A stretch of 64,000 nucleotides of DNA, taken from positions 1-64,000 of the forward strand of contig JAFXSH010000080.1 in NCBI GenBank assembly GCA_017525805.1. Direction: 5' to 3'. The stretch's first letter is position 1, and every line of letters starts with the position of its first letter. The notes under the pieces were generated by a model. That model worked only from the letters and a program-made list of their open reading frames with translations, searched no databases and had not been told where the DNA came from. Of the stretch, positions 1 through 64,000 are shown one piece after another. Made by a program: the position numbers and the translations under genes. Source of the DNA: Clostridia bacterium (GTDB lineage: Bacteria > Bacillota_A > Clostridia > Christensenellales > Aristaeellaceae).

Positions 1-92
1 CATTTCCCCGGCAACCTGCCAAGGCCAAGCCGCTTTCGCGGTGGCTGCGTTCGTGGTCATCCCGCGCTGTAACCTCAGGCTCCGGAAATCAT

Positions 93-1610
93 TTGTGCGT
101 CGCAGTTCGCTCGCTTACAGAAATTCTTGAACACCGCCGAAAGAACCCCCTCCTTCGTTTCCTGTTCGCGTGCGCCGCTTCCTTTTTGGTGCTGGCCGTA
201 TGCTCCAAAAGCTCTTTTCTGTATCCCATGAACGATTGGGTGGACGTGAACTGCTATTTCACGGTGGGACGGGGCATCCTGCACGGTTTGGTCCCCTACC
301 GTGATTTGTACGAGCAGAAAGGGCCTTTGGTTTATTACGTATACGCCTTGGCCTCTCTGATTTCGGAAAACTCCTTCCTTGGGGTTTTTCTGCTGGAGGG
401 CCTGAGCTTCGCGTGCTTTGCGTACTTAGGCGGCAGGATCGCGGCGGAAACCCTGAGCGGATGGGAAAAGGCTTTCTGGCCCTCCGCGGCGGCGCTGGCC
501 ATTCTCGTTCCCATCACGCCAGCCTTTTCCCACGGCTCCAGCGCCGAGGAATTTTTCCTTCCCGTGCTGGCGCTGGGTCTGTTTATCGTGCTGAAAGCCC
601 TGCACGATCAGCGCCCGCTGACGGACCGGCAGGGCTTCGTCTTAGGACTGTGCGCGGCGGCTGGCTTATGGACGAAATACACCTTCTGCGGCCTGTTCGC
701 GGGACTGGCTTTGGCGGTGCTGCTTTGGTATCTTTGCCGGAAGGAAGCAAAAAAGCTGCCTAAGCTTATCGGCTTTTTTATGCTGGGCGTACTGGCCTTA
801 TCCGCCGCAGTGATCGGATGGTTTTCCCTCCATGGTGCTCTCGGCGATCTTTGGCAAGCGTACTTCGTGGATAATCTGAGCCAGTATTCGCAGAATATAC
901 GGAGTGGGGCATATGATCCACCCCTGACGAATCTGCTGAATAACCTTCCCTGGTCTATCCCCGGCGCGTTGGGCTTGCTCTGGCTGACTGCCGCCGCGAA
1001 AAAACGGGGCTGGGAAGCGCTGGCCGCCTGGTGCGGGGCGATTTTCCTGTTTGCGTTCACCTATGCCAGTGGCAGGCGCTATCCCTATTACGCCCTGGTG
1101 TTATCTGTTTTTGCCCCGCTGGGATTGGGCGCGGCCTGCGCGCTCTTAGCGTTGCTGAAAGGGAAGATGGGCTGGCTCGTTCCAGCCATCCTGACCGGTC
1201 TTTTGCTCGCCGCCGGCCCATGGATCGCATATCAGACCAGCGGAAACATTTATCTAATGGGCGTTGAAAAGGAAGAAATGCCTCCCTACCGTTTCGCTGA
1301 AATTATCAAGCAAAGCGAGGATCGTTCCCTGCTGAATTACGGTTTTCTGGACGGAGGGTTTTATCTCGCCGCCGGGACGCAGCCCACAGAGCGTTTCTTC
1401 TGTACCCTGAATAACGATCTCAAAGAAATGAACGAAGCGCAGCAAAGCAGCATTCGGGAAGGAAAAACGGCGTTTGTCATCACCCGCATGCGAAAACTGA
1501 AAGACAGCGAAAACTACCGACTGCTTGATGAAGCGAGTATGGCCTTTGAAGGAATGACCTGGAAATACTATTTGTATCAGCGCGTGTCATCCGGCGATAC
1601 CAGGAATTGA
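93..1610 (+). CDS. Polytopic membrane glycosyltransferase-like protein (GT39/ArnT-type)
   Basis: A 505-residue protein with about ten hydrophobic segments. The first extracytoplasmic loop (residues 47-75) carries acidic residues and the segment YRDLYEQKGPLVYYVY, a pattern typical of GT-C enzymes that transfer sugar from a polyprenyl-phosphate donor at the outer membrane face. The acceptor is unknown. The chosen start is a TTG with a weak ribosome-binding site, and the frame stays open to the left edge of the window, so the true start could lie upstream. The gene converges on cysK and shares a bidirectional terminator with it. The family assignment rests on topology and one motif region. Confidence 0.6.
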   Translation: MCVAVRSLTEILEHRRKNPLLRFLFACAASFLVLAVCSKSSFLYPMNDWVDVNCYFTVGRGILHGLVPYRDLYEQKGPLVYYVYALASLISENSFLGVFLLEGLSFACFAYLGGRIAAETLSGWEKAFWPSAAALAILVPITPAFSHGSSAEEFFLPVLALGLFIVLKALHDQRPLTDRQGFVLGLCAAAGLWTKYTFCGLFAGLALAVLLWYLCRKEAKKLPKLIGFFMLGVLALSAAVIGWFSLHGALGDLWQAYFVDNLSQYSQNIRSGAYDPPLTNLLNNLPWSIPGALGLLWLTAAAKKRGWEALAAWCGAIFLFAFTYASGRRYPYYALVLSVFAPLGLGAACALLALLKGKMGWLVPAILTGLLLAAGPWIAYQTSGNIYLMGVEKEEMPPYRFAEIIKQSEDRSLLNYGFLDGGFYLAAGTQPTERFFCTLNNDLKEMNEAQQSSIREGKTAFVITRMRKLKDSENYRLLDEASMAFEGMTWKYYLYQRVSSGDTRN

Positions 1611-1623
1611 ATAATCTCATCAG

Positions 1624-1658
1624 AAAAAGCCCGGCGCTCATGCCGCCAGGCTTTTTTA
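1624..1658. terminator. Bidirectional intrinsic terminator between the glycosyltransferase and cysK
   Basis: A GC-rich imperfect hairpin (arms near 1627-1636 and 1644-1653) is flanked by an A-run on the left and a T-run on the right. It can therefore end transcription from both convergent genes. Confidence 0.7.
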
Positions 1659-1685
1659 TCATTATCTAAACATGTTCTTTTACGT

Positions 1686-2618
1686 TCACTCGGTAAACAA
1701 CGGCGTGGAATAGTACCTGTCGCCGCTGTCAGGCAAAAGGGCGACGATTGTTTTCCCTTTATTCTCCGGCCTGCGAGCCAATTCGATCGCGCCGTAAAGA
1801 GCGGCGCCGGAAGAAATGCCTACGGAAATGCCCTCTTTTCTAGCGAGCAGCTTGGCTGTGGCGAAAGCGTTTTCATTGGACGCTTTGAAAACTTCGTCGT
1901 AAACCTGGGTATTCAGCACATCCGGAACAAATCCCGCGCCGATGCCCTGAATTTTGTGCGCGCCGGCTTTTCCTTCGGACAGCACAGGGGACCCTTCGGG
2001 CTCCAGGGCCACGACCTTCACATTGGGATTCTGCGACTTCAAATATTCTCCCGTGCCGGTCACCGTACCGCCGGTGCCTACGCCCGCGATGAAGATATCC
2101 ACTTTGCCGTCTGTATCACGCCAGATTTCAGGCCCGGTGGTGGCCCGATGAATCGCGGGATTGGCGGGGTTCACGAACTGGCCGGGAATAAAGCTGTCCG
2201 GGATTTCTTTTGCCAGTTCTTCCGCTTTGGCGATAGCGCCTTTCATGCCCTTGGCCCCTTCCGTCAGCACCAGTTCGGCGCCGTAGGCTTTCAGAATGTT
2301 CCTGCGCTCCACGCTCATGGTTTCAGGCATGGTCAGGATGATGCGGTAGCCTTTCGCCGCCGCGATGGAGGCCAAACCGATGCCGGTGTTTCCGCTGGTG
2401 GGTTCGATGATCACAGAGCCTTCCTTCAGCAGGCCTTTCGCTTCAGCGTCCTCGATCATGGCTTTAGCAATACGGTCCTTTACGCTTCCGGCGGGATTGA
2501 AATATTCCAGTTTTACAAGCACCGTTGCTTCCAAACCCAGTTCTTTTTCAATATTCGTTACCTCTACCAGGGGAGTGTTCCCGATAAGTCCCAGCGTTCC
2601 TTTAAAAATCTTAGACAT
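1686..2618 (-). CDS. cysK: Cysteine synthase A (O-acetylserine sulfhydrylase)
   Basis: A 310-residue PLP enzyme that makes cysteine from O-acetylserine and sulfide in the cytoplasm. Visible motifs are [10 protein letters not shown] with the PLP lysine K47, the substrate loop SGNTGIGLA, the phosphate-binding loop [12 protein letters not shown] and the C-terminal SSGAA. The length is normal. I start at the ATG at 2618 because AGGAAG lies just upstream; the longer in-frame reading back to 2699 runs through the terminator hairpin of the leader. The gene has a roughly 250-nt leader with a Cys-rich peptide and a terminator, and an Rrf2 regulator is divergent to it. This suggests cysteine-responsive control. 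Confidence 0.95.
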
Positions 2619-2657
2619 GATGATCTTCCTTTCTTTTTTGTATGTATTGTTGATAAT

Positions 2658-2689
2658 AAAATCCGGGGCTTCCTCTGAAAGCTCCCGGA
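2658..2689 (-). terminator. Leader terminator (attenuator) of cysK
   Basis: On the minus strand, positions 2689 down to 2662 fold into a stem of 12 pairs with one bulged A and a 3-nt loop. The stem is followed by TTTTATTAT, a standard intrinsic terminator 40 nt before the cysK start. Its 5' arm (2682-2691) is a perfect 10-nt inverted repeat of 2778-2787 inside the leader-peptide ORF, so an alternative antiterminator pairing is possible. Confidence 0.7.
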
Positions 2690-2714
2690 CAAATGGCATA
2701 TCGGTGAAGGGCCG

Positions 2715-2837
2715 TCAACGGCATCCCATCATCTGGAGGCGGCTACACAAACAGCCGAACGCCTCTGCCACAGACCATGTCCGGGAGAAAAGCATTCGAC
2801 AACACATCATGATCAGCTGTTTGCCAACCGCTAACAT
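2715..2837 (-). CDS. Cys-rich 40-residue leader peptide upstream of cysK
   Basis: A short ORF begins about 27 nt after the predicted cysK transcription start. It has a strong ribosome-binding site (AAAGGAGG at 2847-2854, 9-nt spacing). The 40-residue product has five cysteines: an adjacent pair at codons 12-13, then codons 29, 31 and 39. The downstream sequence contains a terminator whose 5' arm can pair with codons 17-20 of this ORF. This matches the layout of a leader-peptide attenuator in which stalling at Cys codons exposes the antiterminator arm. I do not know of a named homologue. The ORF, site and structures are visible; the mechanism is inferred. Confidence 0.6.
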   Translation of the reverse strand: MLAVGKQLIMMCCRMLFSRTWSVAEAFGCLCSRLQMMGCR

Positions 2838-2870
2838 TGCTGACAGCCTCCTTTCGGATGGATTGAGTGC

Positions 2871-2899
2871 ATTATATCACCATAAACATACTGTGTCAA
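2871..2899 (-). promoter_or_regulatory. cysK promoter
   Basis: On the minus strand TTGACA (2894-2899), a 17-bp spacer and TATAAT (2871-2876) give a perfect consensus promoter. Transcription would start near 2864, just before the leader peptide. Confidence 0.85.
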
Positions 2900-2936
2900 T
2901 AGGTTTTTAAAATTTTTTCAGTATTCTCCGGATCGC

Positions 2937-2966
2937 TTGATTTGCCTACTTGCCTTGTAGTATAAT
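2937..2966 (+). promoter_or_regulatory. Promoter of the Rrf2 regulator
   Basis: TTGATT (2937-2942), an 18-bp spacer and TATAAT (2961-2966). It is back to back with the cysK promoter, with an A/T-rich tract between the two -35 boxes where a regulator could act on both. Confidence 0.75.
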
Positions 2967-2997
2967 AGGTTTATCCAAGAAAGCAGGAGGAATTGGA

Positions 2998-3399
2998 ATG
3001 ATCACAACAAAGGGACGGTATGCGATCCGCGTCATGATTGATCTTGCTGAAAACGATCAGGGAAAATACATACCGCTGAAGGATATTGCGGCCCGTCAGG
3101 AAATATCGAAAAAATATTTAGAAATCATTGTAAAGGATATGGTGTCCGGCGGGCTTTTAGAAGGCGCCAGCGGAAAAGGCGGGGGATACAGGCTTTGCCG
3201 GAAACCGGAAGACTATACGATCTACGAGATTTTAAGTTTAATGGAAGAAACGCTTTCTCCGGTTGCCTGTATGGCGGACCAGGAAAACGTATGCCCCCGA
3301 AAAGACATATGCCGGACCCTGCCGATGTGGATCGAATTCGATCATGTGGTCAAAGACTTTTTTTTGAACAAACGGTTGAGTGACCTGATTGCATTATAA
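2998..3399 (+). CDS. Rrf2-family transcriptional regulator with three-cysteine cluster
   Basis: A 133-residue winged-helix regulator beginning MITTKGRYAIRVMIDLA, the typical Rrf2 N-terminus. The DNA-binding helix is near residues 27-45, the wing contains GKGGGYRL, and cysteines C91, C99 and C105 are placed as in Fe-S-binding IscR-type members. The start at 2998 is set by GCAGGAGG at 2983-2990. CymR, the Rrf2 repressor of cysteine metabolism in Bacilli, lacks such a cluster, so this is not a plain CymR. Divergence from cysK suggests it senses Fe-S or sulfur status and controls cysK. The stop overlaps the convergent kinase gene by 6 bp. Confidence 0.85.
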   Translation: MITTKGRYAIRVMIDLAENDQGKYIPLKDIAARQEISKKYLEIIVKDMVSGGLLEGASGKGGGYRLCRKPEDYTIYEILSLMEETLSPVACMADQENVCPRKDICRTLPMWIEFDHVVKDFFLNKRLSDLIAL

Positions 3400-4035
3400 T
3401 CCGAACATATCTTCTACTAATGCTAAGGTTTGCTCTATCGTTCTGTTTTCATCGCGAAAAACAACGGGAAACCCCGAATGCAGCAGTTCGTCATAAGATT
3501 CCTGAGAACAAATCAGTTCAAGCCCCTGCCGGTAATTCTCCATTGCTTTTTCAGGTTCGGGTTCTTCCATGATCAGCCTATACAGGAATTGTTTCTCAGG
3601 ATCTGGCCGGTCGAAGAACCTGTGAATTGCAGTCTGTGGATCGGAAAGCATCACAACCACATGATTCTTTGGCGCGATGGATCGCAATGTTTCAACGGAA
3701 ATATTGGTATCAACAAACACCTGTTTGCCCTGACTGCATATATCCGGAAGCATTCTCAGTTCCAGTATCTCACATTCTTTTTTTGCGCCGTCGATCCAAT
3801 CTTTATATTCCTGCGGTGATCTTCTAATAAAATCATGCCAGTCCACAAGATCCCTGGTATAAGTCAGGCATGGGAATTCATTGGCGTCAAGATACCCCGG
3901 ATAATGATCGTGATAATTTTCTTCACAGGCCACGCCTCCGTGCTTTTTCGCCAATTCCTTGACCATGGTGGATTTGCCTGCATATGAAGTGCCTATAATG
4001 AAATACGCGTTTTCAAAAAACAAACGGTCGTTCAT
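3394..4035 (-). CDS. Small P-loop kinase-like protein
   Basis: A 213-residue protein with a Walker A loop GTSYAGKST near residues 14-22, followed by a histidine- and tyrosine-rich stretch (NYHDHYPGYLD). This resembles small nucleoside or metabolite kinases and uridine-kinase-like P-loop proteins. The substrate cannot be read from the sequence. The start at 4035 is preferred because a G-rich ribosome-binding site lies at 4041-4046; the upstream extension reads antisense through the neighbouring gene. It lies 28 bp behind the GH18 gene in the same direction, so the two probably form an operon. Confidence 0.55.
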   Translation of the reverse strand: MNDRLFFENAYFIIGTSYAGKSTMVKELAKKHGGVACEENYHDHYPGYLDANEFPCLTYTRDLVDWHDFIRRSPQEYKDWIDGAKKECEILELRMLPDICSQGKQVFVDTNISVETLRSIAPKNHVVVMLSDPQTAIHRFFDRPDPEKQFLYRLIMEEPEPEKAMENYRQGLELICSQESYDELLHSGFPVVFRDENRTIEQTLALVEDMFGL

Positions 4036-4063
4036 AAATACCCCCGTAAAGAAGGCCCCTGAC

Positions 4064-5065
4064 TTACAGGTTTTCTGCAATCGCTTTGAGCAGCGCGCCG
4101 GTGGGATCGCAGCTATGCTCCCAATACATAAGGCCCAGCAATCCCTTTTCCTTGATATAGGCGCATTTTTGCGCGATGGATTCGGCGTCTTCAAAGGTGA
4201 TGAACGTGCTGCCGTCAAACAGATAGGGGGCTTTTGCGGTATCGTCCCAGTAACGGACGAAACCGTTTTTCCCAATGAAGTTTTCCAGCAGTTCGCCGTA
4301 GGAGGGGCCGTAGCCGCCGATGCTTTCCGCATCCTGGAGCAGGCCGTTTTTCTCCGGCTTCACGCCCGTCCATTTCCGGGAATAGAAAGCGGCCCCCAGC
4401 ACGATTTTTTCCAGGGGCACCCCGGCGGCTTGGAAAAGGCGGGTGCAGTAATCGGCGTTTCCCTGGGGATAAGATCCTGCCATGGCGTACAGGCTGGTAT
4501 GGTGCCGGGTGGTGTGAGTAAAGCAGTTCAGGTCATAGGTCATGATCTGAACATAATCGCAAATTTGGGCTACCTTGTCCATTTCCGTATCCCGGACGAA
4601 ATAATCGCCGCCTCCCGCCGCGATGGATACGATGCGTTCCGGCCCCACAGCCTCCCGCATGGCTTCCATCAGGTACGTGAAGTTTTCCTTATCAGAAGGA
4701 TCGCAGTCGATGCCCGCCGAATCGCTGCACGGGTATTCCCAGTCGATATCAACGCCGTCCAAGGCATATTCATCCAGCACTTTTTTCACAGATGCAGAAA
4801 AAGCGCTCCGTCCTTGGGCGGTGCGGCTCATGAGAGAAAAGCCGCCCGCCGTCCAGCCGCCGATGGACAGCACGATTTTGAGTTTTGGGTTCATCGCCCG
4901 CACTCGGGCAAGCTGTTCTTTGAGGTTCGGCAGGTTCTTCATGGAAAGAAGGCCGTCGACGATCACGCCGAAAGCCACGTTGATGTGGGTCAGCCGCAGA
5001 GCGTCTTCTTTGGTCATCTGATCCAGTCCTCTGCCGGTGGCATAGCCTAAAATCATGGGTTTCAT
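4064..5065 (-). CDS. GH18 family glycosidase (chitinase-like), cytoplasmic
   Basis: A 333-residue single-domain GH18 protein. The catalytic motif DGVDIDWEYP (residues 103-112, acid E110) and the beta-strand motif KIVLSIGGW near residue 62 are intact. There is no signal peptide and no carbohydrate-binding module, so it probably hydrolyses imported chito-oligosaccharides or other GlcNAc-containing oligomers inside the cell. The start at 5065 is set by TCAGGAGGAA just upstream. A kinase-like gene follows in the same operon. Confidence 0.85.
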   Translation of the reverse strand: MKPMILGYATGRGLDQMTKEDALRLTHINVAFGVIVDGLLSMKNLPNLKEQLARVRAMNPKLKIVLSIGGWTAGGFSLMSRTAQGRSAFSASVKKVLDEYALDGVDIDWEYPCSDSAGIDCDPSDKENFTYLMEAMREAVGPERIVSIAAGGGDYFVRDTEMDKVAQICDYVQIMTYDLNCFTHTTRHHTSLYAMAGSYPQGNADYCTRLFQAAGVPLEKIVLGAAFYSRKWTGVKPEKNGLLQDAESIGGYGPSYGELLENFIGKNGFVRYWDDTAKAPYLFDGSTFITFEDAESIAQKCAYIKEKGLLGLMYWEHSCDPTGALLKAIAENL

Positions 5066-5117
5066 TTTCTTTCCTCCTGATATTCGCAGAATAATGAACG
5101 AAATTTTTACTGCTGTT

Positions 5118-5147
5118 ATTGTACAATGGATAATCATGCGCTGTCAA
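5118..5147 (-). promoter_or_regulatory. Promoter of the GH18 operon
   Basis: Minus strand TTGACA (5142-5147), an 18-bp spacer and TACAAT (5118-5123). Confidence 0.75.
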
Positions 5148-5214
5148 TTGCGTCAGGACAGAATTTTGCCATATTTTCATCGCTTTTTTTGCTCCCTTTT
5201 TCCGTTTTGCGCGG

Positions 5215-5220
5215 TATAAT
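5215..5220 (+). promoter_or_regulatory. -10 element of dnaK
   Basis: TATAAT 45 bp before the dnaK start with no good -35 match. No CIRCE inverted repeat is visible, so HrcA control is not supported. Confidence 0.5.
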
Positions 5221-5264
5221 AGAACCGTGTCAGAGCAAGTATTGCAAATGAGGAGACGGAAACA

Positions 5265-7022
5265 ATGAGCAAGACCATCGGCATCGATTTAGGAACGACC
5301 AACAGCTGCGTTTCCATTGTGGAAGGCGGACACGCGGTGATCATCCCCAATGATAAAGGAGAGCGCACCACGCCTTCCGTGGTGGCTTTCACCAGTGACG
5401 GCACGCGGCTGGTGGGCAGCGCGGCGGCGCATCAGGCGACGGTGAACGCCAAGCGCACCATTTCTTCCATCAAACGGCAGATGGGCACGGATTGGCGGAT
5501 CAATATCGACGGCAAAAGCTGGACGCCCCAGGAAATCAGCGCCATGATTCTGCGGAAGCTCCGCGCCGATGCGGAAAACTATTTGGGTGAACCGGTCACC
5601 GACGCCGTGATCACAGTGCCCGCGTATTTTAACGATATCCAGCGTCAGGCCACCAAGGATGCGGGAACCATCGCCGGGCTGAACGTGAAGTGCATCATCA
5701 ACGAGCCCACCAGCGCCGCCCTGGCCTACGACCTGAACACCGGCACGGCCCAGAAAGTGATGGTGTACGATTTGGGCGGCGGCACCTTCGACGTTTCGGT
5801 GATCGAAATCGGGGAAAGCGTGATCGAGGTGCTGGCCACCTCCGGCGACAATCATTTGGGCGGCGACGATTTTGACGAGCGCGTGGTCAACTGGGTCTGC
5901 GAGGAAGCGTCCCGGAGCCAGCATATCAATCTGCGGAATGACCTGGTGGCGCTGGCTCGGGTCGAGGAAGCGGCGGAGCAGGCGAAAAAGGAATTATCCG
6001 CGGCAGAAACCGCCCAAATCACCCTGCCCTATATCACGCAGCAGGGTGGAGCGCCCGTTCACCTGGACCTGACACTGACCCGAAGCAAATTCAACGAACT
6101 GACCCGCGATCTGGTGGAACGCACCGCCGGGCCGGTGCAGGCCGCGCTGAACGATGCAGGCATCGCCGCTTCGGAGCTGGGCCGCGTGCTGCTGGTAGGC
6201 GGTTCCACCCGCATTCCCGCCGTGCAGCAGAAGGTGCGCCAACTCACGGGGAAAGAACCCAGCAAGAGCATCAATCCGGATGAATGCGTGGCCCAAGGCG
6301 CCGCCATTCAGGGCGATACCCTGTCCAGTTCCAAAGCGCTTTCCATCAATAAGGGCATTCTGCTGCTGGATGTTACGCCCCTGTCCTTGTCTATCGAAAC
6401 GGTGGGCGGCGTGGCGACCAGACTGGTGGAGCGCAATTCCACCCTGCCCGTTCATTATTCCCAAATTTTCACCACCGCCGCCCCATTCCAGACCAGCGTG
6501 GAAATTCACGTTCTGCAAGGGGAGAGGCCCATGGCGGCGGATAACAAAACCATCGGCAAGTTCAAGCTCAAAGGCATCAAGATGGCCCCGGCGGGCGTGC
6601 CGCAGATCGAAGTGACTTTCGATATCGACACCAACGGCATCCTTCGCGTGTCCGCCAAGGACATGGATACCGGCAAGGAACAGGGCATCACCATTACCGC
6701 CAACGACAAAATGAGCGACGCGGAAATCAATGCCGCAATCAGGGACGCGGAACAGTATGCCGCCCAAGATCAGGTGCGCAGGGATTCACTGAATGTCGGC
6801 CATGAAGCCCAGCAGCTGGTCAACGACGTGGAAAAAGCGCTGGATGAAAAAGGCAAGCAGCTGGATAAAGCTGAAAAGAAGCAGATCAAGGACCAAACGA
6901 ACGCGCTTCGGAAGCTGATATTCCGCAAGCAGCCGGATAAAATGGAAGAAAGCGACCTGAACGCGATCCGCACCGGCATGGAAGCCTTGCGTCAGGCGTC
7001 GTCCCATCTGATGAGTTTATAA
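5265..7022 (+). CDS. dnaK: Hsp70 chaperone DnaK
   Basis: A 585-residue Hsp70. The N-terminal ATPase shows [14 protein letters not shown] at residue 5, [29 protein letters not shown] and [13 protein letters not shown]. The substrate-binding domain follows from about residue 365 ([17 protein letters not shown]). The lid is short and the protein ends without the usual acidic tail, about 25-50 residues shorter than standard DnaK. It stands alone, without hrcA, grpE or dnaJ, so it could be a second DnaK paralogue. The ATG at 5265 follows GAGGAGA. Confidence 0.9.
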
Positions 7023-7160
7023 CAGAATGCAGTTTGTTTTTAAAGAATCCGGTCTCTATTTATCAAAACATACTGCGTTTTTATTTCATTTTTTCATTCA
7101 CAAATCATGGCTTGAACGGAAAAAAACAGATCAAATAAGATATTTTTCTTCTTTAGCGCA

Positions 7161-7189
7161 TTGCCATCCCACTGTGGATATGGTACAAT
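7161..7189 (+). promoter_or_regulatory. Promoter of the exported flavoprotein
   Basis: TTGCCA (7161-7166), a 17-bp spacer and TACAAT (7184-7189). The rest of the 213-bp gap after dnaK holds only A/T-rich sequence with a weak hairpin. Confidence 0.75.
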
Positions 7190-7235
7190 GAATCCATCAA
7201 AAGCTTTTTGGAGCTTAAATGGAGGGATGAAGAGT

Positions 7236-8978
7236 ATGTCCAAACTGATCAGCTTGATTCTGGCGCTGATAATGGTGCTGTTCTCGGTCAGCGCGTTTGC
7301 CGAAGGGGCCCTGTTTACTCCCGGCACCTACGAAGCGGAGGGAAAAGGTTTCGGTGGCCCGGTGAAAGTTTCCGTAACCGTTTCCGAAACTGAGATCACC
7401 GATGTGACTGCAACGGGTGATGCCGAAACCCCGGCTCTTGGCGGCGTAGCCATTCAGACACTGCCCGAGGAAATCCTCAAGGCCCAGACCCCCAACGTCG
7501 ATATCCTATCCGGCGCTACGGTCACCAGCACCGCGATCATCGCCGCCGCCACGGAGGCCCTGGAAAAGGCTGGTGCTGATATCGCTTATCTGGACGCCAA
7601 CAAGCGCGTAGCCACGGAAGACGGGGACAAGGAAGAAAAGACCCTTGAAACCGAAATCGTCATCGTCGGCGCTGGCGGCGCTGGCATGGCCGCCGCCATT
7701 ATGGCGCATCAGGCCGGAAAAGATTTCATCATCCTGGAAAAAATGCCCTATGTAGGCGGCAACACCACCAAGGCCACCGGCGGCATGAACGCCGCTGAAA
7801 CCCATTATCAGAAGGAGCAGGGCATCGAAGACTCTGTGGAACTGTTCATTTCTGATACCATGGAGGGCGGCCACAACCTGAACGACCCCGATCTGGTGCG
7901 CACCATGGCGGAACAGTCCGCGGGCGCCATCGAATGGCTGGACAGCATCGGCGCTGACCTGCCCAAGATTTCCTTCTCCGGCGGCGCTTCCACCAACCGC
8001 ATCCACGCGCCCGCTGACGGCTCTGCCGTGGGCAACTACCTGGTGGATAAGTTCTCCGAAAAGCTCAAGGAGCTGGGTGTTGAAGTGATGCTGAACACCA
8101 AAGCCACCGAGCTGATCGTGGAAGACGGCAAGATCGCCGGTGTGAAAGCCGAAGGCAAGGACGCCAACTATACCATCAAGGCCAAGGCGGTCATTCTGGC
8201 CACCGGCGGCTTCGGCGCCAATGAAGATATGTACACCCAGTACCGGCCCGACCTCAAGGGCACCGTGACCACCAACGCTCCCGGCGCCACCGGCGACGGC
8301 ATCGTGATGGCCCAGGCCGTCGGCGCGGCCCTGGTGGATATCGAGCAAATTCAGCTGCATCCCACCGTGGAACAGACCACCTCCATGCTGATCACCGAAT
8401 CGGTGCGCGGCGACGGCGCCATCCTGGTGAACCAAAGCGGCCACCGCTTCACCAATGAGCTGCTGACCCGCGACGCGGTTTCCGCCGCCGAACTGGCCCA
8501 GGAAGGCCAATATGCCTATATCATCTTCGACCAGCATCTGCGGGATAACCTGAAAGCTATCGAAAAGTACGTGAAGAACGGCCTGACCGTGCAGGGTGAC
8601 ACCATTGAGGAGCTGGCCCGGAAGCTGGATATTTATCCCTACTTCCTCACCATGACCCTGAACGAGTGGAACGAAGCGGTCGCCACCCAGAACGACGCGG
8701 AATTTGGCCGCACCACCGGTATGGACAACAACCTGACCACCCCGCCCTATTACGCCATTCAGATCGCTCCCGGTATCCATCACACCATGGGCGGTGTCAA
8801 GATCAACACCAGCGCCCAGGTGATCGATACCGACGGTAACGTCATTCCCGGCCTGTTCGCGGCGGGCGAAGTCACCGGCGGCGTACACGGCGGCAACCGC
8901 TTGGGCGGCAACGCCGTGGCCGATATCGTGATCTTTGGCCGCATCGCGGCGGAGAGCGCCATCGAATACTGCAAATAA
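7236..8978 (+). CDS. Exported FMN-binding / FAD-dependent reductase (fumarate/urocanate reductase-like)
   Basis: A 580-residue protein with a Sec signal peptide ending near AFAEG (residues 1-23). Residues about 30-105 form an FMN_bind domain with the covalent flavinylation motif SGAT (T95). From about residue 138 follows a FAD_binding_2 module: EIVIVGAGGAGMAAA, then ESVRGDGAILVN, and the C-terminal GLFAAGEVTGGVHG and GGNAVADIV motifs. Related proteins reduce fumarate, urocanate or similar acceptors outside the membrane, with FMN attached by ApbE. No cytochrome, apbE or transporter gene is adjacent, so acceptor and electron donor are unknown. The start at 7236 has GGAGGG at 9-nt spacing. Confidence 0.85.
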   Translation: MSKLISLILALIMVLFSVSAFAEGALFTPGTYEAEGKGFGGPVKVSVTVSETEITDVTATGDAETPALGGVAIQTLPEEILKAQTPNVDILSGATVTSTAIIAAATEALEKAGADIAYLDANKRVATEDGDKEEKTLETEIVIVGAGGAGMAAAIMAHQAGKDFIILEKMPYVGGNTTKATGGMNAAETHYQKEQGIEDSVELFISDTMEGGHNLNDPDLVRTMAEQSAGAIEWLDSIGADLPKISFSGGASTNRIHAPADGSAVGNYLVDKFSEKLKELGVEVMLNTKATELIVEDGKIAGVKAEGKDANYTIKAKAVILATGGFGANEDMYTQYRPDLKGTVTTNAPGATGDGIVMAQAVGAALVDIEQIQLHPTVEQTTSMLITESVRGDGAILVNQSGHRFTNELLTRDAVSAAELAQEGQYAYIIFDQHLRDNLKAIEKYVKNGLTVQGDTIEELARKLDIYPYFLTMTLNEWNEAVATQNDAEFGRTTGMDNNLTTPPYYAIQIAPGIHHTMGGVKINTSAQVIDTDGNVIPGLFAAGEVTGGVHGGNRLGGNAVADIVIFGRIAAESAIEYCK

Positions 8979-8996
8979 TCTCCCTTCTGTTTCCCC

Positions 8997-9027
8997 TTGG
9001 CCCGGAGCGATCCGGGCCAAATTTATT
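8997..9027 (+). terminator. Terminator after the flavoprotein gene
   Basis: A perfect 9-bp stem (8997-9005 with 9012-9020) with a 6-nt loop, followed by ATTTATTT. Confidence 0.8.
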
Positions 9028-9127
9028 TGCGCAAAAAATCAAAAAAAGAAGCAAAAATGCAAAAAATTAAAGGAAATAAGGTATGATCCGTTGTATATGT
9101 ACATAAACAGGGGAGGAGGCGTGCCCA

Positions 9128-10129
9128 ATGACCATCCGGGAAGAATTGGAAGCACGGGAAAAAGAATATCTGTCGCCCTATGCCGTATGCAGCGCTGATA
9201 CCAGGGGAAGGGAAAGGCCCATGACGCCTTGTCCCCTCCGCACGGAATTTCAGCGGGATCGGGATCGCATCCTTCATTGCAAAAGCTTTCGGCGCCTGAA
9301 ATTCAAGACCCAGGTATTCATCGCCCCGGAAGGGGATCATTACCGCACCCGCCTGACGCATACCCTGGAAGTTTCCCAGGTGGCCCGAACGCTGGCGCGG
9401 GCGCTCCGGCTGAATGAAGACCTGACGGAAGCTATCGCCTTAGGCCACGACCTGGGCCATACACCTTTTGGTCACAGCGGGGAGAGAACGCTGAACCGCC
9501 TCACCAACGGCGGATTCCGCCACAATGAACAGAGCCTTCGGATGGTGGACGTGCTGGAAGGCGGCGAAGGGCTGAACCTGACCTGGGAAGTGCGGGACGG
9601 TATCCTCAAGCATTCAGGAAAGCAAATCCCTGAAACATTGGAAGGGGAATGCGTGGCAAGGGCGGACCGCATCGCCTACATCAATCATGATATCGATGAT
9701 GCCATCCGGGCGGGGGTACTCAGGGATTTTGAAATTCCCCAGGACCTGCTGCGCGTGTTAGGGGAAACCCACGGCCAGCGGATCGATACCATGATCTCGG
9801 ATATCGTGTACGAAAGCGCGGGGCAGCCGCACCTGAAAATGAGCGCGCCCATCCAGCAAGCCAGCGACGAACTGCGATCCTTTCTTTTTGAACATGTGTA
9901 TCTGGATGAATGGCGTCAGGCCGAAGAACAGAAATGCGACCACGTGCTCGTTTCCCTGTTTGATTACTACATGGAGCATCCTGATCAGATGCCCCTGGAA
10001 TATGTGCAAATCGCCTACCGGGACGGAACAGAACGGGCAGTAACGGATTTTTTAGCTTGCATGTCGGACCGCTACGCGATCAGAACCTACCAAAAATTGT
10101 TCATTCCAGTTTCGTTTCCTGTAATTTGA
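9128..10129 (+). CDS. dgt: Deoxyguanosinetriphosphate triphosphohydrolase-like HD protein
   Basis: A 333-residue HD-domain phosphohydrolase of the dGTPase type, which splits dNTPs into deoxynucleoside and triphosphate. The metal-binding residues are visible: H78 in RLTHTLEV, H107-D108 in GHDLGHTPFGH, and a later D in ADRIAYINHDIDD. The N-terminal DRDRILHCKSFRRLKFKTQV is typical of the family. The length matches the shorter Firmicutes form. It lies 87 bp upstream of dnaG in the same direction and may be co-transcribed. The ATG follows GGGGAGGAGG. Confidence 0.9.
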   Translation: MTIREELEAREKEYLSPYAVCSADTRGRERPMTPCPLRTEFQRDRDRILHCKSFRRLKFKTQVFIAPEGDHYRTRLTHTLEVSQVARTLARALRLNEDLTEAIALGHDLGHTPFGHSGERTLNRLTNGGFRHNEQSLRMVDVLEGGEGLNLTWEVRDGILKHSGKQIPETLEGECVARADRIAYINHDIDDAIRAGVLRDFEIPQDLLRVLGETHGQRIDTMISDIVYESAGQPHLKMSAPIQQASDELRSFLFEHVYLDEWRQAEEQKCDHVLVSLFDYYMEHPDQMPLEYVQIAYRDGTERAVTDFLACMSDRYAIRTYQKLFIPVSFPVI

Positions 10130-10216
10130 GCACGAAAATTATCATTTGGGGCAGGAAATCCGGTTTTCATCGCGAATCATAGCACATGAAGCAGCAGGAA
10201 AGGGAGGGAACAGGGT

Positions 10217-11980
10217 TTGGCGGGACGAATCCCATCGGCGTGGATGGACGAGCTGTATGCCCGAACGGATATCGTTTCCGTTGTATCCGCCTACCTTCCG
10301 CTGAAAAAGGATGGCCGCCGCTACTGGGGCCTGTGTCCCTTTCACCATGAAAAAACCGCTTCTTTTTCCGTCAATCCTGACCTGAACCTGTATTATTGCT
10401 TCGGCTGCAAAGCGGGCGGCAACGTGGTGCAGTTCGTGATGGAGATGGAACGGCTGTCCTATATGGAAGCTGTAAAGCTCCTGGCGGATCGCATCCATAT
10501 GACGCTGCCAGAGGTAAGGGACGATCCGGATTACGAAAAACGGCGCACCCAGCGGGAAAGGCTGCTGAACGCCAACCGGGAAGCGGCGCGGTTTTACCAC
10601 GAAATGCTGTGGAAGCCGGAGGGCAAGCGCGCGCTGGATTACTTGCATGGGCGAGGGTTGGACGACGGCATCATCCGCCGGTTCGGCTTAGGTGCATCCG
10701 CCGATCAGTGGGACAGCCTGACAAGCTATCTCACAGAAAAAGGCTATTCCCAGGAAGAACTGAATCTGGCTGGGCTCACCGTCGTAAAAGGCGAAAACGC
10801 TTTCGATATGTTCCGCAGCCGCGCCATGTTTCCCATCATCGATCAGTACGGAAACGTGCTGGGCTTTGGCGGGCGCGCCATGAACGACGCAAAACCCAAA
10901 TACCTGAACACATCCGACACGCCGGTGTTCAACAAACGCAAAGGCGTATACGCTATCAACCTGATCCGGAAGCAGCGGGACCTGAAACGAATCCTGCTGG
11001 TGGAAGGGTATATGGACGTGGTGGCGATCAGTCAGGCCGGGGTAACCGGCGCGGTGGCGACGCTGGGCACGGCCCTCACCAATGAGCAGGCCCGGCTGCT
11101 GAAGCGGTTTGCTCCGGAAGTGCATCTGGCTTATGATGGGGACGAAGCGGGCCAGCACGCCATTGAACGGGGGTTGGAAATCCTCGAAGCGGAGGATGTA
11201 CCGGCAAGGGTGCTGTTTTTCCCCGATGGACTGGACCCGGATGAATTCATCCGGCAGCGGGGCTTGGACGCGTTTCAGGCGCTCCGTCCCATGACGCCCA
11301 CCGCCTTTCGCATGCAGCGTCTTCGGCTGCGCTGTGATCTTGAAACGCAGGATGGGCGCACAGAATACGCCAAAGGCTGCGCGGAACTGCTCCGCAAGGT
11401 GCGCGATCCGGTGGATGTGGAAAACTATTTAGAGTTATTGAGCGTGCAGACCGGTTTTCCCCGGGATGTGCTGGTGGCCCAGATGGGGATTTCCGCTCCG
11501 GAAACGCCGCTACAGAATAATTTTGCTGAAAATCGGGAAAAATTACAGCCAAAGCGCGGCCACGTTACGGAAGGATTCCGTACGGAACAGACGCTGCTGG
11601 GGTTGCTGGCGGCGGGGACAGTGCCCAGGGACACGGTCAAAGAAACGGATTTTTTGCATCCCGCCCTGCGCGAAGCGGCAAAGCATCTTTTGAACGGCAG
11701 GTCGCCCGCCGATATCATGGGGGACGAAAGCGTGAGCGATGAAGTGCGTCAAGCCGCGGGCGAAGCTTTTTCGATGCTTACGAACACAGACAAGGAGCAA
11801 GCGGCGCTGATCGCCGCGGACTGCCTGAGAAATTTGCAGATTCAGCATATACAGCAGGAAATCAACCGGATGACTGAACTGATGAAAACCGCCGGAACGA
11901 CAGAAAAACAAGGCGAAGCCTTAAAGGAAGTGGCGGTGCTTTCCAAAGAATTGGCTCGGCTGAAACAGCAGGGGCGCTGA
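10217..11980 (+). CDS. dnaG: DNA primase
   Basis: A 587-residue primase that makes RNA primers at the replication fork. The CHC2 zinc finger is at residues 40-64 (C40, H43, C61, C64). The core and TOPRIM domain follow, with [16 protein letters not shown] and [14 protein letters not shown]-terminal helical region would contact DnaB. The start is a TTG after AGGGAGGG. It begins the macromolecular-synthesis operon with rpoD directly downstream, as in other Firmicutes. Confidence 0.95.
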
Positions 11981-12002
11981 CAGAAAGAGAGGAGTGGAGC
12001 CA

Positions 12003-13079
12003 TTGAGCACGCAGATGGACGCGAAGCAGGCCAAGCTGAACGAACTGTATGAACTGGGCAAAAGCAAGGGCGTACTGACTTATGATGAAATTATTTCCAA
12101 GCTTGCGTCCTATGAAATCGATCCCGAGCAATTTGACAGCATTCTGGAAACCTTTGAAGCCATGGGCGTTTCTGTTACCCGTGATGCTGATAGCGCCGTT
12201 CCTCAGCCCGAACCCCTGCCGGAGGACTTGGACCTGGTACCCGAAGGCATCAGCATCGACGATCCCGTTCGCATGTATTTAAAGGAAATCGGACGCGTGC
12301 CCCTGCTGACTGCGGAAGAAGAAATCGAAATCGCCCAGCGCATGGAACAAGGGGACGAGGAAGCCAAGAAAAAGCTGGCGGAAGCAAACCTGCGCCTGGT
12401 GGTTTCTATCGCGAAGCGGTACGTGGGCCGCGGTATGCTGTTCCTGGACCTGATCCAGGAAGGCAATTTGGGCCTGATCAAGGCTGTGGAAAAATTCGAT
12501 TATCGGAAGGGTTACAAGTTTTCCACTTATGCCACCTGGTGGATCCGTCAGGCCATCACCCGCGCTATCGCCGATCAGGCACGCACCATCCGCATCCCCG
12601 TGCATATGGTGGAAACCATCAACAAACTGATCCGCGTTTCCCGCCAGCTGCTCCAGGAATACGGGCGCGAACCCACCCCCGATGAAATCGCCAAGTCCAT
12701 GGGCATCAGCGAATCGAAGGTAAGGGAAATCATCAAAATCGCCCAGGAACCTGTTTCTTTGGAAACGCCCATCGGCGAAGAGGAGGACAGCCACTTAGGA
12801 GACTTCTTAGAGGATGAAACCGCTCTGGCCCCCGCCGAAGCCGCTTCCCACGCCCTGATGAAAGAACAGTTATGGGACGTGCTGGAAACCCTGACGCCCC
12901 GGGAAGAAAAGGTACTGCGCCTGCGTTTCGGCCTGGACGACGGCCATCAGCGCACCCTGGAAGAGGTGGGCAAGGAATTCCAGGTCACCCGTGAACGCAT
13001 CCGCCAAATCGAGGCAAAAGCCCTGCGGAAGCTGCGTCATCCCAGCCGCAGCAAAAAATTAAAGGATTATCTGGATTGA
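12003..13079 (+). CDS. rpoD: RNA polymerase primary sigma factor (sigma-A)
   Basis: A 358-residue sigma-70 factor. Region 1.1 is short; region 1.2 begins near [16 protein letters not shown]; region 2 has [16 protein letters not shown], the [17 protein letters not shown] helix and the -10-binding [13 protein letters not shown]; region 3 contains [11 protein letters not shown]; region 4 ends with an intact helix-turn-helix ([15 protein letters not shown]) near [20 protein letters not shown] chose the TTG at 12003 because AGAGAGGAG lies 8 nt upstream; a GTG at 11994 and an ATG at 12015 are alternatives. The stop overlaps the trmK start (TGATG). Confidence 0.95.
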
Positions 13080-13747
13080 TGACGCGGCAATTTATATTGG
13101 ACGATCGTTTATCCCGGGCCGCGGCTCTTTTTCCCGCCTGTGCATACGGCGCCGACATCGGCGCGGATCACGGGCGGTTATCTTGTTATTTGCTGTTAAA
13201 CGGGATTTGCGATAGAATGTGCGTCGCCGATATCAGCGCGCCGTCTCTTCAAAAAGCAAAAGAATTGATCACCCGACAAGGGCTTGCTGATCGTGCGGAC
13301 TTCCGCTCGGGAGACGGCCTGAACGTGCTTCCGGAGCATGCAGACGCCATCGCCGTGCTGGGGATGGGCGGGCATACGATTTGCTCCATCCTGCTGGACG
13401 GTGCGGAAAAGCTGCAAGGGGCCGCACTGATCGTGTCCGCTCATACGGATGTACATTTGGTGCGGAAAACATTGATGGATCTTTCTTACCGGATCGACCG
13501 GGAGGAAATCGCCTATGCCGCCGGGCGATATTACGTGGTGCTTCGGGCCGTTCCCGGCAGGGAAAGCATGGGGGAGAGGCAGCACCTGCTGGGCCCCCGT
13601 CTCATGGAGAGCACGCCGGAGCATTATGGAGATTATCTCGCATGGCGCATTGGCATCGCTTCCCGAAAGTGTTCGAAGGAGGGACAGCGTGAACTGAATT
13701 GGCTCAAGGAGGAATACAGCCGTGTACGCGACAGTAGAAACGATTGA
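13079..13747 (+). CDS. trmK: tRNA (adenine22-N1)-methyltransferase TrmK
   Basis: A 222-residue SAM-dependent methyltransferase of the COG2384/TrmK family, which makes m1A22 in tRNA. The SAM-binding motif GADIGADHGRLS is near residue 24, followed by VADISAPSLQKA, and the NPPY-like position reads LGMGGHTI. The ATG overlaps the rpoD stop, indicating translational coupling, and the 3' end overlaps nif3 by 26 bp. The rpoD-trmK-nif3 order is conserved in Firmicutes. Confidence 0.9.
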   Translation: MTRQFILDDRLSRAAALFPACAYGADIGADHGRLSCYLLLNGICDRMCVADISAPSLQKAKELITRQGLADRADFRSGDGLNVLPEHADAIAVLGMGGHTICSILLDGAEKLQGAALIVSAHTDVHLVRKTLMDLSYRIDREEIAYAAGRYYVVLRAVPGRESMGERQHLLGPRLMESTPEHYGDYLAWRIGIASRKCSKEGQRELNWLKEEYSRVRDSRND

Positions 13748-14492
13748 AAATATGTTGCAGGAAATAGCGCCCTTGGAAACAGCGGAAAGCTATGACAACG
13801 TTGGGGCGATCATTGGCCGCCGGGACGCGGAAGTAACAAAAATCCTGGTGGCGCTGGACTGCACCCTGGATGTGGTCCGGGAGGCAAAGGAATTAGGCGC
13901 GGAATTGATCGTCACCCACCATCCGCTGCTGTTCCACGCTCGAAAAAACCTGCTGGAAGAAGACGCGGAAGGCCGCATCCTGTGTGAAATGGTGCGCGCC
14001 CGTCTTTCCATGATCGCTGCCCATACCAACCTGGATCAAACAGAACTGAGCGGCAGCGCGTGCTGTGCTAAACTGCTCAAGCTTCAAAACATTCGGAAAG
14101 CATCGGACTATCTGTTTTTAGGCGAATTAGACCATCCCACAAAGGCTATGGAACTGGAAAACCAGATCGCCAATGCCCTTTCCTTCCCGGTCCGCCGTTA
14201 CGGAAACGGTGAACAGATGATTTCCACCTTAGCTATCGCGGGCGGCGCGGACGACGGCGACTGGCAGGCGGCCCAAGCCATTGGCGCGCAAGCGCTGCTG
14301 ACGGGGGAGGTGCGTCACCACAACGCGCTGGCCGCCTCCATGAGCGATTTTGTGCTTTTCGACGGCGGGCATTACGGCACGGAAGCACCGCTGGTGCCGT
14401 TTTTGGCGGAGTATTTACAAAAACGCCTGAATGATGTACAATATAATGTACGGGTTTACCCGTCTCAATACGCGCCCTTTGGCAGCGTTTAG
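13722..14492 (+). CDS. Nif3-like dinuclear metal-centre protein (YqfO family, short form)
   Basis: A 256-residue Nif3-family protein. The metal ligands are visible in IVTHHPLLFHARK and AAHTNLDQ, and near the C-terminus in GEVRHHNALAA and DGGHYGTEAP. It lacks the roughly 100-residue insert found in B. subtilis YqfO. Family members are often annotated as GTP cyclohydrolase 1 type 2, but the function is not settled. The GTG start at 13722 lies inside the end of trmK, after GGAGGA. Confidence 0.9.
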   Translation: MYATVETIENMLQEIAPLETAESYDNVGAIIGRRDAEVTKILVALDCTLDVVREAKELGAELIVTHHPLLFHARKNLLEEDAEGRILCEMVRARLSMIAAHTNLDQTELSGSACCAKLLKLQNIRKASDYLFLGELDHPTKAMELENQIANALSFPVRRYGNGEQMISTLAIAGGADDGDWQAAQAIGAQALLTGEVRHHNALAASMSDFVLFDGGHYGTEAPLVPFLAEYLQKRLNDVQYNVRVYPSQYAPFGSV

Positions 14493-14511
14493 GATAGAAG
14501 GAGGGCCAACA

Positions 14512-15216
14512 ATGGATCAATTGCATCTATTATGGGAATATCAGAAAGCAGACGTGGAAGTGGATAAGCTGGAAGCCTCCATCAAACGCTCTCCTGTCAG
14601 GCAGAAGCTGGTGAAATACCGCGATTATTATGCCGAACAGCAAAACACCATGAAGCGCATCGAAAACGAAGTGTCCGCCATGCAGGATCGCTTGGAAGCG
14701 CTGAAGGACGCCATCAAAATGACCGATGAGCAGCTGCATAACCTGCACGCGAAAATGGAAAGCGATCCGCCTAAGTCCAGCCAGGATGTGCAGCAGTTCC
14801 TGAACGACGCCAAACGGTTCCAGAATAATCTGACCGCCTACGAGCAGGAAATCAAGCGCATCCGCAAGGACGCCGGGGACCGGGAACGCCTGCAGCACGA
14901 CGTGCGTGTTCGCGCCGCCAAGGCCAAGAGCGAGTTTGACAAGCTCAAGCTCTCCTACGACGACGAGAAAAAGGAAAAGGATCAGGAGCTGGAAGCCCTC
15001 AAGGCCGTGGCGGCGGAAAAAGCCAAACCCATCGAGTTCAGCTTTATGGAACGATACCGCGATATCAAAAAACACAGCGTGCCGCCGCTTGCCGCCCTGT
15101 ACGGCGATCAGTGCGGCGGGTGCAACATGTCGCTTCCTTCCTCCGTTTCCCGCAAGGTAAAAGCCGGGGAGCTGGTGGAATGTGAAACCTGCGGCAGGCT
15201 TTTGATTATTATATAA
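14512..15216 (+). CDS. Coiled-coil protein with C-terminal C4 zinc ribbon (COG1579)
   Basis: A 234-residue protein. Residues 10-175 are highly charged and predicted to form a long antiparallel coiled coil; residues about 200-230 form a C4 zinc ribbon (CGGC and CETC). This is the COG1579 family, thought to bind nucleic acid or the ribosome. The ATG has GAAGGAGGG upstream and is separated by 19 bp from nif3, so the gene is the last of the dnaG-rpoD operon. Confidence 0.85.
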   Translation: MDQLHLLWEYQKADVEVDKLEASIKRSPVRQKLVKYRDYYAEQQNTMKRIENEVSAMQDRLEALKDAIKMTDEQLHNLHAKMESDPPKSSQDVQQFLNDAKRFQNNLTAYEQEIKRIRKDAGDRERLQHDVRVRAAKAKSEFDKLKLSYDDEKKEKDQELEALKAVAAEKAKPIEFSFMERYRDIKKHSVPPLAALYGDQCGGCNMSLPSSVSRKVKAGELVECETCGRLLIII

Positions 15217-15231
15217 CCTCATATTCTTACG

Positions 15232-15261
15232 CCGATGGACTGAAACCGTCCATCGGTTTTT
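15232..15261 (+). terminator. Terminator of the dnaG-rpoD operon
   Basis: A perfect 9-bp stem (15232-15240 with 15248-15256), 7-nt loop and TTTTT. Confidence 0.9.
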
Positions 15262-15286
15262 CATACGAAAAGCAACAGCGCGTTGC

Positions 15287-15314
15287 TTGCGGTTTTATAA
15301 AAACGGGATATAAT
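15287..15314 (+). promoter_or_regulatory. Promoter of the XRE/zinc-ribbon gene
   Basis: TTGCGG (15287-15292), 16-bp spacer and TATAAT (15309-15314). Confidence 0.6.
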
Positions 15315-15353
15315 GAAGATATAGAAACGGATCGAAAGGAGATGCAAAGGAAA

Positions 15354-15800
15354 ATGGAAACAAAGGATATCCTGAAAACTCTGCGTGAAAAGAAGGGCCT
15401 CACCCAGGAACAATTAGCGGATCAGGTGCTGGTCAGCCGCCAGGCGGTCAGCCGCTGGGAGACGGGGGAGACCCAGCCCAATACAGACACATTGAAATTG
15501 CTGTCCAAAACGCTGGATGCCTCTATCAATACGCTGCTGGGTTCTCCGCGCCAGCTCATTTGCCAATGCTGCGGCATGCCGCTGTACGAGGACGACGTCA
15601 TCAGCCGGGAAACGGACGGCGCGTTCAATGAGGAATACTGCAAATGGTGCTATACGGACGGAAAATTCACGTATGAGAACAAAGAAGATTTGGTAAGCTT
15701 CTTGATTGAGCACATGCCCAACCCTGACGGCTTACAGGATCAGGATCGGCGCGCCCAGTACGACCAGGCGCTGTCAAACCTCAATCATTGGAAACAATAA
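15354..15800 (+). CDS. XRE-family regulator with C-terminal zinc-ribbon domain
   Basis: A 148-residue two-domain protein. Residues 1-60 are an XRE/Cro helix-turn-helix (LREKKGLTQEQLADQVLVSR with QAVSRWETGETQPN). Residues about 68-145 are a putative zinc ribbon (CQCCGMPL and CKWCYTDG) of the kind often fused to XRE domains in Clostridia. The ligand and targets are unknown. The ATG at 15354 is preferred over 15342 because AAAGGAG ends at 15341. Confidence 0.8.
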   Translation: METKDILKTLREKKGLTQEQLADQVLVSRQAVSRWETGETQPNTDTLKLLSKTLDASINTLLGSPRQLICQCCGMPLYEDDVISRETDGAFNEEYCKWCYTDGKFTYENKEDLVSFLIEHMPNPDGLQDQDRRAQYDQALSNLNHWKQ

Positions 15801-15802
15801 GA

Positions 15803-15831
15803 TTGACGTGCTTCCTGAACTGCGGTATAAT
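15803..15831 (+). promoter_or_regulatory. rnpB promoter
   Basis: TTGACG (15803-15808), 17-bp spacer and TATAAT (15826-15831), placing the start at about 15838. It partly overlaps the end of the upstream gene. Confidence 0.85.
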
Positions 15832-15837
15832 GTCCCC

Positions 15838-16181
15838 GTGACAAAGGCGGCTGAATGGCCGCGGGCCCGCAAGGGCGTGAGGAAAGTCCGGGCACCGCAG
15901 GGCAAGGATGCCTGCTAACGGCAGGTGGAGGCGACTCCAAGGCGAGTGCAACAGAGAGATACCGCCGGGGGAGACCCCGGTAAGGGTGGAAAGGTGCGGT
16001 AAGAGCGCACCGGCGGCCTGGCGACTGTGCCGTCATGTAAACCCCATCCGGTGCAAGGTGTAGGGAACGCATAGGGCGGCCCGTCCTGTTCCCGCAGTAC
16101 CGCTCAAGCGCGCTGGCGACTTCGCGCTTAGATAGATGGCCATTTTTAACAGAACCCGGCTTACAGGCCGCGCTTTGTCAC
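15838..16181 (+). ncRNA. rnpB: RNase P RNA (bacterial type A)
   Basis: The catalytic RNA of RNase P, which matures tRNA 5' ends. The conserved core GAGGAAAGTCCGGGC starts near 15880 and AACAGAACCCGGCTTAC near 16148. The 5' end (15838-15846) is perfectly complementary to the 3' end (16173-16181), forming helix P1 and fixing the boundaries. The about 344-nt size and layout fit type A, as usual in Clostridia. Confidence 0.95.
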
Positions 16182-16199
16182 ATAGAAGAAGAAAAATAA

Positions 16200-16262
16200 C
16201 CGGGGGAAACCGCTCTTTGTTGGCCAAAAGCGGTTTCCCCCGGACCCCTTTCCGAGAAAGCC
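16200..16262. repeat. Palindromic repeat element (short copy)
   Basis: A perfect 15-bp inverted repeat (16200-16214 with 16229-16243), followed by ACCCC-TTCC-AGAAA-type sequence without a T-run. The arms and right flank resemble the ends of the larger element at 60392-60545, so this is probably a dispersed REP-like repeat that may also end rnpB and lexA transcripts. Confidence 0.6.
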
Positions 16263-16274
16263 AAAAATGGGTTT

Positions 16275-16898
16275 TTATCGTGTCAGTTTATAATTCCCAT
16301 TATAAATGCGGTATACAGCAACCACTTTGCCCACGATGGTGACCGATCTGGCGTAAAACGGGCGCATGCGGGGGTTTTCCGGCTGCAAACGGATGCGATC
16401 CGGCTCCTTGAAATAACGCTTGCAGGTGGCTTCGTCATCGATCATGGCGATAATGATTTCGCCGTTCTGGGCGGTTTGCTGGCGCTTGACCACCACATAA
16501 TCGCCGTTCATGATGCCCGCCATGATCATGCTTTCGCCGCGGATTTCCAGGATGAAATAATCGCCGCTGCCCGCCATTTCTTCCGGCAGCACCATAAAGC
16601 CTTCGGCGTTTTCCTCCGCTAAGATCGGCGTGCCGGCGGCCACCTTACCCAGCAGCGGCACCTTCACCATCGGATGCTTTTCTTCCTTTTTTACGATGGT
16701 GCGGGGCTTCATAGCCTCCCTGTGCAGCAGGCCCTTTTTCTCCAGTCGGTTCAGATGGCCGTGCACAGTGGAAGTGGATTTCAAATCCACCGCCAGGCCG
16801 ATTTCGCGCACGGACGGCGGAAAGCCATTTTCCTCAATATATTTTTCAATGTATTCCAAAATGCGCTGCTGCGTATCGCCGTTGGGACGCCTTGGCAT
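16275..16898 (-). CDS. lexA: LexA repressor of the SOS response
   Basis: A 207-residue LexA. The N-terminal winged helix (residues 1-65) contains GFPPSVREIGLAVDLKSTST. The autocleavage bond is A88-G89 and the catalytic dyad is S123 (GESM) and K138 (VVVK). The ATG at 16898 is chosen because the longer reading runs into the promoter. The promoter contains a palindromic box that would allow autorepression. Confidence 0.95.
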   Translation of the reverse strand: MPRRPNGDTQQRILEYIEKYIEENGFPPSVREIGLAVDLKSTSTVHGHLNRLEKKGLLHREAMKPRTIVKKEEKHPMVKVPLLGKVAAGTPILAEENAEGFMVLPEEMAGSGDYFILEIRGESMIMAGIMNGDYVVVKRQQTAQNGEIIIAMIDDEATCKRYFKEPDRIRLQPENPRMRPFYARSVTIVGKVVAVYRIYNGNYKLTR

Positions 16899-16934
16899 AG
16901 CAAAACACCGTCTTTCCTGGAAGATTACAAAAAC

Positions 16935-16963
16935 ATTATAACAGGCAAACAAGTGTTTGGCAA
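16935..16963 (-). promoter_or_regulatory. lexA promoter with SOS-like box in the spacer
   Basis: Minus strand TTGCCA (16958-16963), 17-bp spacer and TATAAT (16935-16940). The spacer holds a 14-bp palindrome at 16946-16959 with arms CAAACA and TGTTTG. This is the B. subtilis LexA box CGAACA-NN-TGTTCG with one G-to-A change in each half. Confidence 0.7.
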
Positions 16964-17016
16964 GGGAAGATCAGGTACAAAAAACGAAAAAATGAAAGAA
17001 AATGGGGGAAAGGTTC

Positions 17017-17208
17017 ATGAAACAATGCGTACTGTATGACCGGGAATGTATCGACTGCGGCGAATGCGACCGCTGCGATCTGGATCCCAATAAAATCTGC
17101 GATAACTGCATGAAATGCGTAAACGGCGATCAGATGTTCCGTTCCATTCTGATCGATAAAGTGATCGTGCCCGAGGACAGTTCAAAGCCTGACAAGCCTC
17201 AATCCTGA
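17017..17208 (+). CDS. Small Cys-rich protein (63 aa), possible metal or Fe-S binding
   Basis: A 63-residue protein with eight cysteines in the first 34 residues (4, 11, 14, 17, 20, 28, 31, 34), largely in CxxC spacing. The pattern suggests Fe-S or zinc binding, but it is not the standard CxxCxxCxxxCP ferredoxin motif. The ATG at 17017 follows GGGGGAAAGG. It is divergent from lexA with the SOS-like box between them; I see no clear promoter of its own. The last 10 bp overlap the end of the convergent recombinase gene. Confidence 0.65.
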   Translation: MKQCVLYDRECIDCGECDRCDLDPNKICDNCMKCVNGDQMFRSILIDKVIVPEDSSKPDKPQS

Positions 17209-18290
17209 TCGTTCCGCCCGGTATCCGGCAGCGGCACCAGGCGGGAAGCCTTGCGCTTGTTTAAGTCAGACATGGCGGCATAATGGCGTCGGGTGGTGTT
17301 TACATCGGCATGGCCCAGCACGTCGGCCACCAGGTAAATATCGCCGGTTTCCTGGTAAAGGTTTGTGCCGAAGGTGCTGCGCAGCTTATGGGGGCTGATG
17401 CGCCTTTTCAGCGGCGCGGCAATCAGCGCGTACTTTTTTACCATGTTTTCCACGGCGCGCTGGGTGATGCGGCGCTTCTGCATAGACAGAAACAGGGCGT
17501 TTTCATGGCCTTCCTGGGGCTGTATTTTGCTCCGTTCGTCGAGATACGCCCGCAGCGCTTCCGCCACCTGATCGGGGAAATACAAAATGCTTTGATCACC
17601 GCCCTTGCGGGTGACAAGAAAGGCGTTCAAATCAAAATCCAAATCATCCACATCAAGCCCCACGCATTCGCTGACCCGGATGCCCGTGCCAAGGAAAAGC
17701 AGCAACATGGCGATATCCCGGCTTCTTGTGAACGCCAAGTATTTCTGCTGCCGGTCCGTCAATCCGTCGCCGGTGGATACGGCGTCCAGCATTTTCTGCA
17801 TTTCATCGGGTTCCAGGCGCAGGATGGGCTTATCATGCACCTTGGGAAGCTCCACCAAAGAGGTGATATTGGCATCAATATTACCATTTTTATACAAATA
17901 ATCGAACAAAGACCGCAGTGAGCACAGCTTGCGCATAATGCCCAGTTCGTGATTTTGCACCACGGTGGATTCACCGGAAGCTTCGTCTGTCACATAATAT
18001 TGCATCAAATATTCCTGATAACCGATGATATCCCGTTTCTGAATCATTTTCAGATGCCTGTCCGTAAAGAATCGAGGCTCCACATCGGAAAAAAATGGGT
18101 TTTCCCGGGTCAGGTACTGAAAAAACAGCCGAAAGTCGTAAGCGTATGCCAACCGGGTCAGGGGACTGGTGATTTGGGCGATAGAACGGAAAAAATCCGT
18201 ACAGGCTATGGGCAATTCCTTTTCAATTTCCCGGATGCGATCCAGCCGTCGGATGGAGGCCTGATCGTGATAGCTCATTGTTTCTTTCAA
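17199..18290 (-). CDS. Tyrosine recombinase, XerS-like
   Basis: A 363-residue site-specific recombinase. The catalytic residues are R205 (GTGIRVSE), K229 (VTRKGG), H301-R304 (HKLRSTFGT), H327 (LGHADVNTT) and Y337. The length, the leading basic helix with LDRIREIEKELP and the linker before RSRDIAMLLLFL resemble the single-recombinase XerS of streptococci (about 356 residues) more than XerC or XerD (about 300). The likely role is chromosome-dimer resolution. No phage genes are near. TTG at 18290 has GAGGAAA at suitable spacing; an ATG at 18278 is possible. Confidence 0.8.
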   Translation of the reverse strand: MKETMSYHDQASIRRLDRIREIEKELPIACTDFFRSIAQITSPLTRLAYAYDFRLFFQYLTRENPFFSDVEPRFFTDRHLKMIQKRDIIGYQEYLMQYYVTDEASGESTVVQNHELGIMRKLCSLRSLFDYLYKNGNIDANITSLVELPKVHDKPILRLEPDEMQKMLDAVSTGDGLTDRQQKYLAFTRSRDIAMLLLFLGTGIRVSECVGLDVDDLDFDLNAFLVTRKGGDQSILYFPDQVAEALRAYLDERSKIQPQEGHENALFLSMQKRRITQRAVENMVKKYALIAAPLKRRISPHKLRSTFGTNLYQETGDIYLVADVLGHADVNTTRRHYAAMSDLNKRKASRLVPLPDTGRNDQD

Positions 18291-18381
18291 AATGATTTCC
18301 TCGCAATCTTCATTCTTTTTTCAATGCAGCGGAAGCTGAGCGTGCATCCCGCAAAATCGTTTCTTTTCATAACCAGGTACA

Positions 18382-18410
18382 GTATACCACAAGCCGTCTT
18401 TTTTGTCCAT
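18382..18410 (-). promoter_or_regulatory. Promoter of the XerS-like recombinase gene
   Basis: Minus strand TGGACA (18405-18410), 17-bp spacer and TATACT (18382-18387). The 34-bp palindrome abuts the -35 box. Confidence 0.65.
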
Positions 18411-18411
18411 A

Positions 18412-18445
18412 ACTATTCGTAAAAGTTTTCTTTTGCGAATAGTTT
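18412..18445. other. 34-bp palindrome upstream of the recombinase gene (candidate dif site or operator)
   Basis: Two 15-nt arms (18412-18426 and 18431-18445) are complementary at all but one position, around a TTTT centre. The flanking genes are transcribed away from it, so a terminator is not expected here. In streptococci the dif site lies next to xerS, which makes a recombination site the most interesting reading; an autoregulatory operator is the alternative. Confidence 0.45.
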
Positions 18446-18598
18446 ATTATTTCCATGCTTCCCTTTTGTCGTTACTCCCCCGGTGAATTCGCCTTGCGTT
18501 TGAAAACGCGTGAACACCAAGCGAAGCGTTCCATCATATTTATATTTCTTCTGGTTTAAGGTTCAAGGCAGATATATTCTGCAAATTCTGTGAATATA

Positions 18599-18627
18599 TT
18601 GATTTTTCTTGATGAAGAATGTATAAT
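18599..18627 (+). promoter_or_regulatory. degV promoter
   Basis: TTGATT (18599-18604), 17-bp spacer and TATAAT (18622-18627). Together with the recombinase promoter and palindrome this accounts for the 375-bp divergent gap. Confidence 0.8.
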
Positions 18628-18665
18628 GAAAAAGGTTCACGAACAAACGAAGGAGGGACTCCCCC

Positions 18666-19544
18666 ATGCCGCAGGATTATGTATTCATGACGGACAGTGA
18701 CAGCGACCTGCTCTATTCTATCGCGGATGAGCGCCAAATACCGGTCGTTCGTATGCCCTATTCATTGGACGGTCAGGAATACTTTGACGACAATGGCCGA
18801 AGCGGAGTGGAAAAAGATCTGTTTGATCGGATGCGGAAAGGCGCCACGCCCAATACATCCTGTTTGCCAACGGACGCCTATCTTGAATATTTTGATCCGG
18901 TCCTGAAAGAAAAGGACCTGCTTTTCATCGCCTTTTCCTCGAAGATGAGCTCCACCATCAACAATATTTTTGAGGCGCGTCAACGGCTGCTCAAAAAGTA
19001 TCCGGACCGGAAGTTTACCGTTGTGGACACGTTGAGCATCTCCGCCCCCATGTCGCTGCTGATCCTCGGCGCGCACGATCTGTATTTGCAGGGCAAATCC
19101 ATGGAGGAAGTGGAAAAGTGGGTGCTGGATAACCGGATGCGCGCCCATGCCTGGCTGACGGTGGGCGACCTGAAATATCTGGCCCGGGGCGGCCGCATTT
19201 CCTCCACCAGCGCTTTCTTTGGTTCTATGCTGGATATCAAGCCCATCATCTGCATGGGCAAGGGCGGCAAACTGGACCCGGTGGAAAAGGTGCAGGGCCG
19301 GAAAAAGGCGCTGCGTACCATCGTGGACCGCACGGCGGAATACATCGAGCATCCCGAAGATCAAACAGTGGTGATCATGCAGGCCGACGTGGAGGAAGAA
19401 GCCAAGACGCTGGAAAAAATGCTCCGCCAGCATATCCCCGCCATCAAGGATATCCGCATTCAAACTGTGGGCCCCGTGATCGGCGCGCACTGCGGCCCCG
19501 GCACCCTGGCCTGCTGCTTCATGGGCAAGGAAAGAAGCATCTGA
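18666..19544 (+). CDS. DegV family fatty-acid-binding protein
   Basis: A 292-residue DegV protein. These bind a fatty acid and, as FakB, present it to the FakA kinase for phosphorylation. Visible features are the N-terminal FMTDSDSDL strand-turn, PNTSCLPTDAYLEYF, the FIAFSSKMSST loop and the lipid-pocket region LKYLARGGRISS. No fakA is next to it, so the partner is presumably elsewhere. The ATG follows AGGAGGGA. Confidence 0.9.
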   Translation: MPQDYVFMTDSDSDLLYSIADERQIPVVRMPYSLDGQEYFDDNGRSGVEKDLFDRMRKGATPNTSCLPTDAYLEYFDPVLKEKDLLFIAFSSKMSSTINNIFEARQRLLKKYPDRKFTVVDTLSISAPMSLLILGAHDLYLQGKSMEEVEKWVLDNRMRAHAWLTVGDLKYLARGGRISSTSAFFGSMLDIKPIICMGKGGKLDPVEKVQGRKKALRTIVDRTAEYIEHPEDQTVVIMQADVEEEAKTLEKMLRQHIPAIKDIRIQTVGPVIGAHCGPGTLACCFMGKERSI

Positions 19545-19546
19545 TA

Positions 19547-19684
19547 TTATTCCAATTGATCACGCCTCCGATCCCCTTGAAACGGGACGGAGGCGTTTTT
19601 TATGTTTTGTTCTTTGGATACCCTTAATTTCAAAACGTCGTCCACGGTATCCCGCGTCAGTTTTTCCAAATGGATTTGATTCAT
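19547..19684 (-). pseudogene. Truncated GNAT acetyltransferase remnant
   Basis: A 45-codon reading frame with a good ribosome-binding site (AAGGAGGC) starts at 19684, 15 bp after the HAD gene. Its first 26 residues read like the start of a GNAT acetyltransferase, including the hallmark DDVLKLRVSKEQ. The frame then runs into the degV terminator and stops. The rest of the domain is absent, so this looks like the 5' remnant of a deleted gene at the end of the operon. Confidence 0.55.
19562..19601 (+). terminator. degV terminator
   Basis: A 9-bp stem (19562-19570 with 19588-19596) followed by TTTTTT. Confidence 0.85.
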
Positions 19685-19699
19685 GGCGCCTCCTTGTAT

Positions 19700-20509
19700 T
19701 TACAGCGCGTAGGTTTCCAGCGCCTTTGCAAACCCTTCCTCCGCGTAGGAGGCGGTGACGAAGCGCGCGGCGCTCTTGGTTTCCTCGCTGGCGTTTCCCA
19801 TGGCAACGCCCCAGCCCGCCGCCTTGAGCATGGGAATATCGTTGCTTTGGTCGCCTAAGGTCATGACCTGATCCATGGAAAGGCCCATGGCCCGTGCCAT
19901 ATCACGCACGCCCTGGCCCTTATCCACGCCTGCCGGCATGATTTCGATGTTATTATACCAGGATTGCGTCAGATCGATACCGGGCACGGCAGACAATGCC
20001 TGCCGGATGGGCGGCAGGGGCATATTATCGCACACAAAAAACTTGTATACCGCGTGCCGGGCAACGAATTCTTCCACCTCTTCTTTTCCGTGGTAATACT
20101 GAAAACCCAGGGCCTTGATCCTGTCCCCATGAGAAAGTTCCGAATGATGCAGGCGCTGCCGGGTAGCCGTACAGATGGCATGATCCCCGAAAATAAAAAA
20201 ATCCGATCCGGCGTTCAGCAGCACGTTCAGGGTCTCCCCTACGGCTGCCGGGTTCATTTCATGGCTGGAGATTTCCCGCAGGCTTTCATCTACGATCCTG
20301 GCCCCGTTGACCCCGATGATGGGAAGCCGCAAGCCGTAATCCTCCAATAGCATGTACGCGTTTTCAGGAAACCGGCCAGTGGCGATAGCAACTGTAATCC
20401 CTTTTTCACGGGCGGCGCGGATGGCGCGCAGGCTTCTTTCCGTAATAATTCCCTGATTGCTTACAAGCGTTCCGTCAATGTCCGTCGCGATCAGCTTGAT
20501 GGGCGGCAT
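19700..20509 (-). CDS. HAD-superfamily phosphatase, Cof type
   Basis: A 269-residue Cof/YidA-type HAD hydrolase. Motif I is DIDGTLVSN (nucleophile D10), motif II is IATGR, and motif III/IV is TLGDQSNDIPMLKAAG. The cap region (residues about 85-190) is of the C2B type. These enzymes dephosphorylate sugar phosphates or cofactors, and the substrate cannot be predicted. It lies 17 bp behind the pseudouridine synthase gene and is probably co-transcribed with it. Confidence 0.9.
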   Translation of the reverse strand: MPPIKLIATDIDGTLVSNQGIITERSLRAIRAAREKGITVAIATGRFPENAYMLLEDYGLRLPIIGVNGARIVDESLREISSHEMNPAAVGETLNVLLNAGSDFFIFGDHAICTATRQRLHHSELSHGDRIKALGFQYYHGKEEVEEFVARHAVYKFFVCDNMPLPPIRQALSAVPGIDLTQSWYNNIEIMPAGVDKGQGVRDMARAMGLSMDQVMTLGDQSNDIPMLKAAGWGVAMGNASEETKSAARFVTASYAEEGFAKALETYAL

Positions 20510-20526
20510 GAAGTGATTCTCCTTTT

Positions 20527-21378
20527 TTAAAATGGCGGCTGAATCATAAAGTGTTTATCCCGCAGATAGGAAAGCTTTCCCTCGGGGTACAGCAAAAGCT
20601 CCGTGGCGCACAGCTTTAAACCGTTTGCCTTCATGGCTTTATTGAAACCCCGGTCGCCGTATTTATCATCGCCTACGATCGGATGGGAAAGAAAGCTCAT
20701 ATGCGCTCGAATCTGGTGGGTGCGTCCGGTCAAAAGATGGATGCGCAGGCGAGAAATCCTGCCGTCGAAATCCAGGGTTTCATACTGGGTGGCGATGGGC
20801 AGCGCACCCGGCGTTTCATGGGTAACGATGCGGACCAAAGATTCCCGGCTGTTTTTCACCAGGTACGCTTCCTTGACCGCATCCCGGGGACGCATCTCCC
20901 CCTTGACCAAACACTGATAAATCTTCGTCAGTTTCCGCTGCTCGAACATTTCCCTCAGAAGCTTTTCGCTTTCATCGTCTTTGCAGAGCAGCAGCAGGCC
21001 GCTGGTTACGTTATCCAGTCGATGGCACAGCCGGGGTACGTATGCTCCCCCAGCCCGCTGGGTCATCAGGGAAAGCACCGTCATGCCGCCCCAAATATCC
21101 TCGTCGCAGTTGACCCCCGCGGGCTTATTGAGCAGCAGTACCGCTTTATCCTCATATACGACAGGGATTTCAGCCGAAAAGCTGGTGAAAAGCCGCGCCT
21201 TTTCTCCGGGAACGACGGGATCATCCTTCCCCACGCGCTTTCCACCGCACTTGACATCCCGGGCGGCAAAGGCATCCCGCACCACATGGGCGGGCAGCAG
21301 CGGCATCGCCTGCTGGATATACCGCATGGCCTGCATGCCCTCGGCGCAGGCGGGAACGGCAGCTTCGTAAACGTTCAT
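20527..21378 (-). CDS. RluA-family pseudouridine synthase
   Basis: A 283-residue pseudouridine synthase that modifies rRNA or tRNA. The catalytic aspartate is in PRLCHRLDNVTSGLLLL, and TGRTHQIRAHM and HPIVGDDKYG are intact. The N-terminus resembles a short S4-like segment. The start at 21378 overlaps the stop of the upstream gene (TGATG), indicating translational coupling. The exact target position cannot be read from the sequence. Confidence 0.9.
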   Translation of the reverse strand: MNVYEAAVPACAEGMQAMRYIQQAMPLLPAHVVRDAFAARDVKCGGKRVGKDDPVVPGEKARLFTSFSAEIPVVYEDKAVLLLNKPAGVNCDEDIWGGMTVLSLMTQRAGGAYVPRLCHRLDNVTSGLLLLCKDDESEKLLREMFEQRKLTKIYQCLVKGEMRPRDAVKEAYLVKNSRESLVRIVTHETPGALPIATQYETLDFDGRISRLRIHLLTGRTHQIRAHMSFLSHPIVGDDKYGDRGFNKAMKANGLKLCATELLLYPEGKLSYLRDKHFMIQPPF

Positions 21379-22370
21379 CAGTTGACGACCGCCGGGGCCA
21401 TGCCCATCCACCGCACCGTCTGTAAATGCAGCTGGCGCAAGGTATTCAGCATCCGGGGCGTTGGCAGCACGCAGAGCATGGATTCCAGCACTTCCCGCAT
21501 TTCCGCGATACTGGCGCCCTGCTTGGCCATCATCCGCAGGTCTTCCAATACTTCCTCTTCATCGTATTCGGGCCGCACAGCGCCGACCAATACGCCCCGC
21601 ATGGCTTCGCAGGAGGCCACTTCTTCGGGCAGGATGCCGTTCATGCCCCCTAACATCATTTCCCGGGTCAATTGGATTTCAATGGGAGGCAGTTTAGCAA
21701 GACTGGAAAGAAGATGCTCCGGGTCGGCTAAGCCGGGATGCAGCAGCAGCATTTCCCCGTCCGGCGTTTCCGTATAATCAAACGCGGCGCGCAGATACCG
21801 CCCAATCAGCAGGGAAGTGATCCCGTCCGTTTCCTTTTGCTTTTGAAGCAAAAACCTTGTCAGCGGCACGGAGGCGTGCAGAAAACCGGATAAATACAAT
21901 AAGCTGTGCAGCGTGGCGTCAAAAGCAAAAAGCTGTTCCCGTATCCGAATATACTGGGGGTCCATCATCGCCTGGGTAATGGGCTCCACCAATTCTGGGG
22001 CAATCACCAGCCGCGCGTAATCGTCATCCTCGATCTGAAGCGTGCACCACAGGCGGGAAATCAGGGCTTCCGCCGCGCTGATTTCATCCCAATCGTCCAA
22101 ATACGCTTCTCCCCCGCCGCGCAGCATGCGCTTGACCAAATCATCCTCACCAGGAGACAGATAACAGGCTTCAAGCGAAACGTTTTTCAGCACTTTATCA
22201 CGAAGCGCCTGCTGACGGGGCGCCTTACGCCTTTCTTCTTTGGCATAATAAGAAAAACTGTAAAGATTCTGGATTTCATCCTCACATAATTCATCAAAAA
22301 TGCCGGTGGCGGGACAGCGGTACAGCCTGTCCTGACATGCCTCCAATTGCTGCTCCCGCATGACGCTCAT
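21378..22370 (-). CDS. Protein of unknown function
   Basis: About 330 residues, soluble, mostly helical, with no motif I recognise. It is acidic and contains many leucines, with a cysteine-containing N-terminus (LEACQDRLYRCPATGIF). It leads an operon with an RluA synthase and a HAD phosphatase, and the junction with the synthase is overlapped. The start is uncertain: ATG 22370 has GGAG at 11 nt, TTG 22418 has AAAGGGGAG at 9 nt, and the frame continues to 22505. Confidence 0.7.
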   Translation of the reverse strand: MSVMREQQLEACQDRLYRCPATGIFDELCEDEIQNLYSFSYYAKEERRKAPRQQALRDKVLKNVSLEACYLSPGEDDLVKRMLRGGGEAYLDDWDEISAAEALISRLWCTLQIEDDDYARLVIAPELVEPITQAMMDPQYIRIREQLFAFDATLHSLLYLSGFLHASVPLTRFLLQKQKETDGITSLLIGRYLRAAFDYTETPDGEMLLLHPGLADPEHLLSSLAKLPPIEIQLTREMMLGGMNGILPEEVASCEAMRGVLVGAVRPEYDEEEVLEDLRMMAKQGASIAEMREVLESMLCVLPTPRMLNTLRQLHLQTVRWMGMAPAVVN

Positions 22371-22519
22371 GGTCTTATCGCTCCAATGCTCCACACGGCA
22401 TGTGCTCGTTCTGAACAAGTCCCGCTTCTCCCCTTTCAAACGGCATCTCCACCCAGGGACGCTCCCCGCAAAGGCTTTTTCGTCAGTAAACGTCTTTTTC
22501 CGCAAGCCTTCTTCTACAA

Positions 22520-22547
22520 ATTATACAGTGAAATAAGGCCCTGTCAA
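22520..22547 (-). promoter_or_regulatory. Promoter of the unknown-rluA-HAD operon
   Basis: Minus strand TTGACA (22542-22547), 16-bp spacer and TATAAT (22520-22525). Confidence 0.8.
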
Positions 22548-22569
22548 GTCTTTTTGATAGGAATACCAT

Positions 22570-24543
22570 TTAAGGAATTTGGGCCATTTTCTTGAGTTCT
22601 TCTTCTGTAATGACGGGTATCCCCAAGCTTTGCGCTTTGGTAAGCTTGCTGCCCGCGTTTTCTCCCGCCACAACATAATTGGTTTTCCGGCTGACGGAAG
22701 AGGACGCGGTGCCGCCGTTGTCCCGGATCAGCGCTTCCGCCTGCTGCCTGGAAAGGGTGGGTAATGTGCCGGTGACCACCATGATCAAGCCGTTCAAAGG
22801 ACCGCCCTCTGTTTTTGCCTCTGTCTGCGGTGCGACGCCGGCGGCAAGCAGCCGCTCAATCATCCGCTGGTTCTCCGGGAAGGAGAAGAAATCGATCACG
22901 CTTTGGGCCACGATCTCCCCCACCTCGTCAATGGCCAGCAGCGCTTCCATATCCGCATGCATGACGCCTTCCAGAGTGCCGAAGGCGGCAGACAAGTCCC
23001 GAGCCGTGCGGCGGCCAATATTGGGAATGCCAATGGCCAGCAGGAAACGAGAAAGAGGACAATGCTTGCTTGCTTCCAAGGCATCAATCAAGTTTTGCGC
23101 CCGTTTATCCTGGAATCCTTCCAGGACTTGCAATTGATCAACCGTCAAATGATACAGATCAGCGGCGTCCCGAACGTCCAGCTTATCATACAGCAGATCG
23201 GCTGTTTTTTCAGAAAACCCGGTAATGTCCATGGCGTCCCGGGAAGCGAAATGGGCAAGCCGTGCCACGGCCTGGGGACGGCAGCTTTCCCGGTTCAGGC
23301 AGAACAGATGCGCTCCCCGCCACGTAAGCGGCCCGCCGCAGGCAGGGCATTTTTCCGGCGGCAGAATGGGCGTGCCTTCCACACCGTCGTCAACCTTGCC
23401 CATGATTTCCGGGATCACGTCGTTGGACCGGCGGATCCACACGGTGCATCCCAAAGTCACGCCCTTGCGCTGAATATCCCCCATATTGTTGAGCGTGGCT
23501 TTTTTCACGGTGACGCCCGCGAAATCCACCGGCGCCACGTGGGCCAGAGGGGTCAGTTTGCCCGTGCGGCCCAATTCCCAGCTGACTTTTTCCAGTGTTG
23601 TAGTCGCTTCCTCCGCCGCGAATTTGTAAGCGACGGCCCAGCGGGGAAATTTATCCGTGTACCCCATCATTTGGCGGGTGCGCTGATCCATTACCTTGAT
23701 CACGGCCCCGTCGATGAGGAAATCCAGAGAGGGACGCTTTTCTTCGATCTCCCGGATCAATTGCAGCGCCTTTTCCCTGTTTTCCGCCACCTGAAAATAG
23801 GGGCTGGCAGGGAAGCCCTGCTCTTTCAAAAACTGGATCATACCCACCTGATCCGAAAAAGGCGGATTTTCGATGGTGCCCACCTGATAGAAAAAGGCGG
23901 ACAGGTTTCGGCTGGCTGTCACGGCGGGATCCAGGTTGCGCAGCGCGCCCGCGGCGGCGTTCCGGGCGTTTTTCAGCGGTTCCTGCGCGGTTTTGTTATA
24001 AGCCTCCAGGGCGCTTAACCGCATGATGCATTCTCCCTGTACCTCGATCTTTCCTTTCCAGGGGATCGAAAGGGGCACATCCTTCACAGTGCGGGCCTGG
24101 GGCAGGATGGCCTCCCCCACTTCGCCGTTGCCCCGAGTGGCCGCCTCAATAAGCAGCCCCTGATCGTAGGTCAGGTTCAGGGTCAATCCATCGAATTTGT
24201 ATTCGATGCCATAGGTAAGGGGTGGCAGGGAACCGTCCTGCGCCCACAGCTTTTCCGTGCGGTCAAACCAGGCGTTCAGTTCTTCTTCGCTTTGCGCCTT
24301 GTCCATGCTCCACAGCCGGGAAAGATGGCGGTGCTGGCGGAACGCGGCTAGCGGTTCCCCTCCCACGCGAATGGAAGGAGAATCGGGCAGCACGGTGCCC
24401 GTTTCCTTTTCCATAGCCAGCAGCTGATTGTACAGGGCGTCCCATTCCTTGTCAGATATAATGGGATTATCCAGCACATAGTAAGCGTGGGCTGTTTTAT
24501 TCAGGTAATCCACCAGGCTGCGCATATCCGTAAACTGCTCCAT
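22570..24543 (-). CDS. ligA: NAD-dependent DNA ligase
   Basis: A 657-residue LigA, which seals nicks using NAD. The adenylation site is YKFDGLTL (family K-x-DG) and the later motifs EVQGECIM and NARNAAAGALRNLDP are present. The zinc finger is CPACGG with the CLNRESC pair; helix-hairpin-helix repeats and a C-terminal BRCT domain (from about residue 585) follow. It lies 70 bp behind pcrA. The order yerC-pcrA-ligA is known from Bacillus, where pcrB is also present. Confidence 0.95.
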   Translation of the reverse strand: MEQFTDMRSLVDYLNKTAHAYYVLDNPIISDKEWDALYNQLLAMEKETGTVLPDSPSIRVGGEPLAAFRQHRHLSRLWSMDKAQSEEELNAWFDRTEKLWAQDGSLPPLTYGIEYKFDGLTLNLTYDQGLLIEAATRGNGEVGEAILPQARTVKDVPLSIPWKGKIEVQGECIMRLSALEAYNKTAQEPLKNARNAAAGALRNLDPAVTASRNLSAFFYQVGTIENPPFSDQVGMIQFLKEQGFPASPYFQVAENREKALQLIREIEEKRPSLDFLIDGAVIKVMDQRTRQMMGYTDKFPRWAVAYKFAAEEATTTLEKVSWELGRTGKLTPLAHVAPVDFAGVTVKKATLNNMGDIQRKGVTLGCTVWIRRSNDVIPEIMGKVDDGVEGTPILPPEKCPACGGPLTWRGAHLFCLNRESCRPQAVARLAHFASRDAMDITGFSEKTADLLYDKLDVRDAADLYHLTVDQLQVLEGFQDKRAQNLIDALEASKHCPLSRFLLAIGIPNIGRRTARDLSAAFGTLEGVMHADMEALLAIDEVGEIVAQSVIDFFSFPENQRMIERLLAAGVAPQTEAKTEGGPLNGLIMVVTGTLPTLSRQQAEALIRDNGGTASSSVSRKTNYVVAGENAGSKLTKAQSLGIPVITEEELKKMAQIP

Positions 24544-24580
24544 GCGGCATTCCTCCAGAATTCGATATGGCTGAACCGAA

Positions 24581-24605
24581 GCAGGGGCCTGTTTTTGGCC
24601 CCTGC
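24581..24605 (-). other. Hairpin between pcrA and ligA
   Basis: A perfect 9-bp GC-rich stem (24581-24589 with 24597-24605) with no T-run on the minus strand. It may stabilise or separate the two messages rather than terminate. Confidence 0.5.
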
Positions 24606-24613
24606 GCTTTCGT

Positions 24614-26890
24614 TTAATCTTCTATTTTCACAATGGGTGCGATGGACAGTGAAAATTCCTTCGTGCCATAGGCGGTAAAGGCGATCATGACGCGCGCGTC
24701 GGCGCCGCTGCCTTTCACCGCCTGCACCGTTCCCTCGCCGAATTTCCGGTGCAGCACATGATCCCCCGGTTTGAACAGCTTGCTCATGGCGCTGCCGGAC
24801 AAACTGGCGGCGGCGGATGGTACGAAGCCCTTCTGTACGCCGGGAATATTCAGCGCGCCCTTGGTTCCCGCCGCCATGCCCGGCGTGCCGAAGCTCAGGT
24901 TCCTGGGCTTGTCCCGGCGGGAAACTGCTGTGGGTTTGGACTGGTCCGGCGCAAAGTTTCTTTTCGTTGCCTCGGCCCATTCGTCGATCACCAGCCGGTC
25001 GGGGATTTCCTTGAGGAAAGGAGACGGCGGGTTATGGGTGATCTGATTAAAGATCGTGCGCCGCCGGGCAAAGGAAAGATACAGCCGCTTTCGGGCCCGG
25101 GTGATGCCCACATAGCACAGCCTGCGTTCCTCTTCCAGCTTTTTTTCGTCCATGGCCGTGCGCATGGAGGGGAAAACGCCTTCCTCCAGCCCCGCCATGA
25201 ATACCGCGTCGTATTCCAGTCCCTTGGCGCTGTGCAGCGTCATCAGGGTCACATACTGGGGCGCGTCCTCCTGCTGATCCAAATCCGTCACCAGTGCCAC
25301 GTTTTCCAAAAACGCTTCCAGCGTTTTATCCGGGCTTTGATCCTCGAATTCCTTGGCCGCCCCGGCGAATTCCTCCAAGTTTTCCAGCCGTGTTTGGGCT
25401 TCCTCGCTGCCCTCGATTTCAAACTGCGCTTTCAAGCCGGTTTCCCGGAGCATATAGTCTACCAGCTCGGAAAGGGACAGCGTATCCTTTAGGGCGGTAA
25501 GCTTCATGAGCAGCAGCGCAAATTCGGAAATACATTTTCGGGGCCGGGAAGACAGGCTTTCCGGCGGATCATTCAGCACAGAATACAGAGGCAATTCTTC
25601 CTGCCTGGCGTGTTCCTGCAAGACGGCGACGGTGGAATCCCCGATGGACCGCTTGGGGGTATTGATGATCCTGGTCAGAGACACATCGTCCGCCGGGTTC
25701 ACGATCACGCGCAGGTAAGCCAGCGCGTCGCGGATTTCCTTTCGGTCATAAAACCGCGTTCCGCCGAAAATCTTATAGGGAATCCCGGCACGGGTAAACA
25801 TTTCTTCGATCACACGGCTTTGGGCGTGCATACGGTAAAGCACCGCGATCTGGGAATAGGGAACGTCCATCTGGCGGAGCTTGCGCACCCGTTCGCAAAT
25901 CCAGGCGGCCTCCTCCCGTTCATCCCCGGCGCTGTACAGGTGGATTTTTTCCCCTTCTCCCGCGTCCGTCCACAGCGCTTTTTCCTTGCGTCCCACATTG
26001 TGGGCGATCACCTGATTGGCCGCGTCGAGGATATTGGCGGTGGAACGGTAATTCTGCTCCAGCTTGATCACCTGGGTATCCGGGAAATCCTGTTCAAAAT
26101 CCAAAATATTGCGGATATCCGCCCCGCGCCAGCCATAAATGGATTGGTCGTCGTCGCCCACCACGCAAAGATTGCGGCTTTCCTCGGTAAGCAGGCGCAC
26201 AAAGGTATACTGGGCGGGGTTGGTGTCCTGGTATTCGTCCACATGCACGTACTGAAAACGGGACCGGTAATAATCCAGCACCGGCGGATGATCCAAAAAC
26301 AATTGCAGGGCGCGCAGCAGCAGATCGTCAAAATCCAGGGCATTGGCGGCGCGCAGCCGCTCTTCGTAATAGGAATACACATCGTGAAGCTGCTGGCACT
26401 GATAATCCTTGGCCGATGACTGAAACCATTCGTCCGGCGTCAGCATTTTATTTTTGGCGTCATCGATCTTTTTTCTGATTTCTTTCGGCGGAAGCCTGCT
26501 TTCATCTATGCCCAGGGCTTTCACGCCATCCTTGATCACGCGAAGCTGATCGTCGTCATCGTAAATGGTAAAGGAACGCTGGTAGCCTAACTTTTCGATA
26601 TCCCGCCGCAGGATGCGCACGCAAATAGAATGGAACGTGCCGATCCACATATCCTGCGCTTCCGCTCCGACAAGCCTTTCCACCCTTTCCCGCATTTCAC
26701 GGGCCGCTTTATTGGTAAAGGTGAGCGCAAGAATATGCCATGGCTGCACGCCATGGTCGATCAGGTTCGCGATGCGGTAGGTCAGCGTGCGGGTTTTTCC
26801 GCTGCCCGCGCCCGCCAGAATCAGCACAGGGCCGTTCAGCGTTTCCGCCGCCTTTCGCTGCATGGGGTTCAAAGCGTTTAAATCGATCAT
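24614..26890 (-). CDS. pcrA: ATP-dependent DNA helicase PcrA/UvrD
   Basis: A 758-residue superfamily 1A helicase involved in repair and rolling-circle replication. Motif I is ILAGAGSGKTRTLTYR, motif II is VHVDEYQDTN, motif III is VVGDDDQSIYGWRGAD, and motif VI is VGITRARKRLYLSFA. The C-terminal domain after residue 640 holds the RNA-polymerase-interaction region typical of PcrA. The start overlaps the end of yerC by 4 bp. Confidence 0.95.
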   Translation of the reverse strand: MIDLNALNPMQRKAAETLNGPVLILAGAGSGKTRTLTYRIANLIDHGVQPWHILALTFTNKAAREMRERVERLVGAEAQDMWIGTFHSICVRILRRDIEKLGYQRSFTIYDDDDQLRVIKDGVKALGIDESRLPPKEIRKKIDDAKNKMLTPDEWFQSSAKDYQCQQLHDVYSYYEERLRAANALDFDDLLLRALQLFLDHPPVLDYYRSRFQYVHVDEYQDTNPAQYTFVRLLTEESRNLCVVGDDDQSIYGWRGADIRNILDFEQDFPDTQVIKLEQNYRSTANILDAANQVIAHNVGRKEKALWTDAGEGEKIHLYSAGDEREEAAWICERVRKLRQMDVPYSQIAVLYRMHAQSRVIEEMFTRAGIPYKIFGGTRFYDRKEIRDALAYLRVIVNPADDVSLTRIINTPKRSIGDSTVAVLQEHARQEELPLYSVLNDPPESLSSRPRKCISEFALLLMKLTALKDTLSLSELVDYMLRETGLKAQFEIEGSEEAQTRLENLEEFAGAAKEFEDQSPDKTLEAFLENVALVTDLDQQEDAPQYVTLMTLHSAKGLEYDAVFMAGLEEGVFPSMRTAMDEKKLEEERRLCYVGITRARKRLYLSFARRRTIFNQITHNPPSPFLKEIPDRLVIDEWAEATKRNFAPDQSKPTAVSRRDKPRNLSFGTPGMAAGTKGALNIPGVQKGFVPSAAASLSGSAMSKLFKPGDHVLHRKFGEGTVQAVKGSGADARVMIAFTAYGTKEFSLSIAPIVKIED

Positions 26891-27186
26891 AAATCCTCTT
26901 TTTCCGCTTCGTGCAAACGAGCGATGGCCAGCTTATATCCCTCCGCGCCATAAACAAGACTGCGGTTTACGCGGCTGATGGTGGCGGTGCTGGCATGGGT
27001 AATATTGGCGATTTGGGCATACGTCAGCCCCTTATCCAATTGCAGGGCAACATCAAAGCGCTGCACCAGGCTGTTGATCTCCTGAATGGTGCACAAATCC
27101 TCAAAAAAATGTTCCAATTCTTCCTTGGTTTTCAAAGACAGGATCGCTTCCAGCAGGCGCGTCATATCGTCATGCGTCACACGCAT
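26887..27186 (-). CDS. yerC: YerC/YecD family TrpR-like regulator
   Basis: A 99-residue protein of the TrpR-related YerC family with the helix-turn-helix TYAQIANITHASTATISRVN near residues 55-75. The family precedes pcrA in many Firmicutes; its ligand is unknown. It overlaps pcrA by 4 bp. The ATG at 27186 sits right against GAGGGGGG; a GTG at 27180 has better spacing. A -10 element (TATAAT on the minus strand) lies at 27256-27261. Confidence 0.85.
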   Translation of the reverse strand: MRVTHDDMTRLLEAILSLKTKEELEHFFEDLCTIQEINSLVQRFDVALQLDKGLTYAQIANITHASTATISRVNRSLVYGAEGYKLAIARLHEAEKEDL

Positions 27187-27318
27187 CCCCCCTCTTCATC
27201 CGGTGCCGGTCTTGGTTTGTCACTCACGGCTGATAAAGCACCGCTTTCGCCTGTAATTATATCATAATATCACGCAAAATAAAAGCATTCGCGGGAAAAC
27301 ATTTCACAAACCAGCATG

Positions 27319-27354
27319 AAAAAAGCGGAAATTGCCCCGCAAAGCAATTCCCGC
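27319..27354 (-). terminator. Terminator of the secreted SH3/PG-binding gene
   Basis: An 11-bp stem on the minus strand (27344-27354 with 27325-27335, one G-U pair), followed by TTTTTT. Confidence 0.8.
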
Positions 27355-27371
27355 CAAGCAAGTATGATGGA

Positions 27372-29420
27372 TCAATCCACCGTTTCCCCTGTCAGCGCTT
27401 TCCAGGCGTTCCGCAGGGTGACCTGGTTATTGACGCCGTACTTAGGGTCGTTTTTCTGCGCTTCCGCCATATCCCGCAGGAAATGGACGCACAGATGGCC
27501 GCCGAAGCCGTTATTGGTGATGGAGCCGTACAGATGCGGCCTGTTATGCATAGTGGCCAAGGTCCACTGGCCGGAGGGCAGAAGCACATACACCGGATGA
27601 ATGGTCCAGGATGTGCTGCCAAAGGAACGGTTCATGATCTGCGTATCCCGCCAGGAGGCGGGCTGGCTGTCCGCGTGACGGCCCAGGGAATAGAATACCA
27701 GTTTCCAGCTTAGGTTGGTATTGGGATCCAGCACGGTGAAGGTCTGTCCTGTTTTTACATAAGGCTTGATCTCGTTCTGCCAATGCAAAAGCTTTACCTG
27801 GCTGATGGCGGGGGCTGCCATCCAGCCTTCATTGGCCGGAAGCGTCTCCACAGGGGTGGAATAAGGTTTCCCCTGGCCGCTGTGGATCACCTGCCGGGTC
27901 AGCGCGTCCGCGATGCCGCTGATCACCAGCCCGTTCCGCTGCTGAAACGCCACCACGGCGTTATGCGTGTCCGTATCGAACGTGCCGTTGACCGTTACAG
28001 TGTAGCCCAGCGCTTTCAAATCGGTTTGCAGCTTCCTAACGCCGTCGCCGCTTTGATCGATGCGCAGTGTGGCGTAAGTCAGCGGCTGGGCGTCGGCCCG
28101 GCGGGCGTTTTCGCTTTTCAACACTGAAAAGGTCTGCGATCCGGCCAGGCCGTCGGCGTCCAGGCCGTTCTGCGATTGAAAAGATTTTACCGCGCTGAAC
28201 GTGGCGTCGTCGTAAATGTTGGTGATTTGCAGAGAATAACCCAATTCATCCAGGCGGTGCTGCACCCACGTCACATCCTCGCCGGTCATACCCTTTTTCA
28301 GGGTGCGCCGGTATATGGAGGGATCCTCCTCTTCATCGTCGCCGCTATCCGATGGAACAGCATTCATGATCGTGATGTATTTGCTCATGATGTACCCAAA
28401 CGTACCGTTATAGGTTACGGCGCTCCAATCGGCCCCTTTGGCTTGAACAGTGACGATGGAAGCGTTGGGTACAGAGTAAAGCACTTTCGCGCTGGTGGAA
28501 GCCTGCGCCCGCAGGTTCACGCTGCCGCCGGAGGTGGTGACCACCGCCGTGCCCATGGAAACGCCGGGAGATACAGGCGTGGGCGAGGGTGTGGCTGTCG
28601 CCGCTGGAATCGGGTTCGCGGCCGGATCGGAAGGAAAACGAAGAAAAGAGGTCATCACATAGCCCGAAACGCCCTGATAGGTCACGGCGCACCAGGTATC
28701 GCCCTTTACGGAAACCGTGATCACGGTTCCGTTGGGAATGGTAAGCAGCACCTTGGCCCCGCTTCTGGCATACTCTCGCAGATTCAGCGATCCGCCCGTG
28801 GTGACTACCTGCGCCTGATAGGGATTTGGCCCTGGCGTTGGCGTCGGGGCAGGCGTTGGTGTTTTTGGGGTATCGTTTTCAAAGGAAAGATAATTGACCA
28901 TGACATAACCGGCTATGCCTTCATGGACCACGGAAGCCCAGATGGCGTCCCGGTCATGCACGATCACCTTTTCCCCGTTGGGGATCGTGGTGATCACTTT
29001 TGCTCCGGAAGATGCGTACTGCCTCAGGTTCAGCGAAGCGCCGCCAGTTACGACGGTGGCAACTGTTCCCCCTGTGCTTTGCGGGGAAAGAGTTGACGCG
29101 GTAGGCGCGGCGGTTGCTACGGCCGGACCGCTTGACGAACCTGATGCCAGCGTGTACAGCAGGGTCAAGGTTTGATTGCCAGCGACGCCATCCACCACGA
29201 GGCCATATTTTCGCTGAAATGATTTTACAATGGAAACGGTAGCGGGGCCGTATTTTCCATCCACCGTGATGGAATAACCCAGGGATTGCAGCGCGCTTTG
29301 CATGGCCCAAACATCGTCGCCTTCCGCTCCTTTTTTCAATTTGGTGTATGCCAATGCCTGAATGGGAAGAATGATCAGGAGCATGACGGCTGCCGCCGTT
29401 TTGATCCAATTTCGCTTCAA
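27372..29420 (-). CDS. Secreted multidomain peptidoglycan-binding and SH3 protein
   Basis: A 682-residue exported protein. Residues 1-25 are a signal peptide (LLIILPIQALAY). A PG_binding_1 domain (about 30-90) is followed by three bacterial SH3 domains (about 120-185, 205-265, 295-355) joined by Pro/Thr linkers such as PTPAPTPTPGPNP, then two more PG_binding_1 domains (about 375-515). The last 150 residues form a domain seen at the end of similar clostridial proteins, with HADSQPA, MHNRPHLYGS and FGGHLCVHFLRD; the His/Cys residues could be catalytic. The TTG start at 29420 has GGGGAGG at 10-nt spacing; the long N-terminal extension in frame is noncoding. Function: cell-wall attachment or remodelling. 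Confidence 0.85.
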   Translation of the reverse strand: MKRNWIKTAAAVMLLIILPIQALAYTKLKKGAEGDDVWAMQSALQSLGYSITVDGKYGPATVSIVKSFQRKYGLVVDGVAGNQTLTLLYTLASGSSSGPAVATAAPTASTLSPQSTGGTVATVVTGGASLNLRQYASSGAKVITTIPNGEKVIVHDRDAIWASVVHEGIAGYVMVNYLSFENDTPKTPTPAPTPTPGPNPYQAQVVTTGGSLNLREYARSGAKVLLTIPNGTVITVSVKGDTWCAVTYQGVSGYVMTSFLRFPSDPAANPIPAATATPSPTPVSPGVSMGTAVVTTSGGSVNLRAQASTSAKVLYSVPNASIVTVQAKGADWSAVTYNGTFGYIMSKYITIMNAVPSDSGDDEEEDPSIYRRTLKKGMTGEDVTWVQHRLDELGYSLQITNIYDDATFSAVKSFQSQNGLDADGLAGSQTFSVLKSENARRADAQPLTYATLRIDQSGDGVRKLQTDLKALGYTVTVNGTFDTDTHNAVVAFQQRNGLVISGIADALTRQVIHSGQGKPYSTPVETLPANEGWMAAPAISQVKLLHWQNEIKPYVKTGQTFTVLDPNTNLSWKLVFYSLGRHADSQPASWRDTQIMNRSFGSTSWTIHPVYVLLPSGQWTLATMHNRPHLYGSITNNGFGGHLCVHFLRDMAEAQKNDPKYGVNNQVTLRNAWKALTGETVD

Positions 29421-29512
29421 ACGTGCTTCGCCTCCCCGGTTGTGTTTCTCGTTCCGCGTTTTTGCTCTCCCATTCAACGAATCAGCTTCAGTTTTTCTTC
29501 CATGTTCAATCA

Positions 29513-29555
29513 GAAAAAAACCGTGAAAATGGATGAACGCTCCATTTCCACGGTT
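29513..29555 (-). terminator. Terminator of the c-di-GMP operon
   Basis: Minus strand stem of 15 nt arms (29541-29555 with 29519-29533, one mismatch) followed by TTTTTTT. Confidence 0.9.
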
Positions 29556-29595
29556 CTCCTTCATGGCGTACCCGGCTAAAGCAATTTCAGCGCGA

Positions 29596-30933
29596 TCAGC
29601 GGGCATCCTTTCCGTCTCTCCGCCTGTTTCCCTCCGATTGATAATACCTTTTCTTTTGTTCGTACATATCCATATCCGCCCGGGCAAACACTTCTTTATA
29701 AGAACGATCCCTTCCGGGCTCAAAGTTTGCCAGTCCCTTGGAAATGGACAGCTTCGCGCAGCTTCCATCCGTCCGCTTGTTAAACGCATTGATTTGCGCA
29801 TCCATCCGATAAAAGTCCTTTTCGTCCGCTCTGTCCTTGACCACGGCGAATTCATCCCCGCCGATCCGGAACGTGTGCTCAACCCCGAATATGCTCGATA
29901 TCACCTCTGCCGCGCCCATGATGATGCTGTCGCCGCATTCATGTCCAAATTGATCATTGAGCATTTTTAAGCTGTTCACGTCGAATACCATAACAGAAAA
30001 AGCGGCCACGCCTTTTTTGATCTCGTCTTCCAGTTTCTCCACCAATTCATGATAGGCCGTGGAACTGCCAACCCTGGTGAGCGAATCCGTATAAGCCTGT
30101 TTTTGAAGGTATTCCAGATAAACTGTCATATCGCCCTGCATGGTTTGAATTTTTTGGCTCAGCGCCTCAAGCTCATCCTGAGCGGCGTCCGTTACCTTTT
30201 CCTCGCCGCCGGACATGCCGCGTATCTGGCTCATGAGCTGATCCACGATACCAGACAGGCTGACAAGGCCAGTATTCAGTTCCTTAAAGCGCTTCCTGAC
30301 GCCGTTGGTGATGATAAAAATCACCACACCGCCAATGAAAACGGAAAGAATGGTTTCGATGGTGATGGTGATCGTGTGTTCCCTTACCAGCTTGTCATAC
30401 CATTCCGCGTCAAAATCGATGCCGACGATACCCGCCACATTTCCCGATGAATCAAACACGGGGCTATACGCGCTGTAAAAATTTCCCCACCGGTCCGCCA
30501 TGGGCGCGTCGTCCACGGCGGCGGTGCCTTTTCCAGCCATTTTGATCCCTTCCGTAACAACGATTTCTTCCCCAAACTCCGCCGGTTCCACGGGATCCGG
30601 GTCTACGATAAATACGAAAGTATCCTCATCGATCTGCCTGACGGCGTAAATGAATTGGATATCCACGTTATTCTGGAAAACGGCCAGCTTCTCAAGCGCG
30701 TCGTTAAACGCGTCGCCGCCCACGTCGTCCTCCGTGAGCGCGCCCAGCGCGTCGCCGTCCAGGAAACCGGCGGCGGTTTTGACGATGTCCAGCATGTTTT
30801 TGTTGATCAGCGTTTTCATGGACGATTCAGACTGCCGAAGGATCACTGTACCCAGCAGGATATTGGCGGCCACCAAGAAAATGCCGAACGCAAGCACATA
30901 CCGTGTTGTGAAACTGAGCTTTTTATGTCCCAT
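29596..30933 (-). CDS. Membrane-bound diguanylate cyclase with extracytoplasmic sensor
   Basis: A 445-residue protein. Transmembrane helices lie near residues 12-32 and 188-210 and enclose an extracytoplasmic domain with a Cache-like pattern (WGNFYSAYSPVFDSSGNVAG followed by IVGIDFD). A short coiled coil leads to a GGDEF domain (about 275-435) with intact RIGGDEFAVV (GGDEF 358-362) and no RxxD inhibitory site, so it should make c-di-GMP. It lies 29 bp downstream of the permease/c-di-GMP fusion gene and is the second gene of that operon. Confidence 0.9.
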   Translation of the reverse strand: MGHKKLSFTTRYVLAFGIFLVAANILLGTVILRQSESSMKTLINKNMLDIVKTAAGFLDGDALGALTEDDVGGDAFNDALEKLAVFQNNVDIQFIYAVRQIDEDTFVFIVDPDPVEPAEFGEEIVVTEGIKMAGKGTAAVDDAPMADRWGNFYSAYSPVFDSSGNVAGIVGIDFDAEWYDKLVREHTITITIETILSVFIGGVVIFIITNGVRKRFKELNTGLVSLSGIVDQLMSQIRGMSGGEEKVTDAAQDELEALSQKIQTMQGDMTVYLEYLQKQAYTDSLTRVGSSTAYHELVEKLEDEIKKGVAAFSVMVFDVNSLKMLNDQFGHECGDSIIMGAAEVISSIFGVEHTFRIGGDEFAVVKDRADEKDFYRMDAQINAFNKRTDGSCAKLSISKGLANFEPGRDRSYKEVFARADMDMYEQKKRYYQSEGNRRRDGKDAR

Positions 30934-30962
30934 ATTTCCCGTTTACCCCTTTTTTCCCTAAG

Positions 30963-33900
30963 TCAAGATTCCTTTTCTTCGCTGGTCTCATTCCCGGAAC
31001 AAATGCCGATGGCAATATGCTGGCCGCTGCTGTTCCGGGTCCGGATGGTTTTCAGGGTGCAGCGTTTCTCACACCCTTCCGCCGCGGTTCGGTAGGAAAG
31101 GCTGAATGTTTCGTCCTGACTGGCCCAGTTTTTCAGGTTCTCCTTTGACACGGCTTCTTCCACAGCTTTTTCGTCCTCTTTTACAACATGCTTTACCAGC
31201 TTATCATGGATATCCCCGAAGAAATCCTTCCCATCCGGACGGATTTCAAATCCCCCGTTCAGGCCGGTATAGAATTCCAAATAATGGTCCGTCAGGAGAT
31301 CAATGTAGAATATGCGCTCAAAATCACTGGTCAGCACCTTGGAAAACCCTGTATCGTTTTTTCCCATTTCCGCGGACTCTTCCGCGAGCTGCTGTCCGCG
31401 TTCGAGCAGGAAGCGACCAAAGGCTTCCGGCGGCACGGGCTTGGAGAAATAGAAGCCCTGCACCAGATCACAGCCCATGGCTTTGAGCGCCAGATATTGT
31501 TCTTCCGTTTCCACGCCTTCAGCGACCACAGGAATATGAAGGTAATCCGCGATGTCGATCACCAGTTCTATCATCCGCATATCGCGCTTTTCCCCGAACG
31601 CGCTGCGGATAAAACTCATATCCAGTTTTAACGCCACAATGGGCAGATTGGTCAGCATCCCCAAGGAGGAATAACCGGTGCCAAAATCATCCATTTCAAT
31701 ACGGAAGCCCATGCCGCGCAAATCCTTCACCATGGAAATGACCTGTTCCGAATCACCGGCATAAGCGGATTCGGTGATTTCAAGATCAAGATCGTCCACA
31801 GTCAGCCGGTACGTTTTCAGGATGTTAAGGAAAATATCTTTCAAATCGGGCGTCAGCGTATCGATGCGCGAAACGTTTACGGATACCGGAACGGAGAAGC
31901 CGTACTGATCCTTCCAGGCGCGGATCTGGGATGCAACCTTACGCCATACGAACTTGTCCAGTTCCAGAATGAGGCCGTTTTCCTCCAGGATGGAAATAAA
32001 CTCCGAAGGACCGATGATCCCGTATTCGGGATGATCCCACCTCACCAGCGCTTCCGCGCTGCAAAGCAAAGGCTTTTCAGGACGGATATCAAATTTCGGC
32101 TGGTAATAGACTAAAAAACGATCCTGCTCAATGGAAGACTTGAAATCATCAAATAGACGGTTTTTGAAAAGCTCCGCCTGATGCATTTCCGAATCGTAGA
32201 TACCGATGGATTTGATATAGCTCTTCTTTACGGAATCCGCCGCCACCTTGGCGTAGTCAAACCGGCGCTCGATATCCAGCGTTTTATCCACGCGGGCGTA
32301 AACGCCTAAGCGCAGGCGAACGTGACTGCCGGCATTTTCACCGTCTTCCGCGCCAGCGGAAGCCTTTTCCAGGATACTTGCGTAATCTTCCAAATGGGGG
32401 CAGTAAATCAGGAAAGTATCGGCGCCGTGGCGGCATCCAACGCCTCCTACCTCGCGGGCGATCGAACGGATTTTTTCGCCGATGCCGCGAAGCACCATGT
32501 TGCCGTACTGCCTGCCATACCGTTCATTGATCATGCGGAAATTGTTGATATTCAGCACGATGGCGTCCATAGCCATATTGCTGTAATGCTGATCAAACAT
32601 TTTCACATAGCGAAGGAAATAATCGATATTGAACAGATTGGTCAGGCTGTCACGTTCGGTGGATTGGATGATTTCCCTGGTTTCCGAAAGCTCGATGCAC
32701 TTGTTTACCCTGGCCAAGATCACTTCAACGGCGGGATACGGCTTGGGAATAAAGTCCATGGCGCCCAGCCGCAGGCAGTCCGCTTCCGCGTCCTGGTCGG
32801 ATGTCAGCACGATAACCGGGATATTCTGGGTATCCGGTTCGGCTTTCAGGTTTTTGAGCACCTCCAGCCCGCCAATGCGGGGCATCTGCAGATCCAGCAT
32901 CACCATCGCCAAATCGGATTTATGAAGATGAATCTGCTCCATCGCTTCCAAACCGTCGGCGGCATACAGGATCTCGTATTCATGCTCCATCGTCTTGCCC
33001 AGCATCAGCCGGCTGGCGATTTCATCCTCCGCGATCAGCACATGCCGCTTCACATTCAGGATCGTATCCTCCTGATTGATCGCATTCAACAGCTGGGTTT
33101 CTTCCTCCGCATCGTCTCTGGAGGCGGACCCCAGCTCTTTGAGCCGCTTCTTTTCCTCGTACATCCGCTGATCGGCCCGTTCAAATACGTCGTGAGCGCT
33201 GCCGTCACTGCCCGGTTCAAACTCGGACAGACCGCCGGAAATCACCGCGCCGCCGTTTCGGATATGATCCACAGAGCGTTCATGCAGAGCCATCATCAGT
33301 TCTTTTCGGATGGCGTAATCCCGGCCCCTCATAATCGCCACAAATTCGTCGCCGCCCACGCGGTATACGGGGCTGTGCTGGAAAATCTCGCACACCATTT
33401 TGCAGGCTTCGCGGATATATTCATCGCCCGCTTTATGGCCCAGGGTATCGTTGATCTTTTTCAGCCCGTTCACATCGCACACCACAATGGCGAATTCCTG
33501 GGCTCGTCCCTCCGCAATGGCCGCGTCTAAATTATTCTGTTCGGAAAGATAGGCGTGCTTATTCTTTACGCCCGTCAGCGGATCGATGATGGCAAGCCGT
33601 TCGCTTTCCTTGGAACGCTTGTTCATGTAGGAGTGATTGGTGAGCATGATGGACAGTGCGAAGCCGAACATCCCCATCGCCAGCAGGATGGTACGCGAAT
33701 CCTCCGCCTGCTCGATGGCCACCTGCTCGGCAATAAAGCGGCTGTCCTCTATACGCTGCCCGTCCACATCCGGATGGCTGTAATACTCCTGAATATTCGC
33801 CATCATTTTTTCATTGGAAGCGATCATGGACTGCCGCATCCAGATCAGGGAAACGAACAGGACCAGCGCGAGAATAGCCACCCATACGATAATGGAAGCG

Positions 33901-35300
33901 CCAAAGCGCTTTTCCCTATCCCGGCGCAGGATCCACCGGAAGAATACGAAGCCCAGCACGCTCCACACGATGAACAGGAAATAGGTTTCCTTTACCATGG
34001 ATCCCTTCGTCACCAGATTCGGCAGCAGGATATACAGGCCAAAAGCCGCCATGACGCCCAAGCTGATCCTTCCCAGCCACATTTTCCGCTTATCATCTTC
34101 TTTTTTGGCGACGCGCGCGGCGGCAGCGGAAACGAAACCGTAAATCAGGGTGGCGCCGATGGTGGTCACATCCACGATCCAGCCGATGGCCGTTCTGCCC
34201 ACCAGCGGGATGAACAGGGAAAAGCCGACCACCAGCATAACGGCGTTCGCCGGGATACCCTTGTCATTCACCCTGGCAAAACGGGAAGGCAGGATCCGGT
34301 CCTTGGCCAGCGCATAGCCCAAGCGGCTCAAAGTAATGATATTGCCGATGAGGCTGGTGATCACCAGCGCAAGCAAAGCGAGCATCAGCAGCGTAACGCC
34401 CAAACCGCCCATATACCGCTTCGCCACATAAAAAGCGGGCAGCGCTTTTAAGCCGTCCAGCCTGTCCAGGTCCCGGATGTACGAAAGCCAATGATCATAT
34501 TCCGGCGGATACGCCATGACGGAAAGCAGCGTGATCATCCCATACAGCGCAAGCGTTGTCAGAATGGAAATCAGCAGCACCCTCCGGGTCTTTTTCCGAT
34601 CAAAAGCAAATTCCTCGGTCCCGTGGGAAATACATTCAAATCCGATAAACGCCCAGGGCGAAATGACGGCGATATGAACGATCTGGGAAAGCGCGGAGGA
34701 ATCCGGCACATACGGCGGATCAAAGGCGTGGCTTTCGCCCGAAAGCGCGCCAATGAAAACGATCAGAATAGCCGCGATAAAAAGAAAAGCGAGAAGGATC
34801 ATGATCAGGTTGGCGGCCTTTTTGCAGCGCGTGAGCAGCAGGCCCACAAGCACCATCGCCGCGATGGACAGCAGCGCTTCCCCCAAATAAACGTCATAGC
34901 CGAAAATCGTATACAGTTTTCCCACCTGAAAAACGCCGCCTAAAAATATCCGGCCAAACAGCGGCAGGGACGTAGCGTTTGCCCACAGAATGGCAAAGTA
35001 CGTCATAGCAAGGAACCAGGCCGCCAGGAACGCCTGATCGTAGCCGAAAACCTCCCGGGTAAAGGCGTACGCGCCGCCCGATTCCGGGTAGCACTGCATC
35101 ATGTAGGCGTAGTTCCAGCCGATCATGAGCATCACGATCGCCCCGATCGCCAGGCCCAGCACGCTGCCCAGCGGCCCCGCTTGCTTTAAATAGGTGCTGG
35201 AGGTGACCACAAGGGAGCCCCAGCCGATGCTGGTGCCAACAGAAAATGCCCAAGCTCCCATGGGGGATAAATGCTTCTGCAAACCCCTTTCGCTGTTCAC
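30963..35300 (-). CDS. APC permease fused to GGDEF-REC-GGDEF*-EAL-PAS signalling modules
   Basis: A 1445-residue fusion. Residues 10-460 are an APC-type amino-acid/polyamine permease (first helix GTSIGWGSLVV). Two more helices (about 470-490 and 538-555) enclose a 48-residue extracytoplasmic segment. GGDEF-1 (about 567-720) is intact (YRVGGDEFVAI). A receiver domain (about 752-870) keeps the acidic pair, D803 (MLDLQMP) and the KP lysine. GGDEF-2 (about 880-1040) is degenerate (HGADTF). The EAL domain (about 1045-1300) keeps EALVRW, DDFGTGYSSL and VAEGVET, so it should degrade c-di-GMP. A PAS-like domain ends the protein. GTG 35300 has GAGG at 8 nt. The role as a transporter-like sensor is inferred. 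Confidence 0.9.
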   Translation of the reverse strand: MNSERGLQKHLSPMGAWAFSVGTSIGWGSLVVTSSTYLKQAGPLGSVLGLAIGAIVMLMIGWNYAYMMQCYPESGGAYAFTREVFGYDQAFLAAWFLAMTYFAILWANATSLPLFGRIFLGGVFQVGKLYTIFGYDVYLGEALLSIAAMVLVGLLLTRCKKAANLIMILLAFLFIAAILIVFIGALSGESHAFDPPYVPDSSALSQIVHIAVISPWAFIGFECISHGTEEFAFDRKKTRRVLLISILTTLALYGMITLLSVMAYPPEYDHWLSYIRDLDRLDGLKALPAFYVAKRYMGGLGVTLLMLALLALVITSLIGNIITLSRLGYALAKDRILPSRFARVNDKGIPANAVMLVVGFSLFIPLVGRTAIGWIVDVTTIGATLIYGFVSAAAARVAKKEDDKRKMWLGRISLGVMAAFGLYILLPNLVTKGSMVKETYFLFIVWSVLGFVFFRWILRRDREKRFGASIIVWVAILALVLFVSLIWMRQSMIASNEKMMANIQEYYSHPDVDGQRIEDSRFIAEQVAIEQAEDSRTILLAMGMFGFALSIMLTNHSYMNKRSKESERLAIIDPLTGVKNKHAYLSEQNNLDAAIAEGRAQEFAIVVCDVNGLKKINDTLGHKAGDEYIREACKMVCEIFQHSPVYRVGGDEFVAIMRGRDYAIRKELMMALHERSVDHIRNGGAVISGGLSEFEPGSDGSAHDVFERADQRMYEEKKRLKELGSASRDDAEEETQLLNAINQEDTILNVKRHVLIAEDEIASRLMLGKTMEHEYEILYAADGLEAMEQIHLHKSDLAMVMLDLQMPRIGGLEVLKNLKAEPDTQNIPVIVLTSDQDAEADCLRLGAMDFIPKPYPAVEVILARVNKCIELSETREIIQSTERDSLTNLFNIDYFLRYVKMFDQHYSNMAMDAIVLNINNFRMINERYGRQYGNMVLRGIGEKIRSIAREVGGVGCRHGADTFLIYCPHLEDYASILEKASAGAEDGENAGSHVRLRLGVYARVDKTLDIERRFDYAKVAADSVKKSYIKSIGIYDSEMHQAELFKNRLFDDFKSSIEQDRFLVYYQPKFDIRPEKPLLCSAEALVRWDHPEYGIIGPSEFISILEENGLILELDKFVWRKVASQIRAWKDQYGFSVPVSVNVSRIDTLTPDLKDIFLNILKTYRLTVDDLDLEITESAYAGDSEQVISMVKDLRGMGFRIEMDDFGTGYSSLGMLTNLPIVALKLDMSFIRSAFGEKRDMRMIELVIDIADYLHIPVVAEGVETEEQYLALKAMGCDLVQGFYFSKPVPPEAFGRFLLERGQQLAEESAEMGKNDTGFSKVLTSDFERIFYIDLLTDHYLEFYTGLNGGFEIRPDGKDFFGDIHDKLVKHVVKEDEKAVEEAVSKENLKNWASQDETFSLSYRTAAEGCEKRCTLKTIRTRNSSGQHIAIGICSGNETSEEKES

Positions 35301-35369
35301 AACGTACACCTCATATCTTTCATACGAACAGTTTCCGCAAATAAGCTTCCATGCGAAGTATTTCGTCTT

Positions 35370-35398
35370 ATTATATCACCAATAAAGCCCTTTTTCCA
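35370..35398 (-). promoter_or_regulatory. Promoter of the permease/c-di-GMP fusion operon
   Basis: Minus strand TGGAAA (35393-35398), 17-bp spacer and TATAAT (35370-35375). No c-di-GMP riboswitch pattern is visible in the short leader. Confidence 0.55.
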
Positions 35399-35435
35399 TA
35401 TCAAAAAGAAAAACTCCGCGGATAGACATGAAGAA

Positions 35436-35471
35436 TGAAAAAATGCCCCGGCCAGTATACAGCGAGGCATT
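35436..35471 (-). terminator. Terminator of the amino-acid ABC/peptidase operon
   Basis: Minus strand 9-bp stem (35463-35471 with 35442-35450, one G-U pair) followed by TTTTTT. Confidence 0.8.
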
Positions 35472-35484
35472 CGGAAGCTTGTTT

Positions 35485-36597
35485 TCAGGCGAAAAGCGCG
35501 GTGCGGAGGATCATTTCCGCCGCAAATTCGATTTGCCGGGGAAGGCTGTCCAGATAAACGCACTCATTGACGGTGTGCATTTTCTCTCCCGCCAATCCCA
35601 GCCCGTCCAGCACGCCGATGCCGGCAAGCCCGGCAATGGCGATATCCCCCGCTCCGCCGGTCTTTTCATGATACCGCGTAACATTCTGTTCCCGGCTGAT
35701 CTCCAATGCCAGATCCAGCAGCTTTTGGCTCTTTTCGTTCAAATCGATGGCGGGATGGCTTGCACCGAAGGTCACCGCGGTTTTGACGCCGGGCACCCTT
35801 TCGATGGCGCAAATTTCCCGAATTTTTTCCATCAGTTCCGGCTTATATTTTTGGTCAAAGTACCGAAACTCACAGTCCGCAACCGCTTCCGGGGCCACCA
35901 CGTTTTCCGCGGTGCCGCCGGAAATCAGGCCCGCGTTGAAGCTAATATCCCGGCTGTCGTCCCGCAGGGAATACAGGGCCGTGATATGTGCGCACAGAGC
36001 CTGGACCGCGCTGGCGCAGATTTTAAACTGGGCCCCCGCGTGGCCGGGCACGCCCTTGCAGGCGATACGCACGGATGTAACGCCTTTTCTGGCGCAGGTG
36101 AGCCGGTAATCGGCGCTGCAAGGCTCAAAGCTCAATGCGGCAAAGGAAGCTTTAGCGGTTTCAAAAATCACGTCATGGCTTTCCGGAGAGCCCACTTCTT
36201 CATCCGGATTAAGGACCACGCATACGCGCGCTTTGGTTAGGTCCAGCTTTTGCAGCGCTTTTTGCAGGGCGTAGAGCATCACCACGTCGCCGCCCTTCAT
36301 ATCAATGCTGCCGGAACCTAAGGCCTTTCCGTTTCCCAAATCGGTGAAGGGCACATAAACAGCGCGGGGAAACACGGTGTCCATATGCCCCATGAGCATC
36401 AGCTGCTTTTCCCCTGTGCCGATAGCTGCTTTCAGGACGGGGCCGTATTCTTTGCCGGGAATCAGCTTCGTTTCAAAGCCCAGGGACTTAAAATCCTCTG
36501 CGAACATCTCCGCCACCTTGGCCACATCCGCCTTGTCATGGCTGCCGCTGGGCTGATCCACGTATTTTTTCAGAGATTCGATGGGCGTCGTGAGCAT
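35485..36597 (-). CDS. M20 family metallopeptidase (carboxypeptidase G2/ArgE-like)
   Basis: A 370-residue cytoplasmic M20 peptidase. The metal ligands are in LMGHMDTVFP, SGSIDMKGGD and NPDEEVGSPES, and the lid domain begins near VTSVRIACKGVPGHAG. Homologues remove an acyl or aminoacyl group from C-terminal amino acids, for example glutamate from folates or acetyl from ornithine. It is the last gene of a polar amino-acid ABC operon, which suggests that the imported substrate is a conjugated amino acid. ATG 36597 follows GGAGAAG, 14 bp after the ATPase stop. Confidence 0.85.
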   Translation of the reverse strand: MLTTPIESLKKYVDQPSGSHDKADVAKVAEMFAEDFKSLGFETKLIPGKEYGPVLKAAIGTGEKQLMLMGHMDTVFPRAVYVPFTDLGNGKALGSGSIDMKGGDVVMLYALQKALQKLDLTKARVCVVLNPDEEVGSPESHDVIFETAKASFAALSFEPCSADYRLTCARKGVTSVRIACKGVPGHAGAQFKICASAVQALCAHITALYSLRDDSRDISFNAGLISGGTAENVVAPEAVADCEFRYFDQKYKPELMEKIREICAIERVPGVKTAVTFGASHPAIDLNEKSQKLLDLALEISREQNVTRYHEKTGGAGDIAIAGLAGIGVLDGLGLAGEKMHTVNECVYLDSLPRQIEFAAEMILRTALFA

Positions 36598-36611
36598 GTT
36601 TCTTCTCCGTA

Positions 36612-37397
36612 TCACAGTACTTTATCCAGGAAATCCTGGGTGCGCTTTTGCTTCGGATGATCGAACAATTGATCCGGCGGACCGGCTTCCACGATCTGCC
36701 CGTCGTCGATGAACAGCACATAGTCCGCCACCTGACGGGCGAAGCGCATTTCATGGGTGACCACCATCATGGTCATTCCATCAGCGGCCAGGGCTTTCAT
36801 CACGTCCAGCACCTCCCCCACCATTTCCGGGTCCAGGGCGGAGGTGGGCTCGTCAAAGAGCATCATATCAGGGTCCATGGCCAGGGCGCGCACGATGGCC
36901 ACCCGCTGCTTCTGTCCGCCGGAAAGGCGGTTGGGAAACTCGTTCCATTTATCGTACAGGCCTACCCGTTTGAGCAGCGCCTCCGCTTTTTTCTCCGCGT
37001 CCTCCACGCTTAAACCCTTCACCTTCCGGGGAGAAATGGTGATATTGTCCTTTACTTTCAAATGCGGAAACAGATTGAACTGCTGAAACACCATGCCCAT
37101 GCGTTCCCGCAGGCGGCAAAGTTCTTTCTTTTTGGCCTGGGTCAAATCGTTTCCCTCAAACAGAATTTGCCCGCTGGTGGGCTTTTCCAGCATATTCACC
37201 GACCGCAGCAAAGTGGATTTGCCGCTGCCGGAGGGGCCGATCAGCACCAGAACGTCGCTTTTGTGCACGTTCAGATTGATCCCCTTGAGTACTTCCAGCT
37301 TTCCAAAATTCTTATGCAGTCCGCGAATCTGCATCAATATTTCTGTGGAAGAACCGGAATCCACGATCACGGGATTATCAGGCAACGCTGTTTTCAC
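36612..37397 (-). CDS. Polar amino-acid ABC transporter ATPase
   Basis: A 261-residue GlnQ/HisP-type ATPase. Walker A is [12 protein letters not shown], the Q-loop is [11 protein letters not shown], the signature is [15 protein letters not shown], Walker B is [14 protein letters not shown], and the switch is VVTHEM. The GTG start follows AGGAGG and lies inside the end of the permease gene (20-bp overlap). The N-terminus is about 15 residues longer than usual, so a later start is possible. Confidence 0.95.
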
Positions 37398-38055
37398 TGC
37401 GGCGCATCCTCCTTTCCAGCAGAGCCAGAAGCTTGGTCATGGTATAGGTGAGCACAAAGTAAATCAGGGCCGCCACGATCATGGTTTCCAGGTAGCGGTA
37501 ATTGACGGAGGAAAGCTTGTTGGCCTGGTAGGTCAGTTCATACACGCCAACGGCGTACAAAACGGAGGATTCCTTAATGATGGCGATGAATTCATTGCCC
37601 ATGGCAGGCAGTGTCACCTTGATGGCTTGTGGCAGGATCACATACCGCATTTTTTGATAGCCGTTCATGCCAAGGGAATCCGCCGCTTCCTCCTGCCCCT
37701 TTTCCACGGACTGCAAGCCCGCGCGGATCAGTTCCGCCATGTACGCGCCGGAATTGATCACCAGGGCGATGATGCACAGCGTCATGCGCGGAAGCTTCAA
37801 GCCTAATTGCGGCAGGCCGTACACGATCATCAGCACCTGCACAAGCAGAGGCGTGCCTCGGATAAAGGCAACATACGCGTTCATCAGCCAGCGGATGGGC
37901 AGAATGGGCGTATGGCGGAAAATGGCCACCAGCAGCCCTAAGATCGAACCAAGCACCACGGTATACAAAGCCAGCTCCACCGTGGTGCCCACGCCCTGCA
38001 TGAACACGCTGAACTTGGTGGTAAAGATTTCCCATATCTTCGGTATGCTGATCAT
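37378..38055 (-). CDS. Polar amino-acid ABC transporter permease
   Basis: A 225-residue HisM/GlnP-type permease with about five membrane helices. The family motif [13 protein letters not shown] is present and the ATPase-contact loop is [26 protein letters not shown] 38055 has GGAGGG at 9 nt. It lies between the binding-protein gene and the ATPase gene. Confidence 0.95.
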
Positions 38056-38100
38056 GGGGAATATCCCTCCGTTTTTTGCTAAGGGTAAAACACAAGGAAG

Positions 38101-38130
38101 GCAGGGGTTGCCCATTCCGGCAGCCCCTGC
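38101..38130 (-). other. Hairpin between binding-protein and permease genes
   Basis: Minus strand 12-nt arms (38119-38130 with 38101-38112, one mismatch) and a 6-nt loop, followed only by TTCCTTGTG. It is probably a partial terminator or 3' stabiliser that keeps binding-protein mRNA more abundant. Confidence 0.6.
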
Positions 38131-38156
38131 TCCGCTTCAATGTTTCTTTACTTAAA

Positions 38157-38972
38157 TTATTTGTCCAGCAGGGAAACGCTCTTGGCCGCGGCGTCGTCCA
38201 TCCACTGATCCCAGGTGCCGTCCTCTTTCACTTTGGCGATGTAGGCGTTCACGATTTCCAGCAGGGAAGCGTTATCGCCCTTGGGAACGGCCACGCCGAT
38301 GCCGGCGGAAGAATCGTACTGCACGGGCACTTCGCTGATTTTAAACATACCGGGATAAGCCGCCATGTACTGCTTGGCCACCAGATCGGTGATCAGCCAG
38401 CCGTCGATGTTGCCGGTAGCCAGTTCCAAGGCCAGAATGGAGGGTTTGTCCAGCAGCAGCGGTTCGGAGGCGCTGAACTGTTCTTCTAAAATGCCCTGCT
38501 GCAGGGAACCCGTCTGCGCGCCCACTTTCTTGCCCTTCATGTCTTCAACGGTCTTGAGGGTATCAAAATCAGCGGCACGGACCAGCAGAATTTGTTCGCC
38601 GGAGAAATAGGGATCGGAGAAATCCACCACTTCCAGGCGTTCGGGCTTGATGGCCAGACCGGAAATGACCATGTCCAGATCGCCCACGCTCAGGGCGGTG
38701 ACCAGGCCGCTGAACGCCTGATCGTTGATCTTCAGTTCCACGCCGAGTTCGTCGGCAATGCCCTGTGCCAGCGCCATATCAAAGCCGGCGATTTCTTCTT
38801 CGCCCGTTTCGGGGTTGGTCCAATAAAACTCATAAGGCGGGAATTCAATGTTGGCGCCAAGCTCCAACACGCCCTTGGCCTTGATATCGCTGAGCTGATC
38901 CGCGGAAGCGACCGCCGTCATCCCCAGCAGCAGAACCGCCGCAATCAGTAACGCCATCAATTTCTTCATCAT
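38157..38972 (-). CDS. Polar amino-acid ABC transporter substrate-binding protein
   Basis: A 271-residue SBP_bac_3 protein. A signal peptide ends at AVASADQ (Ala-x-Ala, no lipobox cysteine). The mature part begins with LSDIKAKGVLELGAN and contains IAGFDMALAQGIADEL, the pattern of polar amino-acid binders. ATG 38972 has GGAGG at 8 nt. A neighbouring M20 peptidase suggests a modified amino acid or dipeptide-like ligand. Confidence 0.9.
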   Translation of the reverse strand: MMKKLMALLIAAVLLLGMTAVASADQLSDIKAKGVLELGANIEFPPYEFYWTNPETGEEEIAGFDMALAQGIADELGVELKINDQAFSGLVTALSVGDLDMVISGLAIKPERLEVVDFSDPYFSGEQILLVRAADFDTLKTVEDMKGKKVGAQTGSLQQGILEEQFSASEPLLLDKPSILALELATGNIDGWLITDLVAKQYMAAYPGMFKISEVPVQYDSSAGIGVAVPKGDNASLLEIVNAYIAKVKEDGTWDQWMDDAAAKSVSLLDK

Positions 38973-39013
38973 CGTTTTTTCCTCCATTTTCACTTGATTT
39001 TTGCAGATTGATT

Positions 39014-39054
39014 AGGTGCATTACCTATTATATTCATTGCTTTAGCGTTGTCAA
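39014..39054 (-). promoter_or_regulatory. Promoter of the polar amino-acid ABC operon with dyad at the start site
   Basis: Minus strand TTGACA (39049-39054), 16-bp spacer and TATAAT (39027-39032). A dyad TAGGT-N5-ACCTA (39014-39028) covers the start point and could be an operator. Confidence 0.75.
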
Positions 39055-39242
39055 GCGCTGATATGCTGCCTGAATGTAGAATTCGGTTTCACTTGTTCGT
39101 ATTTATACATTTATACAAAAATAAAACCATTTGGGTCCAGATAAAAGAAAAATATAAGTTCCATTATAAGGGCTCTAACCGCACTTTTCTGTTCTTTTTC
39201 TGTTCGTTGGCTGTCAAACGCCCGATAGGCTCCACAATGCCC

Positions 39243-39271
39243 TTGTATATTTAGAAAAGTTATGGTATAGT
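39243..39271 (+). promoter_or_regulatory. Promoter of the oligopeptide transporter operon
   Basis: TTGTAT (39243-39248), 17-bp spacer and TATAGT (39266-39271). Between the two divergent promoters (39055-39242) I see no gene. Confidence 0.55.
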
Positions 39272-39337
39272 ATGAATCGCAAGATTGGAAAGCAAACGTA
39301 AGAGAAGCGCCTGGTTATGCTGGAGGAGGCATGGAAC

Positions 39338-39700
39338 GTGCGCGGGAGACAATCCCGAATTCCCTTTCTGGTGGCATTGGTTTTAGGTATTCTTCTGTTT
39401 CTGGTATCCGGCACGCGGCAAGAACATTTCCTTCCGGACCTGTTGTTTTCGCTGGCGTCCGGCGCCTTGATCATCGGGCTCATCCGCCTGCTTAGCAACA
39501 TGAAAATGTTCGCCTCCCTGAATTGGGGAACACGGCTGCTCAAGCGCGTATTTCTCAATAAAGTAAGAAGCGGACGGGAAGAATCCGATGATTATGTAGC
39601 CTACCGCAACAGCCGCGGCGGGCACACCGATGCCATTCCCCTACTGATCGCTTCCGCTGTATTGACCGCGCTGAGCCTTGCGGCTGCGAAACTCCCATGA
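39338..39700 (+). CDS. Small membrane protein (DUF3899-like, tentative)
   Basis: A 120-residue protein with three predicted helices (near residues 8-24, 33-50 and 100-117) and a basic cytoplasmic stretch rich in Arg. The arrangement is like DUF3899 proteins, whose function is unknown. The GTG at 39338 is chosen because GGAGGAGG lies 8 nt upstream; the ATG at 39317 precedes that site. It lies 26 bp before the oligopeptide-binding protein gene and is probably co-transcribed with it. Confidence 0.6.
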   Translation: MRGRQSRIPFLVALVLGILLFLVSGTRQEHFLPDLLFSLASGALIIGLIRLLSNMKMFASLNWGTRLLKRVFLNKVRSGREESDDYVAYRNSRGGHTDAIPLLIASAVLTALSLAAAKLP

Positions 39701-39726
39701 AAAAATACCAAAGGAGTGAACAAGGA

Positions 39727-41448
39727 ATGAAGAAACTGATCCTGCTGGTACTCGTGCTGACGTTATCCCTGTCTGTGGCGGCTTCAGCGAGCGCTGAAAA
39801 GGTGTTCCGCACCTATCTGGGCTCCGATACCCCCATTCTGAACGGTCACAACTCGGTGGAGACCTCCCTGGACACGCCCATCGGCTACTGCGGCGCTACG
39901 CTGTACCGCTCCGTCGTGGATGAAACGCGCCTCAATTACAAGTACATCGGTGATATCGCCGCAGAACTGCCGGTGGAGGTTTCCGAGAACGTATGGCAGA
40001 TCAAGCTGCGTCCCGAAGCCTGCTGGGCCAACGGCGAGCCGATCAACGCCGACACCGTGATGTATTCCTTCAAAATGCTGCTGGACCCCATCCTGTCCAA
40101 CCAGATGGCGGACTTCCTGTCTGACTACAACATCACCATCGTCAACGCCAAGGAATACAGCAAGCAGACCAGCGAAGCGCCGGTAGCCTGGGAAGACGTG
40201 GGCATCAAGAAGATCGATGACTATACCATCGAAATCACCACCACCAGCACCGTGACCGCCAAGAACGTGTGCTCCCAGTTCACCAACCGCGCCACCGCCG
40301 TGGTGTACGAGCCCTACTACGAGGCCGGTATGAACGAAGACCGCACCGCCACCACCTACGGCCTGACCGCCGAACAGTGGATGAGCGCCGGTCCCTATAA
40401 GCTGGACACCTGGGTGCATGATTCCGTGCAGACCTATGTGCGCAACGAGAACTACTGGCAGCCCGAACTGTTCCACTTCGACCGCGTTGAAGTACGCATC
40501 ATCAAGGAAATGAACGCCCGCGTCGAGCTGTGGGAAAAGGGCGAACTGGATTACTTGAGCCCCGACCTCAACACCATTGAAACCTACATCGACGATCCCC
40601 GCCTGGTGCAAAACAGCTCCATCGACGTGTATCACATCGACGTGAACTGCAAGAATCCCGAGAATCCCATTTCCGGTTCCATCAACTACCGCAAGGCGCT
40701 GTATCACGCCATGAACCGCGAAGTGATCGCCAAGAGCATCTTCGGCTATCAGGAGCCCAGCGGCACCTACGTCAACGGACAGGCCGGCATGTTCTCCGGG
40801 CTTGCGTATCGTGACAGCGACGCCGGCAAGGCCGTCACCGCCCGCGTGGAGGAGTGGGGCCCCTACGGCTACAATCCCGAGCTGGCCCGCGAATACCTGG
40901 CCAAGGCTTATGAAGAGTGCGGCGTTCCCGAGGATACCGTGATCACCATCATCCTGGCCATCGGCGATGATGAAACGGCCTGGAAAGCCACCGGCGAATA
41001 CCTGCAGGAGCAGCTGCCCGTGATCTTCGAGGGCAAGGTCCAGCTCAAGTTCGACATCTATGCCGGTATTTCTGCCACCACCTACAAGCAGGGCACCGAT
41101 ATTTGGGATCTGTCCCCCAACGACTGGGCGCGCGGCGCGAGCCGGACGTATCCCTACACCTGCTTCTACTACTACCTGACCACCTACGGCAGCCATCCCA
41201 ACAACTTCTTCGACGAAGAGTTTGAAGCTCAGTACGCGGTCTGCGACTCCGACGAAGTCAAGGCCGACTATCCCCGGCTGCTGGAAGAGACCGCGAAGCT
41301 TGAAAACATCTATCTGGACAAGGTCATTCACATCCCCATGGTGCAGGAAGTTGGCTATCAGCTGATTTCTGACCGGCTGGATCTGCCTGTGGACGATTAC
41401 ATCCCGGGCTTCGGCTGGGGCCTGATGTACGCTGACGTGATCGAATAA
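39727..41448 (+). CDS. Oligopeptide/dipeptide ABC transporter substrate-binding protein
   Basis: A 573-residue SBP_bac_5 protein. The signal peptide ends at ASASAEK with no lipobox cysteine. The family pattern is visible in WQIKLRPEACWANGEPINAD (positions 94-113 approximately) and in the Asp/Glu-rich lobes. The ligand is probably a peptide. ATG 39727 has AAAGGAG at 10 nt. Permease and ATPase genes follow after a hairpin-rich gap. Confidence 0.9.
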   Translation: MKKLILLVLVLTLSLSVAASASAEKVFRTYLGSDTPILNGHNSVETSLDTPIGYCGATLYRSVVDETRLNYKYIGDIAAELPVEVSENVWQIKLRPEACWANGEPINADTVMYSFKMLLDPILSNQMADFLSDYNITIVNAKEYSKQTSEAPVAWEDVGIKKIDDYTIEITTTSTVTAKNVCSQFTNRATAVVYEPYYEAGMNEDRTATTYGLTAEQWMSAGPYKLDTWVHDSVQTYVRNENYWQPELFHFDRVEVRIIKEMNARVELWEKGELDYLSPDLNTIETYIDDPRLVQNSSIDVYHIDVNCKNPENPISGSINYRKALYHAMNREVIAKSIFGYQEPSGTYVNGQAGMFSGLAYRDSDAGKAVTARVEEWGPYGYNPELAREYLAKAYEECGVPEDTVITIILAIGDDETAWKATGEYLQEQLPVIFEGKVQLKFDIYAGISATTYKQGTDIWDLSPNDWARGASRTYPYTCFYYYLTTYGSHPNNFFDEEFEAQYAVCDSDEVKADYPRLLEETAKLENIYLDKVIHIPMVQEVGYQLISDRLDLPVDDYIPGFGWGLMYADVIE

Positions 41449-41466
41449 GCGTTTCGGCACGAACTG

Positions 41467-41515
41467 CCTCCCCCTGCTCCCTCTTAAGGGGGCGGGGGAG
41501 GTTTGTTGGTATTTT
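41467..41515 (+). other. GC-rich hairpin after the oligopeptide-binding protein gene
   Basis: Outer 8-bp stem (41467-41474 with 41494-41501) extended by inner pairs, followed by TTTGTTGGTATTTTT. A partial terminator between the binding protein and the permeases. Confidence 0.65.
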
Positions 41516-41553
41516 TCCGCCCTGTGGAAATAATACCGCATATCTGCCGGGTT

Positions 41554-41591
41554 CAGAATGGCGGAACGTCGTGGGGCATTCCGTCATTCTG
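41554..41591. repeat. Inverted repeat, possible REP-like element
   Basis: 13-nt arms (41554-41566 with 41579-41591, one mismatch) around a 12-nt centre. The right arm and flank (CCGTCATTCTGAGC) resemble repetitive palindromes found in many gut bacteria. It lies 43 bp before dppB. Confidence 0.45.
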
Positions 41592-41634
41592 AGCACCGGC
41601 GGTTTCAAAATATCTGACCTGACGGGTGAAGCGG

Positions 41635-42585
41635 ATGTTTAAGTATATCTTGGGGCGCATTGGCGCCATGCTGCTTACGATCTTTCTGGTGATGAGCCTC
41701 TCGTTCTGGGTCATACGGCTCATGCCCATGACCATTTTCGAAAACCCCGAGGTTCCGCCGGAAGTGCAGTACAAGCTCGAGGAGCGCATGCACCTGCATG
41801 ACCCGATGATCGTGCAGTACTTTTATTTCCTCGAAGGGATTTTCACGAGGGGCGATTTCGGCACCTCGGTAAAGATGCGCCCTGGCATGGAGGTCTTTGA
41901 CATCATCATGGCGCGCATCCCGCCCACAATGATCCTGAACTTCTTTTCAATGCTCATTTCCATTCCGCTGGGGATCATCGTTGGCACGGTGGCGGCGCTC
42001 AAGCGCAACCGCTGGCCTGATCACGTGCTGTCTTTCCTGATCGTGATCTTCATATCGGTGCCATCGTTTGTGTTCGCATCGCTTTTGCAATACGTGTTCA
42101 CTTACGCATGGCCCATTTTCCCGACGCTCTACGATACGCAGGCGCCGGATGTTTGGTCCGCTTTCCGCTCGATGGTGCTGCCCATCGTGGCGCTGTCGCT
42201 GGGCCCCATCGCTACCATCGCGCGCTACCTGCGCGGCGAGCTCATAGAGACGCTTTCTTCCGAGTATATGCTTTTGGCACGCACTAAGGGCCTGACGCAG
42301 AAGGAAGCCACCTGGAAGCACGCGTTCAGGAATTCCATGGTGCCCATCGCCAATACCATCATCCCCATGATCACCGGCATCATGGGCGGATCGCTGGTCA
42401 TTGAGAACATGTTCTCCGTGCCCGGCGAGGGCGGCATGCTGGTGGAATCCATCAAGGGCGGCGACCACTTCCTGACCGTCGCGCTGCTGATCTTCTACTC
42501 ATTGATCTCGCTGATCACCATCCTGGTGGTGGATATTTCCTACGGCATCATCGATCCGAGAATTCGCATTGGAGGCGGCAAATGA
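41635..42585 (+). CDS. Oligopeptide ABC transporter permease (DppB-type)
   Basis: A 316-residue permease with six membrane helices. The N-terminal helix FKYILGRIGAMLLTIFLVM and the loop ARTKGLTQKEATWKHAFRNS, which contacts the ATPase, are typical of DppB/OppB. ATG 41635 is preferred over GTG 41626, though both lack a strong ribosome-binding site. The stop overlaps the next start (ATGA). Confidence 0.9.
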   Translation: MFKYILGRIGAMLLTIFLVMSLSFWVIRLMPMTIFENPEVPPEVQYKLEERMHLHDPMIVQYFYFLEGIFTRGDFGTSVKMRPGMEVFDIIMARIPPTMILNFFSMLISIPLGIIVGTVAALKRNRWPDHVLSFLIVIFISVPSFVFASLLQYVFTYAWPIFPTLYDTQAPDVWSAFRSMVLPIVALSLGPIATIARYLRGELIETLSSEYMLLARTKGLTQKEATWKHAFRNSMVPIANTIIPMITGIMGGSLVIENMFSVPGEGGMLVESIKGGDHFLTVALLIFYSLISLITILVVDISYGIIDPRIRIGGGK

Positions 42586-43736
42586 TGATTGAAGATAAGA
42601 ATCGCCTCCCCGAGGCGATCAGGGATATTCCCGCCGAAAGGCTCAAGCGCGCGGCGCGGGATCACTACCACGACGAACCATTCACCACGGAGCCTATCGG
42701 CTTCTACCGCGACGCGATGCGCCGCCTGTGCCATAACCGCGTTTCCATGATCAGCCTGTCCGCCATCCTGATCATCGTCATCTTGGCGATCATCGTACCG
42801 ATGGTCAGCGGCTACAGCTATGTGGAGCAGAACGTGGAGCAGAAGCATCTGCCGCCCAAAATTCCGCTGCTGGAGAAGCTGGGCATCGCGGACGGCACGC
42901 GGGTGATGACCAACCGCAAAAAGTCCTCCATCTCCGACACATCCCGCTTCCCGGAGGGCTCGGTGCTGGAAATCATCAATGAATATAAGGTGGGCAAGCA
43001 GGACGTGGTGGACGTGCGCGTTGACTACTACAAGTACTGCGGCGTGCCCGAGGGCGAATATCACTGGTTCGGCACCGATTACTTAGGCCGCGATATCCTG
43101 ACGCGTTTGTTCCACGGCGCGCGCATATCGCTGCTTATATCGCTTTTGTCGGTGCTGACGAACCTGATCATCGGCATCATTTACGGCTCCGTCGCCGGAT
43201 ACTATGGCGGGAAGGTCGATATGTTCCTGACGCATTTGGCGGAGGTGCTGGACGGCCTGCCTTATTTGGTAGTGACGATCCTGTTCATGCTGCTGCTGGG
43301 CTCTGGCATGTTCTCGATCATCTTAGCCCTCACCGTGACCGGCTGGATCGGCACCGCGCGCCTCACCCGCGCCCAGTTTTACCGGTATAAGGGACGCGAA
43401 TACGTGCTGAGCGCGCGGACGCTGGGCGTGCCGGACTGGCGGCTGATCTTTCGCCATATCCTGCCCAACACCATCGGCCCGCTGATCACCCGCGCCATGA
43501 TCGCAGTTCCCGGCGCTATCTTCTCCGAATCGTTCCTCGCCTACATCGGCCTTGGCATCAAGCCGCCGGAACCTTCCATCGGCGTGCTGCTGTCCACGGG
43601 CCAAAGCGTGCTGCTGCAATACCCGTATCAGACGCTCTTCCCCGCGATCCTCATTTCGGTGCTGATGGTGGCTTTCAACATGCTCAGCAACGGGCTGAGG
43701 GACGCCCTTGACCCCAACCACAGAGGGGAGGAATAA
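42582..43736 (+). CDS. Oligopeptide ABC transporter permease (DppC-type)
   Basis: A 384-residue permease. After the first helix comes an extended extracytoplasmic loop of about 110 residues (longer than in E. coli DppC), then FGTDYLGRDILTRLFHGAR, five further helices and the EYVLSARTLGVPDWRLIF loop. Start at 42582 (or 42585) with GGAGG upstream. It is translationally coupled to the DppB gene. Confidence 0.9.
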   Translation: MMIEDKNRLPEAIRDIPAERLKRAARDHYHDEPFTTEPIGFYRDAMRRLCHNRVSMISLSAILIIVILAIIVPMVSGYSYVEQNVEQKHLPPKIPLLEKLGIADGTRVMTNRKKSSISDTSRFPEGSVLEIINEYKVGKQDVVDVRVDYYKYCGVPEGEYHWFGTDYLGRDILTRLFHGARISLLISLLSVLTNLIIGIIYGSVAGYYGGKVDMFLTHLAEVLDGLPYLVVTILFMLLLGSGMFSIILALTVTGWIGTARLTRAQFYRYKGREYVLSARTLGVPDWRLIFRHILPNTIGPLITRAMIAVPGAIFSESFLAYIGLGIKPPEPSIGVLLSTGQSVLLQYPYQTLFPAILISVLMVAFNMLSNGLRDALDPNHRGEE

Positions 43737-43738
43737 GC

Positions 43739-44779
43739 GTGTCCCAGGAAAACATTTTGAGCGTCCGGGATTTGCAGGTTTCCTTCCGCGCCTATGGCGG
43801 CACGGTACAGGCCGTGCGCGGCATCAGTTTTGACCTGCGCCGGGGAGAGACCATGGCCATCGTGGGCGAAAGCGGCTCCGGCAAATCGGTGACCTCCAAG
43901 GCCATCATGGGCATTTTACCCAACAATGCCTCCGTAGACGCCGGCACCATCCTGTATGATGGGATCGATCTGGCTCACGCGCCGGAAAATGTGATGCACG
44001 GCATCCGCGGCAAGCGCATCGGGCTGATCTTCCAGGACCCCTTATCTTCCCTGAACCCCATTATGAAGGTGGGCAAGCAGATCGCCGAAGTGCTCATCAA
44101 AAAGGGCATGAATAAAAATCAGGCCCGCGCCCAGGCGCTCCAGTTGATGAAGGACGTGGGCATACCCGAGGCTGAAAAACGCATCGATCAGTATCCGTTC
44201 CAGTTTTCCGGCGGAATGCGGCAGCGCATCGTCATCGCCATCGCCCTGGCGGGCGATCCGGAGGTGATGATCTGCGACGAGCCCACGACGGCGCTGGACG
44301 TGACCGTACAGGCTAAAATCCTGGAACTGATCAACAGTCTCAAATCCGAACGAAAGCTGTCCGTCATTTTTATCACCCATGATTTAGGCGTTGTGGCGCA
44401 GATGGCGGACCGCATCTGCGTCATGTACGCGGGCAAGATCGTGGAAACCGGCACGACAGAGGAAATCTTCTTGCAGCCCGCCCATCCGTATACCTGGGCC
44501 CTCCTCTCCTCCATGCCCGATCTGGATACGCGCGACCGCCTGGAGGCGATTCCCGGCACGCCGCCCAACATGATCCATCCGCCCAAGGGCGACGCGTTCG
44601 CGCCGCGCAATCCCTATGCCCTGAATATCGATTTTGAGGAGGAACCGCCTATCTTCCGCTTGAGCGATACCCATTACGCCGCCACCTGGCTTTTGCATCC
44701 CAATGCGGAAAAGGTGGAAATGCCGGAAAGCTTAGCCCGCAGGATCCAGCGGATGAAGGAGGCTGGCGGACGTGTCTGA
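43739..44779 (+). CDS. Oligopeptide ABC transporter ATPase (DppD-type)
   Basis: A 346-residue ATPase. Walker A is VGESGSGKSVTSKA, the signature is FSGGMRQRIVIAIALAG, Walker B is VMICDEPTTALDVT, and the H-loop is FITHDLG. The C-terminal oligo_HPY extension is present but the cysteine residues of the Fe-S-containing DppD type are not obvious. The GTG start follows GAGGGGAGG. Confidence 0.92.
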   Translation: MSQENILSVRDLQVSFRAYGGTVQAVRGISFDLRRGETMAIVGESGSGKSVTSKAIMGILPNNASVDAGTILYDGIDLAHAPENVMHGIRGKRIGLIFQDPLSSLNPIMKVGKQIAEVLIKKGMNKNQARAQALQLMKDVGIPEAEKRIDQYPFQFSGGMRQRIVIAIALAGDPEVMICDEPTTALDVTVQAKILELINSLKSERKLSVIFITHDLGVVAQMADRICVMYAGKIVETGTTEEIFLQPAHPYTWALLSSMPDLDTRDRLEAIPGTPPNMIHPPKGDAFAPRNPYALNIDFEEEPPIFRLSDTHYAATWLLHPNAEKVEMPESLARRIQRMKEAGGRV

Positions 44780-45740
44780 AGAAAAAAATATTTTGGAAGT
44801 GGAGCATCTCTGCCAGTATTTCACCAGCGGCCACGGACGGAATAAAATGACGGTGAAAGCTGTAGACGACGTCAGTTTTTCCGTCCGGCAGGCTGAAACC
44901 TTCGGGCTGGTTGGTGAGAGCGGATGCGGCAAAACCACCACTGGCCGCGCCATCATCCGCCTGTATAATCCCACCAGCGGCACGGTGCGCTTCGATGGCC
45001 GGGAGATTTCCGGCAAAATGAACCGTTCGCTCTCCGATTATCTGAGCAAGAACATCGCCATGATCTTCCAGGACCCCATTGAATCCCTGAACCCCCGCAT
45101 GACCATTGAGGAAATCGTGGGAGAAAGCCTGCGGCTGCGCGGCATGCCCAAGGATGAAGTGCACCACCAGGTGGTGGACATGCTGGACAAGGTGGGCCTG
45201 ACGGAAGAGCATGCCACCCGCTATCCCCATGAGTTCTCCGGCGGCCAAAGGCAGCGCGTGGGCATTGCCCGGGCCATGATCATGCGGCCTCGGCTGATCA
45301 TCGCGGATGAGCCGGTTTCGGCGCTGGACGTGTCCATTCAGGCCCAGGTGATCAACCTGCTCAACGACCTCAAGGAGCAGCTTGGGCTCACCATTCTGTT
45401 CATCGCCCATAACCTGAGCGTGGTCAAGTATTTTTCTGACCGCATCGGCGTGATGTATTACGGCAAAATGGTGGAGATGGCAAACAGCGACGACCTGTAC
45501 AGCCACCCGTTGCATCCTTATACCCGCGCGCTGCTCTCCGCCATTCCGCAGCCCAATCCCCTGACCGAGCGAAAGCGCCGCCGTGTGGATTACGTGCCCG
45601 AACGCGATCACGATTATTCCCGAGAGAAGCCCGGGATGCACGAAGTTGAGCCGGGACACCTCGTCTATTGCTCACAGTCCGAATTAGAGCGATACCGGCA
45701 GGAACTGGATGGCAACTCCGGAATGAAAACGCTTGGATGA
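44772..45740 (+). CDS. Oligopeptide ABC transporter ATPase (DppF-type)
   Basis: A 322-residue ATPase. Walker A is [14 protein letters not shown], the signature is [15 protein letters not shown], Walker B is [14 protein letters not shown], and the H-loop is FIAHNLS. A C-terminal oligo_HPY region is present. The GTG start lies inside the end of the DppD gene. It completes the five-component transporter. Confidence 0.92.
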
Positions 45741-45749
45741 ATCTCTGAC

Positions 45750-45781
45750 AAACCCTGCATTTCAAAAGCGATGCAGGGTTT
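45750..45781 (+). terminator. Hairpin after the oligopeptide operon
   Basis: Perfect 11-bp stem (45750-45760 with 45771-45781), 10-nt loop, ending in TTT without a longer T-run. Probably a terminator. Confidence 0.6.
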
Positions 45782-45824
45782 CCTATATAAATGCGAAACA
45801 GAATGATTTGGAGGCTGCTGACAG

Positions 45825-46043
45825 ATGAAAATCACGATTCCCACCGGATATCGGGCGGATATGGCGGATCTTTCGGAAGGATTAAACGACCTGCTGGCCG
45901 ACCTGGAGGATATCCGGGACGAAGCCCAGGAACTGCTGGACGAAAAAGAGAATGACGCGATTCGCGAAGACATCCGCAAAATGGATGAAGCTATCAAAAA
46001 ACTGAGTGAAGCGGCGGATCTTCTGGAGCAGAACGATGAATAA
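45825..46043 (+). CDS. Small acidic coiled-coil protein of unknown function
   Basis: A 72-residue, strongly acidic, fully helical protein with heptad-like hydrophobics from residue 15 onward (LSEGLNDLLADLEDIRDEAQ). I do not recognise the family. The ATG follows GGAGG. It overlaps the PfkB kinase gene by 8 bp, so the two are translated together. Confidence 0.65.
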   Translation: MKITIPTGYRADMADLSEGLNDLLADLEDIRDEAQELLDEKENDAIREDIRKMDEAIKKLSEAADLLEQNDE

Positions 46044-46884
46044 GTTCAGCGTGGCTGTCGTTGGCGGCATGAATCTGGACCTGCTGGGCATACCGGATAG
46101 ACCGTTATTGGCGCGGGATTCCACGCCGGGCAAAATCACCCTGCGTCCCGGGGGTGTCGGGCGGAATATTGCCTCCAGGCTATCGGAAGCGGGTGCGCGC
46201 GTGCGCTTGATCACCGCGCTGGGCTGCGACGAACGCGCGCGGATGCTGGAGCGCATGTGTCAGGCTTCCGGCATCGACCTGTCCCTTTCCGTTGCCACTA
46301 ATTGTCCAGCGCCCTGCTATTTGTGCATCCACGATGACCAGGGCGATATGGTCCTGGCGGTCAATGATATGTCCGCCATGGAACGCCTTACGCCGGAAGC
46401 CATGGAAAGCAGGATGGCAGCGCTGAACGACGCCGACGCCTGCGTGCTGGATGCCAACCTTTCCCCCGATACGCTCCAATATATCGCCTGCCACGCGTCC
46501 GTTCCCCTGATCTTAGACCCCGTCAGCTGCGCCAAAGCGTCCCGCGCGCGGGAAATCCTGCCCTTTCTGACCGCCATCAAGCCAAACCGCCTTGAAGCGG
46601 AAGCCCTGACGGGCGAAAAAAACGTGGAGAAAGCGGCGGCGGCGCTGCTGGCCGCCGGGGTCAAGCGCGTATTCATTTCGCTGGGCGCGGAGGGCATTTA
46701 TTATGCTGACGCCGCGTGCTCGGGCTATCAGTCAGCCCGGCCGCTGCCCACGATCCCGGCGACCGGGGCAGGCGACGCGCTTTGCGCCGGTCTTACCCTT
46801 TCTCTGCTGATGGGAAAGGATACGCGCGACTGCGCCCGGGCCGGACAAGACGCGGCCTTTCAAGCATTGATTCGCGCTAAATAA
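46036..46884 (+). CDS. PfkB-family carbohydrate kinase, pseudouridine-kinase-like
   Basis: A 282-residue PfkB kinase. The N-terminus MNKFSVAVVGGMNLDLLG, the PGGVGRNIA motif and the HDDQGDMVLAVNDM segment are typical of pseudouridine kinases; the anion-hole/catalytic motif is PATGAGDALCAGL. Pseudouridine kinase makes pseudouridine 5'-phosphate for cleavage by PsuG, but psuG is not adjacent. ATG 46036 lies inside the end of the small coiled-coil gene. Confidence 0.8.
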   Translation: MNKFSVAVVGGMNLDLLGIPDRPLLARDSTPGKITLRPGGVGRNIASRLSEAGARVRLITALGCDERARMLERMCQASGIDLSLSVATNCPAPCYLCIHDDQGDMVLAVNDMSAMERLTPEAMESRMAALNDADACVLDANLSPDTLQYIACHASVPLILDPVSCAKASRAREILPFLTAIKPNRLEAEALTGEKNVEKAAAALLAAGVKRVFISLGAEGIYYADAACSGYQSARPLPTIPATGAGDALCAGLTLSLLMGKDTRDCARAGQDAAFQALIRAK

Positions 46885-46921
46885 ACAAATATTGCTAATA
46901 TCTTGTCTTTTTTGCAAGAAA

Positions 46922-46942
46922 ATTTCTCAAAATTTGAGAAAT
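46922..46942. promoter_or_regulatory. 21-bp perfect palindrome before the structured RNA
   Basis: Perfect 10-bp arms (46922-46931 and 46933-46942) around one A, 4 bp upstream of the -35 box. It is A/T-rich with no T-run after it, so an operator is more likely than a terminator. Confidence 0.5.
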
Positions 46943-46946
46943 ACGC

Positions 46947-46975
46947 TTGCGTTTATGAAAAAAACAAGCTATAAT
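46947..46975 (+). promoter_or_regulatory. Promoter of the structured RNA / zinc-ribbon transcript
   Basis: TTGCGT (46947-46952), 17-bp spacer and TATAAT (46970-46975). Confidence 0.75.
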
Positions 46976-46981
46976 GTTTTC

Positions 46982-47200
46982 CGGTTGGCTGAATCGGGTC
47001 TGTGGTTGCAAGCCGATGCCAGTCGCAGGCAAAACGGTCCACGTAAGCCGAAAAAAATTTCCGGTGAGCATGGTGCGGTCTAGAAGTAAGCCCGGCCGCG
47101 CTTAAGGCGCGAGAGGACGGCGTGAGGGCGCGACGGCGCAGAGCAAAGTTCCAGCCGGCGAGTGTGGGGTCAAAAACCAGGTCAGCCGCAGCCAATCAAA
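46982..47200 (+). ncRNA. Structured noncoding RNA or long leader (possibly raiA-motif-like)
   Basis: About 215 nt with no convincing ORF between a good promoter and a zinc-ribbon gene. The 5' segment 46983-46991 pairs with 47189-47197 (9 pairs, one G-U), closing the whole domain. Inside are strong hairpins such as CGCGC-TTAAG-GCGCG near 47098-47112. The composition is GC-rich and purine-rich, as in conserved structured RNAs. I suspect a relation to the raiA-motif RNAs of Firmicutes but cannot verify it; a metabolite- or temperature-sensing leader of the zinc-ribbon gene is also possible. Confidence 0.5.
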
Positions 47201-47232
47201 TCCACTATATTCATCAGGGGGTCACAGAAACA

Positions 47233-47514
47233 ATGTATCAGGACAAAACGCTGGTGTGCCGTGACTGCGGCAAGGAATTCGTGTTTACCGCAGGCGAACA
47301 GGAATTCTACGCTGAAAAGGGTTTCCAGAACGAACCCACTCGCTGCCGTGAATGCCGCCAGGCCCACAAGGCAGCCCGCAACAACGGCGCTCCCCGCGAA
47401 ATGCACGACGCCATCTGCGCCAACTGCGGCAAGCCCACTCAGGTTCCCTTCCTGCCCAGGGAAGACCGTCCCGTGTATTGCAGCGAATGCTTCGCCGCCA
47501 TGCAGCGCCGGTAA
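47233..47514 (+). CDS. Double zinc-ribbon protein (zf-trcl family)
   Basis: A 93-residue protein with four CxxC motifs (CRDC, CREC, CANC, CSEC) forming two zinc ribbons. The first half, DKTLVCRDCGKEFVFTAGEQ followed by EFYAEKGFQNEPTRC, is the standard zf-trcl domain, of unknown function and often linked to RNA or cold-shock genes. The ATG has a GGGGG site upstream and lies 33 nt after the structured RNA. Confidence 0.85.
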   Translation: MYQDKTLVCRDCGKEFVFTAGEQEFYAEKGFQNEPTRCRECRQAHKAARNNGAPREMHDAICANCGKPTQVPFLPREDRPVYCSECFAAMQRR

Positions 47515-47531
47515 TAACGGACCAGCAGAAA

Positions 47532-47568
47532 CGGCGTAGTCGATTGATCGGCTATGCCGCTTTTCTTT
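47532..47568 (+). terminator. Terminator of the zinc-ribbon gene
   Basis: A 13-bp stem (47532-47544 with 47547-47559, G-U pairs included) followed by CTTTTCTTTT. Confidence 0.8.
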
Positions 47569-47634
47569 TGCGGCTGTTCTTTCAGGTGACGGCCACGGAA
47601 ATTTTGCAAAACTTTGTAAATTTTTAAAAAAAGC

Positions 47635-47663
47635 TTGACAAACGCCTAACAAGCCTTTATAAT
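47635..47663 (+). promoter_or_regulatory. infC operon promoter
   Basis: TTGACA (47635-47640), 17-bp spacer and TATAAT (47658-47663). Confidence 0.9.
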
Positions 47664-47754
47664 TATTACGTTTCAAGCAGAAGCTGCCCGCTTCTCTCCG
47701 ACGCGAATCCTGTTTTGCGCGGGTTGATGGCATTCTTTCGTGTGGAAGTATGTA

Positions 47755-47783
47755 TTGGCGGGTGGTTTCACCCGCCAATTTTT
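47755..47783 (+). terminator. Leader attenuator of the infC-rpmI-rplT operon
   Basis: A perfect 10-bp stem (47755-47764 with 47769-47778), GTTT loop and TTTTT, inside the roughly 150-nt infC leader. In Bacillus the same operon is controlled by L20 binding its leader and promoting termination, so an L20-type leader is likely. Confidence 0.8.
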
Positions 47784-47816
47784 CATTGGCTTAACCTATT
47801 GGGAGGTGTATCGACA

Positions 47817-48392
47817 ATAGCCGCTGAATTGCTCATCAATGAAGAAATCCGTGATCGTGAGGTGCGCGTCATCGGCGCGGACGGTGCGCAGCTGGGTATC
47901 ATGCCCACCCGCAGGGCGCTGGAGCTGGCCGAGGAAGCCGAGCTGGACTTGGTGAAAATCGTTCCCACCGCCGTCCCCCCCGTCTGCAAGCTGATGGACT
48001 ACGACAAGCACCGCTTTGAGCAGGCCAAGCGCGAAAGGGAAATGCGCAAAAACCAGAAAGAACGCATCGTCTCTCTCAAGGAAGTGCAGCTGTCCGTAAC
48101 GATCGAGGAAAACGATGTGGCCGTAAAAGCCAAGAACGCCGTGAAATTCTTAGAAGGCGGCGACAAGGTGAAGGTCAGCATCCGTTTCCGCGGACGTCAG
48201 ATCGCGCATTCCGATATCGGCATGAAGGTGATGCAGGAATTCGCCGAGCGGGTGAAAGATGTTTGCACCGTCGAACGCCGTCCCATGATTGAAGGGCGCA
48301 ATATGATCATGATCTTAGCGCCCAAAGCGGAAAAAGCCAGCAAGGCCGACAAAGCCGCCAAAACGGCCAAGGAACAGGCCCAGCAGGCATAA
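47817..48392 (+). CDS. infC: Translation initiation factor IF-3
   Basis: A 191-residue IF-3. The N-domain begins LLINEEIRDREVRVIGADG, the linker is Lys-rich, and the C-domain contains KVSIRFRGRQIAHSDIG. A C-terminal Ala/Lys tail of about 15 residues is extra. I start at the ATA at 47817 because GGGAGGTG lies 8 nt upstream and the reading places INEEIR at the usual distance. IF-3 genes commonly use rare start codons (ATT, ATA, ATC) for autogenous control. Confidence 0.9.
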   Translation: MAAELLINEEIRDREVRVIGADGAQLGIMPTRRALELAEEAELDLVKIVPTAVPPVCKLMDYDKHRFEQAKREREMRKNQKERIVSLKEVQLSVTIEENDVAVKAKNAVKFLEGGDKVKVSIRFRGRQIAHSDIGMKVMQEFAERVKDVCTVERRPMIEGRNMIMILAPKAEKASKADKAAKTAKEQAQQA

Positions 48393-48421
48393 TCAAACTT
48401 TCCGGAAGGAGGAATTTTTCC

Positions 48422-48622
48422 ATGCCCAAGCAAAAGACCCATCGCGGCGCCGCGAAGCGCTTTAGCCTGACCAAAACCGGCAAGGTCAAGCACAAGAAAA
48501 TGAACGCCAACCATATCCTGAACAAAAAGACCACCAAGCGCATCCGTCATCTGCGCATGGGCGGCCAGCTTCAGAACAACGCCGAAGCCGCCACCATCCG
48601 CAAGCTGATTCCCTACAAATAA
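48422..48622 (+). CDS. rpmI: Ribosomal protein bL35
   Basis: A 66-residue, very basic protein with the family signature MPKQKTHRGAAKRFSLTKTG. It sits between infC and rplT as usual, with AAGGAGG upstream. It is part of the large subunit. Confidence 0.97.
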   Translation: MPKQKTHRGAAKRFSLTKTGKVKHKKMNANHILNKKTTKRIRHLRMGGQLQNNAEAATIRKLIPYK

Positions 48623-48652
48623 TCCATCGCTGGTATTAAGGAGGAACAATCA

Positions 48653-49003
48653 ATGGCACGTATTAAGAGGGCTGTAAACGCCCATAAGAAACGCCGCAAG
48701 GTGTTAAAGCTGGCGAAGGGTTATTGGGGAGCGAAATCCAAGCAGTACCGTACCGCCAGCGAACAGGTGCGCCGTTCCCTGCGCTACGCCTATGAAGGCC
48801 GCAAAATGCGCAAGCGGGATTTCCGCCGCCTGTGGATCATCCGCATCAACGCCGCCGCCCGTCTGAACGGCATGAGCTATTCCACGTTCATTAACGGCCT
48901 GAAAAAGAAGAACATCGAAGTCAACCGCAAGATGTTGGCTGACCTGGCCGTGAACGACGCCGCCGCTTTCGCCCAGCTGGTGGAACTGGCCAAAGAAGCG
49001 TAA
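48653..49003 (+). CDS. rplT: Ribosomal protein bL20
   Basis: A 116-residue protein with [20 protein letters not shown] at the start and the [14 protein letters not shown] region near the middle. It binds 23S rRNA early in assembly and probably the operon leader as a repressor. The ribosome-binding site is AAGGAGG. Confidence 0.97.
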
Positions 49004-49030
49004 GAAACGCGGACAAGCATAGAGCATCAG

Positions 49031-49062
49031 CGTCCTCTCTATTTTCGGGAGGGCGTTTTTTT
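49031..49062 (+). terminator. Terminator of infC-rpmI-rplT
   Basis: A 9-bp stem (49031-49039 with 49047-49055, two G-U pairs) followed by seven T. Confidence 0.85.
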
Positions 49063-49080
49063 ATTTTCCTTCGTTAAGGC

Positions 49081-49109
49081 TTGCATTTGTAAAACTGAAA
49101 TGATATAAT
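49081..49109 (+). promoter_or_regulatory. Promoter of the iron-type ABC transporter
   Basis: TTGCAT (49081-49086), 17-bp spacer and TATAAT (49104-49109). Confidence 0.75.
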
Positions 49110-49232
49110 GGGATTGAAAAAAACAGGAAATAAATGAAAACGCGGATCGCAGTATATCATTTCAATCAGGATGCTTTCCCGTGCTGGGGCGCGGTGAAGA
49201 TAAAGAATGAAAACTTTTGGGAGGTATTATTC

Positions 49233-50375
49233 ATGAAAAAGATCGTTGCACTCTCTCTGGCACTGATCATGGCGCTTTGTGCCGTCACCGCTTTGGCCGA
49301 CGTGGCCGCCGATGTGGAGGCGGGCCAGGCAATGACGCATGATGAACTGGTAGAAAAGGCCAAGGCCGAAACGGGCACTTTTGTGGTGTACGGCAACACC
49401 AGCCGCATTTCCACCGCCGCGGAAGAATTTGCCGCGCTGTACGACATCCCCTATGAATCCAACAACCTGAAGGATCAGGAAATCTATACCAAGCTGCGCA
49501 ATGAAAGCGGCAGCGCCGCCGCCGATATGGTGATGATTCAGGACGGCGCTCAGCTGACCGACGCCATTGACGAGGGCCTGGTGATCAATTTCGTCCCCGC
49601 CTCCGTGAAGGATACGCTGGATGAAAGCGACCAGCAGCCCGCCCTGGTGCATCAGTACATCAACAAGCTGTTTATCTATAACAACCTGGGCGAAAACGTG
49701 CCCGCCATCAAAAACGTATGGGAGCTGACCGCCCCCGAAATGAACGGCAGCGTGATCTTCAAGAATCCCGAAAGCGAAAAGGTGAACATGAACTTCCTGG
49801 TCATGTGCACCAAGCCCGAATGGGCCGACAAGCTGGCGGAAGCCTACAAGGCCTGGAAAGGCGAGGAAATCGACTTGGGCAGCTACAAGAACGCCGGTTA
49901 CAAGTGGGTGGCCGAATTCCTGGACAACGTGACCTTCGGCAAATCTGATACCACCATCGCGGAAGAAGTGAGCCAGGAAACCGCCACGGGCAAGATCGGC
50001 CTTTTCGTGCTCAGCAAGCTGCGCTCCTCTTCCGTGCTCACCGATAACCTGACCGTGGCCCAGTACGACGCCTCCGCCAACGGCTACGCTGTGGAACCCT
50101 TCGCGGGTTTCATGTATCCCATGTATACCATGGTGAACACCAAAGCCACCCGGCCCTACACCGCCATGCTGTTCATCGAGTATCTGATGACGCAGGACGG
50201 CTTCAAGCCCTGGGGCAAGAGCATCGGCGCTTACTCTCCCAATCCCGCCATCGCTGTGAATGACGGCGACCTGACCATCGACGTGTGGAAGAGCACCCTG
50301 GTCATGGAGGACGCGGACTACATCCTGGAAAACTTTGAAGTGGAAGACTTCATTCTGCAGCACTGCCAGAATTAA
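49233..50375 (+). CDS. Iron(III)-type ABC transporter substrate-binding protein
   Basis: A 380-residue SBP of the AfuA/FbpA-like class (spermidine/iron/phosphonate superfamily). The signal peptide ends at AVTALAD without a lipobox at that site. Residues after 40 read TFVVYGNTSRISTAAEEFAA, the usual first strand and helix. Ferric ion is the common ligand in the family, but other anions or organophosphonates are possible. ATG 49233 follows GGGAGGT. Confidence 0.8.
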   Translation: MKKIVALSLALIMALCAVTALADVAADVEAGQAMTHDELVEKAKAETGTFVVYGNTSRISTAAEEFAALYDIPYESNNLKDQEIYTKLRNESGSAAADMVMIQDGAQLTDAIDEGLVINFVPASVKDTLDESDQQPALVHQYINKLFIYNNLGENVPAIKNVWELTAPEMNGSVIFKNPESEKVNMNFLVMCTKPEWADKLAEAYKAWKGEEIDLGSYKNAGYKWVAEFLDNVTFGKSDTTIAEEVSQETATGKIGLFVLSKLRSSSVLTDNLTVAQYDASANGYAVEPFAGFMYPMYTMVNTKATRPYTAMLFIEYLMTQDGFKPWGKSIGAYSPNPAIAVNDGDLTIDVWKSTLVMEDADYILENFEVEDFILQHCQN

Positions 50376-50398
50376 AAGCTTCTTGCGCTTTTTCCCCT

Positions 50399-50425
50399 CG
50401 GCGGGACGGTTCGCCCGTCCCGCCG
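50399..50425 (+). other. Hairpin between binding-protein and permease genes
   Basis: Perfect 11-bp GC-rich stem (50399-50409 with 50415-50425) with a 5-nt loop, followed by GATTCTTTTA. Probably a partial terminator or mRNA stabiliser. Confidence 0.6.
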
Positions 50426-50474
50426 GATTCTTTTACAGTCGATTGAATTTCCATCCCAAAGGGGGAATCCCTGA

Positions 50475-52301
50475 ATGGATCAGGCCAAAACCCAAAACGT
50501 CAAAATGCGCAGGCTGTGGGGCCGGGTACGTTCCTGGCTTTCCAGGCCCGCGAACGTCATTCTGCTGGTTTTTCTGGTCACATTGGCGGCGCTTACCCTG
50601 TATCCGCTGCTTTCCATGCTGGTGGAAACGTTTACCATCCATGTGGGCCGCGAAGCCAGGGCCGCCAAGGAAGCGGCGGGAACCCTGTCCCTGTACCATT
50701 TTCAAAGGCTGTTTGCCACGTCGGAAAATGATTACAGCTGGATCCAGTTTTACCAGCCCTTCCTGAACACCCTGATCGTTTCCCTGTCCGCCTCCGTCAT
50801 TGCCATCCTGTTTGGCGGCACGGTGGCCTTTTTGGTGACCCGCACCAACCTGAAATACAAGAAATTCGTTTCCGGCGTGTTCACGTTCCCCTACATCATG
50901 CCCTCCTGGACGCTGGCGCTGTTCTGGGAAGCGTTCTTCAAGAACGTGAACATCGGCCTCAAGACCTCTAACGGCATCATGGCCGCCATATTTGGAGTTT
51001 ATATGCCGGAATGGTTCGTATACGGGGCCTTCCCCATCGCCCTGGTGCTGGGGCTTCACTACGCGCCATTCGCCTATATTCTCATTGGCGGCATCCTGCG
51101 GAATATGGACGCCAACTTGGAGGAAGCGGCCACGATCCTGCGGACCAGCCGTCCCCGCATCATCTGGCACATCACCTTGCCCATCGTAAAGCCCGCTATG
51201 CTTTCCACCTTCCTGCTGGTGTTCGCCAGCTCCATGAGCGCGTATTCCGTGCCCGTGTTCTTAGGGTCGCCTGTGCGCTACTACGTGCTGAGCACGAAGA
51301 TGAAGTCGCTCATGGACAGCTATCCCGGCCAGGCGTACATCATCGTGGCGGTGATGATCCTGTTTGGCGTGGCTATTCTGCTTTTGAATCAGAAGGTAAC
51401 CAACAGCCGCAAGCAGTTTACCACCGTAACCGGAAAATCCGGCCAAATCAGCAAAATCAACTTGGGCAAGGCCAACCGGCCTGTAGCGATCCTGCTGGTC
51501 GTGATCCTGCTGCTGGTGGCCGTGGTGCCGCTGATCACCTTCGCCATGGAATCCATCATCGTCAAGGCCGGGGACTACAGCCTGAGCAATATGACCTTGG
51601 ACTTCTGGATCGGCACCAACCTGCAGGAACGCTTAGACCAGGGCGATTCCACCGGCATTCTGCTGAACCCCAAGGTGTGGAATGCTCTGGGCTACAGCTT
51701 GGGCCTGGCCGTCACCTGCTCGGTGATTGCCGGCACCTGCGGCATTCTGGTAGGCTACGGCGTGGCAAAGCGCAGGGGCAGCCGTTTTTCTTCCTGGGTC
51801 AATTCCCTGTCCTTCTTCCCCTATCTGATGCCTTCCCTCGCTTTCGGCGCGATTTATCTGGCTATGAGCAGCAAAATCCCGTGGCTGCGGGGCTTCCTGC
51901 TGCTGGCACTGGTTGGTTCGGTGAAATACCTGCCCTTCGCGTCCCGTTCCGGTGTGAACGCCATGCTGCAATTGTCCGGTGAAATCGAGGAATCCGCCGT
52001 GATCACCGGCGTGCCCTGGTGGAAACGGATGTCGCGGATCATCGTCCCCATTCAAAAGACCAGCTTCCTGAGCGGCTATCTGCTGCCCATGGTATCCTGT
52101 ATGCGCGAACTCTCCCTGTTCGTGCTGCTGGTGCCTACCAGCAACACCATTCTCACCACCATGCTGATGCAGTATTCCGAAAAGGGCTGGGCCCAGTTTG
52201 GCAACGCCATCAACCTGCTGATCATCGTTGTGGTGCTGCTGGTGAATTTCATCGTCAATAAGCTGACAGGCGCGTCGATCGATAAAGGAGTTGGGGGCTG
52301 A
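50475..52301 (+). CDS. Two-domain ABC permease of the iron(III) type
   Basis: A 608-residue protein with about twelve membrane helices, two fused permease halves as in FbpB/AfuB. Each half has an ATPase-contact loop (EEAATILRTSRPRIIWHITL and EESAVITGVPWWKRMSRIIV). The ATG follows AAAGGGGGAA. No ATPase gene follows: the transcript ends at a terminator before ruvC. Confidence 0.85.
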   Translation: MDQAKTQNVKMRRLWGRVRSWLSRPANVILLVFLVTLAALTLYPLLSMLVETFTIHVGREARAAKEAAGTLSLYHFQRLFATSENDYSWIQFYQPFLNTLIVSLSASVIAILFGGTVAFLVTRTNLKYKKFVSGVFTFPYIMPSWTLALFWEAFFKNVNIGLKTSNGIMAAIFGVYMPEWFVYGAFPIALVLGLHYAPFAYILIGGILRNMDANLEEAATILRTSRPRIIWHITLPIVKPAMLSTFLLVFASSMSAYSVPVFLGSPVRYYVLSTKMKSLMDSYPGQAYIIVAVMILFGVAILLLNQKVTNSRKQFTTVTGKSGQISKINLGKANRPVAILLVVILLLVAVVPLITFAMESIIVKAGDYSLSNMTLDFWIGTNLQERLDQGDSTGILLNPKVWNALGYSLGLAVTCSVIAGTCGILVGYGVAKRRGSRFSSWVNSLSFFPYLMPSLAFGAIYLAMSSKIPWLRGFLLLALVGSVKYLPFASRSGVNAMLQLSGEIEESAVITGVPWWKRMSRIIVPIQKTSFLSGYLLPMVSCMRELSLFVLLVPTSNTILTTMLMQYSEKGWAQFGNAINLLIIVVVLLVNFIVNKLTGASIDKGVGG

Positions 52302-52341
52302 TCATGCCGATTAGCGCCCCATGCACGCCTGCCTGTATTGA

Positions 52342-52377
52342 GGAATTGCCGTAATCGCCGACAGCAATTCCTTTTTT
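52342..52377 (+). terminator. Terminator of the iron-type transporter genes
   Basis: 8-bp stem (52342-52349 with 52364-52371) followed by TTTTTT. Confidence 0.8.
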
Positions 52378-52392
52378 CAGTTTTTATGAGAA

Positions 52393-52421
52393 TTGACAAA
52401 AGCGCACATATGTTCTATAAT
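52393..52421 (+). promoter_or_regulatory. ruvC promoter with SOS-like box
   Basis: TTGACA (52393-52398), 17-bp spacer and TATAAT (52416-52421). Positions 52403-52416 match the B. subtilis LexA box CGAACATATGTTCG at 12 of 14 positions, and lie between the -35 and -10 boxes, as in the lexA promoter. Confidence 0.75.
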
Positions 52422-52447
52422 AACATGGCAAAAGAAAGGGGTGCTGT

Positions 52448-52942
52448 ATGCGCATTTTGGGGATCGATCCTGGCTTGGCCACCATGGGATGGGGCGTGGT
52501 GGATACGGAAATGGGCAAAAACCGTTTGGTGCAGTGCGGCGCTGTGATTACGCCGCCGGACATGCCCATCCAGCGGCGCTTGCACCATATTTTTGTAGGC
52601 GTCAAGGAATTGATCACCGTGTATCAGCCCGAGGAAATCGTATTTGAGGAACTGTTTTTCGCCAAGAATATCACCACCGCCATGAACGTATCCGCCGCCC
52701 GCGGTGTGGCCCTGTGCGCCTGCGCCGACAGCGAGCTGCCCATGTATGAATACACCCCCATGCAGATCAAGCAGGCGGTGACGGGGTACGGCAGCGCCGA
52801 TAAAAGGCAGGTGCAGCAGATGGTGAAAATGCTTTTGAACCTGCCCGCTCTCATCCGCCCGGACGACGCGGCGGACGCCGTGGCCGCAGCGCTCACCCAC
52901 GCGGCCTCGGGGCGGATGAAAGAACAGTTTTTGATGAAGTGA
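52448..52942 (+). CDS. ruvC: Holliday-junction resolvase RuvC
   Basis: A 164-residue endonuclease that cuts Holliday junctions. The catalytic residues are D7 (LGIDPG), the Glu of VFEELFF and the aspartates of RPDDAADAVAAALTH. It leads the ruvC-ruvA-ruvB cluster and has its own promoter with an SOS-like box. Confidence 0.95.
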   Translation: MRILGIDPGLATMGWGVVDTEMGKNRLVQCGAVITPPDMPIQRRLHHIFVGVKELITVYQPEEIVFEELFFAKNITTAMNVSAARGVALCACADSELPMYEYTPMQIKQAVTGYGSADKRQVQQMVKMLLNLPALIRPDDAADAVAAALTHAASGRMKEQFLMK

Positions 52943-52957
52943 CCGGGAGGAAAAACC

Positions 52958-53560
52958 ATGTACGCGTATTTAAACGGCAAAGTAGCCGAAAAGGGGCCAA
53001 ACAGCCTGGTCATTGATGTAAACGGCGTGGGATATCTGCTGAACGTGAGCATGAACACCTTACAGGAAACCCCTCCCGCGGGCGAAAGCATGAAAGTATA
53101 CACCGTGCTCTCCGTCAAAGAGGACGCCATGGAACTTTTCGGCTTTGCCACCCAGGAAGAAAAACGGATGTTCACCCGGCTGATAGCAATCAGCGGCATC
53201 GGGCCCAAGGTGGCGCTGAGCATCTTGGGGTCCATGCCCCTGCGGGATTTGACCCTAGCCATAGTTACCGGGGATACAACCGCCCTTTCCCGCGCGCCCG
53301 GCGTGGGCAAAAAAACAGCCCAGCGCATTGCCCTGGAGCTAAAAGAAAAGGTGGACGAAAGCGATTTTGCCAGCGTTCCCGCGTCCATCGGCAATATTAC
53401 GCCCGTGCAGGAGGACGCTGTTCAGGAAGCTTTAGCCGCCCTGCAATCTCTTGGGTACACAGCTGCGGAAGCGGCCAAGGCAGTTTCCCAGGTGCGGGGG
53501 CAAAGCGATTCCGCCAATGAACTGGTGCGGCTCGCGCTGCGGAACATGGCGGGTTTTTAA
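52958..53560 (+). CDS. ruvA: Holliday-junction branch-migration protein RuvA
   Basis: A 200-residue RuvA. Domain I begins MYAYLNGKVAEKG, the two helix-hairpin-helix motifs are near residues 72-125 (ISGIGPKVALSIL and APGVGKKTAQRIALELK), and the C-terminal RuvB-binding helices start near residue 150. The ATG follows GGGAGG, 15 bp after ruvC. Confidence 0.95.
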   Translation: MYAYLNGKVAEKGPNSLVIDVNGVGYLLNVSMNTLQETPPAGESMKVYTVLSVKEDAMELFGFATQEEKRMFTRLIAISGIGPKVALSILGSMPLRDLTLAIVTGDTTALSRAPGVGKKTAQRIALELKEKVDESDFASVPASIGNITPVQEDAVQEALAALQSLGYTAAEAAKAVSQVRGQSDSANELVRLALRNMAGF

Positions 53561-53626
53561 CGTACACGGGGACACAAGCAGCATTGATGAACGTTGCATG
53601 ATCCCGAATTGGTTTTCGGAAGAGGT

Positions 53627-53665
53627 GCGGAGAAACCGCTTTTGACACATAAGCGGTGTCTCCGC
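53627..53665 (+). repeat. Inverted repeat between ruvA and ruvB
   Basis: 15-nt arms (53627-53641 with 53651-53665, one mismatch) without a T-run. The core resembles the palindrome at 16200, so it may be a REP-like copy or a stabilising hairpin. It overlaps nothing coding. Confidence 0.45.
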
Positions 53666-53684
53666 CGTTTCTAAGGAGGTAGCC

Positions 53685-54737
53685 GTGTCCAACGACGATC
53701 GTTTGGTGATGACCGGGCTGCGCAGGGAGGACGAAGAGCTGGATCAGTCCCTGCGGCCCCACAATCTGAGAGAATACATCGGCCAGGAAAAGGTAAAAAA
53801 CAGCCTGCAAATCTATATCAGCGCGGCGTTAAAGCGTCACGACGCGCTGGATCATATGCTGCTGTACGGCCCGCCGGGCTTAGGCAAAACCACCCTGGCC
53901 TGCATCGTGGCCGCGGAAATGGGCCAGAACATCCGGGTCACATCCGGCCCCGCCATCGAGCGGCCCGGCGATCTTGCCAGCATCCTCACCAACCTGAATC
54001 AAGGGGACGTGCTGTTCATCGACGAAATCCATCGCCTGTCCCGGGCGGTGGAAGAAGTGCTGTACCCCGCCATGGAGGACTACGCCCTGGACATCATGAT
54101 CGGCAAGGGCCCCACCGCCCGCAGTATGCGGTTGGACCTGCCTAAATTCACATTGGTGGGGGCCACCACCAGGGCCGGGCGTTTGTCCGCGCCCCTGCGG
54201 GACCGTTTTGGCATTGTGTTCCGGCTGGAAATGTACACGCCGCAGGAGCTTGCCAAAATCGTGGCCCGGAGCGCTTCCATCTTAGGCATGCCCTATGACG
54301 AAAGCGGTATCATGGAAATCGCACGCCGCAGCCGGGGCACGCCCCGCATCGCCAACCGGCTTTTAAAGCGCGTCCGGGACTTTGCCCAGGTGCGGGCCGA
54401 CGGTCATATCACCGCTGAGGTAGCAAAGGACAGCCTGAATATGCAGGACGTGGATGCCCTGGGCCTTGACCGCGTAGACCGGGCGGTGCTGTCCGCCATG
54501 ACGGATAAATTTGGCGGCGGACCCGTGGGCCTGGATACCCTGGCCGCTGTGACCGGGGAAGACTCCGTCACCATCGAGGACGTGTACGAGCCGTATCTTA
54601 TGCAGTTGGGGTTCATTATGCGTACCCCCCGCGGCCGGGTCTGCACCCCCCTGGCCTATGAGCATTTAGGCAAAACGCCCCCTGCCAATTTCAGCGAAAA
54701 AGTACAGGACGCGGAACAGACCAGCCTGCTGGATTAA
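53685..54737 (+). CDS. ruvB: Holliday-junction helicase RuvB
   Basis: A 350-residue AAA+ motor. Walker A is [15 protein letters not shown], Walker B is [11 protein letters not shown], sensor 1 is LVGATTRAG, the arginine finger lies in the LRDRFG segment, and the C-terminal winged helix begins near [11 protein letters not shown]. The start is GTG after AAGGAGGT. Confidence 0.97.
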
Positions 54738-54749
54738 GAGGAAAACCTT

Positions 54750-55241
54750 ATGATTCGTTTAGCTGAAACAAAGGATTTGGAAGCCATTGAACAGGTATAC
54801 GCCGCCGCGCGGGCCTATATGGCCGCATCCGGCAATCCCCACCAATGGGGTGACGACGGCTATCCCCATGGGGATTTACTGGAAAGCGACATCGAACAGC
54901 AGCGTTTGTATGTGATCGAAGAAGACGGCGTTGTGCATGGGGTATTCGCTTTTATGTTCGGCGACGATCCCACCTACGCCTATATTGAGGACGGGCAATG
55001 GCCCAACAATAAGCCCTACGGCACCATTCACCGCATTGCCAGCGACGGACAAATCAAAGGCATGTTCACCAAAGCTTTTGATTATTGCCGTTCCAAGATC
55101 GACGAGATTCGCATCGACACCCACCACGACAACAAAACCATGCAGCATGTGGTAACGAAGCACGGCTTCAAACGATGCGGCATCATTTATCTGGAAAATG
55201 GCGATCCCCGCATCGCCTATCAATATTCAAAGGAAGCATGA
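54750..55241 (+). CDS. GNAT acetyltransferase
   Basis: A 163-residue GNAT protein beginning MIRLAETKDLEAIEQVYAAA. The central strand VIEEDGVVHGVFAFMFGDDP and the C-terminal HHDNKTMQHVVTKHGFKRCG (V/N-helix) are typical; the acetyl-CoA loop is less canonical (IASDGQIKGMF). The substrate is unknown. It is inserted between ruvB and queA and shares their transcript; it lies 12 bp after ruvB. Confidence 0.8.
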   Translation: MIRLAETKDLEAIEQVYAAARAYMAASGNPHQWGDDGYPHGDLLESDIEQQRLYVIEEDGVVHGVFAFMFGDDPTYAYIEDGQWPNNKPYGTIHRIASDGQIKGMFTKAFDYCRSKIDEIRIDTHHDNKTMQHVVTKHGFKRCGIIYLENGDPRIAYQYSKEA

Positions 55242-55248
55242 ACCGACC

Positions 55249-56313
55249 ATGAAAACTTCGGATTTTTATTATGACCTGCCGGAACGCCTCATCGCCCAAA
55301 CGCCCATGGAGCCCCGGGACGCCGCCCGCATGATGGTGATTCACAAGGACACAGGCCATCGGGAGGACAAAATCTTTCGCGATATGCCGGACTATCTGCG
55401 CCCCGGCGACGTGATGGTGATCAACCAGACGAAAGTCATTCCCGCCCGGCTGCTTGGCGAAAAGGAAGAAACACGCGTGCCAGTAGAAATTTTGCTGCTC
55501 AAGCGCCTGGATAAGGACAACTGGGAAACCCTGGTACGCCCCGGACGGCGGCTGAAAAGGGGCGTCACGGTGTCCTTTGGCGGCGGCATCCTGCGGGCGC
55601 AAATCGGCGATACCACCGACGCAGGCGGGCGGATCGTGACTTTCCTGTACGACGGCGTGTTTGAAGAGCTTCTGGACAGGCTGGGCGAAATGCCCCTGCC
55701 GCCCTATATTCACAAAAAGCTCGCCGATCCAACCCAGTACCAAACCATCTACGCCAAGCAGGAGGGCAGCGCCGCCGCCCCCACCGCCGGGCTGCACTTC
55801 ACCCCCGAGGTGATGAACCGCGTGAGGGAAAAGGGTATTGAAATCGTTCCTGTTCTGCTGCATGTGGGCCTTGGCACCTTCCGTCCCGTAAAGGCCGAGG
55901 ACGTGACCGAGCATAAAATGCACGCCGAATACTATGAAGTCACGCCGGAAGCGGCGGAAAAAATCAACGCCGCGCGACAAAACGGCGGCCGTATCGTATG
56001 CATCGGCACCACCAGTGTGCGCACCCTGGAAACGGTGGCGGACGAAAAGGGCATCGTGCACCCCGGCATGGGCGAAACCAGTATTTTTATTACTCCCGGC
56101 GTAACGCTCAAGGCCACGGACGTGCTGCTTACCAATTTCCACCTGCCCGAATCTACCCTGCTCATGCTGGTTTCGGCGATCATGGGAAGAAAGCAAGCCT
56201 TGGACGTTTACCGGGAAGCGGTGGAAAAAGAATATCGTTTTTTCTCCTTTGGGGACTGTATGCTGATCCTGCGCGACGAAACCGGTCCGTTCCGTGTGGC
56301 GGAGGAGGCGTAA
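55249..56313 (+). CDS. queA: tRNA preQ1(34) S-adenosylmethionine ribosyltransferase-isomerase
   Basis: A 354-residue QueA, which adds the ribosyl group of SAM to preQ1 in tRNA during queuosine synthesis. Visible motifs are FYYDLPERLIAQTP at the start, INQTKVIPARL, GLGTFRPVKAEDVTEHKMH and GTTSVRTLET. ATG 55249 lies 7 bp after the GNAT stop. In many Firmicutes tgt follows queA; here a terminator follows instead. Confidence 0.95.
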   Translation: MKTSDFYYDLPERLIAQTPMEPRDAARMMVIHKDTGHREDKIFRDMPDYLRPGDVMVINQTKVIPARLLGEKEETRVPVEILLLKRLDKDNWETLVRPGRRLKRGVTVSFGGGILRAQIGDTTDAGGRIVTFLYDGVFEELLDRLGEMPLPPYIHKKLADPTQYQTIYAKQEGSAAAPTAGLHFTPEVMNRVREKGIEIVPVLLHVGLGTFRPVKAEDVTEHKMHAEYYEVTPEAAEKINAARQNGGRIVCIGTTSVRTLETVADEKGIVHPGMGETSIFITPGVTLKATDVLLTNFHLPESTLLMLVSAIMGRKQALDVYREAVEKEYRFFSFGDCMLILRDETGPFRVAEEA

Positions 56314-56314
56314 C

Positions 56315-56341
56315 AAAAAAAGGCTGAATGAAGCCTTTTTT
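56315..56341. terminator. Bidirectional terminator between queA and the phosphatase
   Basis: AGGCT-GAATGA-AGCCT stem flanked by runs of A and T, usable from both convergent genes. Confidence 0.8.
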
Positions 56342-56343
56342 AT

Positions 56344-57030
56344 TTAGGTTGCAGCGCCCTCCAGTATGAAATTCCCATCTTCTATGATCATGCCTGTAAG
56401 GCACCCGCCCTTTCCGCAGCCGGTATCAATGCAGATGATGCCATGGTCAGGCAGGGTCTTCCATTCGCCATAGGCCAGTTTTTCCACAGTTTCCCCATCC
56501 CCGGTAAACCAGACGGGCGCTTCCAGGGCGATATGGCCAACAATGGTGAGAGGACCTGTGTATTCATTCCGCAGCGCCACGTGATGATCATGGATCAGCG
56601 TATGCGTGTCGTTCACTTCCAATGGATCGATGAGCAGCCCAGCGTGCACGCACTGGATTCCCTCGCCCCGCCAGTACAGCCTGTAATGCTGTTTGATCCA
56701 CGGAATGGCATCCTCCATTTTGCAGCCGTGGGCTTTAAAGCTTTGCACGGTAGCGTCGCGGCCTACGTGATCCCACATTATCCGCTGCGCTAACGACAGC
56801 TTGGGCTGAAGCAGATAATCCTCATGATTGCCCCGAAGGAGAATAAACCTTTCCCCCATGCTGCTGGCCAACTGCCGCGCCATTTCAAAGACTTGAAAAG
56901 AATCCGGGCCCCGGTCGAACAGATCGCCCAGCATGACCAAAGTATCCTCCGTGCCGGGCTTTACTTTGTCCAGTAAGGCGCGAAGCGCCGTATCGCACCC
57001 ATGCACGTCTCCAATCACGATCGTCTTCAT
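56344..57030 (-). CDS. Metallophosphatase of the PPP family (ApaH/PrpA-like)
   Basis: A 228-residue calcineurin-like phosphatase. Motifs are GDVHG (residues 7-11), GDLFDRG (35-41), GNHE (67-70) and later HAGL and GH. This set fits serine/threonine or diadenosine-polyphosphate phosphatases. The start overlaps the ABC exporter stop by 4 bp, so the two are co-translated. Confidence 0.9.
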   Translation of the reverse strand: MKTIVIGDVHGCDTALRALLDKVKPGTEDTLVMLGDLFDRGPDSFQVFEMARQLASSMGERFILLRGNHEDYLLQPKLSLAQRIMWDHVGRDATVQSFKAHGCKMEDAIPWIKQHYRLYWRGEGIQCVHAGLLIDPLEVNDTHTLIHDHHVALRNEYTGPLTIVGHIALEAPVWFTGDGETVEKLAYGEWKTLPDHGIICIDTGCGKGGCLTGMIIEDGNFILEGAAT

Positions 57031-58709
57031 TGCGCAGTCCCTTCAATACGCGTCATCTGTCCCTCGGAAATATGAAGAGTATAATCGCAAATTGCCAGCG
57101 CCGCCTGACGATGCGTTACAATAATGCAGGTTTTATCCCGCATGGCGGAAATATTCATCAGCATCTGCGCTTCCGTCGCTTCGTCCAGCGCGCTGGTCGC
57201 CTCATCCAAAAGCAGGATGGGCGCTTTGGACAGCAGCGCCCGGGCTACCGCCACCCGCTGGCCCTGGCCCTCGGACAGGCCGATGCCCCGCTCGCCCAGC
57301 ACAGCGTCCAGTCCGATTTCCGCCACCAGCTGTTCCAGGCAGGCGGCTTTGATTGCCGCCTTGATTTCCTCGTCCGTCGCCTGATCAGTGAACATGGTCA
57401 GGTTTTCGCGGAGGGTGCCGGAAAAGAGCATGTTTCCCTGGGGCACATAGGCAAAAAGATGCCTGGTGCCTCGACCGGCCGGTACTGCCTGATTGCCCAA
57501 AATGAAAGTGGCATGCCCTTCCGAAGGCTTGTATATGCCCAGCAGCAGCTGGAACAGGCTGGTTTTTCCTCCGCCGCTGATGCCCGTCAGGGCAACGAAA
57601 TCGCCCCGCCGAATCAATCCGTTTACATCGTGCAGCACATCCTCCGTACCATCGGCGTACCGAAAGCGGATATTTTCCAGGCGGATCTCATCAAAGGATG
57701 GTATCTTAAGTCCGTCGTCCTCATCCGGCAGGCCCACCACGTCCAGCAGCCGTTCGGCGGAAGCGATCACGCCATAGGCCTGGCTGACCAGGTTCACCGC
57801 ATTGGCGATGGGGGCTTGAATGCGGCCAACAAGCTGAATCAGGGCGGCAAGAGAACCGTAGGTAAACGTACCGTGATAAATCTTTACGCAGCCCCACAGA
57901 TTGCATATCAGCCAGGAAATATCGAACATGGCGCCCATACCGTTGTTCATGGCGATAGACAGTATCCCATTTCGTATCTGCTCATTGGACAGGTTTTCGC
58001 GCCGTTTGTTCATGTTTTTTAAAGCCCGTTTTTCGGATACGGAAGCTTTTACTACCCGGATATTTTCAAGCGTTTCCTGGGTGGATGCGTGCAGGGCGTC
58101 TTCGGCCTGCTGCATGCGCTTGTGACGATTCTTCATAGGCTCCCGGAAAGCCATGGAAATGACCACGCCAATACACGAAGCCACGATCAGCACCGGAATG
58201 AACCGCCAATCCATGGAAATGAGGATCGCAGCGGCGCCGATAAAGGAAACCGCAGTCCTAAGCAGCATGGGCAGCATGCTCATGACGCCGTTTTTCACCA
58301 CGCCCACGTCCGAAAACACCCGGTTCACCAATTCTCCGCTGTGAAAGCCCTTCAGCGCCGCATACTGCTTGCCCAAGATGGCTTCCGTCACCATGCCCTG
58401 CATGTATTTTTGCAGTTCAGCGGAAGACCTGGTGCGAATATAGGCGCTCAAAACGTTCAGCAAGCGTTCTACCATGATCACCGCCACAAGCAGCGCGCCA
58501 TATGTGATCAGCGCGTCCTTATTTCCGCCTGATGCTCCGTCGATCAGCGCTTTGGTGATCAAAGTGACGCCCAGCGACAGCAAAGAACCTATCACGCCAA
58601 TACCGCTGATCAACAGCACGGCTATGCGCACCGAATTGCTCCAGCTTACGATCGCTTTCAGCGCCGGACTGGTGAATATGGTTTTTACCTTTTTCAGGCT
58701 TTCGCTCAT
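57027..58709 (-). CDS. ABC exporter, fused membrane and ATPase domains
   Basis: A 560-residue half-exporter. Six helices (residues about 25-300) are followed by an ATPase with GISGGGKTSLFQLLLG, signature LSEGQGQRVAVARAL (LSEGQ instead of LSGGQ), Walker B ILLLDEATSALDE and H-loop IIVTHR. It is probably a homodimeric lipid or drug exporter, or half of a heterodimer. It is cotranscribed with the downstream phosphatase. Confidence 0.9.
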   Translation of the reverse strand: MSESLKKVKTIFTSPALKAIVSWSNSVRIAVLLISGIGVIGSLLSLGVTLITKALIDGASGGNKDALITYGALLVAVIMVERLLNVLSAYIRTRSSAELQKYMQGMVTEAILGKQYAALKGFHSGELVNRVFSDVGVVKNGVMSMLPMLLRTAVSFIGAAAILISMDWRFIPVLIVASCIGVVISMAFREPMKNRHKRMQQAEDALHASTQETLENIRVVKASVSEKRALKNMNKRRENLSNEQIRNGILSIAMNNGMGAMFDISWLICNLWGCVKIYHGTFTYGSLAALIQLVGRIQAPIANAVNLVSQAYGVIASAERLLDVVGLPDEDDGLKIPSFDEIRLENIRFRYADGTEDVLHDVNGLIRRGDFVALTGISGGGKTSLFQLLLGIYKPSEGHATFILGNQAVPAGRGTRHLFAYVPQGNMLFSGTLRENLTMFTDQATDEEIKAAIKAACLEQLVAEIGLDAVLGERGIGLSEGQGQRVAVARALLSKAPILLLDEATSALDEATEAQMLMNISAMRDKTCIIVTHRQAALAICDYTLHISEGQMTRIEGTAQ

Positions 58710-58770
58710 TTTCTCCCGCCTTCTGATTTCTCGCGTTTTCTCTAAAACCTATAGATATCCCCTCACGTTT

Positions 58771-58799
58771 ATTCTACCATAGCATCGGGGAAATCTCAA
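58771..58799 (-). promoter_or_regulatory. Promoter of the ABC exporter-phosphatase operon
   Basis: Minus strand TTGAGA (58794-58799), 17-bp spacer and TAGAAT (58771-58776). Confidence 0.65.
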
Positions 58800-58843
58800 G
58801 GGTCGTGTATGTGTGAACAGGGAGAGCAAACCGGGCAGAGGGA

Positions 58844-58901
58844 TGAAAAAAACGGGCAGCCGAGGGTATGTGGTGGATCCATATACCCTCCGCCGTCCGT
58901 T
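58844..58901 (-). terminator. gltX terminator
   Basis: A long imperfect hairpin (about 20-nt arms, 58881-58901 with 58851-58871) on the minus strand, followed by a run of T (plus-strand A-run 58846-58852). Confidence 0.85.
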
Positions 58902-58912
58902 TTCTGGTTTGG

Positions 58913-60370
58913 TTAATTGTTTGTAAGCTTGTCCAGCGATTTTTTCATCCGGTTCAGGGTTTCGTCCCTGCCCAGCAGGTAGGCGATTTCAAAGGCGCCG
59001 CCGGGGGTGGATTCCTGGCCGGAAATAGCGATGCGCATGGGCCACAGCACCGCGCCGTTCTTTTTGCCCCACTCGGGGATTCTCGCCATCACCGCGTCGT
59101 GGATGTTGGTTTCCGTCCAGTCGGAAACGTCCTCCAGCACAGGCAGCAGCAGCGGCAGCACCTCTTTCGCTACATTCTCGTCGCTCTTTTGCTTTTTGTT
59201 GAAGAAAATAGCGGTATCGTAATCCGGCATATTTGCCAGGAACGCGATCTTTTCCGGGATGCGGCTGAAAATGTCCGTGCGGCTCTGCATGAGCTCCGCC
59301 AAACGGCGGTAATCCATGCCCTTGCCCGCCAGCACCTTGTCAAACCAGGGCGTCGCCATTTCCAGGTATTTGTCGAAATCCATCTTCGCCACGTACTGGC
59401 TGTTCATCCACTCCAGCTTGGTCACGTCGAAAATGCCGGGAGACTTGTTCAGGTGCTTCACGTCGAAGGCTTCCACCAGCTCGTCCATGGTGAAGAATTC
59501 CTGATCAGTACCGGGATTCCAGCCCACCAGGGCCAGGTAGTTGACCAGCGCTTCCTTCAAAAAGCCCTTGCCGATGAAATCGCTGTAATAGGCGTCCCCG
59601 TCCCGCTTGCTTAGCTTGTGCTGGGCGTCCCGCATGACGGTGGTCAGGTGAATATACTGGGGAATTTCCCAGCCGAAAGCGCTGTACAGGAAATTGTACC
59701 GGGGGGTGGAGCTCAAATACTCCATGCCGCGGATCACGTGGGTAATGCCCATCAGATGGTCGTCGATCACGTTGGCGAAGTTATAGGTGGGCATGCCGTC
59801 CTGCTTGATGAGCACCATATCGTCCATGCAGTCGCTGTTGGGGAAGCTCATTTCCCCGAACACCAGATCCTGATACGTGGAAGTGCCGTCCGTGGGCGCG
59901 TTCATGCGGATCACATAGGGCACGCCCGCGTCCAATTTGGCCTGTACTTCTTCCTTGCTCAGGTTCAGGCAGTGCTTATCGTACTTGAACACTTCGCCCT
60001 TGGCTTCCGCCGCCGCCCGGCGCTCGTCGATCTCTTCCTTGGTGCAGAAGCAGTAATACGCCGCGCCTTTTTCCACCAGCTCTTTGGCATAGGGCAGGTA
60101 CAGGCTCTTGCGCTCGCTCTGGATATAGGGGCCGTAATCGCCGCCGATATCCGGGCCCTCGTCCCACAGGATGCCGCAGTCCCGCAGGGTATCGTAAATC
60201 ACCTCGGTCGCGCCTTCCACGAAGCGCTCCTGATCGGTGTCCTCAATGCGCAGAATGAATTTCCCGCCGTTCTTTTTGGCGAACAGATAAGCGTACAGCG
60301 CCGTGCGCACGCCGCCTAAGTGCATAAAGCCCGTAGGCGACGGGGCAAAGCGGGTGCGAACTTGTTTCAT
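58913..60370 (-). CDS. gltX: Glutamyl-tRNA synthetase
   Basis: A 485-residue class I synthetase that charges tRNA-Glu. The HIGH motif lies in FAPSPTGFMHLGGVRTALY and the KMSKS motif is KLSKRDGDAYY. The C-terminal anticodon-binding domain is of normal size. ATG 60370 follows AGGAGGAATTGCA; the longer frame runs into the upstream repeat element. GlnRS is encoded nearby, so this enzyme need not charge tRNA-Gln. Confidence 0.95.
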   Translation of the reverse strand: MKQVRTRFAPSPTGFMHLGGVRTALYAYLFAKKNGGKFILRIEDTDQERFVEGATEVIYDTLRDCGILWDEGPDIGGDYGPYIQSERKSLYLPYAKELVEKGAAYYCFCTKEEIDERRAAAEAKGEVFKYDKHCLNLSKEEVQAKLDAGVPYVIRMNAPTDGTSTYQDLVFGEMSFPNSDCMDDMVLIKQDGMPTYNFANVIDDHLMGITHVIRGMEYLSSTPRYNFLYSAFGWEIPQYIHLTTVMRDAQHKLSKRDGDAYYSDFIGKGFLKEALVNYLALVGWNPGTDQEFFTMDELVEAFDVKHLNKSPGIFDVTKLEWMNSQYVAKMDFDKYLEMATPWFDKVLAGKGMDYRRLAELMQSRTDIFSRIPEKIAFLANMPDYDTAIFFNKKQKSDENVAKEVLPLLLPVLEDVSDWTETNIHDAVMARIPEWGKKNGAVLWPMRIAISGQESTPGGAFEIAYLLGRDETLNRMKKSLDKLTNN

Positions 60371-60391
60371 TGCAATTCCTCCTATTTTTTT

Positions 60392-60545
60392 GCGGGGGAA
60401 ACCATTCTTTGGAATTGCTTCGCACGGCCTGCGCTTCGCTTGCCCGCGCTGCTTTTCCATGTTTCTTGCTTCGTCTCGCGCCACGCGGCTGAACCCGCGT
60501 GGCTGTAAGAATGGATTTCCCCCGCACCCCCTTCCAAGAAATCCA
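60392..60545. repeat. Repeat element of about 150 bp with inverted ends
   Basis: Left end 60392-60409 is an inverted copy of 60507-60525 (18 pairs with one extra base). An inner hairpin lies at about 60480-60503 (GCCACGCGG with CCCGCGTGGC). The right flank (CACCCCCTTCCAAGAAATCC) matches the flank of the element at 16200-16262. It fills most of the 223-bp gap before gltX and contains no gene. Confidence 0.65.
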
Positions 60546-60593
60546 AACGGAAAGGAGTATCTTGATTATTCGTTATCCATTGAAAGCTTCGAG

Positions 60594-61037
60594 TCAGGCG
60601 ATTGGAAACCAGTAAACCGTATCATTTCCCTGGGATTCCTCGCACAGTTTTCCGCCTGCTTTACGGTACAACGAGTTGGCCCCAAAGTTGTTCTGATAAC
60701 AGGTCAGGAAGATTTTACAGAAACCCTCCGCCGCGCAGGCTTCTTTCAGCTTCGTCAGCATCTGCGTGCCAATCCCCTGTCGCTGGTAATCGTCCAGTAC
60801 GCCTACCTCATGGATATACAGCATTTTCCTTCCGGTATTCAGCCTTTGCAGGGCATAGCCGTAGGCAAAACCGACGATCCTGTTTTCCAATACCGCGGCG
60901 AACAGCCAGCAGTCCGGGGAGCTTAGGAACGCCCGGAGGCTGCTTTTTTCCGCGAAGCCTTCCCGGAAATCCCTGTTCATCGCAAGGGCCAGCGGCAGAT
61001 CGTCCGATGAAAGTCTTCTGTATTCTATCTTGCTCAT
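60594..61037 (-). CDS. GNAT acetyltransferase (AAC(3)-I/RimI-like)
   Basis: A 147-residue GNAT. The acetyl-CoA loop is DDYQRQGIGTQML, preceded by LYIHEVGV, and the terminal strands contain FLTCYQNNFGANSLYRKAGG. The shape resembles AAC(3)-I-like acetyltransferases; resistance activity cannot be inferred. The start overlaps the glnS stop by 4 bp, so it is translationally coupled to GlnRS. Confidence 0.85.
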   Translation of the reverse strand: MSKIEYRRLSSDDLPLALAMNRDFREGFAEKSSLRAFLSSPDCWLFAAVLENRIVGFAYGYALQRLNTGRKMLYIHEVGVLDDYQRQGIGTQMLTKLKEACAAEGFCKIFLTCYQNNFGANSLYRKAGGKLCEESQGNDTVYWFPIA

Positions 61038-62725
61038 TTCTGGGGTTTATAGCTATCCTTCAAACTCACTACGCGGTTATACACGCTCTTTTCTTCCGTG
61101 GAATCCTTATCCTTGCAGAAGTAGCCCATGCGCAGGAACTGGAAGGTGTCCCCCACGTTTGCGGAAACCAGGGTGTGCTCACAGTAGCCGCTGACGATCT
61201 GCAAAGAATCGGGGTTCACGAACGCCGTCACGTCCTTCTTGTCCTCGGCGGCGGCGGTGTCCCATTCCTCGGTCATGAGCTGATCGTAGAGCCGGGCCTC
61301 GAACGCGGCGCAGTCGTTTGCATCCACCCAATGGATAGTGCCCTTCACCTTGCGGTTGGCTCCTTCGCTGCCGGAGCGGGAAGAAAGGTCGATGGAGCAT
61401 TCGATGCGTTCGATCTCCCCCGCTTCGTTTTTTACCACGTTTTCACACTTGATAATGTACGCGCCTTTTAAGCGCACTTCACCGTCGGGCTTCAAGCGGA
61501 AGAACTTCTTGGGGGGCACTTCTTCAAAGTCTTCCCGTTCGATCCAGATTTCCTTGCTGATGGTCACTTCCCGTTCGCCCAGCTCGGGGTGATCGGGGTG
61601 GTTTTCCATTTTCAGGGTGTCCGTCCAATCGTCGGGCACGTTGGTGAACACCACCTTCACGGGGCTCAGCACCGCCATGACCCGGGGCGCGGAATCGCCC
61701 AAGGCGTCCCGCACGCAAGCGTCCAGCATCTGCACGTCCACGGTGGAGTCGGCTTTGGCAAGGCCCACCTGTTCCACAAAGGCACGGATGGCGCTGCCGG
61801 GATAGCCCCTGCGGCGCATGGCAGTCAGGGTGGGCATGCGGGGATCGTCCCAGCCGGACACGAACCCTTCCTCCACCAGCCGGCGCAGGTGGCGCTTGCT
61901 CATGACGGTGCGGGTGATGTTGAGGCGCGCGAACTCGATCTGCCGGGGGCCGAAGTAGCCCTGGCCATCGCCGGCCCGGAAGCCCGCCTTTTCCACGAAC
62001 CAGTCGTACAGGGGTCGGTGATCCTCAAATTCCAAAGAACACAGGGAGAAGGTGATGCCCTCGAAGGCGTCGGACAAGGGATGGGCAAAATCGTACATGG
62101 GATAGATGCACCAGGTATTCCCCGTGCGCCAATGTTCCTTGTACAGGATGCGGTACATGGCGGGGTCCCGCATGTTCATGTTGGGAGACGCCATATCGAT
62201 CTTTGCGCGCAGGATGTACCGGCCCTCGGGGAACTCACCGGCCTTCATGCGCCGGAACAGGTCTAAGCTTTCTTCCCAGGGGCGTTCCCGCCAGGGGGAA
62301 TTTTTGCCCGGCGTGGTCAGGGTGCCCCGATATTCCCGCATTTCATCGGCGGACAGCTCGTCCACATAGGCCAGGCCACGCTTGATGAAATCCTCGGCGA
62401 TATCATACAGCCGCTGATAGTAATCGCTGGCGAAGAACAGGCCGCCCGTCCAATGGAAGCCTAACCATTCGATATCCCGCTTGATGGCCTCGGCGTATTC
62501 GTTGTCCTCCTTGGCAGGGTTGGTGTCGTCAAAGCGCAGGTTGCACAGGCCGCCGTATTTTTCGGCGGTGCCGAAATCCGTTACCAGCGCTTTGCAGTGG
62601 CCGATGTGGGGATAGCCGTTGGGTTCAGGGGGAAAACGGGTGTGCACCTGCTGAGCACGCCCTTCCTTCAAATCATGATCGATGGCGTCCCAAATAAAAT
62701 TGGTGCGTGCATTCTCGTTTTCCAT
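61034..62725 (-). CDS. glnS: Glutaminyl-tRNA synthetase
   Basis: A 563-residue class I synthetase. The HIGH region is FPPEPNGYPHIGHCKA and the KMSKS-like motif is VMSKRHLRRLVEEG. FDDTNPAKEDNEYAEAI is characteristic of GlnRS, and the C-terminal two-barrel anticodon domain is complete. Direct glutaminylation is therefore likely, in addition to any GatCAB route. The ribosome-binding site is AGGAGG. Confidence 0.95.
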   Translation of the reverse strand: MENENARTNFIWDAIDHDLKEGRAQQVHTRFPPEPNGYPHIGHCKALVTDFGTAEKYGGLCNLRFDDTNPAKEDNEYAEAIKRDIEWLGFHWTGGLFFASDYYQRLYDIAEDFIKRGLAYVDELSADEMREYRGTLTTPGKNSPWRERPWEESLDLFRRMKAGEFPEGRYILRAKIDMASPNMNMRDPAMYRILYKEHWRTGNTWCIYPMYDFAHPLSDAFEGITFSLCSLEFEDHRPLYDWFVEKAGFRAGDGQGYFGPRQIEFARLNITRTVMSKRHLRRLVEEGFVSGWDDPRMPTLTAMRRRGYPGSAIRAFVEQVGLAKADSTVDVQMLDACVRDALGDSAPRVMAVLSPVKVVFTNVPDDWTDTLKMENHPDHPELGEREVTISKEIWIEREDFEEVPPKKFFRLKPDGEVRLKGAYIIKCENVVKNEAGEIERIECSIDLSSRSGSEGANRKVKGTIHWVDANDCAAFEARLYDQLMTEEWDTAAAEDKKDVTAFVNPDSLQIVSGYCEHTLVSANVGDTFQFLRMGYFCKDKDSTEEKSVYNRVVSLKDSYKPQK

Positions 62726-62783
62726 ACGCTCAACCTCCTAAAAAATCATACTCCAATCGCGCGCCGGTCAAGACGCTTGCATC

Positions 62784-62812
62784 ATTATATCCAATTTAAT
62801 GCCAAAAGGCAA
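62784..62812 (-). promoter_or_regulatory. glnS promoter
   Basis: Minus strand TTGCCT (62807-62812), 17-bp spacer and TATAAT (62784-62789). The leader is only about 50 nt, too short for a T-box. Confidence 0.75.
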
Positions 62813-62896
62813 GAGAAAACCGCAACAAATCGGCTTCGGCGGAGCGCGGCGGGAATAACAGAATATAAAAAAAGGAAAATTATTACGCTGGTACAA

Positions 62897-62927
62897 TTGA
62901 CTTAGAGTAAACTTCAAGGTTTATAAT
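62897..62927 (+). promoter_or_regulatory. MerR-type promoter of the final ABC exporter
   Basis: TTGACT (62897-62902), a 19-bp spacer and TATAAT (62922-62927). The spacer holds the dyad CTTAGAGT-AA-ACTTCAAG (arms with two mismatched positions). A long spacer with a central dyad is the hallmark of promoters activated by MerR-family regulators. Confidence 0.65.
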
Positions 62928-62972
62928 GTTTTCAGATGTCCTTTCCCAGAAGCAATAAGAGGAGGCGGCAGT

Positions 62973-64000
62973 ATGAAAATGCTATGGCGGCTCAGCCGCG
63001 AGGCCATTCGCTATAAATCGCTGTACATTATCGCCATCCTGTCCACCTTGGGGCTGACCGCAGTAAACTTAGCCGCGCCCAAGGCCCTGTCCGCCATGAC
63101 AGGCATTGTCGAAAGGGGTGTGGACGAAACGGGCCTCAGGCAAATCGGCGTCTTGACAGCAGGGCTGGTTGGGCTGTACCTGCTGCGCATCCTGTTCCGA
63201 TTCCTGAGCAATTATTTAGCACACAAGGCCGCCTGGCATCTGGTGGGTGATTTGCGCACCCGGACCTATGACAAGCTGGAACGCATGCACTTGGGATATT
63301 TCCATGATAAGCAGACCGGAGACCTCATGAGCCGGGTGGTCAACGATACCCGGGATTTTGAACTGCTCTACGCCCATATGATCCCGGAAACCATCACCAA
63401 TCTGGTCACTTTTTTAGGCGTGCTCATCATGCTGCTCACCATCAACGCAAAGCTTGCCCTGATCACCTGCGCGCCCATTCCCCTGATCCTGATTTCCGGC
63501 GTAATCTTTTCCAAAAAGGTGCGGCCCTATTTCCGCATCTCCCAGAAAAAGATGGGCGAACTGAACGGCAAATTGCAGGATAACCTGTCCGGCATCCATG
63601 AGATTCAGTCTTTCGGCCGGGAGGAGTACGAAACGGGGAAAGTGGATGAACGAAACTTTGAGCACATCCGTGCCATGCTGCAGGCCCTGAAAATCAGCGC
63701 CATTTTCCATCCCTCGGTGGAGTTCATTTCCTCCCTGGGCACCATTCTGATCGTGGGCTTCGGCGGCTATTTAGCCTATACAGAGGGTCTGCGGGTGGAA
63801 GATATCGTGGCGTTCCTGCTGTATCTTGGTCTATTTTACGGGCCGGTCACGGGCCTCGCCAATCTGCTGGAAAGCATGCAGCAGTCCATGGCCGGGGCAG
63901 AGCGCGTTTTGTCCGTACTGGATACGCCCTGCGAGATACAGGACAAGCCTGACGCCGCCCCGCTGAAAGATGTCAGCGGCGATATCCGCTTTGATCACGT
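62973..64000 (+). CDS. ABC exporter, N-terminal part (cut by the window edge)
   Basis: The first 342 residues of a half-exporter: MKMLWRLSREAIRYKSLYII, six membrane helices (within about residues 15-300) and the coupling region PYFRISQKKMGELNGKLQDN. The ATPase domain begins only at the edge (DIRFDHV). The ATG follows GAGGAGGC. The MerR-type promoter suggests induction by a compound, as in multidrug exporters. A partner half could follow outside the window. Confidence 0.9.
   Translation, partial: MKMLWRLSREAIRYKSLYIIAILSTLGLTAVNLAAPKALSAMTGIVERGVDETGLRQIGVLTAGLVGLYLLRILFRFLSNYLAHKAAWHLVGDLRTRTYDKLERMHLGYFHDKQTGDLMSRVVNDTRDFELLYAHMIPETITNLVTFLGVLIMLLTINAKLALITCAPIPLILISGVIFSKKVRPYFRISQKKMGELNGKLQDNLSGIHEIQSFGREEYETGKVDERNFEHIRAMLQALKISAIFHPSVEFISSLGTILIVGFGGYLAYTEGLRVEDIVAFLLYLGLFYGPVTGLANLLESMQQSMAGAERVLSVLDTPCEIQDKPDAAPLKDVSGDIRFDH

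Follow-up and report, generated by a model that had tools for sequence, protein, structure and literature searches.

How is cysK controlled in this Clostridia bacterium? In Firmicutes, the control of cysteine genes is generally attributed to T-boxes, S-boxes or CymR. The initial annotation of the window, by which we mean the whole 64,000-nucleotide stretch of DNA that was analysed, read the region upstream of cysK as a leader-peptide attenuator that applies trp/his logic to cysteine. Our analysis favors the same reading, with a probability of about 0.9: the element would be a cysteine-specific, ribosome-mediated transcription attenuator, with read-through into the gene confined to times of cysteine scarcity. 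The parts of the leader, together with the gene that it would control, are the following.

2871..2899, minus strand: sigma-A type promoter TTGACA-N17-TATAAT, 12/12 consensus bases
2847..2854, minus strand: Shine-Dalgarno sequence (SD) AAAGGAGG of the leader ORF, a strong ribosome-binding site
2846..2851, minus strand: left arm of pairing P1, GGAGGC, which includes the SD; partner 2740..2735
2715..2837, minus strand: leader peptide ORF MLAVGKQLIMMCCRMLFSRTWSVAEAFGCLCSRLQMMGCR, 40 codons, Cys at 12, 13, 29, 31 and 39
2793..2804, minus strand: putative sensing core Cys12-Cys13-Arg14(CGA)-Met15, Cys at -1/-2 of CGA in 78/78 leaders
2792..2800, minus strand: left arm of pairing P2, GTCGAATGC, which pairs with GCGTTCGGC; putative anti-antiterminator
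2778..2787, minus strand: antiterminator strand CTCCCGGACA, codons 17-20 of the leader ORF
2754..2762, minus strand: right arm of P2, GCGTTCGGC, partner of GTCGAATGC
2735..2740, minus strand: right arm of P1, GCCTCC, an anti-SD late in the leader ORF
2682..2691, minus strand: antiterminator partner TGTCCGGGAG, overlapping the terminator 5' arm
2653..2689, minus strand: intrinsic terminator, hairpin 2689..2662 plus U tract, -19.4 kcal/mol, arms covary
1686..2618, minus strand: cysK, cysteine synthase, the controlled gene; PALP enzyme, PF00291, E 1.1e-78

The anatomy that had been annotated here was recovered as described: the consensus promoter ahead of cysK, the 40-codon ORF with its strong ribosome-binding site, five Cys codons and CysCys pair at 12-13, the intrinsic terminator after the ORF, and the perfect 10-nt complement of the terminator 5' arm in codons 17-20, CTCCCGGACA being the exact complement of TGTCCGGGAG. 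Directly 3' of the terminator hairpin lies TTTTATTAT, and the terminator stands about 43 nt ahead of the cysK start (2618). Hairpin 2689..2662 was absent from the output of a strict terminator scan of the window, by our guess because of a bulged A. The leader peptide matched no family in NCBIfam or Pfam. Folding of the whole leader was moderately better than that of shuffles (z -2.2; 6/200 shuffles equally low), and because this score is only moderate, it is the strong conservation in relatives that argues against a chance pattern.

A T-box, an S-box and any other known Rfam family were considered and rejected. Neither a T-box (tRNA-Cys) nor an S-box/SAM riboswitch gave a covariance-model match at gathering score, and neither gave one up to E 10 in 2560-2960. 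Rfam at gathering score returned two matches on the window, neither of them a T-box or a SAM riboswitch, and no family match on eight further leader loci. The window carries a bacterial class A RNase P RNA at 15843-16180 (plus strand; RF00010, 255 bits) and a raiA RNA at 46986-47194 (plus strand; RF03072, 181 bits).

Relatives of the leader were gathered from several sources. Our sample of cysK loci is the best 80 of a longer match list rather than a random one, and the closest cysK in it (94% identity) comes from a MAG labelled Christensenellaceae (locus L014). The L014 leader, with the peptide MAGYKLLQENCMCCRMRYVRACTRVQAFGGFAARLSGAL, has diverged and kept the plan: it shares the codons ATG TGT TGT CGA ATG with the window, both leaders have a terminator and an antiterminator, and one antiterminator pair, read by eye, is A-U in the window and G-C in L014. 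A leader-DNA search of the nearest relative's family found copies ahead of metY and other genes; at E 1 it matched 240/308 genomes, mostly in short weak pieces, and served only to fetch the best loci. The inverted repeat CTCCCGGRCA...TGYCCGGGAG has matches in 53/308 genomes of the family, in a few of them to unrelated repeats, and the reversed control pattern matched 0/308. CGAATG stands where expected in 71 of the 96 inverted-repeat entries with a T run. The other 25 comprise L040 (CTGATG, added by hand), the two orientations of L200, which contains no leader, L100, truncated where its locus begins, and, for the rest, true leaders seen in mirror image.

Eight leaders were obtained only via a Cys-containing pattern (L008, L011, L014, L028, L113, L114, L151 and L154). 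Altogether, 79 leaders from the repeat search, the cysK loci and the motif matches were aligned; L092 is cut and was dropped, which gives 78 leaders with all landmarks. The inverted repeat alone picked 70 of these 78, and 41 of the 70 are in loci not fetched by leader-DNA similarity. At less than 85% identity 64 leaders are left, and alignments A2 and A3 hold 61 and 48.

The initial annotation had assigned sensing to the CysCys pair. Cys precedes the core CGA-ATG at position -1 in 75/78 leaders and at -1 or -2 in 78/78, so that the Cys codons are indeed kept in relatives. The three leaders without Cys at -1 (L017, L166 and L180) have it one codon earlier, in L017 by an intervening Tyr codon that keeps the frame. 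The pair itself is not essential: only 54/78 leaders have Cys at both positions, which suggests, as an amendment, that a single Cys codon can suffice. Beyond the alignment the -1 Cys is lost as well, with Cys one codon earlier in L218, L221 and L263 and two codons earlier in L219; L262 keeps the Cys core, and the script found no SD-preceded start there. Cys is at -1 or -2 in 29/29 leaders from loci fetched solely through the repeat pattern and in 41/41 repeat-picked leaders from loci not fetched by DNA similarity. Position -2 is Cys in 57/78 leaders and otherwise Trp, Met, Gly, Tyr, Ser, Thr, Phe or Gln. This codon falls outside the P1, P2, antiterminator and terminator strands, and the pairings therefore do not account for its Cys content. 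Both TGT and TGC are used.

The reading frame is equally regular. Wherever an SD and a start are clear, the first start codon downstream of that SD opens a frame that reads uninterrupted into the core (76/76 leaders); the extracted pieces of L011 and L192 hold no clear SD or start. CGA is found in 77/78 leaders and ATG directly after the Arg codon in 78/78, counts that the CGAATG filter inflates by partly imposing them. Both triplets are conserved as strongly as the Cys beside them, which codon sensing alone does not explain. In L212 the frame ends right behind the core and does not reach the antiterminator strand, so the peptide past the core is dispensable, a further amendment. Cys occurs among the last four residues in 24/76 leader ORFs, several of which end Arg-Cys-Cys-stop.

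Several leaders depart from the common core. In a sub-group directly ahead of cysK (L009, L019, L033 and L038), CCC-Leu(CTG)-Met replaces CC-Arg(CGA)-Met; for L009 and L019 the script found no SD-preceded start. L028 holds a second, diverged leader (5901-6049) with the core QCCCSN, ahead of a mccB-like and then a cysK-like gene by eye. A protein-database search matched 98 predicted peptides, which are called hypothetical protein if they carry a name, and 97/98 have Cys within three residues before Arg-Met, the query having CC throughout. One database peptide (P0065) reads MWFRM at the core, with no Cys, and may represent a lost sensor or another specificity.

Conservation of the two pairings was the other expectation for relatives, and it was borne out. 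We compared pairing with the own partner against pairing with a foreign partner among the 64 leaders below 85% identity, with 2000 permutations. The antiterminator (z -6.2), the terminator arms (z -4.5) and P1, which joins the SD with the late anti-SD (z -8.1), each gave 0/2000, and three control combinations gave z 1.4, 0.3 and 0.2; the set kept misplaced landmarks in L141 (terminator) and in L192 and L194 (SD). For 21 diverged leaders the antiterminator scored z -5.4 (0/10000; two controls z 1.4 and 1.7). It is the only helix that RNAalifold predicts for 61 leaders, and 609/610 of its cells are paired (99.8%). Its compensatory double changes include one pair that is G-C in 54 leaders, A-U in 7 and mixed in 0, though the search pattern permitted mixtures. 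L219 has A-U mid-helix where most leaders have G-C, and in L267 the helix is largely rebuilt. P2 pairs in 82% of cells in 61 leaders, and its covariation is not significant (z -1.3 for the 64 leaders, z -1.7 for the 21 diverged ones). Of the 78 leaders, 74 contain the string CTCCCGG, and in all of these 11 nt separate it from CGA (the filter allowed 6-14); the leader stop lies 42-69 nt past the antiterminator strand in 73/73 leaders measured, L212, outside this set, being the exception. P1, an addition to the annotated plan, would hide the SD of the leader. By these comparisons the leader belongs to a conserved family outside Rfam 15.

Upstream of the leader, relatives keep the promoter as TTGAC-N17..19-TANNNT (72/78), and two further features of the window point to control at initiation.

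2886..2904, minus strand: imperfect palindrome ACCTA-N9-TATGT across the -35 box, probable Rrf2/CymR-like operator (predicted)
2998..3399, plus strand: Rrf2-family regulator divergent from cysK, candidate for the -35 palindrome; PF02082, E 2.4e-30

CTA-N9-TAG occurs in the upstreams of 65/78 leaders compared with 4.4% of their shuffles, and the fuller palindrome CCTA-N9-TAGG over the -35 box in 56/78. An Rrf2 gene is also divergent in L014, judged by translation, and by gene starts Rrf2 genes adjoin the leaders of L224 and L225 (PF02082, 40.6 and 27.1 bits; cut-off 30, the second below it). These features could mean that control is essentially transcriptional, with the divergently encoded Rrf2/CymR-like protein acting on the -35 palindrome and the leader setting only a basal level. 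We consider this unlikely, since it leaves unexplained the Cys-containing frame, the covarying antiterminator and the constant 11-nt spacing, and by the pattern used the palindrome is absent from 13/78 leaders. The two layers are moreover mutually compatible. A CymR-like/Rrf2-type repressor probably adds initiation control besides the attenuator, which amends the initial annotation: with a putative operator also present, two control layers probably act.

Other readings concern what the leader itself does. The conserved RNA could function chiefly through its structure, as a riboswitch or a protein-binding leader would, and the ORF could be incidental; TGTCGAATG and the CTCCCGG nucleotides are conserved past coding needs, and P1 and the antiterminator covary. 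This is very unlikely given the in-frame start after a strong SD (76/76), the in-frame extra codon of L017, the use of both TGT and TGC, the Cys at -2 (57/78) in a codon outside the paired strands, and the lack of any Rfam match up to E 10. Alternatively, the leader could sense methionine, or arginine via CGA, instead of or besides cysteine, as the near-constant CGA and ATG (partly imposed by the filter) and the MetQ/NlpA-like transporters among the controlled genes might suggest. However, CGA is replaced by CTG in L009, L019, L033, L038 and L040 and by AGA in L257, the second L028 leader has lost both Arg and Met and kept three Cys, and by the geometry a ribosome halted with its A site on the Met codon would sit over the antiterminator strand, which would favor termination. 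We judge such sensing quite unlikely, and the replacements of CGA together with the second L028 leader lead us to reject a leader that senses Met or Arg alone. The chance of a fortuitous Cys-containing ORF ahead of an ordinary terminator is negligible: SD-preceded ORFs with adjacent Cys do occur upstream of 18/362 control ORFs in the same loci, yet conservation in relatives contradicts this reading (Cys 78/78, in-frame start 76/76), and the covariance model scores the window at 133 bits, the window being in its training set. We therefore rejected it, and the leader looks like a real regulatory family: many bacteria of gut and rumen carry it ahead of cysteine-related genes.

In the 400 nt next to cysK, an ORF with adjacent Cys codons turns up in 9/80 cases against the 18/362 of the controls, too weak a difference to claim unrelated cysteine leaders. 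Upstream of cysK, L048, L049 and L075 carry different short SD-preceded ORFs that share M-x-CCD-xx-C-E-x-R. These ORFs, in loci labelled Oscillospiraceae and Ruminococcaceae, are possibly an independent cysteine leader.

For the cysteine attenuator we propose the following course of events. RNA polymerase would start a few bases past the -10 box (at about 2864), and a ribosome would translate the 40-codon leader behind it. With ample Cys-tRNA, this ribosome would clear the Cys codons and P2 (GTCGAATGC/GCGTTCGGC) would re-form behind it around the antiterminator strand; with P2 re-formed, the terminator would form and transcription would end ahead of cysK. When Cys-tRNA is scarce, the ribosome would stall with Cys12 or Cys13 in the A site, covering the left arm of P2 and ending just 5' of the antiterminator strand, and the free strand would capture the terminator 5' arm so that cysK is read. 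P1, which ties the leader SD to a segment late in the leader, would curb further rounds of initiation on that transcript. The leading edge of a ribosome lies about 15 nt 3' of the P-site start; on this footprint, a ribosome with Cys13 in the A site would reach to within 1-2 nt of the antiterminator strand. Masking of this strand by a terminating ribosome is unlikely because the stop lies 42-69 nt beyond it. With the strand left unmasked, re-formed P2 would have to hold it.

We folded the window RNA up to the terminator 5' arm with the ribosome-covered bases blocked, and repeated this over 73 leaders. The antiterminator probability in the window is 0.17 with no ribosome, 0.96 with the ribosome on the Cys codons and 0.84 with it at the stop codon; the means of the 73 leaders are 0.78, 0.95 and 0.72. 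Because the stop-codon state is still at 0.84 (mean 0.72), masked folding separates stall from no stall weakly. For the complete RNA of the 73 leaders the order is the same, with 0.41 for no ribosome, 0.54 on the Cys codons and 0.27 at the stop. At equilibrium, the fold of the full window leader is dominated by the terminator whichever of the three ribosome states is assumed (antiterminator 0.0), and the switch is not reproduced. Since equilibrium favors the terminator, we infer a kinetic trap, in which the antiterminator has to form before the terminator does.

What do the leaders precede? By script, the first downstream gene of the 78 leaders is metY in 49 and cysK in 3; 24 are unassigned and 2 leaders have none within the locus. 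One of the unassigned (L113) is cysK by motif-pattern search, and by eye most of the others belong to ABC transporters and three are peptidases. Leaders are thus found ahead of metY, metY-cysK, cysK, mccB-like and ABC-importer genes. The metY of L128 (O-acetylhomoserine/O-acetylserine sulfhydrylase) matches TIGR01326 with 626 bits (cut-off 495), and L222 has a Cys/Met PLP enzyme (PF01053). By eye, L223, L225 and L226 have a mccB-like gene followed by a cysK-like gene, and L224 has the mccB-like one. Uptake is represented by MetQ/NlpA-like genes in L211 and L216 (PF03180) and in L150 (below cut-off), a MetN-like ATPase in L165 (below cut-off), an amino-acid binding protein in L157 (below cut-off, with the cystine type among its matches) and an amino-acid permease in L162 (TIGR01726, above cut-off). 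L161 has a PepT-like peptidase, above cut-off. The identified genes, as annotated from their sequences, serve sulfur amino-acid synthesis and amino-acid uptake, the importer substrates being predicted at most.

The range of the family was followed with a covariance model built from 48 leaders, which rewards the Cys nucleotides, so that its matches are not a blind test. It found 80 places in 54/308 genomes of the nearest relative's family (E 1e-4), 20 places in 13/391 genomes of the class (E 1e-3) and 6 places in 5/398 genomes of the phylum (E 1e-4); the central genome is counted in all three totals and one other genome in two of them. The window contains one copy. Cys lies within three codons upstream of the core in 20/20 class places (L219 at -3; two known beforehand) and in 17/18 further family places, L270 being a decayed piece without a leader. 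Three new phylum loci read CCCRM, VCRM and CCCCRM ahead of genes reading as metY. Among the best 80 cysK loci, considered with their organism titles, 20 carry the leader; their labels include Lachnospiraceae, Ruminococcus, Ruminococcaceae, Mogibacterium, Parasporobacterium, Christensenellaceae and others, with one Aeromonadales. Eleven of these loci, like the window, belong to the training alignment.

The trp/his-type attenuators of Proteobacteria have a leader ORF with codons of the pathway's amino acid, and their antiterminator and terminator share one strand. The cysK leader shares these two properties. It differs from them in that the amino acid is Cys, a single Cys codon can apparently suffice and the stop lies 42-69 nt past the antiterminator strand. 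An ORF with a ribosome-binding site, Cys codons ahead of cysK, a terminator and a mutually exclusive antiterminator are all present, and by this sequence-level definition the leader would work like trp/his attenuation. The logic proposed in the initial annotation is thus supported by conserved Cys codons and pairings.

Polycysteine leaders have reportedly been worked on in mycobacteria. Among the matches listed from the open-licence literature, none describes a clostridial cysteine leader attenuator. The nearest descriptions concern other bacteria or other sensors. The uORFC-8-2 motif, upstream of cysS in Rhodobacterales, combines Cys codons in tandem, usually 14-15, with a U run at its end, and ribosome-mediated attenuation has been proposed for it (PMC8632094). 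Our leader resembles it as a Cys-codon uORF with a U run and proposed attenuation. As far as these descriptions go, the two are set apart by uORFC-8-2 belonging to Alphaproteobacteria and to cysS only, whereas the present leaders are in Bacillota ahead of synthesis and uptake genes; the gene in the window is cysK, not cysS, and the genes of the other leaders are partly identified. Actinobacterial cys operons likewise have a short Cys-codon ORF ahead of cysteine genes, with a Cys run near the stop and no terminator hairpin found (PMC1262725), whereas here terminator and antiterminator are conserved.

In Clostridium perfringens, a cysteine T-box places cysK, mccBA and transporters under cysteine-responsive premature termination (PMC2940859). 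It governs the same kinds of genes but senses tRNA directly, and the window leader has no T-box match; the leader may stand in for this T-box. A similar replacement is predicted for hisS*/hisZ of Bacilli, where His leader peptides provide attenuation instead of a T-box (PMC2965389). Both would be Firmicutes leader-peptide attenuators in place of a T-box, although the latter concern histidine and Bacilli. From these sequence comparisons, we rate the leader as a new family of a known kind.

A wider reading, which we put forward tentatively and consider rather less than an even bet, is that the CymR-like operator, promoter, leader and terminator form a transferable one-shot cysteine sensor, a cassette that replaces the cysteine T-box throughout Bacillota and coordinates a whole cysteine regulon there. 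One Cys codon would be enough because the RNA of the near-invariant CGA-AUG after it would double as a protector arm (and CGA may be a slowly read codon); P1, by locking the SD, would allow about one reading per transcript. If this cassette reading is true, the regulon would comprise metY, cysK, mccB-like genes, NlpA/MetN and cystine-type importers and a PepT-like peptidase. The attenuator family would supply a mechanism of cysteine-gene control for a number of gut and rumen bacteria and a likely role for 'hypothetical proteins' of about 40 residues, and it predicts a cysteine regulon that includes importers.
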